Source: Sulfuricurvum sp. (GTDB lineage: Bacteria > Campylobacterota > Campylobacteria > Campylobacterales > Sulfurimonadaceae). From it: a stretch of DNA of 49,310 nt. Below are positions 1 through 49,310 of the stretch, piece by piece. The stretch lies in assembly GCF_028712165.1 (NCBI RefSeq), contig NZ_JAQTQR010000010.1:1-49310 (forward strand). The letters are read 5' to 3'. Each line of letters begins with the position of its first letter. Position 1 is the stretch's first letter. Below the pieces are notes generated by a model. The model did no database searches. It was not told where the DNA came from and worked only from the letters and a program-made list of their open reading frames with translations. The translations under genes and the position numbers were made by a program.

Positions 1-10
1 AGCCGAGTAT

Positions 11-1015
11 TTAAAAACTGCTCATTGATGTTTTAAGACTTTCAAAAACCCGTTCAACCGATGGCATCGAACCATCCGGTTCAAAAACAGCAGTATGCAG
101 CGCTGTATAAGGCAAATATCGGTACGGCACAGTAGAAAAGAAGATTCCCACAGTGGCCGTATTCGATGCGATCGCCATATTGCGTATTCTCGTATCATTG
201 CATACAACCGCCTGAGAATGGGCAAGATATTCCATCATATTGTCCAAAGGGAGTGCTTCGAGTTTTTTCACATTGGCATACTGAGAAAAATCGGTCATTA
301 CATCATCCACTTTTTCGTTGATGCCGATCCCCTCCAATACGATATGTTCATATCCCGGATATTGGTGTGCCATTTTTTGGATCAAACTGCTAAAATTCCC
401 CTTCGGCCATTGTTTGGACGGAACCGAAGCTCCCATAAAATAGACGATTCGAGACTCTTTTTTATCTGCATTTTTATACCCGTAATCAATCTCCAAGTGT
501 TTGGGCGCTCCAAAGATATAGAGCATATGTAGCAAAGTTTCGACCTCAGGTACCAAATCCGAACGCAACAAACTGATATCGAAAAAGAGGAAATTTTTAA
601 CTCGACGATACGGAAACCCTATTTTTACTTTAGCCTTATTCAAAAAACATATAACGCCGGACAAGCCGCTATCGGTCATATCAAATAATAAATCGTGATT
701 ACCCAACTCCCGTATTTGTTTGTAGCGTGATAAAAAGGAGGTTTTTTTGCCCTCTCTTTTTTTATGTACCGTATGTACACGATCCACCAAATCCAATGGT
801 GCACCGTAACTGTACGTGTCAATAATACTTAAAGTGATTGTTGCATTCGGGAAAAAAGCACGTGCTTGAACTAAAAAAGGGCGCAAGACCATCATATCCC
901 CTATTGACGCATGACGGATGATCGCAATAGAACGGACCGATTCGGGAGAGATGTCCCTAGCAATGTTTTTTGCTTTTTTAGATGCCCATGCACCTTTTTC
1001 AAACCATAATTTCAT
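11..1015 (-). CDS. Glycosyltransferase family 9 protein, heptosyltransferase-like (divergent)
   Basis: A 334-residue GT9-type enzyme that probably adds a sugar, likely a heptose, to the lipooligosaccharide core at the inner face of the inner membrane. Around residues 30-43 the IIRHASIGDMM segment corresponds to the GT9 N-terminal loop carrying the general-base Asp (D40). KQWPKGNFS near 201-209 fits the KxWP donor-binding segment. The usual NDSGPMHxAAA loop is replaced by NDTRIRNMAIA near 273-283, so donor specificity may differ. It lies 2 nt after the GT4 gene, last of a leftward GT2-GT4-GT9 run. The acceptor cannot be read from sequence. Confidence 0.85.
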   Translation of the reverse strand: MKLWFEKGAWASKKAKNIARDISPESVRSIAIIRHASIGDMMVLRPFLVQARAFFPNATITLSIIDTYSYGAPLDLVDRVHTVHKKREGKKTSFLSRYKQIRELGNHDLLFDMTDSGLSGVICFLNKAKVKIGFPYRRVKNFLFFDISLLRSDLVPEVETLLHMLYIFGAPKHLEIDYGYKNADKKESRIVYFMGASVPSKQWPKGNFSSLIQKMAHQYPGYEHIVLEGIGINEKVDDVMTDFSQYANVKKLEALPLDNMMEYLAHSQAVVCNDTRIRNMAIASNTATVGIFFSTVPYRYLPYTALHTAVFEPDGSMPSVERVFESLKTSMSSF

Positions 1016-1017
1016 TC

Positions 1018-2106
1018 TTACACTTTCCGTAAAGTTTGTTGCAACAGCTTAAACTGTTTTTGACTTTCAAACATTTCCATCGCTTTGAGTTGTCCCGCTT
1101 TTGCGAACTCAAAACGTATATGAGTATCATACGCAAGTCTCTCTAATTTAACGCTCAAATCATCGCTGTCAAACGTTTTAAACAACAGCCCGTTGATCTC
1201 ATTGTCAATAATCTCCAACGGCCCGCCGCTGTCACTGGCGACAACACAGACCCCGCACATCATCGCTTCGATCAGAACCAGTCCGAACGTCTCTTTTTCA
1301 GTCGCCAAAACGACCGTATCGCATACCTGCATCAACGTCTGAGCTTCATTGGTAAATCCGGTGAAAACAGCGATATCACGGTATTCTTCTTGTAAGCGGA
1401 GCAGATATGCCTCATCCATCGTATGACCGACGATCAGCACTTTGGCATCGATCCCTTTTTTGGAGAGTTTCATGAGCGCTTCGAGTACCAGATGCTGCCC
1501 TTTTTGAGCCTCTATCCGCCCCACTATTCCGACTGTAAACGATTTTCCTAATCCCAACCGTTTACGACGGGATTGCTTTTCCTCTTCGGAAATAATCGCG
1601 GGTTGATCGGCACCGATGTAGAGTACTTCTACTTTCGGCCGAACCTCCTCTGGGATAAATTTTTCAATCTGTGTTTTAACCTGCTGAGTCACTGCGAGCA
1701 TCATATCCAGATTTTTATACAGATATCGGTGGTAAAAATCGTTTTTGAACCGGGTCATTGTCATATGGCGCGACTGTACGACACGAGGTTTGCGTTTGGA
1801 AATCCGTTTTGCCATAATGGCGAGAGGAAGGTCTTTTGTCCAGTGCAGATGCACGACATCAATATTTTCCTGATCAATAATTTCCGCAAGGGCACGGGCA
1901 CTGAACCATGAGAAAAGTGTATTACGACGTTTCAGTGGGACAAAAGGAAGTCCATGTGTTTCGTACTGTTCTCTCAATTTCCCTTTTTCATTGATAACGC
2001 TGACGCATTCGCTATGTTCACCGAGATAATGTGAAGCTCGCATCATATAAAGTTCCAATCCCCCCAAATCGGGAGAGAGACACAGTTCGCAAATCTTATT
2101 CGCCAC
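1018..2106 (-). CDS. Glycosyltransferase family 4 (GT-B fold)
   Basis: A 362-residue retaining GT4 glycosyltransferase, probably acting on LPS core or surface glycan at the cytoplasmic membrane. The N-terminal half has the GGLELYM acceptor-side loop (about 15-21). The C-terminal half has GRIEAQKG (196-203) and the EX7E nucleotide-sugar motif (E272 and E280 in KETFGLVLIE), followed by SDSGGPLEII. The start appears to be GTG at 2106, 11 nt inside the end of the upstream GT2 gene, which suggests translational coupling. Sugar donor and acceptor are unknown. Confidence 0.9.
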   Translation of the reverse strand: MANKICELCLSPDLGGLELYMMRASHYLGEHSECVSVINEKGKLREQYETHGLPFVPLKRRNTLFSWFSARALAEIIDQENIDVVHLHWTKDLPLAIMAKRISKRKPRVVQSRHMTMTRFKNDFYHRYLYKNLDMMLAVTQQVKTQIEKFIPEEVRPKVEVLYIGADQPAIISEEEKQSRRKRLGLGKSFTVGIVGRIEAQKGQHLVLEALMKLSKKGIDAKVLIVGHTMDEAYLLRLQEEYRDIAVFTGFTNEAQTLMQVCDTVVLATEKETFGLVLIEAMMCGVCVVASDSGGPLEIIDNEINGLLFKTFDSDDLSVKLERLAYDTHIRFEFAKAGQLKAMEMFESQKQFKLLQQTLRKV

Positions 2107-2854
2107 GTTGATTCTTTTGTTCGAGATTCAATTCATAGAGCTTGATGTATTTGTAAAAATTGGTCGCCATATGGGAAAATGCGATAATAAGCCCCGCATA
2201 ACCGTCCAAAAACCCCCGTTTGAGGATATAGGTACGGAAGAATGAATAAAGCCCGTTAAAAAACGCTTTGGCGGGAGAAGAGGATTTTTTGCCGACGTTA
2301 TCGGTTGCGAACAGGGTCGAATAACGATCGGCTTTGATGACAAATTCCGAAATGCTCTGATAAGGATAATGGCTGAAACTGTTATGAAGCGTATAACGGC
2401 TCAGCCCTTCACTCAAAATATGTTCATGGACGTGTTTATCGCTGTATCGGGTCGTTTTGCGGTTATAGATACGGACGATTTCATCTGCGCCCCAGCAATG
2501 GCGGATTTCAGTACTCTTGTAAAAGTTTTTACGTAACAGGGTATAAACCGTTTTCGGCTCAAGCGCCAGCGACATAATCTCACGAACAATCGCTTCGTCC
2601 ATCACTTCATCCGCATCAAGGGAGAGAATCCAATCGTGCACGGCATATTCCGCCGCCGCATTTTTCGTCGGACCGAAACCGATAAACTCCCCTTCTACGA
2701 GTTGGACGTTCGAATACGTTGAAGCGATTGCGGCTGTGTCGTCCGTCGATCCGTTGTTGTAGACGACAACATCATCAAAAGCTTTCAGACTCTCCAAACA
2801 CGAAGAGAGTGTTGCGGCTCCGTTTTTGACAATTATTACGACGGAAACACCCAT
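2096..2854 (-). CDS. Glycosyltransferase family 2, WaaE/KdtX-like
   Basis: A 252-residue inverting GT-A glycosyltransferase. It has a short N-terminal SVVIIVKNG strand, NNGSTDDT (33-40) for the nucleotide, and LDADE with the metal-binding DxD at D80-D82. Size and the C-terminal aromatic/basic region resemble the WaaE/KdtX group that adds glucose to inner-core heptose; that assignment is by family resemblance only. It is the first gene of the leftward GT2-GT4-GT9 run and is divergent from the WaaP-like kinase across 78 bp. Confidence 0.87.
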   Translation of the reverse strand: MGVSVVIIVKNGAATLSSCLESLKAFDDVVVYNNGSTDDTAAIASTYSNVQLVEGEFIGFGPTKNAAAEYAVHDWILSLDADEVMDEAIVREIMSLALEPKTVYTLLRKNFYKSTEIRHCWGADEIVRIYNRKTTRYSDKHVHEHILSEGLSRYTLHNSFSHYPYQSISEFVIKADRYSTLFATDNVGKKSSSPAKAFFNGLYSFFRTYILKRGFLDGYAGLIIAFSHMATNFYKYIKLYELNLEQKNQRGE

Positions 2855-2932
2855 TCTTTCAGCCTTTCAGTATCATCCAACAGAGTTTTTAGTATCATAT
2901 CACACCCTCTCTTAAGGACTTTTCTAACTCCT

Positions 2933-3700
2933 ATGAATATCCGATACGAATATAATCCGGCATTTGAATCCCTCAAACCCTCGTTTGAAGCGATCCGAAC
3001 CATTTTTGCCCAAGACGATCACTCGATCCACAAAGCCCGTAATGAACTCAAAATCATTGATATTCAGGGAATTAAGACCGTCGTAAAATCGTTTAAAGTC
3101 CCACATGTGATAAACCGTATCGTCTATTCTAATTTTCGTCACAGCAAAGCCTACAAATCGTATCACAATGCTCTGCGTTTGCGAGAACTCGATATTTCGA
3201 CCCCTCAGCCGATTGCTCTCATCGAGTTCTTTGAGTCAGGGTTATTAGCGGACAGTTATTTCATCAGCGAATATTTTGAGTACGATTTCACCATTCGCAC
3301 TCCGCTGCTTGAACCGCTAAGCGATCGGGAAGCCATTTTCAAAGCGTTTGCCGAGTACACCTATGAACTCCATCGCAAAGGGGTATGGCATCTGGACTAC
3401 TCGCCGGGCAACATTCTAATCCGACGCACAGGTGACATGTACGCATTCAGTATCGTCGATATTAACCGGATGGAGTTTCGAGAAATCACCCCGATTCAAG
3501 GATGCGAAAATTTTAATAAACTGTGGGCAAGCGATGAGGAACTCGAAATCATGGGACGTGAATACGCTCGGCTCAGCGGTCTGGACGAAAATATCGCAAT
3601 CCGTGAAATGCAACGGCATAACAACGCCAACAAACGGGTCAAAAACTTCAAAAAAAGGCTCAAGAAAGCAATGAAAGGCGATTTTTCAGCTCTTTCTTAA
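2933..3700 (+). CDS. WaaP-like lipopolysaccharide core kinase
   Basis: A 255-residue protein of the Kdo/WaaP kinase family, which phosphorylates inner-core sugars of lipooligosaccharide on the cytoplasmic side. The kinase catalytic loop HLDYSPGNIL sits at 153-162 (D155 catalytic, N160 metal-binding), and VDINRM (D176) replaces the DFG segment. VKSFKV near 51-56 probably carries the ATP lysine. ATG 2933 has AAGGA about 14 nt upstream, a long spacing. The 3' end overlaps the convergent GT9 gene by 41 nt. Substrate sugar (heptose or Kdo) is not decidable. Confidence 0.85.
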   Translation: MNIRYEYNPAFESLKPSFEAIRTIFAQDDHSIHKARNELKIIDIQGIKTVVKSFKVPHVINRIVYSNFRHSKAYKSYHNALRLRELDISTPQPIALIEFFESGLLADSYFISEYFEYDFTIRTPLLEPLSDREAIFKAFAEYTYELHRKGVWHLDYSPGNILIRRTGDMYAFSIVDINRMEFREITPIQGCENFNKLWASDEELEIMGREYARLSGLDENIAIREMQRHNNANKRVKNFKKRLKKAMKGDFSALS

Positions 3701-4631
3701 CCCTCTCAAACATCTCTGTGCGTCCCTGCGGATTGAGGGGGATCATAAAGTGATGCTGTACCTCTCCGATACTTTTCCACCGCAATGCCGAAGCAAAACG
3801 GGTATCGGCGAAAAACGTAAATGTCTCGCACCCTACTGCACTGGCCAAATGGTACGTCCCCGTCGACGTACTTATAAACAGTTTAAAACTGCTCAAAAGC
3901 TTGGCAAAATCGACCACACTTCCTACTGAGCGGTATAGGACTACCCTGCTCCCGCCCAATGCATTTTTCGCTTCGTTGTACAGTTTTTCCTCATCCGGAC
4001 CGAACGTCATAACCACATCAATATTCGACTCTGCCTCTGCAATGCGAACCAGCTCTATGTACTCTTTGAACGTCCAGTTGGCATCCGAGGAACCGCCGAA
4101 ACCAGGGTGAAACGCTACCACCGGTTTGGTCACTCCATATTCGGCACAAAATTCCGAATAGGCTTTTTCGGCCCCCTCAAAGTGCAAAAGCGGTTTGGGA
4201 AAATCGAGTGAAATATCACTAAAAAGTGCTTTAGTCAGCTCTAAATTGTACTCAAATTCCGCCATCTTCACTTCGCTTCGGCGTTGTGTGATGCGGCGGT
4301 TGTAAAAAATTTGGGCTATTTTTGTGGCCGGGGCGATACGCAGAGGAATACGCGCTATCCATTGCGCAAGTGCAACACGGGTGTTGGAAAACAGGGTAAT
4401 AGACGCATCAATTTGGGCTTGTTTGATTTTAAAGGCAAGTTCTAAAATATCATCCCCGCTATCAACGATCACCTCATCAATAAAATCACATGACTCCGCT
4501 AATGTACGGTTCAGAGGAGCTACGAGAGCGATGATACGGTTAGAAGGGTTATGATGTTTTAAAACATACAGAGTCGGCAATGCGGTGATAAAATCACCCA
4601 GTTTGTCATTACGCACTACCAAAATATTCAT
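3660..4631 (-). CDS. Glycosyltransferase family 9 (heptosyltransferase family)
   Basis: A 323-residue GT9 enzyme, more typical than the one at the left edge. It starts directly with NILVVRNDKLGDFITALPT (D13 the expected general base) and has STGTYHLASAVG at 256-267, the donor-binding loop of this family. HPGFGGSSDANW near 175-186 is the inter-domain segment. It probably transfers heptose to the lipooligosaccharide core. The C-terminal end overlaps the convergent WaaP-like kinase by 41 nt. It is transcribed alone, divergent from the gene at 4686. Confidence 0.88.
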   Translation of the reverse strand: MNILVVRNDKLGDFITALPTLYVLKHHNPSNRIIALVAPLNRTLAESCDFIDEVIVDSGDDILELAFKIKQAQIDASITLFSNTRVALAQWIARIPLRIAPATKIAQIFYNRRITQRRSEVKMAEFEYNLELTKALFSDISLDFPKPLLHFEGAEKAYSEFCAEYGVTKPVVAFHPGFGGSSDANWTFKEYIELVRIAEAESNIDVVMTFGPDEEKLYNEAKNALGGSRVVLYRSVGSVVDFAKLLSSFKLFISTSTGTYHLASAVGCETFTFFADTRFASALRWKSIGEVQHHFMIPLNPQGRTEMFERVKKELKNRLSLLS

Positions 4632-4673
4632 TGTTCACCCTTGTTTGAATAGGGTTATTTTACCCAATATCGC

Positions 4674-4679
4674 TATAAT
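4674..4679 (+). promoter_or_regulatory. -10 box TATAAT, probable leaderless promoter
   Basis: Perfect TATAAT ending 6 nt before ATG 4686, so transcription would be expected to begin at or next to the start codon. No Shine-Dalgarno lies between them. Confidence 0.6.
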
Positions 4680-4685
4680 CTCACC

Positions 4686-5858
4686 ATGAAAGAACCATTC
4701 GTTTGGGATCATTATTCCGATCAGCCTGCCATCATTAGAGACAAAGCATTAAAACGTGCCATGCGGCGCAGTGCTCTTCCTTCGCTGATCAAAACATTTT
4801 GTATTGCTTTGCTCACCCTGCCGGTTGCCATTCTCATGATGCCGTTTATTCCTCGCCGTTCCATCACCGCAAAATACTTTTTCGGTATCGGGGTAAACCT
4901 CGATAAAGAACCCAATACAACCCCGTATCTGATCGAAGAGCTTGGGGTCAAAAAACTCCTGATCCGCATCCCACTGTGGGACATGGAACGACTACACGAA
5001 TACGTCACCTTTATCCGCTCTTTTAAGGATAAAGAGATCACCGTTGCATTGCTCCAAGACCGTGAACATATCACGAGCCCCGATATGAGCCGAGATCATT
5101 TCATCCAAATATTCGAAGCACTGAATGGGATTTGCCATACCTATATTGTCGGTTCAACCATCAACCGTGCCAAATGGGGATTTTTCAGTGTCAATGAATA
5201 TCTCGATTTTTATTCGGTTGCCTATGAACTCAAAAAAGAGCGCTTTCCCCATATCAAACTGATCGGTTCCAACGTCATCGATTTCGAATACCATTTCACC
5301 GCCCATACCCTCTTCAACCTCAAACCCATCCGATACGATGCACTCGGAACTCTTCTCTACGTCGATCGCCGCGGTGCTCCCGAAAACACCCAAATTGGAT
5401 TTGATTTGAGAGGGAAAATACGTTTTCTAGCTGCTTTGATGCGATTAAGTGCCAAAACCTCTGATGAGTTAATCATTACCGAGACCAACTGGCCGATCAA
5501 AAACACCGCCCCGTATGCTCCGACCAGTGAAACAGAGTGTGTAAGCGAAGAGGATTACAGGGATTATATGGTTCGATATCATCTCCTCGCATTTGCATCA
5601 CAGCAAGTGGATTGCGTTTTTTGGCATCAGCTCATCGCCCCGGGATACGGACTAATCGACAACCGCGAAGGTATACGCAAACGAAATACGTATGATGCCT
5701 ATAGAACTATGCTATCGCATTTAAATGACGCCGAATTTATGCGCTATCGTACGGAAAATGAGAAGCATTTACTCGTCTGTTCCACCCCGAGAGGAGAATT
5801 GCATATTTCATGGGATCTAACTTCTACCCCACTCTACACCTATAAGGCAGCTTCGTGA
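4686..5858 (+). CDS. Membrane-anchored TIM-barrel-like protein, glycosidase-like fold, function unknown
   Basis: A 390-residue protein I cannot name. Residues 32-54 form one hydrophobic segment after a basic stretch, so the C-terminal domain of about 330 residues is probably periplasmic. That domain reads like a clan-A glycoside hydrolase barrel: alternating strands such as KKLLIRIPLWD, then IITETNWP (E266), where a catalytic nucleophile would lie, and VFWHQLIAPGYGL near the end. The segment where such enzymes have an acid/base Glu reads IVGSTINRAKWG (154-165) and has no Glu, so it may be a binding protein rather than an enzyme. Its stop overlaps the waaF start by 4 nt, which links it to core synthesis. 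The start at 4686 lacks a Shine-Dalgarno. Confidence 0.75.
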   Translation: MKEPFVWDHYSDQPAIIRDKALKRAMRRSALPSLIKTFCIALLTLPVAILMMPFIPRRSITAKYFFGIGVNLDKEPNTTPYLIEELGVKKLLIRIPLWDMERLHEYVTFIRSFKDKEITVALLQDREHITSPDMSRDHFIQIFEALNGICHTYIVGSTINRAKWGFFSVNEYLDFYSVAYELKKERFPHIKLIGSNVIDFEYHFTAHTLFNLKPIRYDALGTLLYVDRRGAPENTQIGFDLRGKIRFLAALMRLSAKTSDELIITETNWPIKNTAPYAPTSETECVSEEDYRDYMVRYHLLAFASQQVDCVFWHQLIAPGYGLIDNREGIRKRNTYDAYRTMLSHLNDAEFMRYRTENEKHLLVCSTPRGELHISWDLTSTPLYTYKAAS

Positions 5859-6814
5859 AAATACTCATCATTCTCCCCAACTGGCTCGGCGACGCTGTAA
5901 TGGCAACCCCCGCCATCGAAGCACTGTGTGTTGTCTACCCCGAAGCAGAGCTTACATTGGTCGGTTCGTTTGTAAGTATCGAAGCGTTGAAATATCATCC
6001 CCAATGCGTACGCCATTATGTCGATGAAACGAAAAAAGGGGGCAATCGTCTCCTCAATACCCTGAGATTTGCTCGGGAGCTGGGTCGCCATGACCTCGGG
6101 ATAACATTTCGCAATCAGCTCCATTCTTCCCTTCTGCTATCATGGACGAAAACACCGGTGAGTGCAGGTCGGAAGAGCTGGCATTCAAAACTTTTTCTTA
6201 CCCATGCGATCAAACCGCACCACCCTTCCCATCTGGTGGAACAGTACCGCGATATCGCCCAAAGTCTGAGTTCGTCGCCACTTATCATCAAAAACCTCAA
6301 ACTGCATATTCCCCTTCATCCGTATAAACGCCCTACCCTCGGAATCAATCCGGGGGCAACCTATGGAAGCGCCAAACGATGGTATCCTGAAAAGTTTGCC
6401 GAAGTAGCGCGTGCTTTGAGTGAACGATTCGACATTATCCTTTTCGGCGGCCCCAATGAAGTAGGAATGGCCAACGATATCGAAACCCGACTAAACGGTG
6501 TAAACGTGACCAATCTCGCAGGAAAAACGTCGATTCAGGAGTTATGCAGTTTTATCGGCGGATTGGATCTGTTTATCACCAACGACAGCGGCCCGATGCA
6601 CGTAGCCGCGGCCTATCAGGTACCGACGGTGGCAATCTTCGGCCCGACACGCCATTTGGAAACATCACAATGGATGAATGAAAAAAGTATTATCGTGAGA
6701 CATGATATGGAGTGTGCGCCGTGTATGAAGCGTGAATGCCCGCTCGGACATCACGAATGTATGAAAAGTATTACAGCAGCAGAAGTAATTGAAGCTGCTA
6801 AAAGTCTAATCTAA
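5855..6814 (+). CDS. waaF: ADP-heptose:LPS heptosyltransferase II
   Basis: A 319-residue GT9 enzyme that adds the second L-glycero-D-manno-heptose to the inner core using ADP-heptose, at the cytoplasmic face of the inner membrane. Its features match WaaF closely: ILPNWLGDAVM at 6-16 with D13, GATYGSAKRWYP (167-178), NDSGPMHVAAA (243-253), and a Cys-containing C-terminal segment (CAPCMKRECPLGHHECM). It is translationally coupled to the upstream barrel protein by a 4-nt overlap. The 3' end overlaps the convergent YfaZ-like gene by 17 nt. The ADP-heptose donor is made by genes elsewhere in this window. Confidence 0.94.
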   Translation: MKILIILPNWLGDAVMATPAIEALCVVYPEAELTLVGSFVSIEALKYHPQCVRHYVDETKKGGNRLLNTLRFARELGRHDLGITFRNQLHSSLLLSWTKTPVSAGRKSWHSKLFLTHAIKPHHPSHLVEQYRDIAQSLSSSPLIIKNLKLHIPLHPYKRPTLGINPGATYGSAKRWYPEKFAEVARALSERFDIILFGGPNEVGMANDIETRLNGVNVTNLAGKTSIQELCSFIGGLDLFITNDSGPMHVAAAYQVPTVAIFGPTRHLETSQWMNEKSIIVRHDMECAPCMKRECPLGHHECMKSITAAEVIEAAKSLI

Positions 6815-7385
6815 GCCCGAAATACCATGAACTGTTATAGGTCACATCACGGTTTTTGATGTTGGTATCGATTTTTCGGTATCCTACTTCGACCCGGCCG
6901 TTATCGATCGGCTCAGCATCCAGATGCAAACGTGTTTCCAAATACGAATCCCCGTCTTTGAAGCTCAACACCGAAGGGGCATAATAGAGCGATCCCCCCA
7001 GGTAAAACGGAAAAGGGGTATTCAAAGGGAGTAAAAGTTCCGCTTCGGCACCCAATGGAATCGCCGCATACGTATTACCGTCGAATTTGGTGTATTCTCC
7101 CTTGATGCCGAGTCCCAGTTTCAATCCTTGAACACCTTGCACCGGTCGCATCACCATAAATGAGACCTCCATAAGCGGATCCGTATTGGCAATCGTATTG
7201 CTGTTGTTGTTATCCCCGTTTAAAAAACGTGCCCCAATATAGGTGTTTTGCATCGCATTTCCCATACGGCCCATATCTAATCGAACTTGTCCTTCAACAT
7301 CCCTGCTGTTCACATTTGCTTCGATTTGGTGTGCGGCGAACGCTCCGCTACTGATCAAAGCGCATAAAATTATTTTTTTTAGCAT
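6798..7385 (-). CDS. YfaZ-like outer membrane beta-barrel protein
   Basis: A 195-residue protein with a signal peptide (KKIILCALISSGAFAA, cleavage near 18) and alternating amphipathic strands ending in WYFGLRLDF, with a C-terminal Phe typical of outer membrane barrels. It resembles the YfaZ family, whose function is not established. It begins 7 nt inside the 3' end of hldE, so it is probably the last gene of the hldD-hldE-yfaZ operon and may help build or respond to the lipooligosaccharide surface (inference). Confidence 0.75.
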   Translation of the reverse strand: MLKKIILCALISSGAFAAHQIEANVNSRDVEGQVRLDMGRMGNAMQNTYIGARFLNGDNNNSNTIANTDPLMEVSFMVMRPVQGVQGLKLGLGIKGEYTKFDGNTYAAIPLGAEAELLLPLNTPFPFYLGGSLYYAPSVLSFKDGDSYLETRLHLDAEPIDNGRVEVGYRKIDTNIKNRDVTYNSSWYFGLRLDF

Positions 7386-8812
7386 AGTGTCCCTTCATTA
7401 ATCCGAGCTATTGTAGCCGTCGTGCTTTTGCCGTCCACGAACTGCACCAGTCTCAATTCCTTAGCAAATTCCGCTCCAACAACCGATTTACCCTCATAAT
7501 CTCCCCCTTTGACAAGGATATCGGGAGCAATATTCTTAATGAGTTCATACGGAGTTTCATCACTAAACATCACCACAAAATCGACCGATTCGAGCGCAGC
7601 TAAAATATAGGCACGATCCGCTTCAGAATTGACCGGACGTGTCGGCCCTTTCAGGGTACGAACCGAACTGTCAGAATTGAGCCCGACGATCAATACATCC
7701 CCGTAGCTTTTCGCCTCTTGGAGATATTTGACATGTCCGACATGGAGAATATCGAAACACCCATTGGTAAAGACGACTTTTTTCCCTTCGCGTTTTAAGC
7801 GCTCGGAAAGTGCAAAAATTTCTTCTTGCGTTTTAATATGCATTTCCGAAGTACTTTGATGCAAACTGGAGGCATATTCCTCAATTTCGGCGAGTGTGAC
7901 GGTAGCCGAACCGATTTTACCGACGACAACGGCTGCAGCATGATTTGCAAAAGGGGCCGCTTCATCGATGCTCAGTCCGGCACTCAGTGCAAATGAGAGA
8001 GATGCGATCACTGTATCCCCCGCACCTGTCACATCATAGACCTCTTTGGCTACGGTTGGAAAGCGCCGCATGCTTTTGTCATAAATCGCAATACCGTCTT
8101 CGGAGAGGGTGATCATCGAACATTCCAAAGAACATGTTTCTTTGAGATTTACAAGCGCTTTTTGGAGACTCTTGTCATCTTTGATCACGATCCCTGTCGC
8201 CTCAGAGGCCTCTTTTTTATTCGGTGTCAGCAAATAGGCGCCGCGGTATTTTCGGTAATCTTTGCCCTTAGGATCCACCAACACTTTTTTCCCTGCCGCT
8301 TTTGCCGTGGCGATTATCCCGCCTGCGACGGCATCGGTAATAACCCCTTTTCCGTAATCGGAGAGGATGATAATATCGCACGTATCGATGATATCAATAA
8401 TGTACGAGACGATAGCGCGCTCGCTCACTTTATCAATCGACTCTTTGGATTCCTTGTCGTAACGCAAAATTTGCTGATTCGAAGCAATAATCCGGCTTTT
8501 TTTGGATGTTTTACGCCCTGTTTGCCGTATCAAACCGTTACTGTTTACACCGATATCCGAAAGCATATTGCGTAATTCTTCGCCGTTTTCATCGTCTCCG
8601 ATGACGCCGGCTACACTTACTTTGGCACCCAAAGCAATTAGATTGTTGATTACATTTCCCGCACCGCCGAGAACTGTCGTCTCACGAGAGATATCGACGA
8701 CCTGTACCGGAGCTTCAGGAGAGATACGTTCACATCCTCCCCACAAATAATGGTCAATCATCAGATCACCGATTACAAGAATATGAGGATGAATATCATT
8801 TAACTGTTTCAT
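7379..8812 (-). CDS. hldE: Bifunctional D-glycero-beta-D-manno-heptose-7-phosphate kinase / heptose-1-phosphate adenylyltransferase
   Basis: A 477-residue fusion doing two steps of ADP-heptose synthesis in the cytoplasm. The N-terminal PfkB/ribokinase domain (1-315) has GGAGNVINNL (49-58) and VTGAGDTV with catalytic D266. The C-terminal nucleotidyltransferase domain (about 330-477) has FTNGCFDILHVGH, with the HxGH site at 357-360. Length matches E. coli HldE. The start codon and the stop of hldD overlap by one base (TGATG), indicating coupled translation. The remaining steps, GmhA and GmhB, are encoded at 13.5-14.6 kb. Confidence 0.96.
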   Translation of the reverse strand: MKQLNDIHPHILVIGDLMIDHYLWGGCERISPEAPVQVVDISRETTVLGGAGNVINNLIALGAKVSVAGVIGDDENGEELRNMLSDIGVNSNGLIRQTGRKTSKKSRIIASNQQILRYDKESKESIDKVSERAIVSYIIDIIDTCDIIILSDYGKGVITDAVAGGIIATAKAAGKKVLVDPKGKDYRKYRGAYLLTPNKKEASEATGIVIKDDKSLQKALVNLKETCSLECSMITLSEDGIAIYDKSMRRFPTVAKEVYDVTGAGDTVIASLSFALSAGLSIDEAAPFANHAAAVVVGKIGSATVTLAEIEEYASSLHQSTSEMHIKTQEEIFALSERLKREGKKVVFTNGCFDILHVGHVKYLQEAKSYGDVLIVGLNSDSSVRTLKGPTRPVNSEADRAYILAALESVDFVVMFSDETPYELIKNIAPDILVKGGDYEGKSVVGAEFAKELRLVQFVDGKSTTATIARINEGTLC

Positions 8813-9819
8813 CAGAGTTCCTGCTCAAACAGACGCTTGATTTCCGGTACGTAAGCCGCAATCCCCTCTTCAAAACTAAAGCGCGGTTCATATCCCAAAA
8901 TAGCTTTTGTGGACTCGATATCGGCTTCCGTGTGGAATTGATAGCGTCCGATATACGGGTTAGGGATGTATTCGCAGCTCAAAGATGTTCCCAGTTCGCT
9001 TTGGAGGATATCCACCATCGATTGAAACGATCGCGCCTTTCCGGTTCCGACATTGAAAACACCGTTCTCTTTCGGATTCATTGCGAGGACATTAGCTTGA
9101 ATGATATCTTCGATAAAGATGAAATCGCGCAGAATTTGATCTGAGTTTTCAAACAGTTTCGGGTTTTTCCCCGCCAACAGCTGATGACCGAATTGTACGA
9201 CCATCGATGCGGTTTTGTTTTTGAAAAATTCTCTAGGCCCGTACACATTAAAATATCTTAATCCGACAATACTGATATGATCGTATTTCTTGGTGTATTT
9301 ATGCGCCAAATGATCCATCATCAATTTTGAAAAACCGTAAACGTTTTGAGGAGCTTCCCGTCCTACACGCTGTGGAGAAGGGGCATCACCATAAGTGGCT
9401 CCGGAGGAAGCATAAATCATATTGGCACCGTGAGCCACGGCGATATCGAGGAGATCTTTAAACGCGTTGACATTGGTTTGAATCATCAAATCCTGTTCTA
9501 ACGCCGTGGTATCGGAGATTGCCGCTTCGTGAAAAATATAGTCAAATTGATAATCGCGTTTGAGCTTTGAAAGCAATGTACTGTCATTGATATCACCACT
9601 GATCACTTCACCCTGAAATCCCAAAAGATTTTTAAAGTGACCGAAACTTCTGAGATTACCGTTCGATAACGTAATATTCGAGCGAAAAAGATCCAATACC
9701 ACAACATGAACTTCAGGATAATTCTCCTGAAAATAAAAAGCGAGATTGGAACCGATAAAGCCCGCTCCTCCCGTGATTAAAATGGTTTTTCGATTCAAAT
9801 CGGCAGAACTGTAGCGCAT
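8812..9819 (-). CDS. hldD: ADP-L-glycero-D-manno-heptose 6-epimerase
   Basis: A 335-residue extended short-chain dehydrogenase that epimerises ADP-D,D-heptose to ADP-L,D-heptose, the last step of the pathway. The NAD(P)-binding GGAGFIGS is at 17-24. The catalytic YxxxK is Y161/K165 in NVYGFSKL. It is first in the leftward hldD-hldE-yfaZ operon. A GAGG ribosome site precedes ATG 9819 and a TACAAT box lies about 32 nt further upstream. Placement beside hldE supports the assignment over other sugar epimerases. Confidence 0.94.
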   Translation of the reverse strand: MRYSSADLNRKTILITGGAGFIGSNLAFYFQENYPEVHVVVLDLFRSNITLSNGNLRSFGHFKNLLGFQGEVISGDINDSTLLSKLKRDYQFDYIFHEAAISDTTALEQDLMIQTNVNAFKDLLDIAVAHGANMIYASSGATYGDAPSPQRVGREAPQNVYGFSKLMMDHLAHKYTKKYDHISIVGLRYFNVYGPREFFKNKTASMVVQFGHQLLAGKNPKLFENSDQILRDFIFIEDIIQANVLAMNPKENGVFNVGTGKARSFQSMVDILQSELGTSLSCEYIPNPYIGRYQFHTEADIESTKAILGYEPRFSFEEGIAAYVPEIKRLFEQEL

Positions 9820-9850
9820 ATATATTTCCTCTAAATACAGGTAGTAGCAT

Positions 9851-9856
9851 ATTGTA
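9851..9856 (-). promoter_or_regulatory. -10 box TACAAT for the hldD operon
   Basis: On the minus strand TACAAT reads upstream of hldD, giving a leader of about 25 nt that includes the GAGG site. It lies in the divergent 126-bp region shared with the cytochrome c gene. Confidence 0.4.
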
Positions 9857-9910
9857 ACAAAGCTTCTATTAAAGGAGAGAAATGTTAGAGTGATTTAAGA
9901 TTGCTAAGAC

Positions 9911-9916
9911 TATAAT
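9911..9916 (+). promoter_or_regulatory. -10 box TATAAT for the cytochrome c gene
   Basis: Perfect TATAAT 29 nt before ATG 9946; TGGAGAA provides the ribosome site. No clear -35 box, as is usual in this phylum. Confidence 0.6.
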
Positions 9917-9945
9917 GACGACGAAATTTTTAATGGAGAAAACAA

Positions 9946-10242
9946 ATGAAAAAAATTGCTCTCGCAATGTTGTTCGCTGGTGTATCTTTGATGGCTGCCG
10001 ATGGTAAAGCCCTAACTGCTAAATGTGCTGCTTGCCATGGTGCTTCTTTCGAAAAAGCTGCTCTTGGTAAATCACCTATCGTAAAAGGTTTGTCTGCAGA
10101 AGCTATCGAAACTGCTCTTAAAGGGTACAAAGCTGGTACTTTGAACAAAGCTGGAATGGGTGCATTGATGAAAGGTCAAGTTGGAGCTTACTCTGACGCT
10201 GATATCAAAGCAATCGCTGCTTACATCGCAACTATCAAATAA
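9946..10242 (+). CDS. Small periplasmic class I cytochrome c (c553 type)
   Basis: A 98-residue monoheme cytochrome c with an Ala-rich signal peptide cleaved near residue 18. Heme is attached at CAACH (C27, C30, H31). The distal axial Met is probably M71 or M75 in KAGMGALMKG. It is likely a soluble periplasmic electron carrier, plausibly feeding a terminal oxidase; in Campylobacterota such proteins donate to cbb3 oxidase. ccoS and ccoI lie next to it on the other strand. GGAGAA lies 5 nt before the start. Confidence 0.92.
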   Translation: MKKIALAMLFAGVSLMAADGKALTAKCAACHGASFEKAALGKSPIVKGLSAEAIETALKGYKAGTLNKAGMGALMKGQVGAYSDADIKAIAAYIATIK

Positions 10243-10248
10243 TACCTC

Positions 10249-10270
10249 ACTCGCCGCACTTGCGGTGAGT
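10249..10270. terminator. Hairpin between convergent cytochrome c and ccoS genes
   Basis: A 10-bp stem (ACTCGCCGCA with TGCGGTGAGT, one G-T pair) directly after the cytochrome stop and 12 nt before the ccoS stop. There is no long T run, but the position suits a bidirectional terminator. Confidence 0.6.
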
Positions 10271-10281
10271 CTCTTCATAAT

Positions 10282-10500
10282 TTATTCCGGTTTATATTCC
10301 CGTTTATTCATTGCTTCTTGTTTACGCTGTTGATTGGCAGCATCGTTGAGTTCCGCTTCGTCATCAAACTGTACTTGATTCATCATCTTGGTCTCATCGT
10401 CAAACTGACCGTTTTTGATACCCCACATAAAAGCCGCCAACGCTATTCCGCCTAAAAAGATCGATGCACCGAGCATCATCGCGATTACCCAAGAGTCCAT
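10282..10500 (-). CDS. ccoS: cbb3-type cytochrome oxidase assembly protein CcoS
   Basis: A 72-residue single-span membrane protein: one hydrophobic helix at about 4-27 (WVIAMMLGASIFLGG) followed by a charged, Asp/Glu-rich cytoplasmic tail. CcoS is needed for cofactor (heme/copper) insertion in cbb3 oxidase. The identity rests on size, topology and its place after the CcoI-type ATPase gene, from which it is separated by 110 bp holding a hairpin repeat. AAGGA lies 5 nt before the ATG. The C-terminal tail is longer than in minimal CcoS proteins. Confidence 0.85.
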   Translation of the reverse strand: MDSWVIAMMLGASIFLGGIALAAFMWGIKNGQFDDETKMMNQVQFDDEAELNDAANQQRKQEAMNKREYKPE

Positions 10501-10517
10501 AATATTCCTTTTTACAC

Positions 10518-10541
10518 ACCAAAGGAATACATCCCTTTGGT
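10518..10541. repeat. Hairpin CCAAAGG/CCTTTGG at the left end of the intergenic repeat
   Basis: An 8-bp perfect inverted repeat (ACCAAAGG ... CCTTTGGT) with an 8-nt loop between ccoI and ccoS. Similar AACCAAAGGG hairpins followed by TTAC occur at 20771. It may be an attenuator or terminator in the ccoI-ccoS mRNA. Confidence 0.6.
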
Positions 10542-10596
10542 TACATTAACACTGGGTTCTCTTCGGCAGAGAGCCCGCGTGCAGTAAACCGCACTT
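10542..10596 (+). repeat. Two-hairpin intergenic repeat, copy 1
   Basis: Segment 10548-10585 matches 16503-16540 at 29 of 38 bases. It folds as a 9-bp stem (10554-10562 with 10568-10576) around loop TCGGC, followed by a short GTGC/GCAC hairpin. Two pairs differ from copy 2 by compensatory changes. Confidence 0.7.
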
Positions 10597-10610
10597 ACAA
10601 TTTTACCTTT

Positions 10611-13004
10611 TTATTTGTAGAGCCATCGAACCCGCATCGAATTACCGACAACGAGGAGCGAACTAAACGACATCGAAATTGCCGCAATCAACGGTATCAC
10701 ATACCCCATCATCGCAAGCGGAATCGTAATCGAATTGTATACCAGTGAGATACCCAGATTTTGTTTAATCAAACCGTATGTCTTGCGACTGATACCGAAC
10801 GCTTCCGTTAATGACGTCAACGAATCATTCATCAGCACTACATCGCTCACTTCAATCGCAATATCACTTCCATTTCCCATCGCAATAGCAATATCAGCCG
10901 CCGCCAATGCCAACAGGTCATTTACACCGTCCCCTGCCATTACAACGATATGTCCGTCCTGATGTGCCGACGCGATAAATGCCGCTTTCCCCTCCGGAGT
11001 AAGATGAGCATGTACCTCATCAATCCCCACCTCTTTTGCTACGCGATGTGCCGCCGCTTCATGATCACCTGTAAGCATCACAACACGAAGGCTGGAGCGT
11101 TTTAATATTTCTATCGACTCATGTGCCCTTGCTTTAGGAAGATCGCGAAGTTCATAGACTGCGACAAGAAGATTATCTACCGCATAATAAAAAATACTTT
11201 TATCGCTAACGGCATCCACAGCGATGCCCAGTTCTTTCATCAGCAGCGCATTCCCTCCGGCAACTACTACACCGTTTGCACGCCCTACCATACCGCGTGC
11301 AGGAATTTCACGTACCTCTTCGAGACTGGTTGAATCTACCCCTTCCTCCGTGCGTTCCAAATATTCCAGTACCCCTCTGCTGATCGGATGTTTGGATGAA
11401 GAGACAAGCGTATGCAATACATTATGATCAAACGGATGATGGAGTGTCGCATAAACCACTTCGGGACGCCCCTGAGTTATCGTGCCGGTTTTATCCAATA
11501 CCACCATCGTCGCTTTTGCCATCGTCTCGATCTGAGCTGCCGATTTAAAGAGGATTCCTCTCTTTGCCCCCAAAGCCAATCCTACCAGCGTTGCCACCGG
11601 AGTTGCAAGAGCCAATGCACACGGACAGGCAATGATTATGACTGAAATCCCGACCATAAGAGAGCGATCAAAACTGTGCGGCCAAAAGAGCCATGTCCAA
11701 AACGTCGCAATTGCCAAAAAGAGAATCGTAGAGGAAAAATGCTGCGAGAGACGATTAGCAAGCTGCTCGATCGAGGGTTTTTGCGCCATGGCGTTCTCTA
11801 AGAGATTCACCAAATTCGAAAGTGTCGAATGAGCAAAATCTTTCGTTGAACGGTAATGGATCAGGGCATCGATACTCGTCGTACCGCTGATGATTTTGTC
11901 ACCGAGGCGTTTAAATATAGGTTCCGATTCTCCGGTAAGGTTGGATTCATCAAAGCTCCCCTCACCAGAGATCACTTCACCGTCGATTGCTGAACGTTCA
12001 CCGCTGCGGATGACGATGACATCTCCCACTTTGACTTCGTTGACATCGACGGAACGGATAGTCTCTCCCTCTAGGATACTGACTTCGCGCGGAATATGTT
12101 TTCCTATAATATCGAGCGTATCGGCAGCATTTTTGCGACTGAGGACTTCGAGAAATTTCCCGAACAGTACGAAGGTAATAATCATCGCTACCGAATCAAA
12201 ATAGGCTTCCCCTTTTTCAAACACGGTTATATAGATAGAATAGAGATATGCCAGACTCGATCCCGTAACGACGAGCAGATCCATCGTAACGGCACGATTT
12301 CGTAGCCCGTAATAGGCTCCGCGATAAAAAATCCATCCGCTGTAAAAGAGTACCGGTGTTGCTAAAAACCACTCCGCCACGTTGAGAATCGTTTTGACGT
12401 CTTGGGTAATTCCCGTAAAATATCCCGCATACTGTGCAACGGCAATCCACATCATATTCATCGTTGCAAACGTCGCTACCGCCATCCGCAGGTAATAATC
12501 TTTACGCTCTTTATTCGCACGTACTTCCTGCAATGAGGCATCATACGGAAATGCGTTGTACCCGATTGCACGGATCATATCGATAATGCCAGAGAGCTTG
12601 ACACTCTCAGGATTCCAGGTAATACGGGCTTTGTTGTTCGTATAGTTGATATGAGCTTCGATCACCCCTTCCATCTTATGGAGTGCTTTTTCATTTAGCC
12701 ACACACATGCGGCACAATGGATCCCCTCAATCACAAGAGAAACTTGAAAGAGTCCCTCTTTCGTTGTCGTTACAAAACGCTCATGAAAAGCAGGAGTGTC
12801 AAAATTGGTGCTTGCTTCGAACTGTTCGGTCGGAGGAGAGAGGGTCGTATCCCCCATTTTGGAATAAAAACTCTCCAACCCTTCGTCTTTGAGAAGATGA
12901 AAAATACCTCGACAGCCGTTACAGCAGAAACGGTACTCTCCGTCATGGATCATTACGTCATCGCTAAATTCCAGATGACAGTGATCGCATTTGACTTTAG
13001 ACAT
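10611..13004 (-). CDS. ccoI: Copper-translocating P1B-type ATPase CcoI (cbb3 oxidase maturation)
   Basis: A 797-residue P1B-type ATPase that moves copper across the inner membrane, probably to supply the CuB centre of cbb3 oxidase. In order: an N-terminal Cys-rich region (CDHCH and CCNGC, about 6-31), a heavy-metal-associated domain with GIHCAACVW (about 95-103), eight predicted membrane helices, TGES phosphatase motif, CPCALA (about 460-465) for copper, DKTGT (about 504) phosphorylation site, and GDGVND. I chose ATG 13004 because AGGGA lies 9 nt upstream; a TTG at 13010 in frame sits too close to it. It overlaps the upstream asparaginase-like gene by 8 nt. Confidence 0.93.
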   Translation of the reverse strand: MSKVKCDHCHLEFSDDVMIHDGEYRFCCNGCRGIFHLLKDEGLESFYSKMGDTTLSPPTEQFEASTNFDTPAFHERFVTTTKEGLFQVSLVIEGIHCAACVWLNEKALHKMEGVIEAHINYTNNKARITWNPESVKLSGIIDMIRAIGYNAFPYDASLQEVRANKERKDYYLRMAVATFATMNMMWIAVAQYAGYFTGITQDVKTILNVAEWFLATPVLFYSGWIFYRGAYYGLRNRAVTMDLLVVTGSSLAYLYSIYITVFEKGEAYFDSVAMIITFVLFGKFLEVLSRKNAADTLDIIGKHIPREVSILEGETIRSVDVNEVKVGDVIVIRSGERSAIDGEVISGEGSFDESNLTGESEPIFKRLGDKIISGTTSIDALIHYRSTKDFAHSTLSNLVNLLENAMAQKPSIEQLANRLSQHFSSTILFLAIATFWTWLFWPHSFDRSLMVGISVIIIACPCALALATPVATLVGLALGAKRGILFKSAAQIETMAKATMVVLDKTGTITQGRPEVVYATLHHPFDHNVLHTLVSSSKHPISRGVLEYLERTEEGVDSTSLEEVREIPARGMVGRANGVVVAGGNALLMKELGIAVDAVSDKSIFYYAVDNLLVAVYELRDLPKARAHESIEILKRSSLRVVMLTGDHEAAAHRVAKEVGIDEVHAHLTPEGKAAFIASAHQDGHIVVMAGDGVNDLLALAAADIAIAMGNGSDIAIEVSDVVLMNDSLTSLTEAFGISRKTYGLIKQNLGISLVYNSITIPLAMMGYVIPLIAAISMSFSSLLVVGNSMRVRWLYK

Positions 13005-13476
13005 ATTCAAACTTCCCTAACCCTTTATTTTTCTTCACCTGATCGTATGGACCCATAACACCTTGCATCACAATGTGAACACCGTTTTGTGCATTCTGAG
13101 CATATCCGATTGCCATAGAAAGATTGGCCGTTGCTTCGATAGGATTAATACCAAAGGGGATCATCGCTCCGGTAAAAACAATCACTTTATCCAATCCCAG
13201 ACTTGCTACGTATTCGGCACTCAGATCCATTGTATCGGTACCGTGAACGACAATAATAATTTTTTCCTCCAATGAAGAAACAGTGTGCGCCAGCACTGAG
13301 CGATCATGGTTATCCATCTCCAAAGAGTCTTTATAAAGCACCCCTTGAAGCGGGATAGAAATCACCATTGATTCTATAATTTGTTCAATAGCTAGATTGT
13401 CGTTCGGAACAAACAGCTCCCCTTTGATCGGATCATACCGTTTATTGAATGTGCCACCCGTATTGAGTATCCGCAT
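12997..13476 (-). CDS. Asparaginase N-terminal-domain protein (stand-alone)
   Basis: A 159-residue protein matching only the N-terminal domain of L-asparaginases. It keeps both catalytic threonine regions: NTGGTF (T9) and HGTDTMD (T80, D81). Normal asparaginases are about 330 residues with a C-terminal domain that helps bind substrate and form the dimer, absent here. There is no sign of a frameshift downstream, because the next gene begins at its end. Short versions are known in Campylobacterota, but activity is not established. It sits between gmhB (TGATG overlap) and ccoI (8-nt overlap) in a tight leftward operon. Confidence 0.85.
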   Translation of the reverse strand: MRILNTGGTFNKRYDPIKGELFVPNDNLAIEQIIESMVISIPLQGVLYKDSLEMDNHDRSVLAHTVSSLEEKIIIVVHGTDTMDLSAEYVASLGLDKVIVFTGAMIPFGINPIEATANLSMAIGYAQNAQNGVHIVMQGVMGPYDQVKKNKGLGKFEYV

Positions 13477-13982
13477 CAGAGTAGCTCCCGCAGTGAATGA
13501 ATAATCGTATTGGCTTTTGATACAGCTGCTTCAGATGAGAGGAGAATATTCATTCCGACTCCCGCTTTCAAAGCGGCTTCAATATCCCGTTCATTATCAC
13601 CGATCATTACCGAGGAGGCCATATCCAATTCATATTCTTTTTGCGCAGACAAAAACATACCCGGTTCCGGTTTACGGCACTCGCATACACCGTCAATACT
13701 CTCATGATGAGGACAATGGTAGATATGGGTGATCGTAATACCAAACTCTTTGAAATGTTCTACCATCCATTGACTCAAAAGAGCAAAATCCTCTTCCGTA
13801 TAGTAGCCCCGTGAAATACCCGATTGATTGGTCACGACAATAATCAAATACCCCTGTTCCTGATACCTATGACATACGTCAACAATTCCCTCCATGAGTT
13901 CAAAATCTTCGATTTTATGGAGGTAATTTTTTTCAACATTCACTACGCCGTCACGGTCGAGAAAAAGGGCTTTTTTTGACAC
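13476..13982 (-). CDS. gmhB: D-glycero-beta-D-manno-heptose-1,7-bisphosphate 7-phosphatase
   Basis: A 168-residue HAD-family phosphatase that removes the 7-phosphate from heptose bisphosphate, between the two HldE reactions. The N-terminal LDRDGVVN gives the nucleophile D9 and D11. VVTNQSGISRG follows, then the zinc loop CPHHESIDGVCECRKP typical of GmhB, and MIGDNERDI as the last HAD motif. Length is slightly below the E. coli enzyme. Its start is 1 nt after gmhA and it overlaps the asparaginase-like gene by one base. Histidinol-phosphatase (HisB-N) is the close alternative, but the gmhA neighbour decides. Confidence 0.93.
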   Translation of the reverse strand: MSKKALFLDRDGVVNVEKNYLHKIEDFELMEGIVDVCHRYQEQGYLIIVVTNQSGISRGYYTEEDFALLSQWMVEHFKEFGITITHIYHCPHHESIDGVCECRKPEPGMFLSAQKEYELDMASSVMIGDNERDIEAALKAGVGMNILLSSEAAVSKANTIIHSLRELL

Positions 13983-14570
13983 TTATGCTACTCCGCCGCC
14001 GAAAAGCTCTTTTTCAATAATATCGCAGAGTATATGCCCGATCAGAATATGAGATTCTTGGATACGCGGTGTAGCATTGGAAGGAATAATAATCGCATAA
14101 TCGGCCATTGCCGCCATTTTACCGCCGTCACGTCCGACGAGCGCCACGGTAGTTACCCCGCGGTCTTTTGCCGATTCAAACGCGTTGATAATGTTTTGCG
14201 AATTTCCGGACGTAGAGATACCGATAAACAAATCTCCTTCCTGCGCCATCCCCTCGAGCTGACGTGAAAACACTTTGTCATAACCGTAATCGTTTCCAAT
14301 GGCCGTAAGGTTAGACGTATCGGTAGTAAGCGCTAAAGAAGGGATCGAAGGACGGTCAAAACCGTATCGTCCGACTAATTCTGCCGCAATATGCTGTGCA
14401 TCGGCAGCGGATCCGCCATTACCTGCAAGCATCGTCTTTTTTCCCTGACGATAGACTTCAACACAGGCTTTTGCTACAGTTACGATCGTATCTAAAAGAG
14501 TCTCATTCTCTAAAATCGCTTGTTTCGTCGCCGCCGAATCGGCGATTTGTTTGATGATATAGTTTTTCAT
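13983..14570 (-). CDS. gmhA: Sedoheptulose-7-phosphate isomerase
   Basis: A 195-residue SIS-domain enzyme that converts sedoheptulose 7-phosphate to D-glycero-D-manno-heptose 7-phosphate, the first committed step of heptose synthesis. It shows GNGGSAADAQHIAAEL (about 50-65) with the active-site His and Glu, and GISTSGNSQN in the sugar-phosphate loop. Length matches GmhA. It follows trpS by 10 nt and is followed directly by gmhB. An AGGAAT ribosome site lies just before the ATG. Confidence 0.95.
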   Translation of the reverse strand: MKNYIIKQIADSAATKQAILENETLLDTIVTVAKACVEVYRQGKKTMLAGNGGSAADAQHIAAELVGRYGFDRPSIPSLALTTDTSNLTAIGNDYGYDKVFSRQLEGMAQEGDLFIGISTSGNSQNIINAFESAKDRGVTTVALVGRDGGKMAAMADYAIIIPSNATPRIQESHILIGHILCDIIEKELFGGGVA

Positions 14571-14580
14571 CTTGATTCCT

Positions 14581-15546
14581 TTAATACTTGATTCCGGTTA
14601 CGGAGCGGACTTTATCGATAATCGGTTGCGCCGCTGCACTCGCTTTTGCCGCACCTGCATGCAAAATTTCCCGAACTTCATCCTGATGCGCTTCAAAATA
14701 GGCTCGGCGCTCGCGATACGGACGAAAATATTCCCAAATGACATCATGGGTATAGAGTTTGAAATGACCATGCCCCTCGCCTCCGCGCTTATAACGCTCT
14801 TGCAAGGCTTGCGTCTGTTCATAATCCAAAAAGAGTTTGGCGATATTATAAACATTACAATCTTCATACTCTTTTGGTTCTTCCATCGGAACCGCTTCGG
14901 TCACGATTTTTTTGATAATTTTCGATTGAATCTTCTCTTCCGAAAAAATCGGGATCGTATTACCGTAACTTTTCGACATCTTTTGGCCGTCAATTCCCGG
15001 AACAGTAGCAACGTTCTCATCCACACGAAATTCTGGGATCGTGAAAATATCGCCGTGTTGGTTGTTGAACTTGATTGCGATGTCGCGTGCAATCTCGACA
15101 TGTTGTATCTGATCTTTCCCAACCGGAACAACTTCAGAGCCAAACAATAAAATATCTGCCGCCATAAGGACCGGATACGAAAAAAGGCTGTGATTGCTCG
15201 CGATCCCTTTGGCCACTTTGTCTTTATAGCTGTGCGCCCGTTCCAAAAGCCCCATCGGAGTAAATCCCGATAATACCCAGTAGAGTTCAAGAACTTCTTT
15301 CACATCCGACTGTACCCAAAAAGTACTTTTTTCCGGATCCATTCCAAGTGCCAAAAAGTCAGTTGCTGCCTGCATCGTCAATTTGGAAAGACGCTCTCCG
15401 TCGCTAATCGTCGTCATTGCATGATAATTTGCCAAAAAAGCAAATACTTCATGCTCTTTTTGCGATTCAACCATCGGTTTGATTGAACCAAAATAATTTC
15501 CGATATGTAAATCACCAGATGTCTGGATACCCGTTAAAACTCTCAC
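14581..15546 (-). CDS. trpS: Tryptophanyl-tRNA synthetase
   Basis: A 321-residue class I aminoacyl-tRNA synthetase. It begins VLTGIQTSGDLHIGNYFGS, with the HIGN signature at 14-17, and has GQKMSKSYGN as the KMSKS loop. I chose GTG 15546: AAGGAG lies 6 nt upstream and translation from there gives the standard family start and length. The open frame continues 95 codons further upstream, but that stretch lies across the hpf promoter and is antisense to hpf. trpS is first in a leftward run to gmhA, gmhB, the asparaginase-like gene, ccoI and ccoS. Confidence 0.95.
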   Translation of the reverse strand: MRVLTGIQTSGDLHIGNYFGSIKPMVESQKEHEVFAFLANYHAMTTISDGERLSKLTMQAATDFLALGMDPEKSTFWVQSDVKEVLELYWVLSGFTPMGLLERAHSYKDKVAKGIASNHSLFSYPVLMAADILLFGSEVVPVGKDQIQHVEIARDIAIKFNNQHGDIFTIPEFRVDENVATVPGIDGQKMSKSYGNTIPIFSEEKIQSKIIKKIVTEAVPMEEPKEYEDCNVYNIAKLFLDYEQTQALQERYKRGGEGHGHFKLYTHDVIWEYFRPYRERRAYFEAHQDEVREILHAGAAKASAAAQPIIDKVRSVTGIKY

Positions 15547-15615
15547 AATAACTCCTTGAACATAAAGTAATTTTACCGCAGAGTCTCTTAAGCTTCCTCT
15601 TAAGAAAAGATATGC

Positions 15616-15621
15616 TATATT
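15616..15621 (+). promoter_or_regulatory. -10-like box TATATT for hpf
   Basis: TATATT lies 30 nt before ATG 15652, with AAAGGA as the ribosome site. The divergent trpS leader begins in the same 105-bp gap. Confidence 0.45.
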
Positions 15622-15651
15622 TTTCGATAGTTCAACATAAAAGGATTCATT

Positions 15652-15990
15652 ATGAATGTCCAAATTCGCTCTAAAGAAGTAAAACTTACTCAGCATCTTA
15701 ACGACCATATTGCTACCGCTATTGAAAATTTCAAACGTTACCATTTGGACATTACGACCGTCAATGTTATGATCACAAAAGAGAAAAAAGGGGTTGGCGT
15801 TGAATTTGATATGCATATCGCTCATGCGCAACCCGTCGTTATTTCAGATGTCGACGAAGATCTCGACACTGCAATCGATATGGCGATTGAACGGGCGAAC
15901 AAAGCGCTTCGTCGACTCCATGATAAAGTAAAAGACCACCATGCCACTTCACTTCGAGAAATTGAAGTTATCGAAGAAGCAGCAGAGTAA
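15652..15990 (+). CDS. hpf: Ribosome hibernation-promoting factor (short form)
   Basis: A 112-residue protein of the HPF/YfiA (S30AE) family, which binds the 30S decoding region and inactivates ribosomes in stationary phase. It begins MNVQIRSKEVKLTQHL, shows the beta-alpha-beta-beta-beta-alpha pattern, and has the basic helix ERANKALRRLHDKVKDHH near the end. It lacks the C-terminal dimerisation domain of long HPF. ATG 15652 has AAAGGA upstream. trxC follows after 4 nt. Confidence 0.9.
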   Translation: MNVQIRSKEVKLTQHLNDHIATAIENFKRYHLDITTVNVMITKEKKGVGVEFDMHIAHAQPVVISDVDEDLDTAIDMAIERANKALRRLHDKVKDHHATSLREIEVIEEAAE

Positions 15991-15994
15991 GACG

Positions 15995-16426
15995 ATGAGT
16001 AAAATCAACATCGTCTGCCCCCATTGCGGGGGTGTCAATGCTATCCCTGTAAAAGATTCCTACACAAAAGCTGCTTGCGGGCACTGCAAAGCTTCCCTTC
16101 TCGATACCAAGCCTATCTCTGTAGATGCTTCATCGTTTGATCGATTGATGCTCAATGATGAACGACTCATAATCGCTGATTTTTGGGCACCGTGGTGCGG
16201 ACCGTGCCGGAGTATGGCACCCTCCTTCGAAGAAGCAGCTCGCCAGTTCCCTCTCAAAGCGCAATTTATCAAAATCAATACGGAAGAGCAGCAACAGCTT
16301 GGCGGGCGTTTCGGTATCCGATCCATTCCGACTGTCATCGCTTTTAGAAACAATCGTATCGTCGATCAGTTCAGCGGCGCCTTGCCGGCTCCCCAAATTA
16401 TTGCCTTTGTCAAAAAGAATCTGTAA
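15995..16426 (+). CDS. trxC: Thioredoxin 2 (zinc-ribbon thioredoxin)
   Basis: A 143-residue disulfide reductase. Residues 1-35 form a zinc ribbon with two Cys pairs (C8/C11 in CPHCGG and C28/C31 in CGHCKA), the mark of TrxC rather than TrxA. The thioredoxin fold carries FWAPWCGPCR with redox C68 and C71, and a cis-Pro in RSIPTV. An upstream in-frame ATG would add 18 residues lying inside hpf, so I chose 15995, giving the normal length. It is cotranscribed with hpf. Confidence 0.93.
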   Translation: MSKINIVCPHCGGVNAIPVKDSYTKAACGHCKASLLDTKPISVDASSFDRLMLNDERLIIADFWAPWCGPCRSMAPSFEEAARQFPLKAQFIKINTEEQQQLGGRFGIRSIPTVIAFRNNRIVDQFSGALPAPQIIAFVKKNL

Positions 16427-16491
16427 CAATTAATCTTTTTTCGCTATCCTTCCATTATCTCGGTTAACGTCCGCACGCAGCAAAGCTCCGC

Positions 16492-16552
16492 TGGACTACG
16501 CTAACGCTGAGTTTCCTTCGGCAGGATGCCCACATGCAGTTACACCGCGCTC
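16492..16552 (+). repeat. Two-hairpin intergenic repeat, copy 2
   Basis: Related to copy 1 at 10548-10596. The stem around the same TCGGC loop (16509-16517 with 16523-16531) has two pairs changed compensatorily (T-A to C-G and C-G to T-A) plus two mismatches. A further CAGC/GCTG hairpin lies just left at 16478-16493. It fills the gap between trxC and hemJ. Confidence 0.7.
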
Positions 16553-16575
16553 ATTTTTTCATTTAGGATTTCATT

Positions 16576-17022
16576 ATGTATAACTGGATTTTGTGGTTTC
16601 ATATCATCTCGATGGTCTCATGGTTTGCCGTGCTTTTCTATCTTCCACGCCTTTTCGTTTACCATGTCGAAAACGGAACCAATCATGGATTTATCGAAGT
16701 GGTAGAAGTCATGGAGATGAAGATTTACAAATACATCGGCATTCCTGCATTTTGGGCAACATTGCTTTCGGGAACTGCGCTGATTATCCTGTCAACACAG
16801 CACTATAACGGGGTAAATGTATTTCAAATGGGGGGATGGATGCATGCCAAACTAACTTTGGTAGCTATCTTAACTGCCTATTTCTTCTCTCTTGGACATT
16901 ACCGTCTCAAACTCAAAGAAAATACAGCCTATAAAAGCGGGAAGTTTTTTCGAATGTATAATGAAGTACCCACCCTCTTATTGATGGGTATTGTTGCACT
17001 TGTTGTTATAAAACCGTTTTAA
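16576..17022 (+). CDS. hemJ: Protoporphyrinogen IX oxidase, HemJ type
   Basis: A 148-residue integral membrane protein of the HemJ (UPF0093) family, which oxidises protoporphyrinogen IX to protoporphyrin IX in heme synthesis. It has four hydrophobic helices, a conserved His in WFHIISMVSWF (H9), the LPRLFVYH segment, and MHAKLTLV in the third helix. Length is typical. AGGATT lies 7 nt upstream of the ATG. It supplies heme for the cytochromes seen in this window. CopD-family proteins are distant relatives, but length and motifs favour HemJ. Confidence 0.9.
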   Translation: MYNWILWFHIISMVSWFAVLFYLPRLFVYHVENGTNHGFIEVVEVMEMKIYKYIGIPAFWATLLSGTALIILSTQHYNGVNVFQMGGWMHAKLTLVAILTAYFFSLGHYRLKLKENTAYKSGKFFRMYNEVPTLLLMGIVALVVIKPF

Positions 17023-17026
17023 CACT

Positions 17027-17046
17027 CAAAAGCCATACGGCTTTTG
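17027..17046. terminator. Bidirectional terminator between hemJ and der
   Basis: Perfect 8-bp stem CAAAAGCC/GGCTTTTG with loop ATAC. A TTTT tract follows on the plus strand, and the mirrored A tract serves the minus strand. It lies between two convergent genes. Confidence 0.85.
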
Positions 17047-17048
17047 TT

Positions 17049-18578
17049 TTACCACATCGACCGAGTTTTATGTGTTTTCGGTTTACGGCTTTGGTTTTTC
17101 GCTTTCGCTTTAAAGAGTACCGGAGTCCCTTCAAAATCAAACTGCTCTCGCAACTGATTCGTCAAATATCGGCGGTAGCTGAAATGAAGTCCCTGCGGTT
17201 TATTCATAATCAAAGCGATGCGCGGAGGACGGATATCGTATTGTGTTGCGAAATAGAGACGAATATTCATACCGTTGATACTCGGCAGGATATGTTTGCG
17301 CATTGCCGCTTGGATCACTTCGTTCAGTTTTCCGGTAGAAATACGCTGTGAATAGTTCTCATTGATTTTGAGGAGCATATCGAAAATCTTATGAACCCGC
17401 TGTTTGCTTTGCGCCGAGATTGTAACGATCGGAGCATAACTCAAAAATTTAAATCGATCACGGACTTCGGCAATGATTTTGTCGTAATCTTCTCGCGGAG
17501 CCATATCCCATTTATTAAGGACGATCAAACATGCGAGACGGTTTTTATCGACAAACCCGGCAATTTTCTCATCCAAGTCCATGAACGGCTGTGACGCGTC
17601 GAGTACCAGCAATGCGATATCTGCCGTTTCGAGCATCTCTTCGGTACGCATTAGAGCGTATTTTTCGATTCCGAGGATTTTTCCCCGTTTACGAATCCCT
17701 GCTGTATCGATAAAAGTAATCTGCTTATCTTGGTATTCTACCGTCTCATCGATCGGATCAATCGTTGTTCCGGCAACCGAACTGACTACTGAGCGGTCTT
17801 CTCCGAGCAATGCGTTAAGAAGTGAACTTTTCCCGACGTTGACACGGCCGATAATCGCCACTTTCATCTGGTTGACATCACCCGCTTCATACTCTTTGAC
17901 GATTCCGCGATAGGCCTCTTCGAGTGCTTCTATCGATGTTTCCTCTTCTTCGTCATCCTCTTCGGGAATAAAGAATCCATCATCATCTTCATCGTCGAAC
18001 TCTTCATCATCCGAAGAGGCTTTCAATGCCGCATCAAACCCGTCCATCTCATCTTCTTCTGCGACATCAGGTTCAGGGGTTACAATAGAAGAGTCTGGAA
18101 GTTCTGATGCAATCCAGTTCAAAAGCGGCAAAACCGATCGGTTATGAGCGACCGAAATTCCGAAGATACGATCCGTCCCGAATTCATAATATTCCCAAAG
18201 CTTCTCTTGCATTTTGTCATTATCGATTTTATTGACAACCAAAGCAATCGCTTTTCCCATCGATTCAAGCTCATAAAAAAGCTTTTTATCATCCTCTTCC
18301 GGAAGACTTTTACCGTCTACCATAAAGAGGATAATGTCGGCTTCATGTGCCGCTTTTAGGGATTTTTCTTTAATCCGGTCGAAAAGTTCACACCCTTCAT
18401 CCAATCCACCCGTATCGAGGATTTCTACCTCTTTATCCACCACAACGGCAACCCGTTTTTTGACATCTCTCGTCGTCCCTGCCTGCTCGGAGGTAATGGC
18501 ATCACGCTGTTTGAGCAAACGGTTAAAGAGAGAACTTTTGCCGACATTCGGACGACCGATAATCGCTAATTTTTTCAT
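17049..18578 (-). CDS. der: GTPase Der (EngA), with acidic inter-domain insert
   Basis: A 509-residue double-GTPase needed for 50S ribosome assembly. The first G domain has GRPNVGKSS at 8-16, DTGG near 55 and NKID near 116. The second has GRVNVGKSS at 244-252, DTAG and NKWD. A C-terminal KH-like domain follows and ends in a basic tail (KNQSRKPKTHKTRS). The linker at about 168-226 is very acidic, with runs such as DDEEFDDEDDD and EEDDEEEE, and longer than in E. coli Der. Transcribed leftward on its own; the hairpin at 17027 ends it. Confidence 0.95.
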   Translation of the reverse strand: MKKLAIIGRPNVGKSSLFNRLLKQRDAITSEQAGTTRDVKKRVAVVVDKEVEILDTGGLDEGCELFDRIKEKSLKAAHEADIILFMVDGKSLPEEDDKKLFYELESMGKAIALVVNKIDNDKMQEKLWEYYEFGTDRIFGISVAHNRSVLPLLNWIASELPDSSIVTPEPDVAEEDEMDGFDAALKASSDDEEFDDEDDDGFFIPEEDDEEEETSIEALEEAYRGIVKEYEAGDVNQMKVAIIGRVNVGKSSLLNALLGEDRSVVSSVAGTTIDPIDETVEYQDKQITFIDTAGIRKRGKILGIEKYALMRTEEMLETADIALLVLDASQPFMDLDEKIAGFVDKNRLACLIVLNKWDMAPREDYDKIIAEVRDRFKFLSYAPIVTISAQSKQRVHKIFDMLLKINENYSQRISTGKLNEVIQAAMRKHILPSINGMNIRLYFATQYDIRPPRIALIMNKPQGLHFSYRRYLTNQLREQFDFEGTPVLFKAKAKNQSRKPKTHKTRSMW

Positions 18579-18693
18579 ACATTTCCTAGTGTTTATGCCA
18601 GTATGAGATAATAACCTCGTTTGGCTGTGCGCATGGTGCGTTGATAGCTACGCTTTTAATTGATATATTATTATAGCGCAGATGCCCTTATGA

Positions 18694-18699
18694 TATGAT
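18694..18699 (+). promoter_or_regulatory. -10 box TATGAT, probable leaderless promoter
   Basis: TATGAT ends 6 nt before ATG 18706, with no Shine-Dalgarno between them. This is the same geometry as at 4674 and 29629. A second AT-rich box (TATTATAG) lies about 30 nt upstream and could be an alternative promoter. Confidence 0.5.
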
Positions 18700-18705
18700 T
18701 TCAAA

Positions 18706-19161
18706 ATGATATACTATGATTATAAACGATTTTGTACCGATGTTCAACACTTAAGCGAACAATGCAAACCCTTTGAAGCAGATACGATTCTCGCTGTTGC
18801 ACGAGGCGGGATGAGCCTTGCTCATGCCCTTTCTATGGCGTTGGATGTCCGCAATTTGCACACTATCCGGGTAGAGAGTTATGATGGGGATTCCCAACGC
18901 GATAAGGTGAGCATTTTAAGTCAGTGCGATCTCACCGGTTCGCGACAGGTTCTGGTCGTGGATGATATTGTCGACAGCGGCCGGACACTTTTCGCGCTTC
19001 TTCCGATACTCCGTTTACAAAATCCCACTTGCGAATTTAAAGTCGCAACTCTCTTTACCAAACCGACCGCATTAATGCAACCAGACTTTTCCTTACATGA
19101 AGCTACGGATTGGATCGACTTTTTTTGGGAAAGAGATTTTTTAAAAAAGGGTTCGCTATAA
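18706..19161 (+). CDS. Purine phosphoribosyltransferase family protein (Gpt-like)
   Basis: A 151-residue type I phosphoribosyltransferase, probably salvaging a purine base with PRPP. The PRPP-binding loop [13 protein letters not shown] spans about 82-94. [10 protein letters not shown] (31-40) is the pyrophosphate loop. The C-terminal IDFFWER fits a xanthine/guanine phosphoribosyltransferase-like site, but base specificity is not certain. It stops 43 nt before metK, whose promoter sits inside its last codons. The start has no Shine-Dalgarno. Confidence 0.85.
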
Positions 19162-19162
19162 T
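19157..19162 (+). promoter_or_regulatory. -10 box TATAAT for metK
   Basis: Perfect TATAAT overlapping the stop of the upstream gene, 42 nt before ATG 19205. TAAGGAT is the ribosome site. Confidence 0.55.
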
Positions 19163-19204
19163 CCGCTCAACCACAAATATTTTACCTTTCCTCTAAGGAT
19201 TTTT

Positions 19205-20362
19205 ATGCCTAAAGAATATATTTTCACCTCTGAATCGGTCACCGAAGGGCATCCGGACAAAATGGCCGATCAGATCAGCGATGCGATTCTAGACTATATC
19301 ATCGAACATGATCCAAAAGCGCGTGTCGCCTGTGAAACACTCGTATCGAACGGTTTTTGCGTAATTGCGGGTGAGCTGAAAACCACGTCGTATGCTCCGA
19401 TGCAAGAGATCGCCCGTCAAGTTGTCCGTGAAATCGGCTATACCGACGCAACTTACGGTTTTGATTACCGCTCATGCGCCGTACTCAACGGAATCGGCGA
19501 ACAATCTCCCGATATTAACCAAGGCGTCGATCAAGAAAGCGGCGAAATCGGTGCAGGAGATCAGGGATTGATGTTCGGCTATGCATGTCGCGAAACGGAT
19601 GTGCTGATGCCGTTGCCAATATATCTTTCTCACCGTCTTGCTGAACGTCTGGCACAAGTACGCAAAGAGGGGATTATCCCTTATCTTCGTCCAGACGGAA
19701 AAACGCAGGTAAGTATCCGCTATGTTGACGATAAACCGGTTTCTGTTGAAACCGTTGTTGTTTCTACTCAGCATGCCCCTGATATTTCACAAGAAAAACT
19801 TCATGCCGATGTCATCGAAGAAGTGATTAAATACGTTATTCCCGCAGAGCTTATGAGTCCGAATATAGTTTATCACATCAACCCGACCGGTAAATTTGTT
19901 ATCGGCGGTCCTCAAGGTGATGCCGGTCTTACAGGGCGCAAAATCATCGTTGATACCTACGGCGGAGCCTGCCCGCACGGCGGTGGAGCATTCAGTGGAA
20001 AAGACCCGACCAAAGTTGACCGTTCAGCTGCCTATGCGGCGCGCTACGTTGCAAAAAATCTTGTAGCATCCGGTGCATGTGACAAAGCAACAATACAAGT
20101 TTCATATGCCATCGGTGTCGTTAAGCCTATTTCTATCATGGTCAATTCACACGGAACCGCCGTTGTCCCTGAAGAAAAACTCGAAGCGTGTGTCAAAGAG
20201 CTATTTAACCTTACGCCAAAAGGGATAATTGAATCGCTTGATTTATTACGCCCGATTTATCGAAAAACGGCAGCATACGGCCATTTTGGTCGCGAACTTC
20301 CTGAATTTACATGGGAAAAAACGGATAAAGTGGACGCAATCCGTGAGTATCTCGGCCTTTAA
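19205..20362 (+). CDS. metK: S-adenosylmethionine synthase
   Basis: A 385-residue enzyme making S-adenosylmethionine from methionine and ATP. The N-terminal [19 protein letters not shown] contains the ATP-binding His. [12 protein letters not shown] (near 117-128) is the first family signature and [16 protein letters not shown] (near 258-273) the P-loop-like second signature. Length is normal. TAAGGAT lies 6 nt before the start. It has its own promoter and is followed by an imperfect hairpin. Confidence 0.97.
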
Positions 20363-20399
20363 TTCTCTTTCTGTAACACTCTATCCATAATCTCTATTC

Positions 20400-20424
20400 A
20401 ACCCCCTATTTTTTTAGGTGGGTT
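20400..20424 (+). terminator. Imperfect hairpin after metK
   Basis: AACCCCCTA pairs imperfectly with TAGGTGGGTT around a T-rich loop, followed by TAAAATTCTT. It may be a weak terminator for metK, just before the ferredoxin promoter. Confidence 0.4.
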
Positions 20425-20438
20425 TAAAATTCTTCTGT

Positions 20439-20444
20439 TATAGT
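20439..20444 (+). promoter_or_regulatory. -10-like box TATAGT for the ferredoxin gene
   Basis: TATAGT lies 31 nt before ATG 20476; AAGGAGA serves as the ribosome site. Confidence 0.45.
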
Positions 20445-20475
20445 TACCGCATATTTATTAACCAAGGAGAACCCT

Positions 20476-20760
20476 ATGGCAGTAGTCATTAATGATACCT
20501 GTATTAACTGCGGCGCTTGCATCGACGAGTGTCCGGTAGAAGCGATCGTAGACGAGGATGATAACCCAACGGGTGAAGAGATCTATTACGTATACGCTGA
20601 CAAATGTGTCGAGTGTGTCGGTCACCATGATGAGCCGGCATGTGCAACAGCTTGTCCGACTGAGGGTTGTATCACATGGGATGAAATCGGTGCAAGCCCA
20701 GCTCACCGTGATGATGTAACCGCTGAAATGCGTTCGTCAAAAGCAAACGTCGTTAACTAA
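20476..20760 (+). CDS. 2[4Fe-4S] ferredoxin, YfhL-like
   Basis: A 94-residue low-potential ferredoxin with two [4Fe-4S] cluster motifs. The first is CxxCxxCxxxCP at C9, C12, C15 and C19. The second is a long-loop form, CxxC-x8-CxxxCP (C44, C47, C56, C60), with an insertion containing GHHDEPA, as in the YfhL/Alvin-type ferredoxins. The extra C65 follows in PTEGCITW. The protein is acidic and cytoplasmic. Its redox partners cannot be read here. It is monocistronic: strong AAGGAGA upstream, hairpin downstream. Confidence 0.93.
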   Translation: MAVVINDTCINCGACIDECPVEAIVDEDDNPTGEEIYYVYADKCVECVGHHDEPACATACPTEGCITWDEIGASPAHRDDVTAEMRSSKANVVN

Positions 20761-20770
20761 TACACTTAGA

Positions 20771-20800
20771 TAACCAAAGGGGTTTATTTCCCTTTGGTTA
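20771..20800. terminator. Terminator hairpin after the ferredoxin gene
   Basis: Perfect 11-bp inverted repeat TAACCAAAGGG/CCCTTTGGTTA with an 8-nt loop, followed after a short gap by T-rich sequence. The stem and following TTACGCT resemble the left part of the intergenic repeat at 10518. Confidence 0.75.
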
Positions 20801-20863
20801 CGCTCATTTCTCCTCTTTTTCTTTCTTTTCCGATCTTTAATCTTACTTAAATTATTGTTTGGC

Positions 20864-20869
20864 TATAAT
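20864..20869 (+). promoter_or_regulatory. -10 box TATAAT for the ndk operon
   Basis: Perfect TATAAT 36 nt before ATG 20906. ACAGGAG lies just upstream of the start. It probably drives ndk through fabH. Confidence 0.6.
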
Positions 20870-20905
20870 CCCGTTCTATTTTTTACACACAAAACAGGAG
20901 CATTG

Positions 20906-21319
20906 ATGGAACAAACGTTGTCAATCATCAAGCCTGACGCTGTAGCAAAAGGCGTCATTGGAAAAATTTTAGATCGTTTTGAGACAGATGGTCTTAAAAT
21001 TGCAGCTATGAAAAAAGTTCAGCTCAGCCGTCAAGACGCTGAAGCATTCTACGCAGTACACGCTGCTCGCCCTTTCTTCAACGATCTCGTTGACTTTATG
21101 GTAAGCGGTCCTGTTGTTATTACAGTTCTTGAAGGCGAAAATGCTGTTCTACGTAACCGTGACTTGATGGGTGCAACAAACCCTAAAGAAGCTGAAGCTG
21201 GAACTATCCGTGCTGATTTTGCTGAAAACATCGATGCTAATGCTGTTCACGGAAGTGATTCAGTTGAAAATGCTAAAAATGAAATCGCATTTTTCTTTTC
21301 AGGCCGCGAAATTTCGTAA
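20906..21319 (+). CDS. ndk: Nucleoside diphosphate kinase
   Basis: A 137-residue enzyme that balances nucleoside triphosphate pools by phosphotransfer through a phosphohistidine. It begins [15 protein letters not shown] and has the active site NAVHGSDS with H115. An in-frame ATG at 20855 would add 17 residues over the promoter, so I chose 20906, which has AGGAG 6 nt upstream and gives the standard length. First gene of the run ndk, yceD, rpmF, plsX, fabH. Confidence 0.96.
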
Positions 21320-21324
21320 TTGCC

Positions 21325-21696
21325 ATGAAAATAGCATTTAAAAAATTGGGATCACAGCCGCTTCATTTTGAGGCAAATAGTGACAATGCCTTTTTTTCGG
21401 GTGATTTAATCATGAAAAAAAGTAATCTTGCCCAATTAAACGGTACAATTACGGGGAGTATTTCAATTCCCTGCGATCTATGTGCCGAAGAGGTAGAGCG
21501 ATCTTTAAATGAAGAGATTGCTTTTTATCTTAGTGATGGGATTTATGAAGGCACTGACGAAGAGTTGGATGTCGTCGAAATCGACAAATCGATGATTGAT
21601 TTGGAAGAACTTCTAAAATCAGAAATCGAACTGATTAAAAGCGACTATTTTTGTTGCGAAAACTGCGAAGGAACCTCGTTAGATCGAGAGTTCTAA
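21325..21696 (+). CDS. YceD/DUF177 family protein (23S rRNA accumulation factor family)
   Basis: A 123-residue cytoplasmic protein of the DUF177/YceD family, whose E. coli member is linked to 23S rRNA accumulation. The family signature is the pair of Cys near CDLCAEEVERSL (about 50-61) and CCENCEG near the end. The four Cys could bind a metal (inference). Its position directly before rpmF is the conserved family context. It begins 5 nt after ndk and has no strong ribosome site. Confidence 0.85.
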   Translation: MKIAFKKLGSQPLHFEANSDNAFFSGDLIMKKSNLAQLNGTITGSISIPCDLCAEEVERSLNEEIAFYLSDGIYEGTDEELDVVEIDKSMIDLEELLKSEIELIKSDYFCCENCEGTSLDREF

Positions 21697-21721
21697 AACC
21701 AAATAGAAAGGACTATAAAAG

Positions 21722-21871
21722 ATGGCAGTACCTAAAAGAAGAGTGAGTCATTCTCGCGCCGCAAAACGCAGAACTCACTATAAAATTTCTCTTGCTCGTC
21801 CAGTCAAAGACAAAGACGGCACGTACAAATTGTCTCACTATGTCAACCCGACAACCGGTGAGTACAAGTAA
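21722..21871 (+). CDS. rpmF: 50S ribosomal protein L32
   Basis: A 49-residue very basic protein starting [18 protein letters not shown], the unmistakable L32 N-terminus, and ending TTGEYK. It lacks the Cys4 zinc site found in some L32 proteins, so it is the zinc-independent form. AAAGGAC lies upstream. It sits between yceD and plsX, the classic arrangement, and ends 3 nt before plsX. Confidence 0.95.
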
Positions 21872-21874
21872 TCG

Positions 21875-22864
21875 ATGATTAGAATTGCAATTGATGCAAT
21901 GGGCGGGGACTTCGGTCCCGAACCGATTGTTAAAGGGACACTTGAAGCACTCAAAGAAAAGAGTTTTCAACCAATTCTAGTTGGTAAAAAAGATGAGATT
22001 TTATCTTTATTACCCAAGGGCTATAAAGATAAAATTTTAATTGTTGAAGCGGATGACGTTATTGATATGAGTGATGCCGCAACGGATGCACTCAAACGTC
22101 AGGACAGCTCAATCTATAAAGCGGTAGAGCTTGTACGTAACGGTCAAGCGGACGGTGTTGTCAGTGCCGGACACAGCGGTGCGACTATGACACTTGCTAC
22201 GCTTCGTCTAGGACGTCTTAAAAATGTATTGCGTCCTGCATTGGTTACGTCAATGCCGACAAAAAGCGGAAAACGAAGTATTCTGATGGATGCGGGTGCC
22301 AATGTCGACTGTAAAGCAGAACACTTATTTCAGTTTGCAATCATGGGATATTATTACGCCCATGATATGTACAAACTGAGTGAACCTCGCGTCGGATTGC
22401 TTGCAAACGGTGAAGAAGATTCCAAAGGGAATGAAATCACTAAAGAAGCCTTTAAATTGCTCGAAGGGCAAAGAGGGTTTATCGGAAATGTCGAAGGAAA
22501 TAATATCTTTGACGGAAGCTGTGACGTCATTGTGTGTGACGGCTTCATCGGGAACCTGGTACTTAAAGCCTCCGAAGGGGTTGCCTCAACAATCAGCTTC
22601 TTTATTAAAGAATATATCCGAAAATCGCCGATAGCAATTACCGGAGCATTGTTGATGCGCAAAGTGTTCCATCTTCTTAAAAAAGAGATCGATTACGCTG
22701 AAATCGGAGGTGCCCCTTTAGTCGGCATCAAAGGTTGCGCTATCGTCAGTCACGGAAAAAGCAATCCGAAAGCAATTAAGAATGCTATTTTCCAAGCTAT
22801 CCGTTATGTAGATAACGGCGTAAACGAACATATCGAAAATCGTTTAGAAGAGCTAAAAAAATAA
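21875..22864 (+). CDS. plsX: Phosphate acyltransferase
   Basis: A 329-residue enzyme that turns acyl-ACP into acyl-phosphate for phospholipid synthesis, peripheral to the inner membrane. It starts [20 protein letters not shown], has [12 protein letters not shown] (near 92-103) and [14 protein letters not shown] in the C-terminal half, all family motifs. It begins 3 nt after rpmF and is followed by fabH after 26 nt. This gene order is common across bacteria and suggests coordination of membrane lipid and ribosome supply. Confidence 0.96.
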
Positions 22865-22890
22865 ACTTCGATCCCTTATAAAGGCTAACC

Positions 22891-23889
22891 ATGTACGCTG
22901 CGTTTCGTTCTATCGGTGCTTATGTCCCCTCTAAAATTTTGACCAATGCCGAATTAGAGGTAATGGTTGATACCAGCGATGAGTGGATCACAAAACGAAC
23001 CGGGATCAAAGAGCGTCATATTGCAGCTGCTGATGAGCGAACCAGCGATATGGGTGTAAAAGCGGCAGAAATGGCAATAGAGCGCTCCGGTCTTGTAAAA
23101 GAAGAGATCGATATGATCATCTGTGCAACCATCTCACCCGATTATTTTTGTATGCCCTCGACTGCGACTATCATCGCAACTAAACTCGGACTGGGAAAAG
23201 TCATGGCGTATGACATTTCAGCCGCTTGTACCGGATTTGTTTATGCTCTCAGTATCGCAAAAGCATTTATTGAATCAGGAATGAAAAAAAATGTCCTGAT
23301 CGTCGGTGCCGAAAAACTCAGTGCGATTACCGACTATACGGATCGTGGTACCTGTATTCTCTTCGGTGACGGTGCCGGAGCCGCTGTTATCAGTGCAACT
23401 GAAGCTAAAAATGAAGCGATTATCGATATCCATACCGGCTCAGACGGCTCTTTTGCCGATTTGTTGATGACACCTAACGGTGGAAGCGGGTCGGCGCACG
23501 ATGAGCTGGATCGTGAAGCGGCGGGATGCTTTATGCGGATGAAAGGAAACGAGACTTTTAAAGTCGCTGTACGTACTCTTACCGCCGATGTGGTGGAAAT
23601 TTTAGAGCAAAATAATATTGAATCTTCCAAAATCACCCATTTCGTCCCTCATCAGGCAAACTACCGTATTATCAAAGCAGTCGGTGATGCACTTGAGCTC
23701 ACCGATGATCAAGTCGTATTAACGGTCGAAAAATACGGTAATACATCAGGTGCATCTATTCCGATGGCGATCAATGATATCTATGAGTCAGGAAAACTGC
23801 AGCAAGGTGACTTAATGCTTCTTGACGCATTTGGAGGCGGTCTCACATGGGGCAGTGCTCTAGTTCCGTTTTCGGGAAAAACTATCTAA
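22891..23889 (+). CDS. fabH: 3-oxoacyl-ACP synthase III
   Basis: A 332-residue condensing enzyme that starts fatty acid synthesis from acetyl-CoA and malonyl-ACP. The catalytic triad is visible: C113 in [12 protein letters not shown]254 in VPHQANYRI, and N284 in GNTSGASIP. Length is standard. It is last in the ndk-fabH operon; the HIT gene follows 38 nt later with its own AAAGG ribosome site. Confidence 0.96.
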
Positions 23890-23927
23890 AAAATTGCTAC
23901 ACTATCGAATCTTTTTAAAGGTTCGAC

Positions 23928-24305
23928 ATGATTTATTCCAACCCCCTTATTTATATCGAAATTCACGACAGTGAAATCCCCTGGCTTAAAATTTTCACCC
24001 ATACTCATCACAAAGAATTTTCAGAATGTGCTCGTGAAGAAAAAGAGATGATCTGGATGTGTTTGGACATCATCGAAACCAAAATGCTCTCATTTTTCAA
24101 ACCTGATAAAATTAATATCGCTTCATTCGGAAATATGTTGCCGCGAGTACATTGGCATATTATGGCACGCTTTGAAAAGGACAGTTATTTTCCGGAACCG
24201 ATGTGGGGGATTAAACAAAGAGAGGGAATAGTATTAACAGCTCCGATGGAGCTGTTTATAGAGGAGTTAAAAGTCGAATTAACTTCTAGGTTTGCTGCTA
24301 GCTGA
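23928..24305 (+). CDS. HIT-family hydrolase (dinucleoside polyphosphate type)
   Basis: A 125-residue HIT-domain protein that probably hydrolyses dinucleoside polyphosphates or related nucleotides. The HIT motif reads LPRVHWHIMAR with H75 and H77. The first His of the canonical HxHxH is R73; in many bacterial relatives this position is Gln and activity is kept. N69 precedes it in FGNM. The following PEPMWG matches the bacterial subfamily. The last 27 nt overlap the convergent helicase gene. Confidence 0.85.
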   Translation: MIYSNPLIYIEIHDSEIPWLKIFTHTHHKEFSECAREEKEMIWMCLDIIETKMLSFFKPDKINIASFGNMLPRVHWHIMARFEKDSYFPEPMWGIKQREGIVLTAPMELFIEELKVELTSRFAAS

Positions 24306-25892
24306 GCGATTACCGCCGCTAAAGCTACGTGAACGATCTCCACGATCGTTTCCGCCACGTTCACCACTACCGCTACGCTCACCACCGGCAGCATTACGGT
24401 CATTATTACCGCGATATCCGCCGCCGCTTGAGTTACGGTCATTGCTGCCACGATATCCACCGCCGCCGCTTCGGTTACGATTGAATCCGCCGCTTCGATT
24501 CCCGCCGCGATCACCACGGTTAGCAAGATTACTAAGAATTTTCTCCAAACGTTCTGCTGCAATACCGATATTATTTGGACCTGCAACGGTATTACGTTCC
24601 ATCAATACAGAGATCAATTTGTATGCAATCTGTTCTTGATCGTAATCTTCTTTCAACAAATCCAACACTTTATGCGCTTCATCATATACGTGTTGTTTTT
24701 CAATTTCACGAACCAAACGGGTCACTTGCGCTTCTTTAACATCCAATTTGCTTGGAATATACGCATGTTCCATCGTTGTCCCTACTTTTGCACGGATACG
24801 TTGAAGTTCTTTGAACTCCATTGGAGTTACCAATGTAATCGCAACCCCTTTTTTACCTGCACGCCCTGTACGACCGATACGGTGTACATAACTCTCAGGA
24901 TCAAATGGAATATGGTAGTTGAAAACGTGAGTAACATCATCGATGTGCAATCCGCGCGCCGCAACGTCAGTTGCGATCAATACATCAACCGCATCGGTTT
25001 TAAGCCCTTTGATAACACTTTCGCGTTGACGTTGCTCCATGTCGCCATGCAACCCTTTTGCCATATAACCCGCAGCTGAAAGTACATTTGAGAGACGATC
25101 AACCTCTTTTTTGGTACGACAGAATACGACAGTTTTCTTCGCATCTTCCGCATCCATCAAACGGATAATCGCATCATCACGCTCTGATTCTTCAATAACA
25201 TAATACTGTTGAGTAATATCGGTATTCGTCGTTTCAGATTTTGTGATCGATGCAAAAAATGGATTCACAAGAATTCGTTCCGCCAATTGCTTGATCGGGG
25301 CCGGCATCGTTGCAGAGAAAAGCAACGTTTGACGCTCAGTCGGCAAATAGCTGAAAATTTCATTGATATCATCCAAAAAGCCCATATCGAGCATTTCATC
25401 TGCTTCGTCCAAAATAACAGTTGACGGGGTAAAGCCTTTTAACATATTACGGCTCAACATGTCCAGAAGACGACCTGGAGTTGCGATAATAACTTGTGCA
25501 CCGCGCTCGATCAAATCCATTTGACGATTGTACGATGAACCGCCGTAAATGGTTACGGTACGCGCACCTAAATGTTTACCGTATTTGAAAATTTCATCAC
25601 TTACTTGGTTCGCTAGTTCGCGTGTCGGAGTGATAATAAGGGTTTCAATTCCCCCTTTTAAATGCATTTTATTCAATGCAGGAAGACCGAAAGCAGCTGT
25701 TTTACCGGTACCGGTATGAGCTTGTCCTACGACGTCACGCCCTTCCATAATAACGGGAATAACCATTTGTTGAATCGGACTTGGTGTTTTAAATCCCGCG
25801 AGACGGATACTTTGCATAATCTCTTCACGGAGACCGAAATCTTCAAATGTCGCGAGATTTTCTTCTGTGATTGGTGTTTCTATTACGTTCAT
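24279..25892 (-). CDS. DEAD-box RNA helicase with Gly/Arg-rich tail
   Basis: A 537-residue ATP-dependent RNA helicase of the DeaD/RhlE group, likely acting in ribosome assembly or cold adaptation. Motifs in order: Q motif (FEDFGLR to SPIQ, 16-41), AHTGTGKT (58-65), PTRELA, DEAD (162-165), SAT (193-195), then the helicase C domain with HIGRTGRAGK. Residues 458-537 are a low-complexity Gly/Arg/Asn tail with a twice-repeated GGGYRGxNDRN unit, an RNA-binding RGG-type feature. The start has a TATAAT box on the minus strand at 26060, giving a leader of about 160 nt. deaD or csdA might be the symbol, but subfamily is not certain. Confidence 0.93.
   Translation of the reverse strand: MNVIETPITEENLATFEDFGLREEIMQSIRLAGFKTPSPIQQMVIPVIMEGRDVVGQAHTGTGKTAAFGLPALNKMHLKGGIETLIITPTRELANQVSDEIFKYGKHLGARTVTIYGGSSYNRQMDLIERGAQVIIATPGRLLDMLSRNMLKGFTPSTVILDEADEMLDMGFLDDINEIFSYLPTERQTLLFSATMPAPIKQLAERILVNPFFASITKSETTNTDITQQYYVIEESERDDAIIRLMDAEDAKKTVVFCRTKKEVDRLSNVLSAAGYMAKGLHGDMEQRQRESVIKGLKTDAVDVLIATDVAARGLHIDDVTHVFNYHIPFDPESYVHRIGRTGRAGKKGVAITLVTPMEFKELQRIRAKVGTTMEHAYIPSKLDVKEAQVTRLVREIEKQHVYDEAHKVLDLLKEDYDQEQIAYKLISVLMERNTVAGPNNIGIAAERLEKILSNLANRGDRGGNRSGGFNRNRSGGGGYRGSNDRNSSGGGYRGNNDRNAAGGERSGSGERGGNDRGDRSRSFSGGNRSASSKPRS
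24282..24521 (-). repeat. Gly/Arg/Asn-rich coding repeat (helicase tail)
   Basis: This stretch codes for 80 residues made mostly of Gly, Arg, Ser and Asn, including two near copies of GGGYRGxNDRN. It is strongly biased DNA that also creates a meaningless Pro/Arg/Leu-rich frame on the other strand. Confidence 0.85.
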
Positions 25893-26059
25893 GATTTACC
25901 TTTATATATACGCCACCGGAAAACCTATTTCCGGCCAGTTACGCTTGCCCACTCATGGGGGAGAGAAATTTTAATGAGGATAAGTTGGATTCTCATCCGC
26001 GAGGGCACCTTTGAAAAAGATTCATTAATCTCTTTAGAAGGTACCCAAATTCAAATGGA

Positions 26060-26065
26060 ATTATA
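26060..26065 (-). promoter_or_regulatory. -10 box TATAAT for the DEAD-box helicase
   Basis: A perfect TATAAT on the minus strand, giving a leader of about 160 nt. Long structured leaders are typical of cold-shock genes. Confidence 0.5.
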
Positions 26066-26174
26066 GCTGAATTATTTATAAAATAGGCTGATAACTATAC
26101 ATTTCCAAAAGATAAAGATAACCTTTAGTTTCAAATCGTCAAAATTTTGTCTGATTTTTTTAAACTTTTAGAAC

Positions 26175-26180
26175 TATACT
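26175..26180 (+). promoter_or_regulatory. -10 box TATACT for the small Cys protein
   Basis: TATACT lies 36 nt before ATG 26217, with TAGGAG as a good ribosome site. Confidence 0.45.
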
Positions 26181-26216
26181 TCCAAAAAATCGATCTAAAC
26201 TAATTAGGAGACAAAT

Positions 26217-26420
26217 ATGTTCAATGTAAAAATGGAAAAAGAGTGCGGCTGTTTCAAACGAAGCGGTATGGAAAGTGTAAAAACATTTGCAAACAAAGAT
26301 GATGCGCTAATCGAAGCTAAAGAGTGGACCGAAGAGATGAATGAAACATTTTGTCAAAAACATAATTTTTCAATAGTCGAAGAAGGAAACGATCTCATTA
26401 TTAAAGTTGAGATGAACTAA
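26217..26420 (+). CDS. Small CxC...CxxH protein, function unknown
   Basis: A 67-residue protein I cannot assign. It has CGC at C10-C12 and CQKH at C46-H49, so CxC...CxxH could form one metal site (inference). The rest alternates short strands with one charged helix (DDALIEAKEWTEEMNE). It has a proper TATACT promoter, TAGGAG ribosome site and its own terminator, so it is a real monocistronic gene. I believe similar short proteins occur in other sulfur-oxidising Campylobacterota, but have not checked. Confidence 0.75.
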   Translation: MFNVKMEKECGCFKRSGMESVKTFANKDDALIEAKEWTEEMNETFCQKHNFSIVEEGNDLIIKVEMN

Positions 26421-26437
26421 GGGGCAACACCCCTTAG
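26417..26437. terminator. Bidirectional terminator between the small Cys protein and the pentaheme cytochrome
   Basis: Perfect 8-bp stem CTAAGGGG/CCCCTTAG with loop CAACA, overlapping both convergent stop codons, followed by AGTTTT on the plus strand. Confidence 0.8.
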
Positions 26438-27624
26438 AGTTTTAGATTTACTTTTTTAATCACCATTTTCTTCGACCAGATCGGATCTTTCAGATCTAAT
26501 AATCCACGTACCTCATCATTGACTAATCGATACGAAACAATTACAACAACCTGATCCGCACCTGCCGATAACGGAACTGTAAAGGTTTTTGATCCTTGTG
26601 CAGGGATAGAAACACTCTCTACCGTTTTTTCAGCCAAATGGGCGATTGTAGGCTTTTTTCGTTTACTAAGATAGTGCGATGTCAGAGAAACTGTCTCATT
26701 CTTCACCACTTTAGCACCCTTCATGTATTGTGCTTCAATTAAAATCTCACGAGAACCGAATCCGCTTGGCAGCGCATGAGGCTGAGGATTTCCTAAAGTG
26801 ACCTCAAGTCCTCGCGCACTTTTGCGTACATCAAGGTTTAGCGCGCCCTGCCACATACTCTCGACATGTCCGCCTTTAAATCCATGCTCACGAATAAGCC
26901 GTTTATGCGGCTGACCGTTCACATCACGCAAGGTAGCTGCGATTCCCTCTTCACGTGGACTCATATGACAATCGACACACTGTTTTCCGCCGCTTTTAAA
27001 TTCCGATTGCATATCGCTAAAACGGTGCCCCTCTTCGGAGGTATCGTTAGCATGGCATACAAAACAAAGCTGATTCGGATTCGTATCCATAAAATCACGC
27101 TGCTCTACTTTGTGATAAGGGGATTTGGCATCACTGTAAGGTCCTGTCATCACACCTGATGGCATCCAACTGACACGATTAATTCCTCGTTTCGAATCGG
27201 GAAGATTATCATGAATTTGATCTATGTTATGACACACAACACAGTTGATCCCCTCTGATATTCCTGTATTATTGATTGCTTTTGTTGCGGCAGAGTCTTT
27301 GTCCAATTTTAATGCTGCGATGGCTTCATATTCAGCACTGGTAGAGGTGACTGAGATACGAGGATTGTGGCAGGCGGCACATTCGATTTTGATTGTATTT
27401 AACGATTTGCGATTATCTTTTCGGGCTACATAATCAATCGTTTTGCGAAGATACTCATCGTTGTCATAATGAGATTTTGCATGCCATGAGTTATCCCACT
27501 GCTTAACAATATGACTGTGACACGCTTTACATTTACCGGAATCTTTAAATTTATCGCCAACCTGAACCACTTCAGCAGCACAAAGACTCAACCCTAACAT
27601 ACTCAACAGCCATATTAAACGCAT
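26434..27624 (-). CDS. Periplasmic pentaheme c-type cytochrome (cytochrome c554-like)
   Basis: A 396-residue exported protein with signal peptide (LIWLLSMLGLSLCAA) and five CxxCH heme sites: C32-H36, C82-H86, C128-H132, C187-H191 and C216-H220. All lie in the first 220 residues; residues about 240-396 form a heme-free beta-rich domain. The layout resembles the cytochrome c554 family. It could carry electrons from periplasmic oxidation of sulfur or nitrogen compounds, but the partner is not in this window. It is the sole gene before argF (9-nt gap). Confidence 0.85.
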   Translation of the reverse strand: MRLIWLLSMLGLSLCAAEVVQVGDKFKDSGKCKACHSHIVKQWDNSWHAKSHYDNDEYLRKTIDYVARKDNRKSLNTIKIECAACHNPRISVTSTSAEYEAIAALKLDKDSAATKAINNTGISEGINCVVCHNIDQIHDNLPDSKRGINRVSWMPSGVMTGPYSDAKSPYHKVEQRDFMDTNPNQLCFVCHANDTSEEGHRFSDMQSEFKSGGKQCVDCHMSPREEGIAATLRDVNGQPHKRLIREHGFKGGHVESMWQGALNLDVRKSARGLEVTLGNPQPHALPSGFGSREILIEAQYMKGAKVVKNETVSLTSHYLSKRKKPTIAHLAEKTVESVSIPAQGSKTFTVPLSAGADQVVVIVSYRLVNDEVRGLLDLKDPIWSKKMVIKKVNLKL

Positions 27625-27633
27625 TAATACCCC

Positions 27634-28554
27634 TTATCGATGTTTATTTAACCAAACCATTAACCCTTTTTGTGCGTGCAGACGGTTTTCTGCCTCTTCG
27701 AAAATCAAACTTTGATCCCCTTCGAGAACCGCTTCACTCACTTCGACACCGCGATAAGCAGGAAGACAGTGTAAGAAAATGGCCTCTTTGGCTGCCAAAG
27801 CCATAAGTGCCTCATCTACGATATACCCTTCAAATGCCCGTATTCGCTGAGACTTTTCTTCTTCCTGTCCCATTGAAATCCATGTGTCCGTTGTAACAAC
27901 TGTGGCACCGTTAACTGCCTCTTTGGGATCATGGGTGATCGTAATTTTCCCACCGCTTTGTTCACAAAAACGAAGTGCATCTGCAATGACCACAGGATCA
28001 CACTCATACCCCTTAGGGGTTGCGATTCGTAATTCAAATCCAAGTTTGCTCGCGAGCATCAACCATGAATGGGTCATATTGTTGCCGTCACCTACATATG
28101 CCACAATCGGATTTTTATCTTTTCCGCACTCCATCATCGTCATATAATCGGCAAGAAGCTGAACAGGATGATAACTGTCGCTCAAACCGTTGATAACAGG
28201 GACTTTAGAATAACAGGCAAACTCTTCAAGCATCGCTTGCTCATAGGTTCGGATCATGACCATATCCGCCATCGAAGAGATAACACGTGCCGTATCTTTT
28301 ACCGGCTCGCCACGCCCTAAATGGATATCGCGATTGGAAAGAAATAGTGCGTGTCCGCCAAGCTGATACATCCCTACTTCAAAACTTACACGGGTACGGG
28401 TGGAGCTTTTTTCAAAAATCATTGCCAAGGTCTGACCCGCTAAGCGTGGTTTTAATTCTTTGGCTTTGACCTCTTTTTTAATCTCTAAGCCAATCTCTAA
28501 AATCTCTAGGATCTCTTCTTTGGTATAATCTTTTAACGTTAAAAAATGTCTCAC
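27634..28554 (-). CDS. argF: Ornithine carbamoyltransferase
   Basis: A 306-residue enzyme making citrulline from ornithine and carbamoyl phosphate in arginine synthesis. The carbamoyl phosphate loop is [13 protein letters not shown] (usually TRTS, here TRVS). [11 protein letters not shown] carries the second substrate segment, and HCLPAYRG near residue 264 the ornithine-side Cys. I chose GTG 28554 because AAGGA lies 5 nt upstream and the length then matches the family; an in-frame ATG at 28572 would add six residues and lie over the ribosome site. It probably reads into the pentaheme gene. Confidence 0.94.
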
Positions 28555-28600
28555 GTACGTCCTTCGATACAAAAAACAATCATATCATAAAATTATTTTA

Positions 28601-29566
28601 TTAATTTAAAAGTTGTGCTACTTCTTTAGCATGGTAGCTGATGATAATATCAGCACCGGCTCGCTTGAACCCAACCATCGTCTCCATCATCACACGATTG
28701 TAATCGATCAGTCCAGCTGCTCCGGCGTGCTTGAGCATTGCATATTCACCGCTGACGTTGTATACGGCAAGAGGCAATTGAGACGCTTCGCGGATGTCAC
28801 GGATAATGTCCAGGTATGCCAATGCCGGTTTAACCATCAAAATATCGGCCCCCTGCGCTTCATCGACTAAACTCTCGCGTATCGCTTCACGGCGGTTGGC
28901 CGGATCCATTTGATAAGTTGAACGATCACCGAAACTCGGAACCGATTCGGCGACATCACGGAACGGTCCGTAATATCCGCTGGCAAATTTGGTCGAATAG
29001 CTCATGATCGGAAGATTCACATATCCGCCGCCGTCGAGCGCATCACGAAGTGTTGTGATAATTCCGTCCATCATCCCTGAGGGTGCGATCATGTCGGCAC
29101 CGGCACGGGCATGCACCAATGCCTGCTGAGCTGAAATCCCGAGAGTCAAATCATTATCAACCGTTTCATGTACATGATCCAAAATCCCGCAGTGACCGTG
29201 ATCCGTATATTCACAGAAACACAAATCGGTCACGACAAACATTTTTGGATACGCACGTTTGATCGCTCGCACTGCCGTCGCAATAATCCCATGGTCGCAC
29301 AAGGCATCGGATCCAACCGAGTCTTTAACTTCAGGGATACCGAAAAGGATGATCGAATAAATCCCTAAGGATTGAAGAAGCTCACACTCTTTTAAAATTT
29401 CGTCCAAACTCATTTGATACACACCGGGCATAGACGAAACTTCCGTTTTAATCCCCTCTCCCGGTCGGACGAATAACGGATAAATAAAATCATTGATACC
29501 CACATGGGTTTCACGAACCAATGATCTGAGATGTGAATTAAGACGAGTACGGCGAAAACGATCCAT
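28601..29566 (-). CDS. hemB: Delta-aminolevulinic acid dehydratase (porphobilinogen synthase)
   Basis: A 321-residue enzyme that condenses two 5-aminolevulinate molecules to porphobilinogen in heme synthesis. It has [15 protein letters not shown], the Cys-rich zinc site, and both active-site lysines in [14 protein letters not shown] and [11 protein letters not shown] chose ATG 29566 because GGAG lies 9 nt upstream; a further in-frame start at 29605 would lie in the divergent promoter region. hemJ, another heme gene, is also in the window. It is divergent from ribA. Confidence 0.96.
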
Positions 29567-29628
29567 AAAAATGCTCCGATATAAATGTTGAAGTAAGTGT
29601 AGCAAGTGTTAGATTAAGAAAAGAAAAT

Positions 29629-29634
29629 TATAAT
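29629..29634 (+). promoter_or_regulatory. -10 box TATAAT, probable leaderless promoter for ribA
   Basis: Perfect TATAAT ending 6 nt before ATG 29641 without any Shine-Dalgarno; third instance of this spacing in the window. Confidence 0.6.
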
Positions 29635-29640
29635 TGCCAC

Positions 29641-30228
29641 ATGAATACAGAAAACAAATTTGAAAAATCCGCCATTGCTAATCTTCCTAGTAAATATGGT
29701 AAATTTAAAATCCGTGCCTACAAAGAAGGGTGCCAAGAACATCTCGCAATTTTTACAGAGAATTTTGAGCAACAAGAGTCTCCATTGGTACGTATCCATT
29801 CTGAATGCCTTACCGGTGATACGTTAGGAAGCATCAAATGCGATTGTAACAATCAGTTGCATAAAGCTCTTAAAATGATTGCCGAAGAAGGTGGATTGAT
29901 CATCTATCATCGTCAAGAAGGACGGAATATCGGTCTGCTCAATAAAATCAATGCCTATGCACTTCAAGATCAAGGACGCAATACGATCGAAGCCAATATT
30001 GAACTTGGTTTTGCCCCTGATCAGCGTACCTATGACGTCGTAGGCGAGATTTTTAAGGATTTTGCTCTAACTAAAATCCGTCTCTTGACCAATAATCCGG
30101 CGAAAGTAAGTGTTGTGGAAAATTTGAATGTTGAAATTACTGAAAGAGTCCCCGTCATTATCAATCCGAATCCCCATAATGAAGGATACCTTCGTGTCAA
30201 AAAAGAGCAGATGGGACACGATTTATGA
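29641..30228 (+). CDS. ribA: GTP cyclohydrolase II
   Basis: A 195-residue zinc enzyme that opens GTP in the first step of riboflavin synthesis. The zinc Cys are C56, C67 and C69 in [31 protein letters not shown] and the C-terminal LLTNNPAKV are family motifs. It is a stand-alone RibA, not fused to RibB. It overlaps rsmG by 4 nt (ATGA). Its start has no Shine-Dalgarno, so its mRNA is probably leaderless. Confidence 0.96.
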
Positions 30229-30803
30229 ACCATTTAAAGCAACTCTTAGCACGTCGCGATCTTACACTACCGAATGATTTTATTGAAAAAGTACAGCAGT
30301 ACAAAACGCTGCTTGAAAAATGGAATAAGGTTCATAACCTAACGGGTGCTAAAACACTCCAGCAAATCGATGAATTTATCGTCGATGCCATCACTCCTAT
30401 TAATTTCCTCCCACCTATCAACAAAGCGATGGACATCGGAACCGGAGCAGGATTTCCGGGAATGATTTTAGCAATGGCTATGCCAACAACCCATTTTACA
30501 CTGGTTGAGCCGCTCACTAAACGTGCGAGTTTCCTACAATTTGTAAAAGCAGATTTGGGTTTGAATAACGTTGAAGTAAAAGCAGTACGTGTTGAGCAAT
30601 TGCCAAACGAACCGTACGACCTCATCACATCCCGCGCCGTTACCGATACGGATATGCTGCTCAAACTATCAGAACCGTTTTGCACCAAAGGGACACTTTT
30701 GCTCTTTTACAAAGGGGAAAAAGTGTATGATGAAATCAATGAATCGTTAGATTACACCATTATAGAAGCAGAGAACCGCCATTATCTGCTCATAAAGAGA
30801 TAA
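30225..30803 (+). CDS. rsmG: 16S rRNA (guanine-N7) methyltransferase
   Basis: A 192-residue SAM-dependent methyltransferase that modifies G527 of 16S rRNA. The SAM-binding segment is [12 protein letters not shown] (69-80). LTGAKT (39-44) is a typical RsmG segment in the N-terminal helix region. [12 protein letters not shown] and SRAV follow. Length is slightly shorter than E. coli. It overlaps the ribA stop and precedes two small lineage genes in the same run. Confidence 0.94.
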
Positions 30804-30805
30804 GT

Positions 30806-31009
30806 ATGAAATTTTTACTGTTTGTCGGGTTTTTAGGTGCCGTGTATTTTATGTTTTTTAAGAAAAAATCGCTCACTCCACCCACTTCGGATACTTCTAC
30901 GGAAGAAGCTATGATTCCGTGTGTCAAATGCGGTACCTATGTACAAGTGAAAGAAACTTTTATGCGTGATGGAAAATACTACTGCTCACGCGAATGTCTG
31001 GAGAGCTAA
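30806..31009 (+). CDS. Small membrane-anchored zinc-ribbon-like protein (PP0621 type)
   Basis: A 67-residue protein: one N-terminal membrane helix (LLFVGFLGAVYFMFF), a short linker, then CVKCG ... CSREC, a four-Cys cluster in the C-terminal 30 residues that could bind zinc. It resembles the small PP0621-type family, of unknown function. It starts 2 nt after rsmG and ends directly at the next gene, so it belongs to the same transcript. Confidence 0.8.
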   Translation: MKFLLFVGFLGAVYFMFFKKKSLTPPTSDTSTEEAMIPCVKCGTYVQVKETFMRDGKYYCSRECLES

Positions 31010-31402
31010 ATGTTGTTATTCGGTCATCCCTATATCCCTTCTGAGACGTTTTATCATATCGATGCGATCGAAGCCGTACGTCTTACACCGGCAAATTCCG
31101 TTGTTACTCTATTTTTTGCCCCTGAAAATCTTGATATCATCGATTATCTGCGCCAAAACAGTGTCCGGTTTGCTCTTCATATCGAAACCGTTACGGATGC
31201 AGTCCTCGGTGAAAATCTGGGAGCGTCATATCTGATCGTAAGCCCTCAAAACGCAACTGAAATCCAGAGGGTTGCAGAACACTATCTTTTTGATGCCAAA
31301 GTATTGGGCTATGTCGATGATATGGAACATTTGGAAAATCTAATCGCTATGCGTCTCGACGGAGCGATTTTTGCCGACGCCATTATTAAAATAAATACCT
31401 AA
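31010..31402 (+). CDS. Conserved hypothetical protein
   Basis: A 130-residue protein I do not recognise. It has alternating strand and helix segments (VVTLFFAPENLDIIDYLRQ, ASYLIVSPQN, DAKVLGYVDD, MRLDGAIFADAII), suggesting a small alpha/beta fold. No catalytic motif or membrane segment is visible. It starts directly after the previous gene stop, fourth in the ribA-rsmG run, and overlaps convergent alr by 4 nt at its end. Confidence 0.75.
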   Translation: MLLFGHPYIPSETFYHIDAIEAVRLTPANSVVTLFFAPENLDIIDYLRQNSVRFALHIETVTDAVLGENLGASYLIVSPQNATEIQRVAEHYLFDAKVLGYVDDMEHLENLIAMRLDGAIFADAIIKINT

Positions 31403-32415
31403 AGAATCCATTCCCGTTTTAAATCTTTATCCAAACACGCCAAGATCTCATACCCGATCGTCCCGACGGCACGAGCGTAATCATTGGCGTTATCAAAAAT
31501 TATCAGCTCATCCGTATCACTCGAAAAACTTGCACTGTCCATTGAAATACGTCCTCTAAGAGCTATCCCCTGCGGTGTTACATAGTGATTGGAAGCAAGT
31601 CGATCCAATCCGTTAGCATATCCCAGATCATATGTACTGACTACTTCATCACAACACGCTTCATATATACCGTTGTACCCTACCCTTTCTCCCGCTTTTA
31701 GCACTCTTGTAGCAATCTTGTCCCCGCACAGAGAAAGGACGCTTTTGAGTTCAGGCTGCACTAGTGTGGAGTCCATTTCCAAACATCCATACAATGCTAT
31801 CCCTACACGTACCATATCATCCGTACATTCGGATGAACGAAATGTTCCGGCTGAGTTCGAAATATGAAATCTGAGACTCCATCCGTACTTTTTAGCCAAG
31901 TCAGACGCTTCTCGTTTAACTGTATCAAATATTTTTCGCTGCCAAAACCACTCGGAACTGAGTGTATCTGCAGCTCTTAAATGGCTCATGATCCCGATAC
32001 AAACCAATCCTTTTTCTGCCATTGCTTCAAAAGCTTCTCCCAACTGTTGCGGAGCAATCCCATGTCGGTGCATTCCCGTATCTATTTTAAGCTCCACTCT
32101 CGTGCCGCTCGGATACGCCGATATCTCTTCAAATGAATTGATTGCATAACTGATTTTCGGATGTGCACGTGTAGCGATTTGCCCGAGAATCAAGACATTC
32201 TCAAAAAAATCTACAATCTCTTCCGCTTCCCGTTCCAACCTAACGACTGCATGCTTAACGCCGTATTGTGAAGCCTCTTCCGCAATCATCACGGCACCGT
32301 GTCCGTATGCGTTATCTTTTAAAACGACTGCAATTTTATCTTTTCCACCGACTTGGTGTGCGATAATGTCAAGATTATGAATAAGTGCCTTACGGCTAAG
32401 TTTAATAGACCCCAT
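31399..32415 (-). CDS. alr: Alanine racemase
   Basis: A 338-residue PLP enzyme making D-alanine for peptidoglycan. The PLP-lysine is K33 in AVVLKDNAYGHG. The C-terminal beta domain begins near VGYNGIY. LRGRISMDSASF lies near the family RVSMD segment. It is slightly shorter than E. coli Alr (359). It shares a divergent promoter region with aguA, where the two -10 boxes overlap. Confidence 0.94.
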   Translation of the reverse strand: MGSIKLSRKALIHNLDIIAHQVGGKDKIAVVLKDNAYGHGAVMIAEEASQYGVKHAVVRLEREAEEIVDFFENVLILGQIATRAHPKISYAINSFEEISAYPSGTRVELKIDTGMHRHGIAPQQLGEAFEAMAEKGLVCIGIMSHLRAADTLSSEWFWQRKIFDTVKREASDLAKKYGWSLRFHISNSAGTFRSSECTDDMVRVGIALYGCLEMDSTLVQPELKSVLSLCGDKIATRVLKAGERVGYNGIYEACCDEVVSTYDLGYANGLDRLASNHYVTPQGIALRGRISMDSASFSSDTDELIIFDNANDYARAVGTIGYEILACLDKDLKREWIL

Positions 32416-32444
32416 TGTATTCCTGCGGGTATGTAGATAATGAA

Positions 32445-32453
32445 ATTATAGAT
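32445..32453. promoter_or_regulatory. Overlapping divergent -10 boxes between alr and aguA
   Basis: ATTATAGAT reads TATAAT on the minus strand (toward alr) and TATAGA on the plus strand (toward aguA). The two would start transcripts roughly 20 bp apart in opposite directions. Confidence 0.55.
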
Positions 32454-32465
32454 CAAGGTTAATTA

Positions 32466-33479
32466 ATGCGTTATTTCCCAGCCGAATTTGAACCTCAAAG
32501 TTTTGTCCAGCTCATTTTTCCCCACCCGAAAAGCGATTGGGCACCATACCTCGAAGAAGCTCGAGCATGTTTTGTCAATATCGCAACCGCCGTTGCCCGC
32601 TATCAACCCTGTCTCATCATCTGTGATGATGTTGAGCTTGTCAAAAGCTATTTCGATTCTCATGAAAATCTGATCTTTGTAACCTACCAAACAAACGACA
32701 CATGGGCCCGCGACTGCAGTGTATTGAGTGTCATAGACGAGGATGAGGGAGAACCGTTATTGCTTGACTTTACGTTTACAGGATGGGGCGGAAAATTTGA
32801 CGCTTCAAAAGACGATGCGATGAGCTCGTCTATCGCCCATGTCTACGCTGCACCAATGGAAAAAGTGAACCTGATCTTAGAAGGTGGAGGTATAGAGACA
32901 AACGCTAACGGCTCACTCCTCACCACGGCAGAGTGTCTACTCAATCCTAACCGAAATCCACATCTGGATAAAAAGGGGATGGAGAAAGAGCTCAAAAAAC
33001 ATTTCGGTGTAGAACAGATATTATGGCTTAATCACGGTTACCTCGCCGGTGATGATACCGACAGCCATATCGATACCCTCGCCCGCTTTATCGACACCGA
33101 TACCATAATGTATGTCAAATGCGATGATAAAACAGATGAGCATTATGATGCGCTCAAAAAGATGGAAGAAGAATTAAAAGCTCTGCGTGACATCGACGGC
33201 GAACCGTTCAACCTTATCGCTTTACCGATGACGAATCCGACTTTTTACGATAACGAACGTCTCCCTGCTACATATGCCAACTTTTTGATTATCAATGATG
33301 CAGTATTACTCCCTGTCTATAACGATCCGCATGATATTGAAGCGATTGCCATCTGCGAAAAAGCGTTTAGAGGGCGTGACATTATCCCTATCGACTGTTC
33401 CGTTTTAATTCGTCAGCACGGTTCGCTTCACTGCGTTACAATGCAGTTTCCCGAAGACATTTCCTTACGGGTGGAATAA
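32466..33479 (+). CDS. aguA: Agmatine deiminase (peptidyl-arginine deiminase family)
   Basis: A 337-residue enzyme that converts agmatine to N-carbamoylputrescine in polyamine synthesis. The guanidino-modifying core is present: NDTWARDCS, LEGGGIETNANG, GYLAGDDTDSHIDT, and the catalytic C323 in QHGSLHCVTMQ. It is shorter than the usual 365 residues but complete. AAGG lies 7 nt before ATG. No other polyamine gene is in the window. Confidence 0.92.
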   Translation: MRYFPAEFEPQSFVQLIFPHPKSDWAPYLEEARACFVNIATAVARYQPCLIICDDVELVKSYFDSHENLIFVTYQTNDTWARDCSVLSVIDEDEGEPLLLDFTFTGWGGKFDASKDDAMSSSIAHVYAAPMEKVNLILEGGGIETNANGSLLTTAECLLNPNRNPHLDKKGMEKELKKHFGVEQILWLNHGYLAGDDTDSHIDTLARFIDTDTIMYVKCDDKTDEHYDALKKMEEELKALRDIDGEPFNLIALPMTNPTFYDNERLPATYANFLIINDAVLLPVYNDPHDIEAIAICEKAFRGRDIIPIDCSVLIRQHGSLHCVTMQFPEDISLRVE

Positions 33480-33557
33480 AAGCGTAAAGCCGTTATAGAG
33501 AAAATAGCCCGAAGCGGCTAAAAGGATGATGGTTAGAACTATTTGTTTTTTATTCAT
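33465..33557 (-). CDS. Possible 30-residue single-span membrane protein
   Basis: The minus strand has ATG at 33557 and TAA at 33465 for MNKKQIVLTIILLAASGYFLYNG and a short tail: a basic start and one hydrophobic helix. It overlaps the aguA 3' end by 15 nt. I see no good ribosome site upstream. The composition looks like a real small membrane protein, but only conservation could prove it. Confidence 0.3.
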   Translation of the reverse strand: MNKKQIVLTIILLAASGYFLYNGFTLLFHP

Positions 33558-33677
33558 GAGTAGAAGTGTAACATAAAAAGTAAAAGCCCCAATTTACGTG
33601 ATTTTCACCATAGACTTAACACTAATGTAACACTTCTTTTCTACACTTTCTTCATAAATATCTTAAGGATTTCAAGT

Positions 33678-35777
33678 ATGAAGATCTATTCTCTTCTCTC
33701 GTTGGCAGCTACGCTCGCGCTGGCCACCGAGCCTGTCACTATTCAAAAAATTACAGTTGAATCCGATGTTGGTACATCAGACATCACTTCAACATCACTT
33801 GCTACCTCTAAATCAACAACTATGACCGGTGATACAGCTGCAATTCTCACTGATATTCCGGGAGTCAGTGTCTACAACATGGGAAGCAGAGCATCATTAC
33901 CGGTTATTCACGGGTTGGCAGATGATCGTGTCAAAATAGATATCGATGGCATGACCATAACTTCAGCATGTCCAAACCATATGAATCCGGCACTCTCTTA
34001 TATCGATACCTCTAAAATCCAAGCGATAAACGTTACAGCGGGTATTACACCGGTCAGTGAAGGGGGTGACAGTATCGGCGGAACTATTACCGTAAAATCC
34101 AAAGATCCCCTTTTTGCCCAAAAAGCAGGTGAAATTGTATTAGGCGGCGAAGTATCCGGTTTCTATCACAGCAATGGAGGAGCGCGCGGCGCTTCGGTAA
34201 ATGCAACGGCAGCAAATGACAAAATCAGTATCAGTTACTCGGGATTCGCCGAAAAAGCCGGAGATTACAAAGACGGTAACGGTAAAATTGTTAAATCTAC
34301 TCTGTATCAACAACAAAACCACTCCGCAACGGTTGCCTACAAAATTGACTCAGATGATATTGTCTCTCTTAAAATGACCAGAACAAATGCAGACTTTATC
34401 GGTTTCCCAAACGAGTATATGGATATGCTCGGCAATAAATCGACATCGGGCAATCTAGCATACAAAGGAAAAGTAGGAGCACTATTCGTTGATGCTAATC
34501 TCTATCGTCAAAATACTGATCACTATATGAATAAAATTTTAAGTGAGCGCAGTGGAAATATGCCAATGAATACGGAGGCTAAAGAGAGTGGCATCAATTT
34601 TAAAGCAACATTGCCGCTGACTTCTACACAAACATTAAAATTCGGCGGCGATTATGACCGTTACCGTCTCAACGACTGGTGGCCAGCGGATACCGTTAAT
34701 AATATGCCGGGAATGAGTCCGAATACGTTTTGGAATATTAATAACGGAAAACGTGACCGTATCGGACTTTTTGCCGAAGCCAATTCACAATGGAATGAAA
34801 AACTTTCATCCGTCATAGGAGTTCGTACGGATATTGTAAGCATGAATACGGATGACGTAGTCGGTTATAACAGTACTAATAATGATCCTGTGGATGCAGC
34901 TTACTTTAATGCTTTAGATCATAAAAAACGAGATAATAATTTTGATTTCACCGCAGCTACAAAATACGAATACAGTAACACTACTGACCTAGAGCTCGGA
35001 TTTGCCCGTAAAACCCGTTCACCCAATATGTATGAGCGCTATGCATGGGCCGGAAGTTCCGGAACCTATAGTAATCCTATCCGAATGGATATGCGTATGA
35101 TCAACTGGTTTGGTGATGCTAACGGATATGCAGGGAATCTCGATCTTAAACCGGAAGTAGCGAATACGATAAGTGCTACATTATCCCTACACGATGCATC
35201 TGAAAAAGAGTGGGGAATAAAGCTTACCCCATACTATACCAAAGTCAATGATTTCATCGATATTCACCTTGTAAATACCGCTTCAAACATCAACTATTTT
35301 CAATTTGTAAATACCGATGCACATCTATTCGGTGCCGATCTCTCAGGATATACAACATTATGGGATAACGCTGATAACGGTAAAGGAACGCTTAAAGGAA
35401 ACCTGAGCTATACGCGAGGTTTCCGAGATAATGGCGGATCACTTTATCACATGATGCCGCTTCATGCAAAAGTATCGCTTGATCGTGTTAACGGTGCATG
35501 GAATAATGGAATCGACATTGAAACAGTAGCAGCCAAAGAGTCCGTTGATACGCTTAGAAAAGAGCCGATGACCCCGGGATATGCTTTGGTCAACCTTCGT
35601 ACCGGCTACGCATGGTCTAAACAACTGAATATGGACCTATCCGTCACAAATTTTTTCAATAAAGCCTATGCCCTTCCTCTTGGAGGAATCGATGTTGTAG
35701 ACTATGCAGCCAGTACCTATACTCCGTTACAGGGGATGGGACGTTCATTTAACGCAGCCCTCACCTATAAATTCTAA
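33678..35777 (+). CDS. TonB-dependent outer membrane receptor, OprC/NosA-like (probable copper)
   Basis: A 699-residue receptor with signal peptide (about 1-17), a plug domain (about 45-145) and a 22-strand-type barrel ending in RSFNAALTYKF, with a C-terminal Phe. In the plug, TSACPNHMNPALSYID gives CxxxM (C98, M102), and a barrel loop has HYM (H282, M284). As I recall it, OprC binds copper through CxxxM and HxM pairs, so this is probably a copper receptor rather than a siderophore receptor. No regulator is adjacent and no Fur box was evident. CcoI in this window would use imported copper. Confidence 0.88.
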   Translation: MKIYSLLSLAATLALATEPVTIQKITVESDVGTSDITSTSLATSKSTTMTGDTAAILTDIPGVSVYNMGSRASLPVIHGLADDRVKIDIDGMTITSACPNHMNPALSYIDTSKIQAINVTAGITPVSEGGDSIGGTITVKSKDPLFAQKAGEIVLGGEVSGFYHSNGGARGASVNATAANDKISISYSGFAEKAGDYKDGNGKIVKSTLYQQQNHSATVAYKIDSDDIVSLKMTRTNADFIGFPNEYMDMLGNKSTSGNLAYKGKVGALFVDANLYRQNTDHYMNKILSERSGNMPMNTEAKESGINFKATLPLTSTQTLKFGGDYDRYRLNDWWPADTVNNMPGMSPNTFWNINNGKRDRIGLFAEANSQWNEKLSSVIGVRTDIVSMNTDDVVGYNSTNNDPVDAAYFNALDHKKRDNNFDFTAATKYEYSNTTDLELGFARKTRSPNMYERYAWAGSSGTYSNPIRMDMRMINWFGDANGYAGNLDLKPEVANTISATLSLHDASEKEWGIKLTPYYTKVNDFIDIHLVNTASNINYFQFVNTDAHLFGADLSGYTTLWDNADNGKGTLKGNLSYTRGFRDNGGSLYHMMPLHAKVSLDRVNGAWNNGIDIETVAAKESVDTLRKEPMTPGYALVNLRTGYAWSKQLNMDLSVTNFFNKAYALPLGGIDVVDYAASTYTPLQGMGRSFNAALTYKF

Positions 35778-35796
35778 CCTTGAACTGTTTCGTCAC

Positions 35797-35815
35797 TTCC
35801 CGCATCTTGCGGGAA
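35797..35815. terminator. Hairpin between the TonB receptor and Nudix genes
   Basis: Perfect 8-bp stem TTCCCGCA/TGCGGGAA with a 3-nt loop, touching the Nudix stop codon. No T tract follows on either strand, so it may act only weakly. Confidence 0.5.
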
Positions 35816-36373
35816 CTACAGTTGATTTTCTAAAAACCATCCGAAGCCGAACATCAATCCCGGAGTCTTGGCTTTCGTTTCATCCATTACGAATCCTCTA
35901 GCCTCATTGAGAGGAATCTCAATAACTTCTATCGATTCGACCCCTACACCACCGCCGTCACTTACTCTCATAGACTCATTAACACGGGCAGCATAAAGCG
36001 TTTGCACTGATCCGGCAAACCCAACAGCAGTATAAAAGGATGTTACACGTTCAATCTGCTCTATTGGGACATGATACCCGCACTCTTCGAGTATTTCTTC
36101 ATGCGCAATTTCAACAAGTGTTTTCTCTTTATCGACGATTCCCGCACACAGTTCATACGTGTATCCGTCGCTGTTTTTTAAATAAACGGGTGGACGAAAC
36201 TGTTTTACAACCACCAATGTTTCCCGCTCTTCATGATACAAAAGTATTGCTACACTGTCATGCACTTCAACCATATCCCAGATTTTTGGGAGATCATGTT
36301 GAACATACTCAATCCGTTTCGGCTTGACATATTCGGAGTACTCACACTCTATTATTCTTACGTTTTTGATCAT
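35816..36373 (-). CDS. Nudix hydrolase, nucleotide-sugar pyrophosphatase type
   Basis: A 185-residue Nudix protein resembling ADP-sugar or UDP-sugar pyrophosphatases. The Nudix box reads GIVDKEKTLVEIAHEEILEE then CGY: the essential EExxEE glutamates are kept, but the first Glu is Lys and the Arg of REUxEE is Glu. REERETLVVVKQFRPP and ELCAGI precede it, as in the sugar-pyrophosphatase group. It begins 9 nt after the Csd3-like gene, so the two are probably cotranscribed. Substrate is uncertain. Confidence 0.85.
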   Translation of the reverse strand: MIKNVRIIECEYSEYVKPKRIEYVQHDLPKIWDMVEVHDSVAILLYHEERETLVVVKQFRPPVYLKNSDGYTYELCAGIVDKEKTLVEIAHEEILEECGYHVPIEQIERVTSFYTAVGFAGSVQTLYAARVNESMRVSDGGGVGVESIEVIEIPLNEARGFVMDETKAKTPGLMFGFGWFLENQL

Positions 36374-36382
36374 GGGAGTGCT

Positions 36383-37582
36383 TTAAAAAGGTTTCGGTTT
36401 AAAGGTGTTAATATCGACATAATATGTGCGCTTATAATCAAAATACGGTTTTTTGACCGGTTTCGTTTGGAGAACATTTTTGAAAATACGATCCATTTTA
36501 TCCCGTATCGCCATAAAGACTTTCCGCTCTTTACCGCTAAATCCTTCGGTTTTTTTCTTCATAACACTCATCGGATTAATTGCAGTACTCCCCTCATACA
36601 TTCCAAAATGCAAGTGTGGACCGGATGAGAGACCAGAAGAACCAACATAGCCGATCACTTCGCCTTGTTTTACAGAGGAACCGTTATGGATACCGCTTCT
36701 AAACGATTTTTGATGCGCGTATAAACTCGTCAACCCGTTGGAATGGCGAATTTTTATGGTATTACCATACCCGCGAGACGATCCGGCAAAACAGACACGT
36801 CCATCTCCTGTCGCCAATATCGGCGTCCCCGGACGGGCACCGAAGTCTACTCCCAAATGGGCACGATAGCGGTGTAAAATCGGATGATATCGACTCTTGG
36901 TAAAACCGGAAGTAATACGTGGATTATTGATAGGGAACTTAAACAAAAATTTCTCATATTGCGCCCCTTTTTCATCATAAAAACGACCATCGGTATGACG
37001 GTAAACCGTGACCCGTTTTCCGTTAATTTCGACCATTGCACCGTGTACTTCAGGCATCGAGAACGGTTTGCCCAAACGGTATTTTTGGGTATAGACCAGC
37101 ACTATCGGTTCGCCTACTTTGAACCCTCTTCGGAAATCGACTTTCCCTTTGAACATTTTGACAAATTCCGAAGCGAGATTTTTAGACCCCGTCGCTTTTA
37201 CAATATCATTATAGGGAAGGCTTTGAATCGGTATATATAATATTTCAGTATTTTCCTGGCTTACAATAGGGATAACTTGGAGCTCATACCGTTTTTTAGG
37301 GGTATAGTAGATCTGTAGCTGCAATTCATCATTGACCGGTATCAGGATTTGCTGGATTAGATTTTTATCGTCCACAAGCATTTGACAATTTGCATTATAA
37401 GGGATATCTTCGGTGAGTTTTTGATCATCTTTATCAAGGTTGTAATAAAGGGATGACGGGAGTTTTGAACGCTCTAAAAATGTTAGAAAACTTTCACCGT
37501 TATTCCATTTAAACGATTTTACGGAGGCACCAAAGAGGAGTATAGGCAATAAAAGCAATAGAAAAATTCGGCCCATTCTCAT
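36383..37582 (-). CDS. csd3: M23 family peptidoglycan DD-endopeptidase, Csd3/HdpA-like
   Basis: A 399-residue periplasmic cell wall hydrolase with an N-terminal signal anchor (RIFLLLLLPILLFGA). Residues about 25-220 match the two N-terminal domains of Helicobacter Csd3 in layout. The LytM domain (about 235-345) has the zinc ligands in HLGVDFG and HLHFG, and AHQ in TSLYAHQ. Csd3 trims cross-links and helps set helical cell shape. The following PGBA_N gene and glcD echo the Helicobacter order, supporting the assignment. Catalytic residues look intact. Confidence 0.9.
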   Translation of the reverse strand: MRMGRIFLLLLLPILLFGASVKSFKWNNGESFLTFLERSKLPSSLYYNLDKDDQKLTEDIPYNANCQMLVDDKNLIQQILIPVNDELQLQIYYTPKKRYELQVIPIVSQENTEILYIPIQSLPYNDIVKATGSKNLASEFVKMFKGKVDFRRGFKVGEPIVLVYTQKYRLGKPFSMPEVHGAMVEINGKRVTVYRHTDGRFYDEKGAQYEKFLFKFPINNPRITSGFTKSRYHPILHRYRAHLGVDFGARPGTPILATGDGRVCFAGSSRGYGNTIKIRHSNGLTSLYAHQKSFRSGIHNGSSVKQGEVIGYVGSSGLSSGPHLHFGMYEGSTAINPMSVMKKKTEGFSGKERKVFMAIRDKMDRIFKNVLQTKPVKKPYFDYKRTYYVDINTFKPKPF

Positions 37583-37660
37583 CCTTGGTCAAAATACGCT
37601 TTAAGAGCGAAAAAAGAGTTAAATCATAGCAAAAATTCCATTTACAAAGATGTGTTAAGC

Positions 37661-37666
37661 TATAAT
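37661..37666 (+). promoter_or_regulatory. -10 box TATAAT for the PGBA_N-glcD-brkB run
   Basis: Perfect TATAAT 33 nt before ATG 37700. AAAGG lies 10 nt before the start. Confidence 0.55.
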
Positions 37667-37699
37667 CGTTATTAATTACTTTACCAAAAGGTTACCACG

Positions 37700-38494
37700 A
37701 TGCGCATTTGGCTTATCACACTTATCTCTTGCGGCGTTTTGAGCGCTTCGCCTATCAGTACGCCGTTACTTGATATAGATCATGACCGTGCTACGATTAC
37801 GGCAAACGATCTTAAAGAAGGAATGAGTGGATTTATTCTCCGAAAATTTGATGCAACCCACAGTACTATTATTGCCAATGCACGTGTTGAACAAACAAAC
37901 CCTGCCAATGGGCGTGCTATCTTACGCCTTAGTCCCTATGACGGTATTCGTCAAAACTCGCTTCCAAGCGGCAATTGGGCACCAAAACCCGCTGACACTG
38001 CTGTTTTAGCTTATGATTATGAACGCGCACTCCTTATTGCTCCCAACGATGATTCGTACGATAGTATTACCAAAAGTATTTCCGGTATCGAATGGGTCCA
38101 TCCGGATAACTATACTGCGTATCTTTCCAATGAAGGGCATCCTACTCCGCTAGTGGAAGACTTCAGTGATTATTGTACTGCCAACTCGGTAGGACTTCTC
38201 TACATCCAAAGTGCACAAACTCTCTTTACGCTCGATTGTAAAACTTTCGCTCTGTTGCAAACCACCCCGTCTTTGCAAAAAGTAGAAAAATCAGTGACCC
38301 CGTTTTATACACGTGTTCCAACCATCCGTGCTGCATGGTGGGGAAAGGGCAGTTCACGCCTGGAGAGCTATGAACCGTATTATCTGGAACAAATCGCTTT
38401 AAAAAATTCTCATAATAAAGAGCTATATGAGTTGTACAAAGCAAAATTTAGTGATAAAAGTGCACTATTGCGCAATTTCGAGATTAAGGAATAA
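37700..38494 (+). CDS. Exported protein of the plasminogen-binding (PgbA) N-terminal family
   Basis: A 264-residue secreted protein with signal peptide (IWLITLISCGVLSA). Segments such as LKEGMSGFILRKF, ERALLIAPND and GIEWVHPDNY with GHPTPLVEDFSDYC look like the PGBA_N domain, named after Helicobacter pylori PgbA. The Lys-rich C-terminal plasminogen-binding repeats of PgbA are not present. In H. pylori the gene also lies between csd3 and glcD. A host-binding role is unlikely in a free-living organism, so a cell envelope role is more likely (inference). glcD follows after 3 nt. Confidence 0.78.
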   Translation: MRIWLITLISCGVLSASPISTPLLDIDHDRATITANDLKEGMSGFILRKFDATHSTIIANARVEQTNPANGRAILRLSPYDGIRQNSLPSGNWAPKPADTAVLAYDYERALLIAPNDDSYDSITKSISGIEWVHPDNYTAYLSNEGHPTPLVEDFSDYCTANSVGLLYIQSAQTLFTLDCKTFALLQTTPSLQKVEKSVTPFYTRVPTIRAAWWGKGSSRLESYEPYYLEQIALKNSHNKELYELYKAKFSDKSALLRNFEIKE

Positions 38495-38497
38495 GCG

Positions 38498-39883
38498 ATG
38501 TTGTCCGCTCCTGCTATAGAATATTTTACCTCACTGCTCGGAAACGAGAATGTTTACAGTGATAAAGCCCACCTCATTGCGTACAGTTACGATGCAACAC
38601 GGGAACGATTCGAACCGGATGCGGTTTTGTTTCCGCGCCATGAACAAGACGTAAGCGATATTTTACGTTATTGCAACGAACACCGTATTGTTATCGTACC
38701 CCGCGGTGCCGGCAGCGGTTTCACCGGCGGCGCACTCCCAAGCAGCGGCGGGATTGTATTGGCGTTTGAAAAGCACATGAATAAAATTCTCGAAATTGAT
38801 ATGCAGAACATGGTTGCCATTGTCCAACCCGGTGTTATCAATATGGAGCTCCAAAAAGCGGTGGAAGAAGTAGGTCTTTTTTATCCGCCGGATCCTGCGA
38901 GTCAGGAGTACTCCACCATCGGAGGAAACGTCAATGAAAATGCCGGCGGTATGCGTGCCGCCAAATACGGTATTACCAAAGACTATGTTATGGCCATGCG
39001 CGCGGTTCTTCCCAACGGCGACATTATCAAAGCGGGAAAACGGACAATCAAAGACGTAGCCGGATACAATATCACAGGGATTTTAATCGCTTCTGAGGGG
39101 ACACTTGCCGTTACAACCGAAGTGACACTCAAACTCCTCTCCAAGCCGAAGATGACCAAAACCGCGATGGGAATTTTCCCGACCGTCCACACCGCGATGG
39201 AAGCAGTCTACAAAACCATGGCAAGCGGGGTAACCCCTGTTGCGATGGAATTTTTGGACAATCTCACTATCCGTTCGGTGGAGCAAGTCTATAAAAAAGG
39301 GCTTCCGATAGAGGCCGGAGCCATACTTGTTACCGATGTGGACGGAAATCTCGAAGAAGATCTTGATTTTCAACTCTCTCTTGTCGAAAAAGTATTCCGT
39401 GAAAACGGATGCAACGAGTTTAAAATTGCCCAAAACAAACAAGAAGCAAGCGATTTATGGTTTGCCCGCCGTAATGCCAGCCAATCGCTCTCCGTTTACG
39501 GGTCCAAAAAAATCAATGAAGACGTCACCGTTCCCCGCTCAGCATTGCCTGAATTGTTGGAGAGATTTGATGCTATCGCCAAAAAATACAATATCAACAT
39601 CCCCTGCTTCGGCCATACCGGAGACGGTAACGTCCACACCAACGTTATGGTAGACGGAAAAGATCCTGAACAGGTTAAAATCGGTTACGAAGCGATCCGT
39701 GAAGTATTCCAAGCAACCATCGATTTGGGAGGAACGCTCAGCGGAGAGCATGGAATCGGTTTGGCAAAAGCACCGTATATGTCGATGGCCTTCACCCTCG
39801 AAGAGATGGCGTTATTTCAATCGATCAAACGGGCATTCGATCCCAACAATATTCTCAATCCTTTAAAAATGGGACTTGAATAA
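38498..39883 (+). CDS. glcD: Glycolate oxidase / D-lactate-type FAD dehydrogenase subunit GlcD
   Basis: A 461-residue FAD-linked oxidase oxidising glycolate or D-lactate. The FAD-binding_4 domain has VPRGAGSGFTGGALPSSGG (about 67-85) and GGNVNENAGGMRAAKYG. The C-terminal half has GHTGDGNVHTNVMVDG and SGEHGIGLAKAPYM, both family motifs. No GlcE or GlcF gene is next to it; in Helicobacter it also stands apart. It begins 3 nt after the PGBA_N gene and 3 nt before brkB-family gene, so it is in a tight operon. Substrate is not decided by sequence. Confidence 0.92.
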   Translation: MLSAPAIEYFTSLLGNENVYSDKAHLIAYSYDATRERFEPDAVLFPRHEQDVSDILRYCNEHRIVIVPRGAGSGFTGGALPSSGGIVLAFEKHMNKILEIDMQNMVAIVQPGVINMELQKAVEEVGLFYPPDPASQEYSTIGGNVNENAGGMRAAKYGITKDYVMAMRAVLPNGDIIKAGKRTIKDVAGYNITGILIASEGTLAVTTEVTLKLLSKPKMTKTAMGIFPTVHTAMEAVYKTMASGVTPVAMEFLDNLTIRSVEQVYKKGLPIEAGAILVTDVDGNLEEDLDFQLSLVEKVFRENGCNEFKIAQNKQEASDLWFARRNASQSLSVYGSKKINEDVTVPRSALPELLERFDAIAKKYNINIPCFGHTGDGNVHTNVMVDGKDPEQVKIGYEAIREVFQATIDLGGTLSGEHGIGLAKAPYMSMAFTLEEMALFQSIKRAFDPNNILNPLKMGLE

Positions 39884-39886
39884 TCG

Positions 39887-40693
39887 ATGAATGTTAAAGC
39901 GGCACTAAGACATATCAGACTTTTTTTCCTGATGCTTTTTGATCGGGAAATTACCGTCTATGCGTCCAGTCTTAGTTTTTATACTATTTTCACGGTAGTA
40001 CCGCTTTTGATTATTTCACTCAGCCTGATAGCAAACGTTCCCGTATTTGAAGACCAATACGCCAAAATTCAAGTCTTTATTTTCGAAAATATGATGCCGG
40101 TTCAAACCGCCGCTGTTGCAGGATACCTCGAATCGTTTTTCCAAAATTCGGTACAACTAGGGGTGATCGGATTTGCAACCATGATTGTCTCATCACTTCT
40201 TTTTTTCCAAAACTTCGAACATATCGTCAGCAAAATTTTCAAAACACCTAAAAGAAAACTTTGGGATGCGATTACAACCTACTGGACACTCATTACCCTC
40301 GCTCCGATCATTCTTATCACATCGATGAGTTTAAAAGCCTATTTGGTTGCACATGTCAGTGGTATTGCACTTCAAGCCCTTTCTATTTTCCCTTTTATTC
40401 TGCTTTGGGGGATTTTCTTCGTCATCTACCACATCGCTGTAAATGCAGACGTTACCACAAAGGCTGCAGCTATCAGTTCATTTGTTGTAGCTATCGTTTG
40501 GGGAGTAGCTAAAAACAGTTTCATCCAGTATGTTTTTTACAACAAAACCTACGCAACGATGTACGGATCCTTTTCATCGCTCATCTTCTTCTTTTTATGG
40601 ATTTATGTTTCATGGATCATCGTTATCTACGGAATGAAGTTATGCTATCTGATAAACCGCGCTTCCCAACGTAGCGAAACCCAAAACGCCTAA
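39887..40693 (+). CDS. YihY/BrkB family inner membrane protein
   Basis: A 268-residue integral membrane protein with six hydrophobic segments, of the YihY (BrkB) family. FYTIFTVVPLLIISLS near 25-40, and FIQYVFYNKTYATMYGSFSSLIFFFLWIY near 207-235 are typical. Function is not known for the family; the old RNase BN label is wrong. It is last of the run from 37700. The 3' end overlaps convergent comEC by 54 nt. Confidence 0.88.
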   Translation: MNVKAALRHIRLFFLMLFDREITVYASSLSFYTIFTVVPLLIISLSLIANVPVFEDQYAKIQVFIFENMMPVQTAAVAGYLESFFQNSVQLGVIGFATMIVSSLLFFQNFEHIVSKIFKTPKRKLWDAITTYWTLITLAPIILITSMSLKAYLVAHVSGIALQALSIFPFILLWGIFFVIYHIAVNADVTTKAAAISSFVVAIVWGVAKNSFIQYVFYNKTYATMYGSFSSLIFFFLWIYVSWIIVIYGMKLCYLINRASQRSETQNA

Positions 40694-41905
40694 CGCCCAA
40701 AAAGAACCTTTCCAACGCATCGCGCTGAGTGCCAATACAATACTGAGTATTCCGACCCACATTGGAATCACCACATTTCGAAGCTCTCCTGAATCAAACA
40801 TTTTGATTAAACCAGCATCAAAAAGATCAGCCCACGGGCTCATGTGCAGTGCCAATACTGACGGATAATAGAGATTGAAAATCAGATTGATCGGAATTGA
40901 TCCGATATGCCACCAACTGAATGTTCCGAATATCGCCAGCGAAATCGGCAAAAGTACCAAATAGCACCAAATATTAAGTGCTAAAAATATCTGCCAAGGC
41001 TTCCAATGCTCATAATAGCGGATGAAAATAAAAATAGAGAGTACTCCGAAAGAAGAAAACCAAAAGGATAAAGAGAAAAAAAGTCTCGGAAAAAATGCGA
41101 GTAATAATCCAATTGCAATCATCAATGTTTGAGACGAAATAATCTTTATTCCCCGATCATAGAGACAATAACCTACTATGATCATCCCAAACGACCGAAT
41201 CATTGCCGGATTATATTCCAAGATCGAAAGATAGGCAAAAAGCAGTCCTCCCACGACTAAAAAAAGGTCCCGATTGCCGTGGCGATAAGGAAAATAGCGA
41301 TTTTGAACGAAACGATACGGGGTTCTGAGAAAGAAATAAGCTATCAAACTCAAAATCCCAAAATGGTATCCACTGATCGACAATACAGCACTCAACCCCA
41401 TTGCTCCAATCAATGACTGAAACTCTTGTGACATCGGCGAGTTGACAAACAATGCCCCATACAGTTCTTTCATACTCTGATCGCTATGTTGTGATGCAAT
41501 ACGTCGATACCATTGTTCTTTGAGACTTAAAGAGGGATACACTTCATAGATAGCTCCTCGAGTACGAAAGCCTTTAAGATAATCCAGAAAACTCACCTTC
41601 GCCACCTGAAGCTCGAGTAACACTTCTCGCCCTCGCAGATCACGCAGATACGGACTCATAATACATCGAACATTCGCACCGTTTTCCAGCCGAAATTTAA
41701 TGGAAGTTTTTGGTTTCTCCGAAATTAACCGAACTTCTTGATCGATTACTTCTGCACGTATCAGAGGATCATCGAATTTGACAAAATCTTTATATCGGAA
41801 ATATTCCCAACCGAGGGAAAGAGAAGTAATGAAAAGAAGCATGATGAAAAAGAACGACCCGCTTTTGAAATCAAAAAGTTCGACCCGCTCTAATTTTGAC
41901 ATCAA
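40640..41905 (-). CDS. ComEC/Rec2-type DNA uptake channel, short form
   Basis: A 421-residue membrane protein with a competence (ComEC) domain. Residues 18-36 form a hydrophobic N-terminal segment, followed by an OB-like part (about 50-105) and several membrane helices, including LSISGYHFGILSLIAYF. It ends without the metallo-beta-lactamase-like nuclease domain of long ComEC proteins (about 750 residues). It probably moves single-stranded DNA across the inner membrane. It starts 4 nt inside dnaB and is last in a leftward cluster that begins with two pseudopilin genes. Confidence 0.82.
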   Translation of the reverse strand: MMSKLERVELFDFKSGSFFFIMLLFITSLSLGWEYFRYKDFVKFDDPLIRAEVIDQEVRLISEKPKTSIKFRLENGANVRCIMSPYLRDLRGREVLLELQVAKVSFLDYLKGFRTRGAIYEVYPSLSLKEQWYRRIASQHSDQSMKELYGALFVNSPMSQEFQSLIGAMGLSAVLSISGYHFGILSLIAYFFLRTPYRFVQNRYFPYRHGNRDLFLVVGGLLFAYLSILEYNPAMIRSFGMIIVGYCLYDRGIKIISSQTLMIAIGLLLAFFPRLFFSLSFWFSSFGVLSIFIFIRYYEHWKPWQIFLALNIWCYLVLLPISLAIFGTFSWWHIGSIPINLIFNLYYPSVLALHMSPWADLFDAGLIKMFDSGELRNVVIPMWVGILSIVLALSAMRWKGSFWALGVLGFATLGSAVYQIA

Positions 41906-43350
41906 ATAATCGGCATCGATACCGTTTCATCATTGACATTCATTGTCGCACTTTTCATGTCGATACTTTCATATACGATCTGCGCCGCTCCGAATGTAGG
42001 CTTGTCAACGAAACGGGTGAATTTTTTCTGGAACATCAGTTTCACATGTCCGGTAGGTCCGTTACGTTGTTTACCGATGATAATCTCGGCTTCTTCTTCC
42101 TCTTTCTCGACGTATTTGGAGATAAATTCTTTTCCGGCATTTATCGCTTCTTTCTCCCGCTCTTTTTCCTCTTTATAAAGATAAACGTCATTACGATAGA
42201 CGAAGAGGATGATATCAGCATCTTGCTCGATCGATCCAGACTCACGGATATCGCTGAGCATCGGACGCTTATCCGAACGTGATTCAAGACCACGGTTGAG
42301 CTGAGAGAGAGCTACGATAGGTATCCCCAATTCACGCGCCAACATTTTCAGCCCGCGCGAGATTTCACTGACTTCAAGATGACGATCTTTTCCCCCGGTA
42401 CCGTTCATGATCTGAAGATAGTCGATAACCGCTACTTCGATCTCTGGATGACGGCCTTTGAGCTTACGGAGTTTGGAACGGAGCTGATGGATATTGATAG
42501 AGCCGTGGTCATCTACGAAGAGTTTGGAGTGACGCATCTTATCCACTGCATCGTTCAGCCGCTTATACTCTTCAGGATTCATATCCCCGACACGCAAACG
42601 CTGGAGTTGGATCGATGTTTGGACACTGAGCAGTCTCAACATCAACTGCTCCGCAGGCATCTCCAGTGAGAAAAAGGCGACTCCTTTTCCTTTATCCAGG
42701 AGATTTTGCACCATATTAAGAGCAAACGATGTTTTTCCCATCGCTGGACGGGCGGCGATGATAACGAGATCCCCTTTACCGAATCCTGTGGTCATTTTAT
42801 TGAGTTCCGCATATCCGGTATCGACTCCGACGAGGACAGAATCACCCCGTGCTTTCATCTCTTCGATATAGGCTAACGTCTCATCTGCTATGGCCGGGGC
42901 ATCTTTGAAATCGGTTGCCTGAGAGCTCTGGGTGATTTCATAAAGCTTTTTCTCGACCAAATCGACGACGTCTGTTCCGCTAAGTTCCTCTTCGAGAGTA
43001 ACCCGTTTAATCTCCGTCGTGAGGGTCAGCAAATGACGTTTAATCGCTTTATCTTTAATCTCTTGAACGTATGCTTTGGTATTTGCGATCGGATTGGCAG
43101 TGAGGATTTCGACCATAACCCGCTCATCAAATTTCTGCTTGGCGGTCAGTTCTTTGCGAATAAACTCTTCATCGATAGGGAGATCGCGATGAGATAGACT
43201 CATCATCGCCCTGTATATCTCCTGATGTGCCGCGAGGTAAAAGTCTTCCGGCGTTAGCACCGCATCAAAATCGTCAAATTGCGCTGGATCAAAAATAATG
43301 GAACTGAGTAAAGAACGTTCAAAAGCGAGGTTGTATAACGATTCTTCCAT
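41902..43350 (-). CDS. dnaB: Replicative DNA helicase DnaB
   Basis: A 482-residue hexameric helicase that unwinds DNA at the fork. The N-terminal DnaG-interaction domain spans about 1-150 (NLAFERSLLSSII...). The RecA-type domain has ARPAMGKTSFALN (Walker A), AVIDYLQIM (Walker B), and SQLNRGLESRSDKRPMLSDIRESGSIEQDAD near 360-390. No intein is present. It starts immediately after ispG and overlaps comEC by 4 nt. Confidence 0.96.
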   Translation of the reverse strand: MEESLYNLAFERSLLSSIIFDPAQFDDFDAVLTPEDFYLAAHQEIYRAMMSLSHRDLPIDEEFIRKELTAKQKFDERVMVEILTANPIANTKAYVQEIKDKAIKRHLLTLTTEIKRVTLEEELSGTDVVDLVEKKLYEITQSSQATDFKDAPAIADETLAYIEEMKARGDSVLVGVDTGYAELNKMTTGFGKGDLVIIAARPAMGKTSFALNMVQNLLDKGKGVAFFSLEMPAEQLMLRLLSVQTSIQLQRLRVGDMNPEEYKRLNDAVDKMRHSKLFVDDHGSINIHQLRSKLRKLKGRHPEIEVAVIDYLQIMNGTGGKDRHLEVSEISRGLKMLARELGIPIVALSQLNRGLESRSDKRPMLSDIRESGSIEQDADIILFVYRNDVYLYKEEKEREKEAINAGKEFISKYVEKEEEEAEIIIGKQRNGPTGHVKLMFQKKFTRFVDKPTFGAAQIVYESIDMKSATMNVNDETVSMPII

Positions 43351-44412
43351 TTACTCTTCCTCTTTTTCCATCTTTTCAACTTCTTCGACGAAACGATCCA
43401 CCAGTTTGTCTTCATCGAGTCGTGCAACCACTTCACCGCGTACCATAACAAGCCCTGAGCCTTTACCGTAAGCGATAGCGACATCGGCGTGTTTAGCTTC
43501 GCCGATTGCATTGACCACACATCCCATCACTGAAAGATCAAGCGGTTTTTTGATATGTTTAGTACGCTCTTCGATCACGGCAACCGCTGAAACCAAATCG
43601 GCTTCTATCCGACCGCATGTCGGACATGAGATGATATTCGGACCCTCTTTTGCGACACCGCTGTCTTTGAGGATGGCACGTCCTACTTTAATCTCCTCTT
43701 CGAGTTCCCCCGTAATCGAAACCCGCATCGTATCGCCGATACCCTCGAGTAAAAGTGTTCCCAAGCCGATCGCACTTTTGATCGTCGCATGAAAAATTGT
43801 CCCTGCTTCGGTTACTCCCAGATGAAACGGATAATTGTTTTTTGGACGAAGCATGCGGTACGCTTCGACAGTACGCTGAACGTCACTCGCTTTGAGCGAG
43901 ACTTTGATATCGGTAAAGCCGAGGTCTTCGAGATATTTGATGTTGTATTCGGCGGATGCTACCATCCCCTCCGCACTTTGCCCATAGCGCTGTTCAAACT
44001 CTTTTTCCAAACTCCCTGCATTGACCCCGATACGAATTGGAATATGGCGTTCCTGACATGCTTTTACGATTTCACGAATCCGAGACTTTTCGCCGATGTT
44101 GCCGGGATTAAACCGGATACAATCGACTACTTCGGCGGCAATAAGCGCCAATTTATAATTAAAATGGATATCGGCAACGAGAGGGAGCGAAATCTGTTCT
44201 TTGATCGATTTTAGGGCGCGTGCATCCTCTTCATCCGGCACCGCAACGCGAACAATATCGCATCCCGCAAAATGGAGACGATTGATTTGCTCCACGGTCG
44301 CGGCAACATCCGCAGTGCGCGAATACGTCATCGACTGTACCGAGATAGGGGCATCGCCTCCGATGGCAACATTTCCGACAAAAATTTGTTTGGTAGGGTA
44401 GCGTTTTATCAT
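43351..44412 (-). CDS. ispG: 4-hydroxy-3-methylbut-2-en-1-yl diphosphate synthase
   Basis: A 353-residue [4Fe-4S] enzyme of the non-mevalonate isoprenoid pathway. It starts [27 protein letters not shown], and has the cluster Cys in [12 protein letters not shown] and [12 protein letters not shown] near the C-terminal end. Length is normal. It is 30 nt downstream of priA and its stop abuts the dnaB start. Its presence shows isoprenoids are made by the MEP route here. Confidence 0.96.
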
Positions 44413-44442
44413 GAGGTGATTGTAGCTTTTTGGATGTTAAAG

Positions 44443-46287
44443 TTACGTAAACTCTATGGGGTCCATATCGATCTCCATCATCGGTGACTTGATATGTTTG
44501 ATCGCTCGGATCAGATCGGTGCTTTTGTCGCTTCGAAGCAAAATTTGGAATCGATATTTGTCCGCGATCCGCTCAATAGCCGATGCTCCGAAACCGACAA
44601 TCTGTACCTTCTCCATCCTCTGAAGTTGTGCTACCGCCTCTTCCATCGCTTCTTTCGCCTTGAGGCCATTTTTATGGGCATAAAGCAAGCGGGCAAGTTT
44701 CTTAGTTGGGGGGTAACGACCGTTGCGGATTCTCAGTTCATCGATCAAGAATTTCTCATAATCCTCCAGATACTCCCGAAAAAAATGTTCATTGAAACTC
44801 TGTACAATTACGGTCGCATTTTGCTTCCTGCCGCTGCGACCAGCGATCTGAACCAAAAGAGATAAAGCTTTTTCCCGTGCACGGTAATCGGATTGCGAAA
44901 GGAGATTATCCAGTCCCATTACGATGGCGAGGGCGATATCGTGATAATCATGCCCTTTGGAGAGCATCTGCGTCCCGACGAGCAAATCGATCTCATGGCG
45001 GTTAAACGATGCAAGCACTTTGATGAGTTTATTTTGGGTCGTGATGATATCACGATCAAATTGCTGAACTCTCATATCTTGTGAAAGTTGATTAAAATGC
45101 TCCACTGCTTCAGCAGTCCCCAGTCTCGCTGTACGTAATGCCCCGCTTTGACATTTCGGGCATATTTTCGGTAACACTTCCGTGTAATTACAATAATGAC
45201 ATTTCAGCGCACGGGAGTTTTTATGCTGAGACATCCCTACACTGCAGAATGGACACTCTACATGGTAACCGCATGATTCACACACCGTGTATTTAAAATT
45301 GGCTCGTGTTGGGATAAAAACAATTCCCTGATGCCCTAGCGCAAAATTCTCCAGCACAACACGGTCAATACTCGGAGTCAATGCTTCCAAAGAGGGTTCA
45401 AATACAAATGTCCGCTTGGATTCATAGAATCCCCCTCTTAAACGAAAAAACGGATATTTGGCATAACTCCCTAAACTCGGGGTTGCACTCCCCAATACCA
45501 CCGGAATTTTGAGTAAATTACCGATATACACTGCCATATCTCTGGCATTGTAACGGGGACGGGACGAGGATTTATAGCTCTCATCGTGTTCTTCATCCAC
45601 AACGATCAGTCCCAAATCCGCTATCGGTAAAAAGAGTGCCGAACGAGGCCCCACAATGATGTGTGCCTCACCACTATAGATTTTTTCCAACGTCACCTTT
45701 TTCTGTTTCGGAGTCATCTTTGAATGCCACAACACTACCGCATCTCCAAAGTGTGCACAAAATCGTGACTCCATCTGCGGTGTAAGCGAAATTTCGGGAA
45801 GCAGCAATAAACACCGCTTACCTTCGCTTAGAATCTCATCCATACGCCGCATATAGATTTCGCTTTTACCCGCCCCCGTATCGCCGAAAAGAAGTGATAC
45901 AGAGTTGGAACGGATAAAATGCAGGGCTTGAACTTGAGGTTCTGAGAGGATAATATTAATCGCCGATAAAGATATTTCTTTACGGATAGGCTCGACATCT
46001 ACGGAATAAGGGACATAGAGGTTCAGTGTTTCCCCCAAAGAACATCCATAATATTCCGACATAAACTGAGCACTCTGTATTTGATGATCCGAATAAAAAA
46101 ACGATCGGATCATACCGATAGGTTGTGTGGCAAATACAGGTTGCTCACATTCGTCAATAACAACACCCTGCAGGATGCGGCTGGAGAGCGTTACTTCAAC
46201 TTCTCTGCCGACGGGTAGAAAATCATCTGAATGGTAGGTGAGAGGTTCGAGAGGAGAGCCCAAAAGGGCTATGCGGTAAAAAAGCAC
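44443..46287 (-). CDS. priA: Primosomal replication restart helicase PriA
   Basis: A 614-residue helicase that reloads DnaB at stalled forks. The Walker A is LLFGDTGAGKSE (about 133-144), and VDEEHDESYK the DEEH box. A zinc-binding insert follows with four CxxC pairs (CESCG, CPFCS, CHYCN, CPKCQ), then LSKGHDYHDIALAIVMGLDNLL. It is shorter than E. coli PriA (732) because the N-terminal domain is reduced. It starts 4 nt after the second pseudopilin gene and precedes ispG. Confidence 0.95.
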   Translation of the reverse strand: MLFYRIALLGSPLEPLTYHSDDFLPVGREVEVTLSSRILQGVVIDECEQPVFATQPIGMIRSFFYSDHQIQSAQFMSEYYGCSLGETLNLYVPYSVDVEPIRKEISLSAINIILSEPQVQALHFIRSNSVSLLFGDTGAGKSEIYMRRMDEILSEGKRCLLLLPEISLTPQMESRFCAHFGDAVVLWHSKMTPKQKKVTLEKIYSGEAHIIVGPRSALFLPIADLGLIVVDEEHDESYKSSSRPRYNARDMAVYIGNLLKIPVVLGSATPSLGSYAKYPFFRLRGGFYESKRTFVFEPSLEALTPSIDRVVLENFALGHQGIVFIPTRANFKYTVCESCGYHVECPFCSVGMSQHKNSRALKCHYCNYTEVLPKICPKCQSGALRTARLGTAEAVEHFNQLSQDMRVQQFDRDIITTQNKLIKVLASFNRHEIDLLVGTQMLSKGHDYHDIALAIVMGLDNLLSQSDYRAREKALSLLVQIAGRSGRKQNATVIVQSFNEHFFREYLEDYEKFLIDELRIRNGRYPPTKKLARLLYAHKNGLKAKEAMEEAVAQLQRMEKVQIVGFGASAIERIADKYRFQILLRSDKSTDLIRAIKHIKSPMMEIDMDPIEFT

Positions 46288-46291
46288 GATA

Positions 46292-46750
46292 TTAACGTGT
46301 TAATCGTGTACATTCATCCGCTTTATTCGTTGCATCTTCTACACAGGTAAATTGTCCATTGTTTGGATTGTAAGTAAATACAGCATCTGGATTATTATCT
46401 CGATCGTCAACATGATACGTAAAATTTAAACCATCTCCTGCAGCTTCCCATTCACCTGAGGCTTTACCCATTTTCAGAGGATAGGTTAATAAAGTTCTTG
46501 TTGCATTACTCTCAGCAGCTGTAAAATTGTTATTGATATCTGGTACAAAGTTTGTAACACCTTGCAATAGTAATCTTTGACGCTCTGCCAAAATTGCTGA
46601 GCGTATCGCTGCGACATCTGCCGTTCCTCGGGCAAGCTGTGCATCAGTAATGCTGTTCCCGATTCTCGGAAGTGCAATGGAAGCGAGTATACCGATCACG
46701 ACGATAACAAAGATCAGTTCTGTCATCGTAAATGCACTGCGTAATTTCAT
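46292..46750 (-). CDS. Type IV pilin-like / type II secretion-like pseudopilin
   Basis: A 152-residue prepilin with the leader MKLRSA, then FTMTELIFVIVVIGILASIALP, the cleavage and methylation site (Phe, fifth residue Glu) and hydrophobic spine of class III prepilins. Only two Cys are present, both near the C-terminal end, which could form the usual loop disulfide. It is 4 nt before priA and about 120 nt after the other pseudopilin, from which a hairpin separates it. It may function in DNA uptake or type II secretion (inference). Confidence 0.87.
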   Translation of the reverse strand: MKLRSAFTMTELIFVIVVIGILASIALPRIGNSITDAQLARGTADVAAIRSAILAERQRLLLQGVTNFVPDINNNFTAAESNATRTLLTYPLKMGKASGEWEAAGDGLNFTYHVDDRDNNPDAVFTYNPNNGQFTCVEDATNKADECTRLTR

Positions 46751-46832
46751 TGGATTGCCTTAAAAAATCTATTTTTAAAGTAAGTAAAGTAAAAACAATT
46801 CACCTTGCCCTTGCTTTAACTACTTTATAACC

Positions 46833-46854
46833 CTCCGGACGATCTCGTCCGAAG
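46833..46854. terminator. Hairpin between the two pseudopilin genes
   Basis: 9-bp stem CTCCGGACG/CGTCCGAAG (one G-T pair when read on the minus strand) with loop ATCT. It lies just after the stop of the upstream pseudopilin and may reduce transcription into the priA-dnaB genes. Confidence 0.6.
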
Positions 46855-46872
46855 AGAATCAAATACCTACAC

Positions 46873-47385
46873 TTATTTAGTAGGATAAGTTACAGAAGTA
46901 CCGTCAGTTTTCTTCAATGCAAAATGAGGTGCACTGCTCATGCTACCGTCCATACACATAACATCATATTGTACAGTACCGATTTTGCCGGTTGAAACAA
47001 TTCCCCATGCAGCTAATTCAGCATCTTTATAACCAGTGTTTGCTGCTGGCGCTTTATAAACAACACATTTAGTAAGATCTGGTACAGTAAGATCATCTGC
47101 TTTAGCATCACCTGTTCCTACCGGAGTTTCAATTTGATCCACCAATTTTTTGCTGTAATCAATCGGTGCAGCATTTTTAATAATACCGTTAAGATTATTA
47201 CTGATTGCATCTGACCATAATGCCGGTGCAACAGTACGGTTCAACGTACCAACATACGCTTTCAATTTCCCCTCTTGTGCTTGTGAAGCAACACCGATAA
47301 ATTTAGGCAATGCAACTGCAGCCAAAATACCAAGAATAACGATAACGAAGATTAACTCGATCATAGTAAAACCTGAACGTTTCAT
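46873..47385 (-). CDS. Type IV pilin-like / type II secretion-like pseudopilin
   Basis: A 170-residue prepilin starting MKRSGFTMIELIFVIVILG: leader peptide, Phe cleavage site and Glu at +5, then a long hydrophobic helix. The mature part has a beta-rich tail with two Cys (in LTKCVVYK and VMCMDG) probably forming a disulfide. AAAGGAGT lies 6 nt upstream of the ATG. It is first in the leftward group ending with comEC. It might be the major pseudopilin of a competence or type II secretion machine; no ATPase or secretin gene lies in the window. Confidence 0.87.
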   Translation of the reverse strand: MKRSGFTMIELIFVIVILGILAAVALPKFIGVASQAQEGKLKAYVGTLNRTVAPALWSDAISNNLNGIIKNAAPIDYSKKLVDQIETPVGTGDAKADDLTVPDLTKCVVYKAPAANTGYKDAELAAWGIVSTGKIGTVQYDVMCMDGSMSSAPHFALKKTDGTSVTYPTK

Positions 47386-47556
47386 GGTTTACTCCTTTGA
47401 AGTTTAAAATGTAGATTACACTCGTAACCTTAATATGATTATGAGCTTCTAATTCTTATAAAACGTTTAAATTAAACATTATTTGTCAATATTCTTACTC
47501 TTACAGCTATTTAAGATCTATATGGCATAATATTCTTATATAAAGAAGGAGAGACA

Positions 47557-47949
47557 ATGAAAATCGCTGTACCCGTTATGGATGAGAATCTCAAAATGGC
47601 CGGAAATGCGGGACACACCCCTTATTTCGCGGTATATACCCTCAATGGCGGAATGTTTAAAAGTTTTACGTTAGAAGGGCTCCGCGCTAATCCGAAAGTA
47701 GCCGGTGAAGAACCGCACGATCATGATGAACATCACACCTGTGATCATGATGCGGATGATTTGGAACATATTCAGGCTCACGATACGATGGCAGACACAA
47801 TTGACGACTGTGACTATCTTGTTGTCAAAATGGCGTGTAAAAATACGGCTAAAAGTATGAACAATGTCGGAGTCAAGCTCCAAAAATATAATGGGAGCGA
47901 AGCGCTAGCTCCTAAAATTTTAACTGAGTTGGCGTCACAATTTAAATAA
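47557..47949 (+). CDS. NifX/NifB-C-terminal-like (FeMo-co binding) family protein with His-rich loop
   Basis: A 130-residue protein of the dinitrogenase iron-molybdenum cofactor family (NifX/NafY-like fold), starting KIAVPVMDENLKMAGNAGHTPYFAVYTL. Members without nitrogenase probably bind or move metal or Fe-S clusters. The loop at about 52-71 is very rich in His and Asp (HDHDEHHTCDHDADD), with a Cys, and could bind metal. C88 and C96 lie near the end of the fold. No nif gene is nearby. AAGGAGA lies 6 nt before ATG. Monocistronic. Confidence 0.85.
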   Translation: MKIAVPVMDENLKMAGNAGHTPYFAVYTLNGGMFKSFTLEGLRANPKVAGEEPHDHDEHHTCDHDADDLEHIQAHDTMADTIDDCDYLVVKMACKNTAKSMNNVGVKLQKYNGSEALAPKILTELASQFK

Positions 47950-47985
47950 ATCATCACTTTAATTCTCGTTTATAAATTGAAGTCG

Positions 47986-47991
47986 TATAAT
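47986..47991 (+). promoter_or_regulatory. -10 box TATAAT for pckA
   Basis: Perfect TATAAT 81 nt before ATG 48073, so a leader of roughly 75 nt holding two inverted repeats would be made. Confidence 0.6.
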
Positions 47992-48023
47992 TCGCAGCAC
48001 AAATAAAGCATCCGCTTTAAATT

Positions 48024-48050
48024 TTCATCGTTGTACAGTACAACGATGAA
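48024..48050. promoter_or_regulatory. 27-bp near-perfect palindrome in the pckA leader
   Basis: Thirteen-base arms around one central A: TTCATCGTTGTAC at 48024-48036 and its reverse complement at 48038-48050. It lies between the -10 box and the pckA start, about 23 nt from the ATG. A 6-bp hairpin (TAAAGC/GCTTTA, 48004-48019) lies just before it. It could be an operator or an RNA hairpin. Confidence 0.8.
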
Positions 48051-48072
48051 CCCGAAAAGGTAAAACAACACC

Positions 48073-49310
48073 ATGATTTCTGCAGAGATTGAGACATTAG
48101 GCATAAAAAATAGTGGAAAGCTTTTCCATAACCTCAGTTACGACGAGTTAATTCGACACGAACTGGAAAAAGGTGAATGTAAGCTTGCCGACAATGGTGC
48201 AACCATGGTAGATACCGGTATTTTTACCGGCAGAAGTCCGAAAGACAAATACTTTGTCAACCAAGACCCTTCCAATCAATATATTGCATGGGGTGATGTC
48301 AATAAAAAAATTGATAAAGCGGTTTTTGATGAGCTTCTTGTCGTCGCCCGCGAACAACTCTCCGGAAAAGATCTCTACATTACAGATGTTTTCTGCGGCT
48401 CCAGTGCCAGCAGTAAACGTTCCGTCCGTTTTGTATCTGAAATCGCGTGGCAGTCTCATTTTGTCAAAAACATGTTCATTCGCCCGAATGAATCTGAATT
48501 GGAGAGCTTCAAACCTCAATTTACCGTTCTCAATGCATGTAAAGCTGTTAATGAAAAATGGGCTCATCATGGATTGAATTCCGAAGTCTTCGTCCTCTTT
48601 AGTGTGGAAGACAATCTTTGTATCATCGGTGGTACCTGGTACGGCGGCGAAATGAAAAAAGGGATTTTTTCTATGATGAACTACTGGCTTCCTCTTGAAG
48701 GCAAGCTCTCAATGCACTGTTCGGCAAATGTTGGTGCGGCTGGTGATACCTGCCTCTTCTTCGGACTCAGCGGAACCGGCAAAACAACGCTCTCAACTGA
48801 CCCTAAACGTGCACTCATCGGAGATGATGAACATGGTTGGGATGATGATGGTGTCTTTAATTTTGAAGGTGGATGTTACGCAAAAGTAATAAACCTCGAC
48901 CCTTCCAGCGAGCCGGAGATCCATAATGCTATCCGTCGTAACGCTTTATTGGAAAACGTTGTCTACGATGAAGACGGTGTTGTGGATTATACCGACAGCT
49001 CTAAAACCGAAAATACCCGTGTCTCTTATCCGATTGAACACATCGAAAATCATCAGCCATCATTGATGGCCTCTCATCCAAAAAATATCATTTTCCTCTC
49101 TGCCGATGCATTCGGTGTATTGCCTCCGGTAAGCCGTCTTACAAAAGAGCAGGCTATGTACTATTTCCTCAGTGGATACACCGCAAAAGTTGCCGGAACC
49201 GAGCGTGGTATTACCGAGCCGGTTGCAACCTTTAGCTCATGTTTCGGGGAAGCATTTCTACCACTTCACCCAACCGTGTATGCAAAGCTTCTAGGAGAAA
49301 AAATAGATGA
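48073..49310 (+). CDS. pckA: Phosphoenolpyruvate carboxykinase (ATP), 3' end outside the window
   Basis: The first 412 codons of the ATP-dependent enzyme that forms phosphoenolpyruvate from oxaloacetate in gluconeogenesis. The frame is intact throughout. [13 protein letters not shown] lies at about 49-61, the nucleotide/metal segment [12 protein letters not shown] follows, and the P-loop is [11 protein letters not shown] (231-241). [19 protein letters not shown] carries the second metal site. The family length is about 530, so roughly 120 residues are missing beyond the edge. ATG 48073 was chosen because it gives the family start; the ribosome site is weak. Confidence 0.95.

Follow-up and report, generated by a model that had tools for sequence, protein, structure and literature searches.

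The window, that is, the whole stretch of DNA analysed here, comprises 49,310 nucleotides of a Sulfuricurvum sp. genome, and two of its intergenic spacers hold full copies of the same repeat (Table 1). Copy A lies between ccoS and a gene encoding a CcoI/FixI-like copper ATPase, with its top strand antisense to both, and copy B is located between the genes of a thioredoxin-family protein and a UPF0093 (HemJ-type) protein. The original prediction, based on the letters of the window, described a two-hairpin repeat in which positions 10548-10585 and 16503-16540 agree at 29 of 38 bases. This proved to be the best match to another 38-mer in the window, and five mononucleotide-shuffled windows reached a maximum of 21-22. 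The matched stem-pair swaps were also found (T10560-A10570 and C10559-G10571 in copy A against C16515-G16525 and T16514-A16526 in copy B); they correspond to columns 53-72 (four pair types) and 52-73 (two pair types) of the second hairpin, HP2, and each is paired in 101 of 102 copies of the family. However, the element is longer than the two hairpins described, with three of them (HP1, HP2 and HP3) over about 95 bp. Copy B has its own HP1, which had been overlooked: it is imperfect, and a model of HP1 only gives it just 11.5 bits (E 0.6), whereas the full model finds copy B clearly.

Two other hairpins had been listed as relatives, ACCAAAGG plus TTAC at 20771 and a hairpin plus TTACGCT at 25916. 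Both are present, although neither is a full copy: the former is a solo HP1 and the latter a decayed HP1 with another tail. An HP1 model built without these two items scores them weakly, as the second and third best places in the window.

Table 1. Coordinates of the repeat copies, their parts and neighbouring genes. Positions are those of the window unless a locus is given; R1 is the full covariance model.
Feature	Position	Strand	Remarks
Native terminator-like hairpin (site C)	10245..10275		Between cytochrome c gene 9946..10242 (+) and ccoS (-), convergent
ccoS (FixS) gene	10282..10500	-	Neighbour of copy A
Copy A, full type I element	10513..10605	+	R1 match 10513-10579, 82.6 bits; right edge read from sequence
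HP1 of copy A, ACCAAAGG..CCTTTGGT	10518..10541	+	
Tag TTAC adjoining HP1 of copy A	10541..10544	-	
Conserved linker of copy A	10545..10553	+	Family form GYTAACRCT
HP2 of copy A	10554..10576	+	Loop TTCGGCA
HP3 of copy A, GTGC AGTAAACC GCAC	10579..10594	+	Followed by a T-rich stretch
CcoI/FixI-like copper ATPase gene	10611..13010	-	Neighbour of copy A
Thioredoxin-family gene	15941..16426	+	Neighbour of copy B
Copy B, full type I element	16466..16559	+	R1 match 16466-16534, 68.9 bits
HP1 of copy B, GTCC..GGAC then CTAC	16469..16496	+	Imperfect
HP2 of copy B	16509..16531	+	
HP3 region of copy B and T run	16535..16559	+	Read from sequence
UPF0093 (HemJ-type) gene	16576..17022	+	Neighbour of copy B
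Solo HP1 and TTACGCT	20772..20804	+	HP1 model, E 0.0099 in the window
Decayed HP1 and GTTACGCT	25909..25972	+	HP1 model, E 0.0084 in the window; tail type II-like by eye
Type II copies in the own genome (L036, L038-L043, L045)			
Decayed-HP1-like hairpin GCCAAGGGG..CCCCTTGGC then CTATGCT (L177)	1380-1500	-	

In the orientation in which it was found, the full element reads WWACGC, HP1, CTAC, the linker GYTAACRCT, HP2 with the loop TTCRGCA, and HP3, often followed by a T run. HP1 is a palindrome of variable stem with an inner GGA..CCC, and CTAC, which is GTAG on the other strand, stands directly 3' of its foot in 95 of 103 matches. Its inner dinucleotides are complementary in at least 81 of the 100 copies read (three further copies were unread); among the other 19, several, window copy A included, reflect register errors. 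Columns 16 and 23 of the inner stem form a conserved mismatch, A.C on the top strand and G.T on the GTAG strand, and the pairs of HP1 covary across 23 own-genome copies of both types. The HP3 stem was found in 96 copies, with a two-base TT as the commonest loop (26/96). HP3 is terminator-like, with hairpin and T run, in 52 of 103 copies; the corresponding figure for flank control positions is 31 of 305. About half of the copies carry such a predicted intrinsic terminator.

Type II copies have HP1 and CTACGCT in common with type I and then continue with GCCGCTATGGCACTAAAGCTTGCCTC..GAGGC or variants. The type II cassette consists of GCCGCTATGGC plus GCCTC..GAGGC, and the type I cassette of linker, HP2 and HP3. 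These copies show the GTAG-tagged palindrome HP1 to be the core common to at least two cassettes, and it is also found alone. The BIME arrangement is absent from the element, which has one GTAG hairpin and an HP2 without the tag.

Some copies present additional features. Copies in genomes of family f20 (L182, L186, L190 and L198) have an extra hairpin, such as GAGTTCT..AGAACTC, immediately upstream of HP1. At L213, L193 and L189 there are tandem arrays of two to three elements in units of 86-94 bp. Another repeat (ACAAGGGAACC..TGTTTCTTTGA) is nested inside type I and type II elements (L128; L047 and L050, about 2336, minus strand). Moreover, a piece of the neighbouring gene's tail lies on both sides of the element at L017 (about 36 bp) and L066, and an inverted piece of that tail occupies the position of an HP3 arm.

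A covariance model (R1) was built from nine copies, both window copies included. In the own genome (2.72 Mb, 130 contigs) it found 19 strong places (E < 1e-12) and, up to E 1, another 16 that are weaker, while BLAST with copy A gave 14 places, copy A included, and the HP1 model 30 places at E < 0.01 and 40 at E 10. The full model gave up to 53 matches in one congener, and the copy number is modest for a REP. At E 0.01, R1 matched 28 of 41 genomes, namely the own one, 23 of 24 congeners and 4 of 16 others. Across the order, at least 71 of 248 genomes, from 18 of 73 genera, carry matches (E 1e-6, stricter filters, with at most 20 scored candidates per genome). An exact-pattern scan of genome contigs returned at least 120 stretches, and all of the 80 titles listed name Sulfurovum, Sulfurimonas, Sulfuricurvum, Sulfurospirillum, Hydrogenimonas, or another label of Campylobacterota or Epsilonproteobacteria, except for one 'Proteobacteria bacterium'. 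Viral contigs gave one stretch, with a full copy (L379, 5684-5751) between divergent genes for an XkdF-type phage protease and a phage portal protein, and plasmids gave one match, from Sulfurovum, that covers only part of the query (34%); the phage records searched had no match. Against the 4227 models of Rfam, the window had no match at gathering scores, and the region 10400-10700 none up to E 5.

Thus, the search of the genome and its relatives with a covariance model yielded many intergenic copies with covarying stems, which supports the idea of a dispersed REP-like or RNA element. The copies are not limited to the two in the window, nor do further copies break their stems without compensation.

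Regarding the structure, the stems stay paired across the family while their sequence drifts, and the covariation is strong, as expected from selection on the structure. It was analysed in 103 matches drawn from 100 chosen sources among the own-genome and the congener and outgroup matches, one of which (L117:978) is of type II. Both members had changed in 12 of 15 pairs, and such both-side changes filled 225 cells, compared with 77 in shuffles and 25-59 with slid partners; when extra pairs were added, there were 273 against 93 in shuffles. The fitting of this alignment to the model favours structure. However, an alignment that predates any model (A1) already had 15 both-side cells against 6, with a structure drawn by eye.

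Furthermore, the original prediction overlooked a tie between the loop of HP2 and its flank (RGC with GCY). The loop purine and the pyrimidine of the GCY located just 3' of HP2 are pairable in 101 of 102 copies by alignment count (74 G-C and 27 A-T); in copy A, G10565 of the loop is the base covarying with C10575. Pattern-script counts gave 96/101, and 96/96 with 6 type I copies unread, and the tie is present in both linker subfamilies. It is not a plain extension of HP2, and points to an alternative hairpin, a pseudoknot or a dyad-symmetric protein site.

According to RNA-hairpin energies, HP1 is more stable on the GTAG strand in 102 of 102 copies, whereas 72 of 102 copies have an HP2 that is more stable on the opposite strand. 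When one fixed HP2 pair is set aside, the off-pairs are mostly A.C on the top strand, equivalent to G.U wobbles on the other, in 131 cases versus 22, a count in which the HP1 columns are partly out of register. With respect to a single functional strand, the energies disagree between HP1 and HP2, while the wobble counts lean to the GTAG strand in both.

The gene context of the 103 rows comprised 41 tandem antisense, 22 convergent, 19 tandem sense and 3 divergent positions, with 18 incomplete. When 23 look-alike orthologues were dropped, there were 27 tandem antisense, 17 convergent, 17 tandem sense and 3 divergent (64 classified of 78; the 78-copy set leaves out the mutual orthologues L129, L150 and L168). 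Divergent spacers are therefore rare (3/64 classified). An orientation bias in tandem pairs is not claimed, because the difference (41 vs 19, p 0.006) became 27-28 vs 17 after orthologue filtering (p 0.14-0.17).

The sites of copies A and B (sites A and B) were compared with those of congeners. At site A, 25 of 29 congeneric loci were readable, and the element is missing in 24 of these: 19 have a spacer of 7-32 bases and 5 another sequence, and one genome (G041) is occupied. At site B it is missing in 20 of 20 readable sites, 19 of them with a spacer of 51-63 bases versus 150 here, and the remaining one (L094) longer but different. For eight further own copies, the joined flanks were used as query against 12 congeners, giving 96 site-by-genome cases in which an occupied site would add about 86 bases. 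In 62 of them the joined flanks matched without interruption (57 differing by -37 to +24 bases and 5 by +44 to +52), and each of the eight loci had such a match in at least 4 genomes. In another 19 an insert interrupted the match at the same place, measuring 33-99 bases in 17 cases and about 1.7 kb in 2, and 15 were unreadable. The inserts at the same place indicate that part of the insertions are older than the species, and at least 3 of the 19 split cases coincide with R1 matches (G021:C91, G004:C77, G011:C2), so some insertions are common to several species. None of 30 printed congener sites from six loci other than sites A and B has the element, although these were the best flank matches and lean to empty sites; L372 and L376 hold another repeat or hairpin. 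All this shows that the element inserts into short intergenic spacers near gene ends.

A different dispersed repeat, of GTCATCCTGAAC..GATTCAGGATC type, was seen at the same spots in two genomes (G045 and G015), at L089 and L095 for site A and at L372, which is the orthologue of locus L026 in G045.

Site C, where the window has a native terminator-like hairpin between convergent genes (Table 1), presents a mosaic exchange. In 9 of 24 readable congeners, judged by eye, a family element (type I, type II, solo HP1 or HP1 with HP3) is present instead. The HP1 stem CCAAAGG is found in 6 of these 9, with a tail that is type I, type II or missing.

Taken together, we favour with some confidence, as the more probable reading, a composite, REP-headed mobile repeat of Campylobacterota, about 95 bp long and non-autonomous, whose folded strand would be recognised, most likely by an enzyme that acts in trans or has since been lost. 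By analogy with REPs handled by HUH Y1 proteins (TnpA_REP/RAYT), a folded single strand would be recognised when the element moves, and the loop-flank pair of HP2 (RGC with GCY) could be part of that fold or a dyad-symmetric protein site. Copies would persist after stop codons, where the harm is small, and many of them may act as intrinsic terminators in the top orientation through HP3 and its T run. As for the choice between a REP and an RNA element, HP1 has the GTAG-tagged REP form, and the loop-flank pairing of HP2 suits a structured RNA or a protein-read site.

The main competitor is a functional structured RNA (a 3'-UTR element, attenuator or terminator module) that spreads as a useful part and whose RNA fold is under selection. 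It agrees with the strong covariation, with the HP2 tie in both linker subfamilies, with the scarcity of divergent gene pairs and the terminator-like HP3, and with the replacement at one site of the native hairpin of other congeners; the A.C off-pairs of the top strand would also suit selection on the RNA of the other strand, where they are G.U. Nevertheless, many sites are empty in most of the congeners read, which means that a given copy is rarely needed, the better-folding strand differs between HP1 and HP2, and both orientations occur in tandem gene pairs. We regard it as unlikely on this balance.

A MITE of a DDE transposon, moved by cut-and-paste with terminal inverted repeats and target duplication, is improbable. 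The size and the non-coding nature fit, and by eye a duplication seems present at some sites (CCTTTTTA at site A). Over all 103 copies, the longest exact match between the two flanks had a mean of 5.82, larger than each of 20 re-pairings (largest 5.70). In the 78 copies left without orthologues and odd cases, the value was 5.62 vs 5.44 (sd 0.11), within the range of 15 re-pairings (largest 5.67), and a target duplication is not claimed; the relatives are about 70-90% identical, which blurs the insertion edges in this test. In addition, the presumed duplication does not lie at a constant distance from HP1, and a terminal inverted repeat is not evident by eye. An autonomous partner, with a gene between half-sites, was sought in 1.7 Mb of partly overlapping loci, and the only pair (L305, 717 bp apart) is probably due to chance.

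Slightly more doubtful still is that HP1 is an old gene-end hairpin and the linker-HP2-HP3 cassette a separate mobile unit inserting beside it. The constant stem under changing tails at site C and the solo HP1 of the window speak for it. On the other hand, no HP1 was seen by eye at the element-free sites A and B or at the 30 printed sites of the six loci, and a regex scan of overlapping loci, which over-counts HP1 alone, gave 171 cases of HP1 with HP2 versus 39 of HP1 alone. Judging from the sequence, integron attC sites and CRISPR were set aside. A chance likeness of two terminator-like hairpins, which are frequent in intergenic DNA, has practically no probability, being refuted by the genome-wide copies in many genomes and by a best shuffled match of 22/38 versus 29.

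In the REP-RAYT model, a Y1 transposase is expected near REP copies. Searches with PF01797 and NF047646 revealed no credible Y1 transposase in the own genome: NF047646 had no match, and PF01797 one match of 14.5 bits, below the cut-off, in an 89-aa frame overlapped by a 157-aa frame on the same strand. The congener search gave a Y1 match in 16 of 31 genomes. In the 25 genomes included in both searches, the mean number of repeat matches was 20.1 with Y1 (n=10) and 20.3 without it (n=15, own included), so copy number does not track Y1 presence within the genus; one congener search genome (G003) had two Y1 matches and no repeat match. Among 40 chosen genomes, 22 of the 28 that carry the repeat had a Y1 match, including all 14 of family f20, versus 5 of 12 non-carriers (p 0.03, kinship ignored).

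Moreover, no credible full element was found in 48 sources around the Y1 genes of relatives, which cover 18 of 27 congener Y1 places and at least 30 of 60 of the wider set. The sole HP1-like hairpin there is a weak one (L177 in G008; R1 E 1.2, HP1 model R2 E 0.41), located about 1.5 kb from the Y1 gene, and, as judged by eye, nothing comparable emerged from two less strict scans for tagged hairpins around Y1 genes. A REP-RAYT pair (REPtron) is not supported, as no RAYT flanked by the element was found in the own genome or the 48 sources, save for this hairpin. In G016, three Y1 transposase-like frames (246, 247 and 145 aa) lie close together at L176 2472-6225, two of them near-identical at the start. 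For the composite mobile repeat, an enzyme acting in trans may be the mobiliser, and most likely the enzyme acts in this way or has since been lost.

Sulfuricurvum offers, in one genus, occupied and empty sites side by side together with very strong covariation, which lets the question of REP-like spread without a linked RAYT be tested. The element would account for many hairpins between Campylobacterota genes, and it calls for caution, as a terminator may be a recent insert. It is conceivable, though we would put it forward only tentatively, that it is a phylum-wide module with a pseudoknot or switch HP2, a GTAG-REP head and a portable terminator, which spreads by itself and re-equips gene ends via an enzyme not yet recognised.

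Compared with known systems, the element resembles intrinsic (Rho-independent) terminators in the HP3 and T run of about half of its copies, but unlike native ones, this HP3 belongs to an inserted element. Enterobacterial RU elements and ERIC are non-coding intergenic mobile repeats of about 100 bp. The element is similar to them in size and non-coding intergenic mobility, and it is set apart by description, without sequence comparison, by its three separate hairpins, its GTAG-tagged head and another phylum.

The closest likeness in form is to REPs. HP1 is a 20-40 bp palindrome with a terminal GTAG, as in the structural definition of GTAG-tagged REPs, and their dispersal, with many intergenic copies and few between divergent genes, fits the element. 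In the passages available from Di Nocera et al. 2013 (PMC3733652), GTAG repeats are described in all proteobacterial divisions, including epsilon, Sulfurovum sp. NBC37-1 has GTAG and CGTC repeats, and GTAG-tagged REPs form sub-families with complementary stem changes that are intergenic, mostly in tandem or convergent pairs, and near 3' ends. The short GTAG-ended palindrome, the complementary stem changes and the intergenic location near 3' ends are common to both. In contrast to the GTAG-tagged REPs of those passages, the GTAG hairpin heads here a composite of about 95 bp with fixed HP2/HP3 cassettes and one GTAG each, and no transposase linkage was found for the Sulfuricurvum element. HP1 was compared with the GTAG families by description, and it may already be among the repeats listed for Sulfurovum (PMC3733652).

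As to E. coli, whose REPs need GTAG and a stem bulge according to the portion consulted of PMC8266576, the element is like REP/BIME and TnpA_REP in its imperfect palindrome, GTAG foot, conserved stem mismatch and mosaic arrangement. It is unlike them, as far as that portion describes them, in having no inverted REP pair and an HP2 without GTAG, and no TnpA_REP was found in the own genome or adjoining the repeat in the examined sources. A literature search, judged by titles, abstracts and passages, found no description of the element. The element is real, covarying, mobile and widespread; its head places it among the REPs, and its body is unusual.
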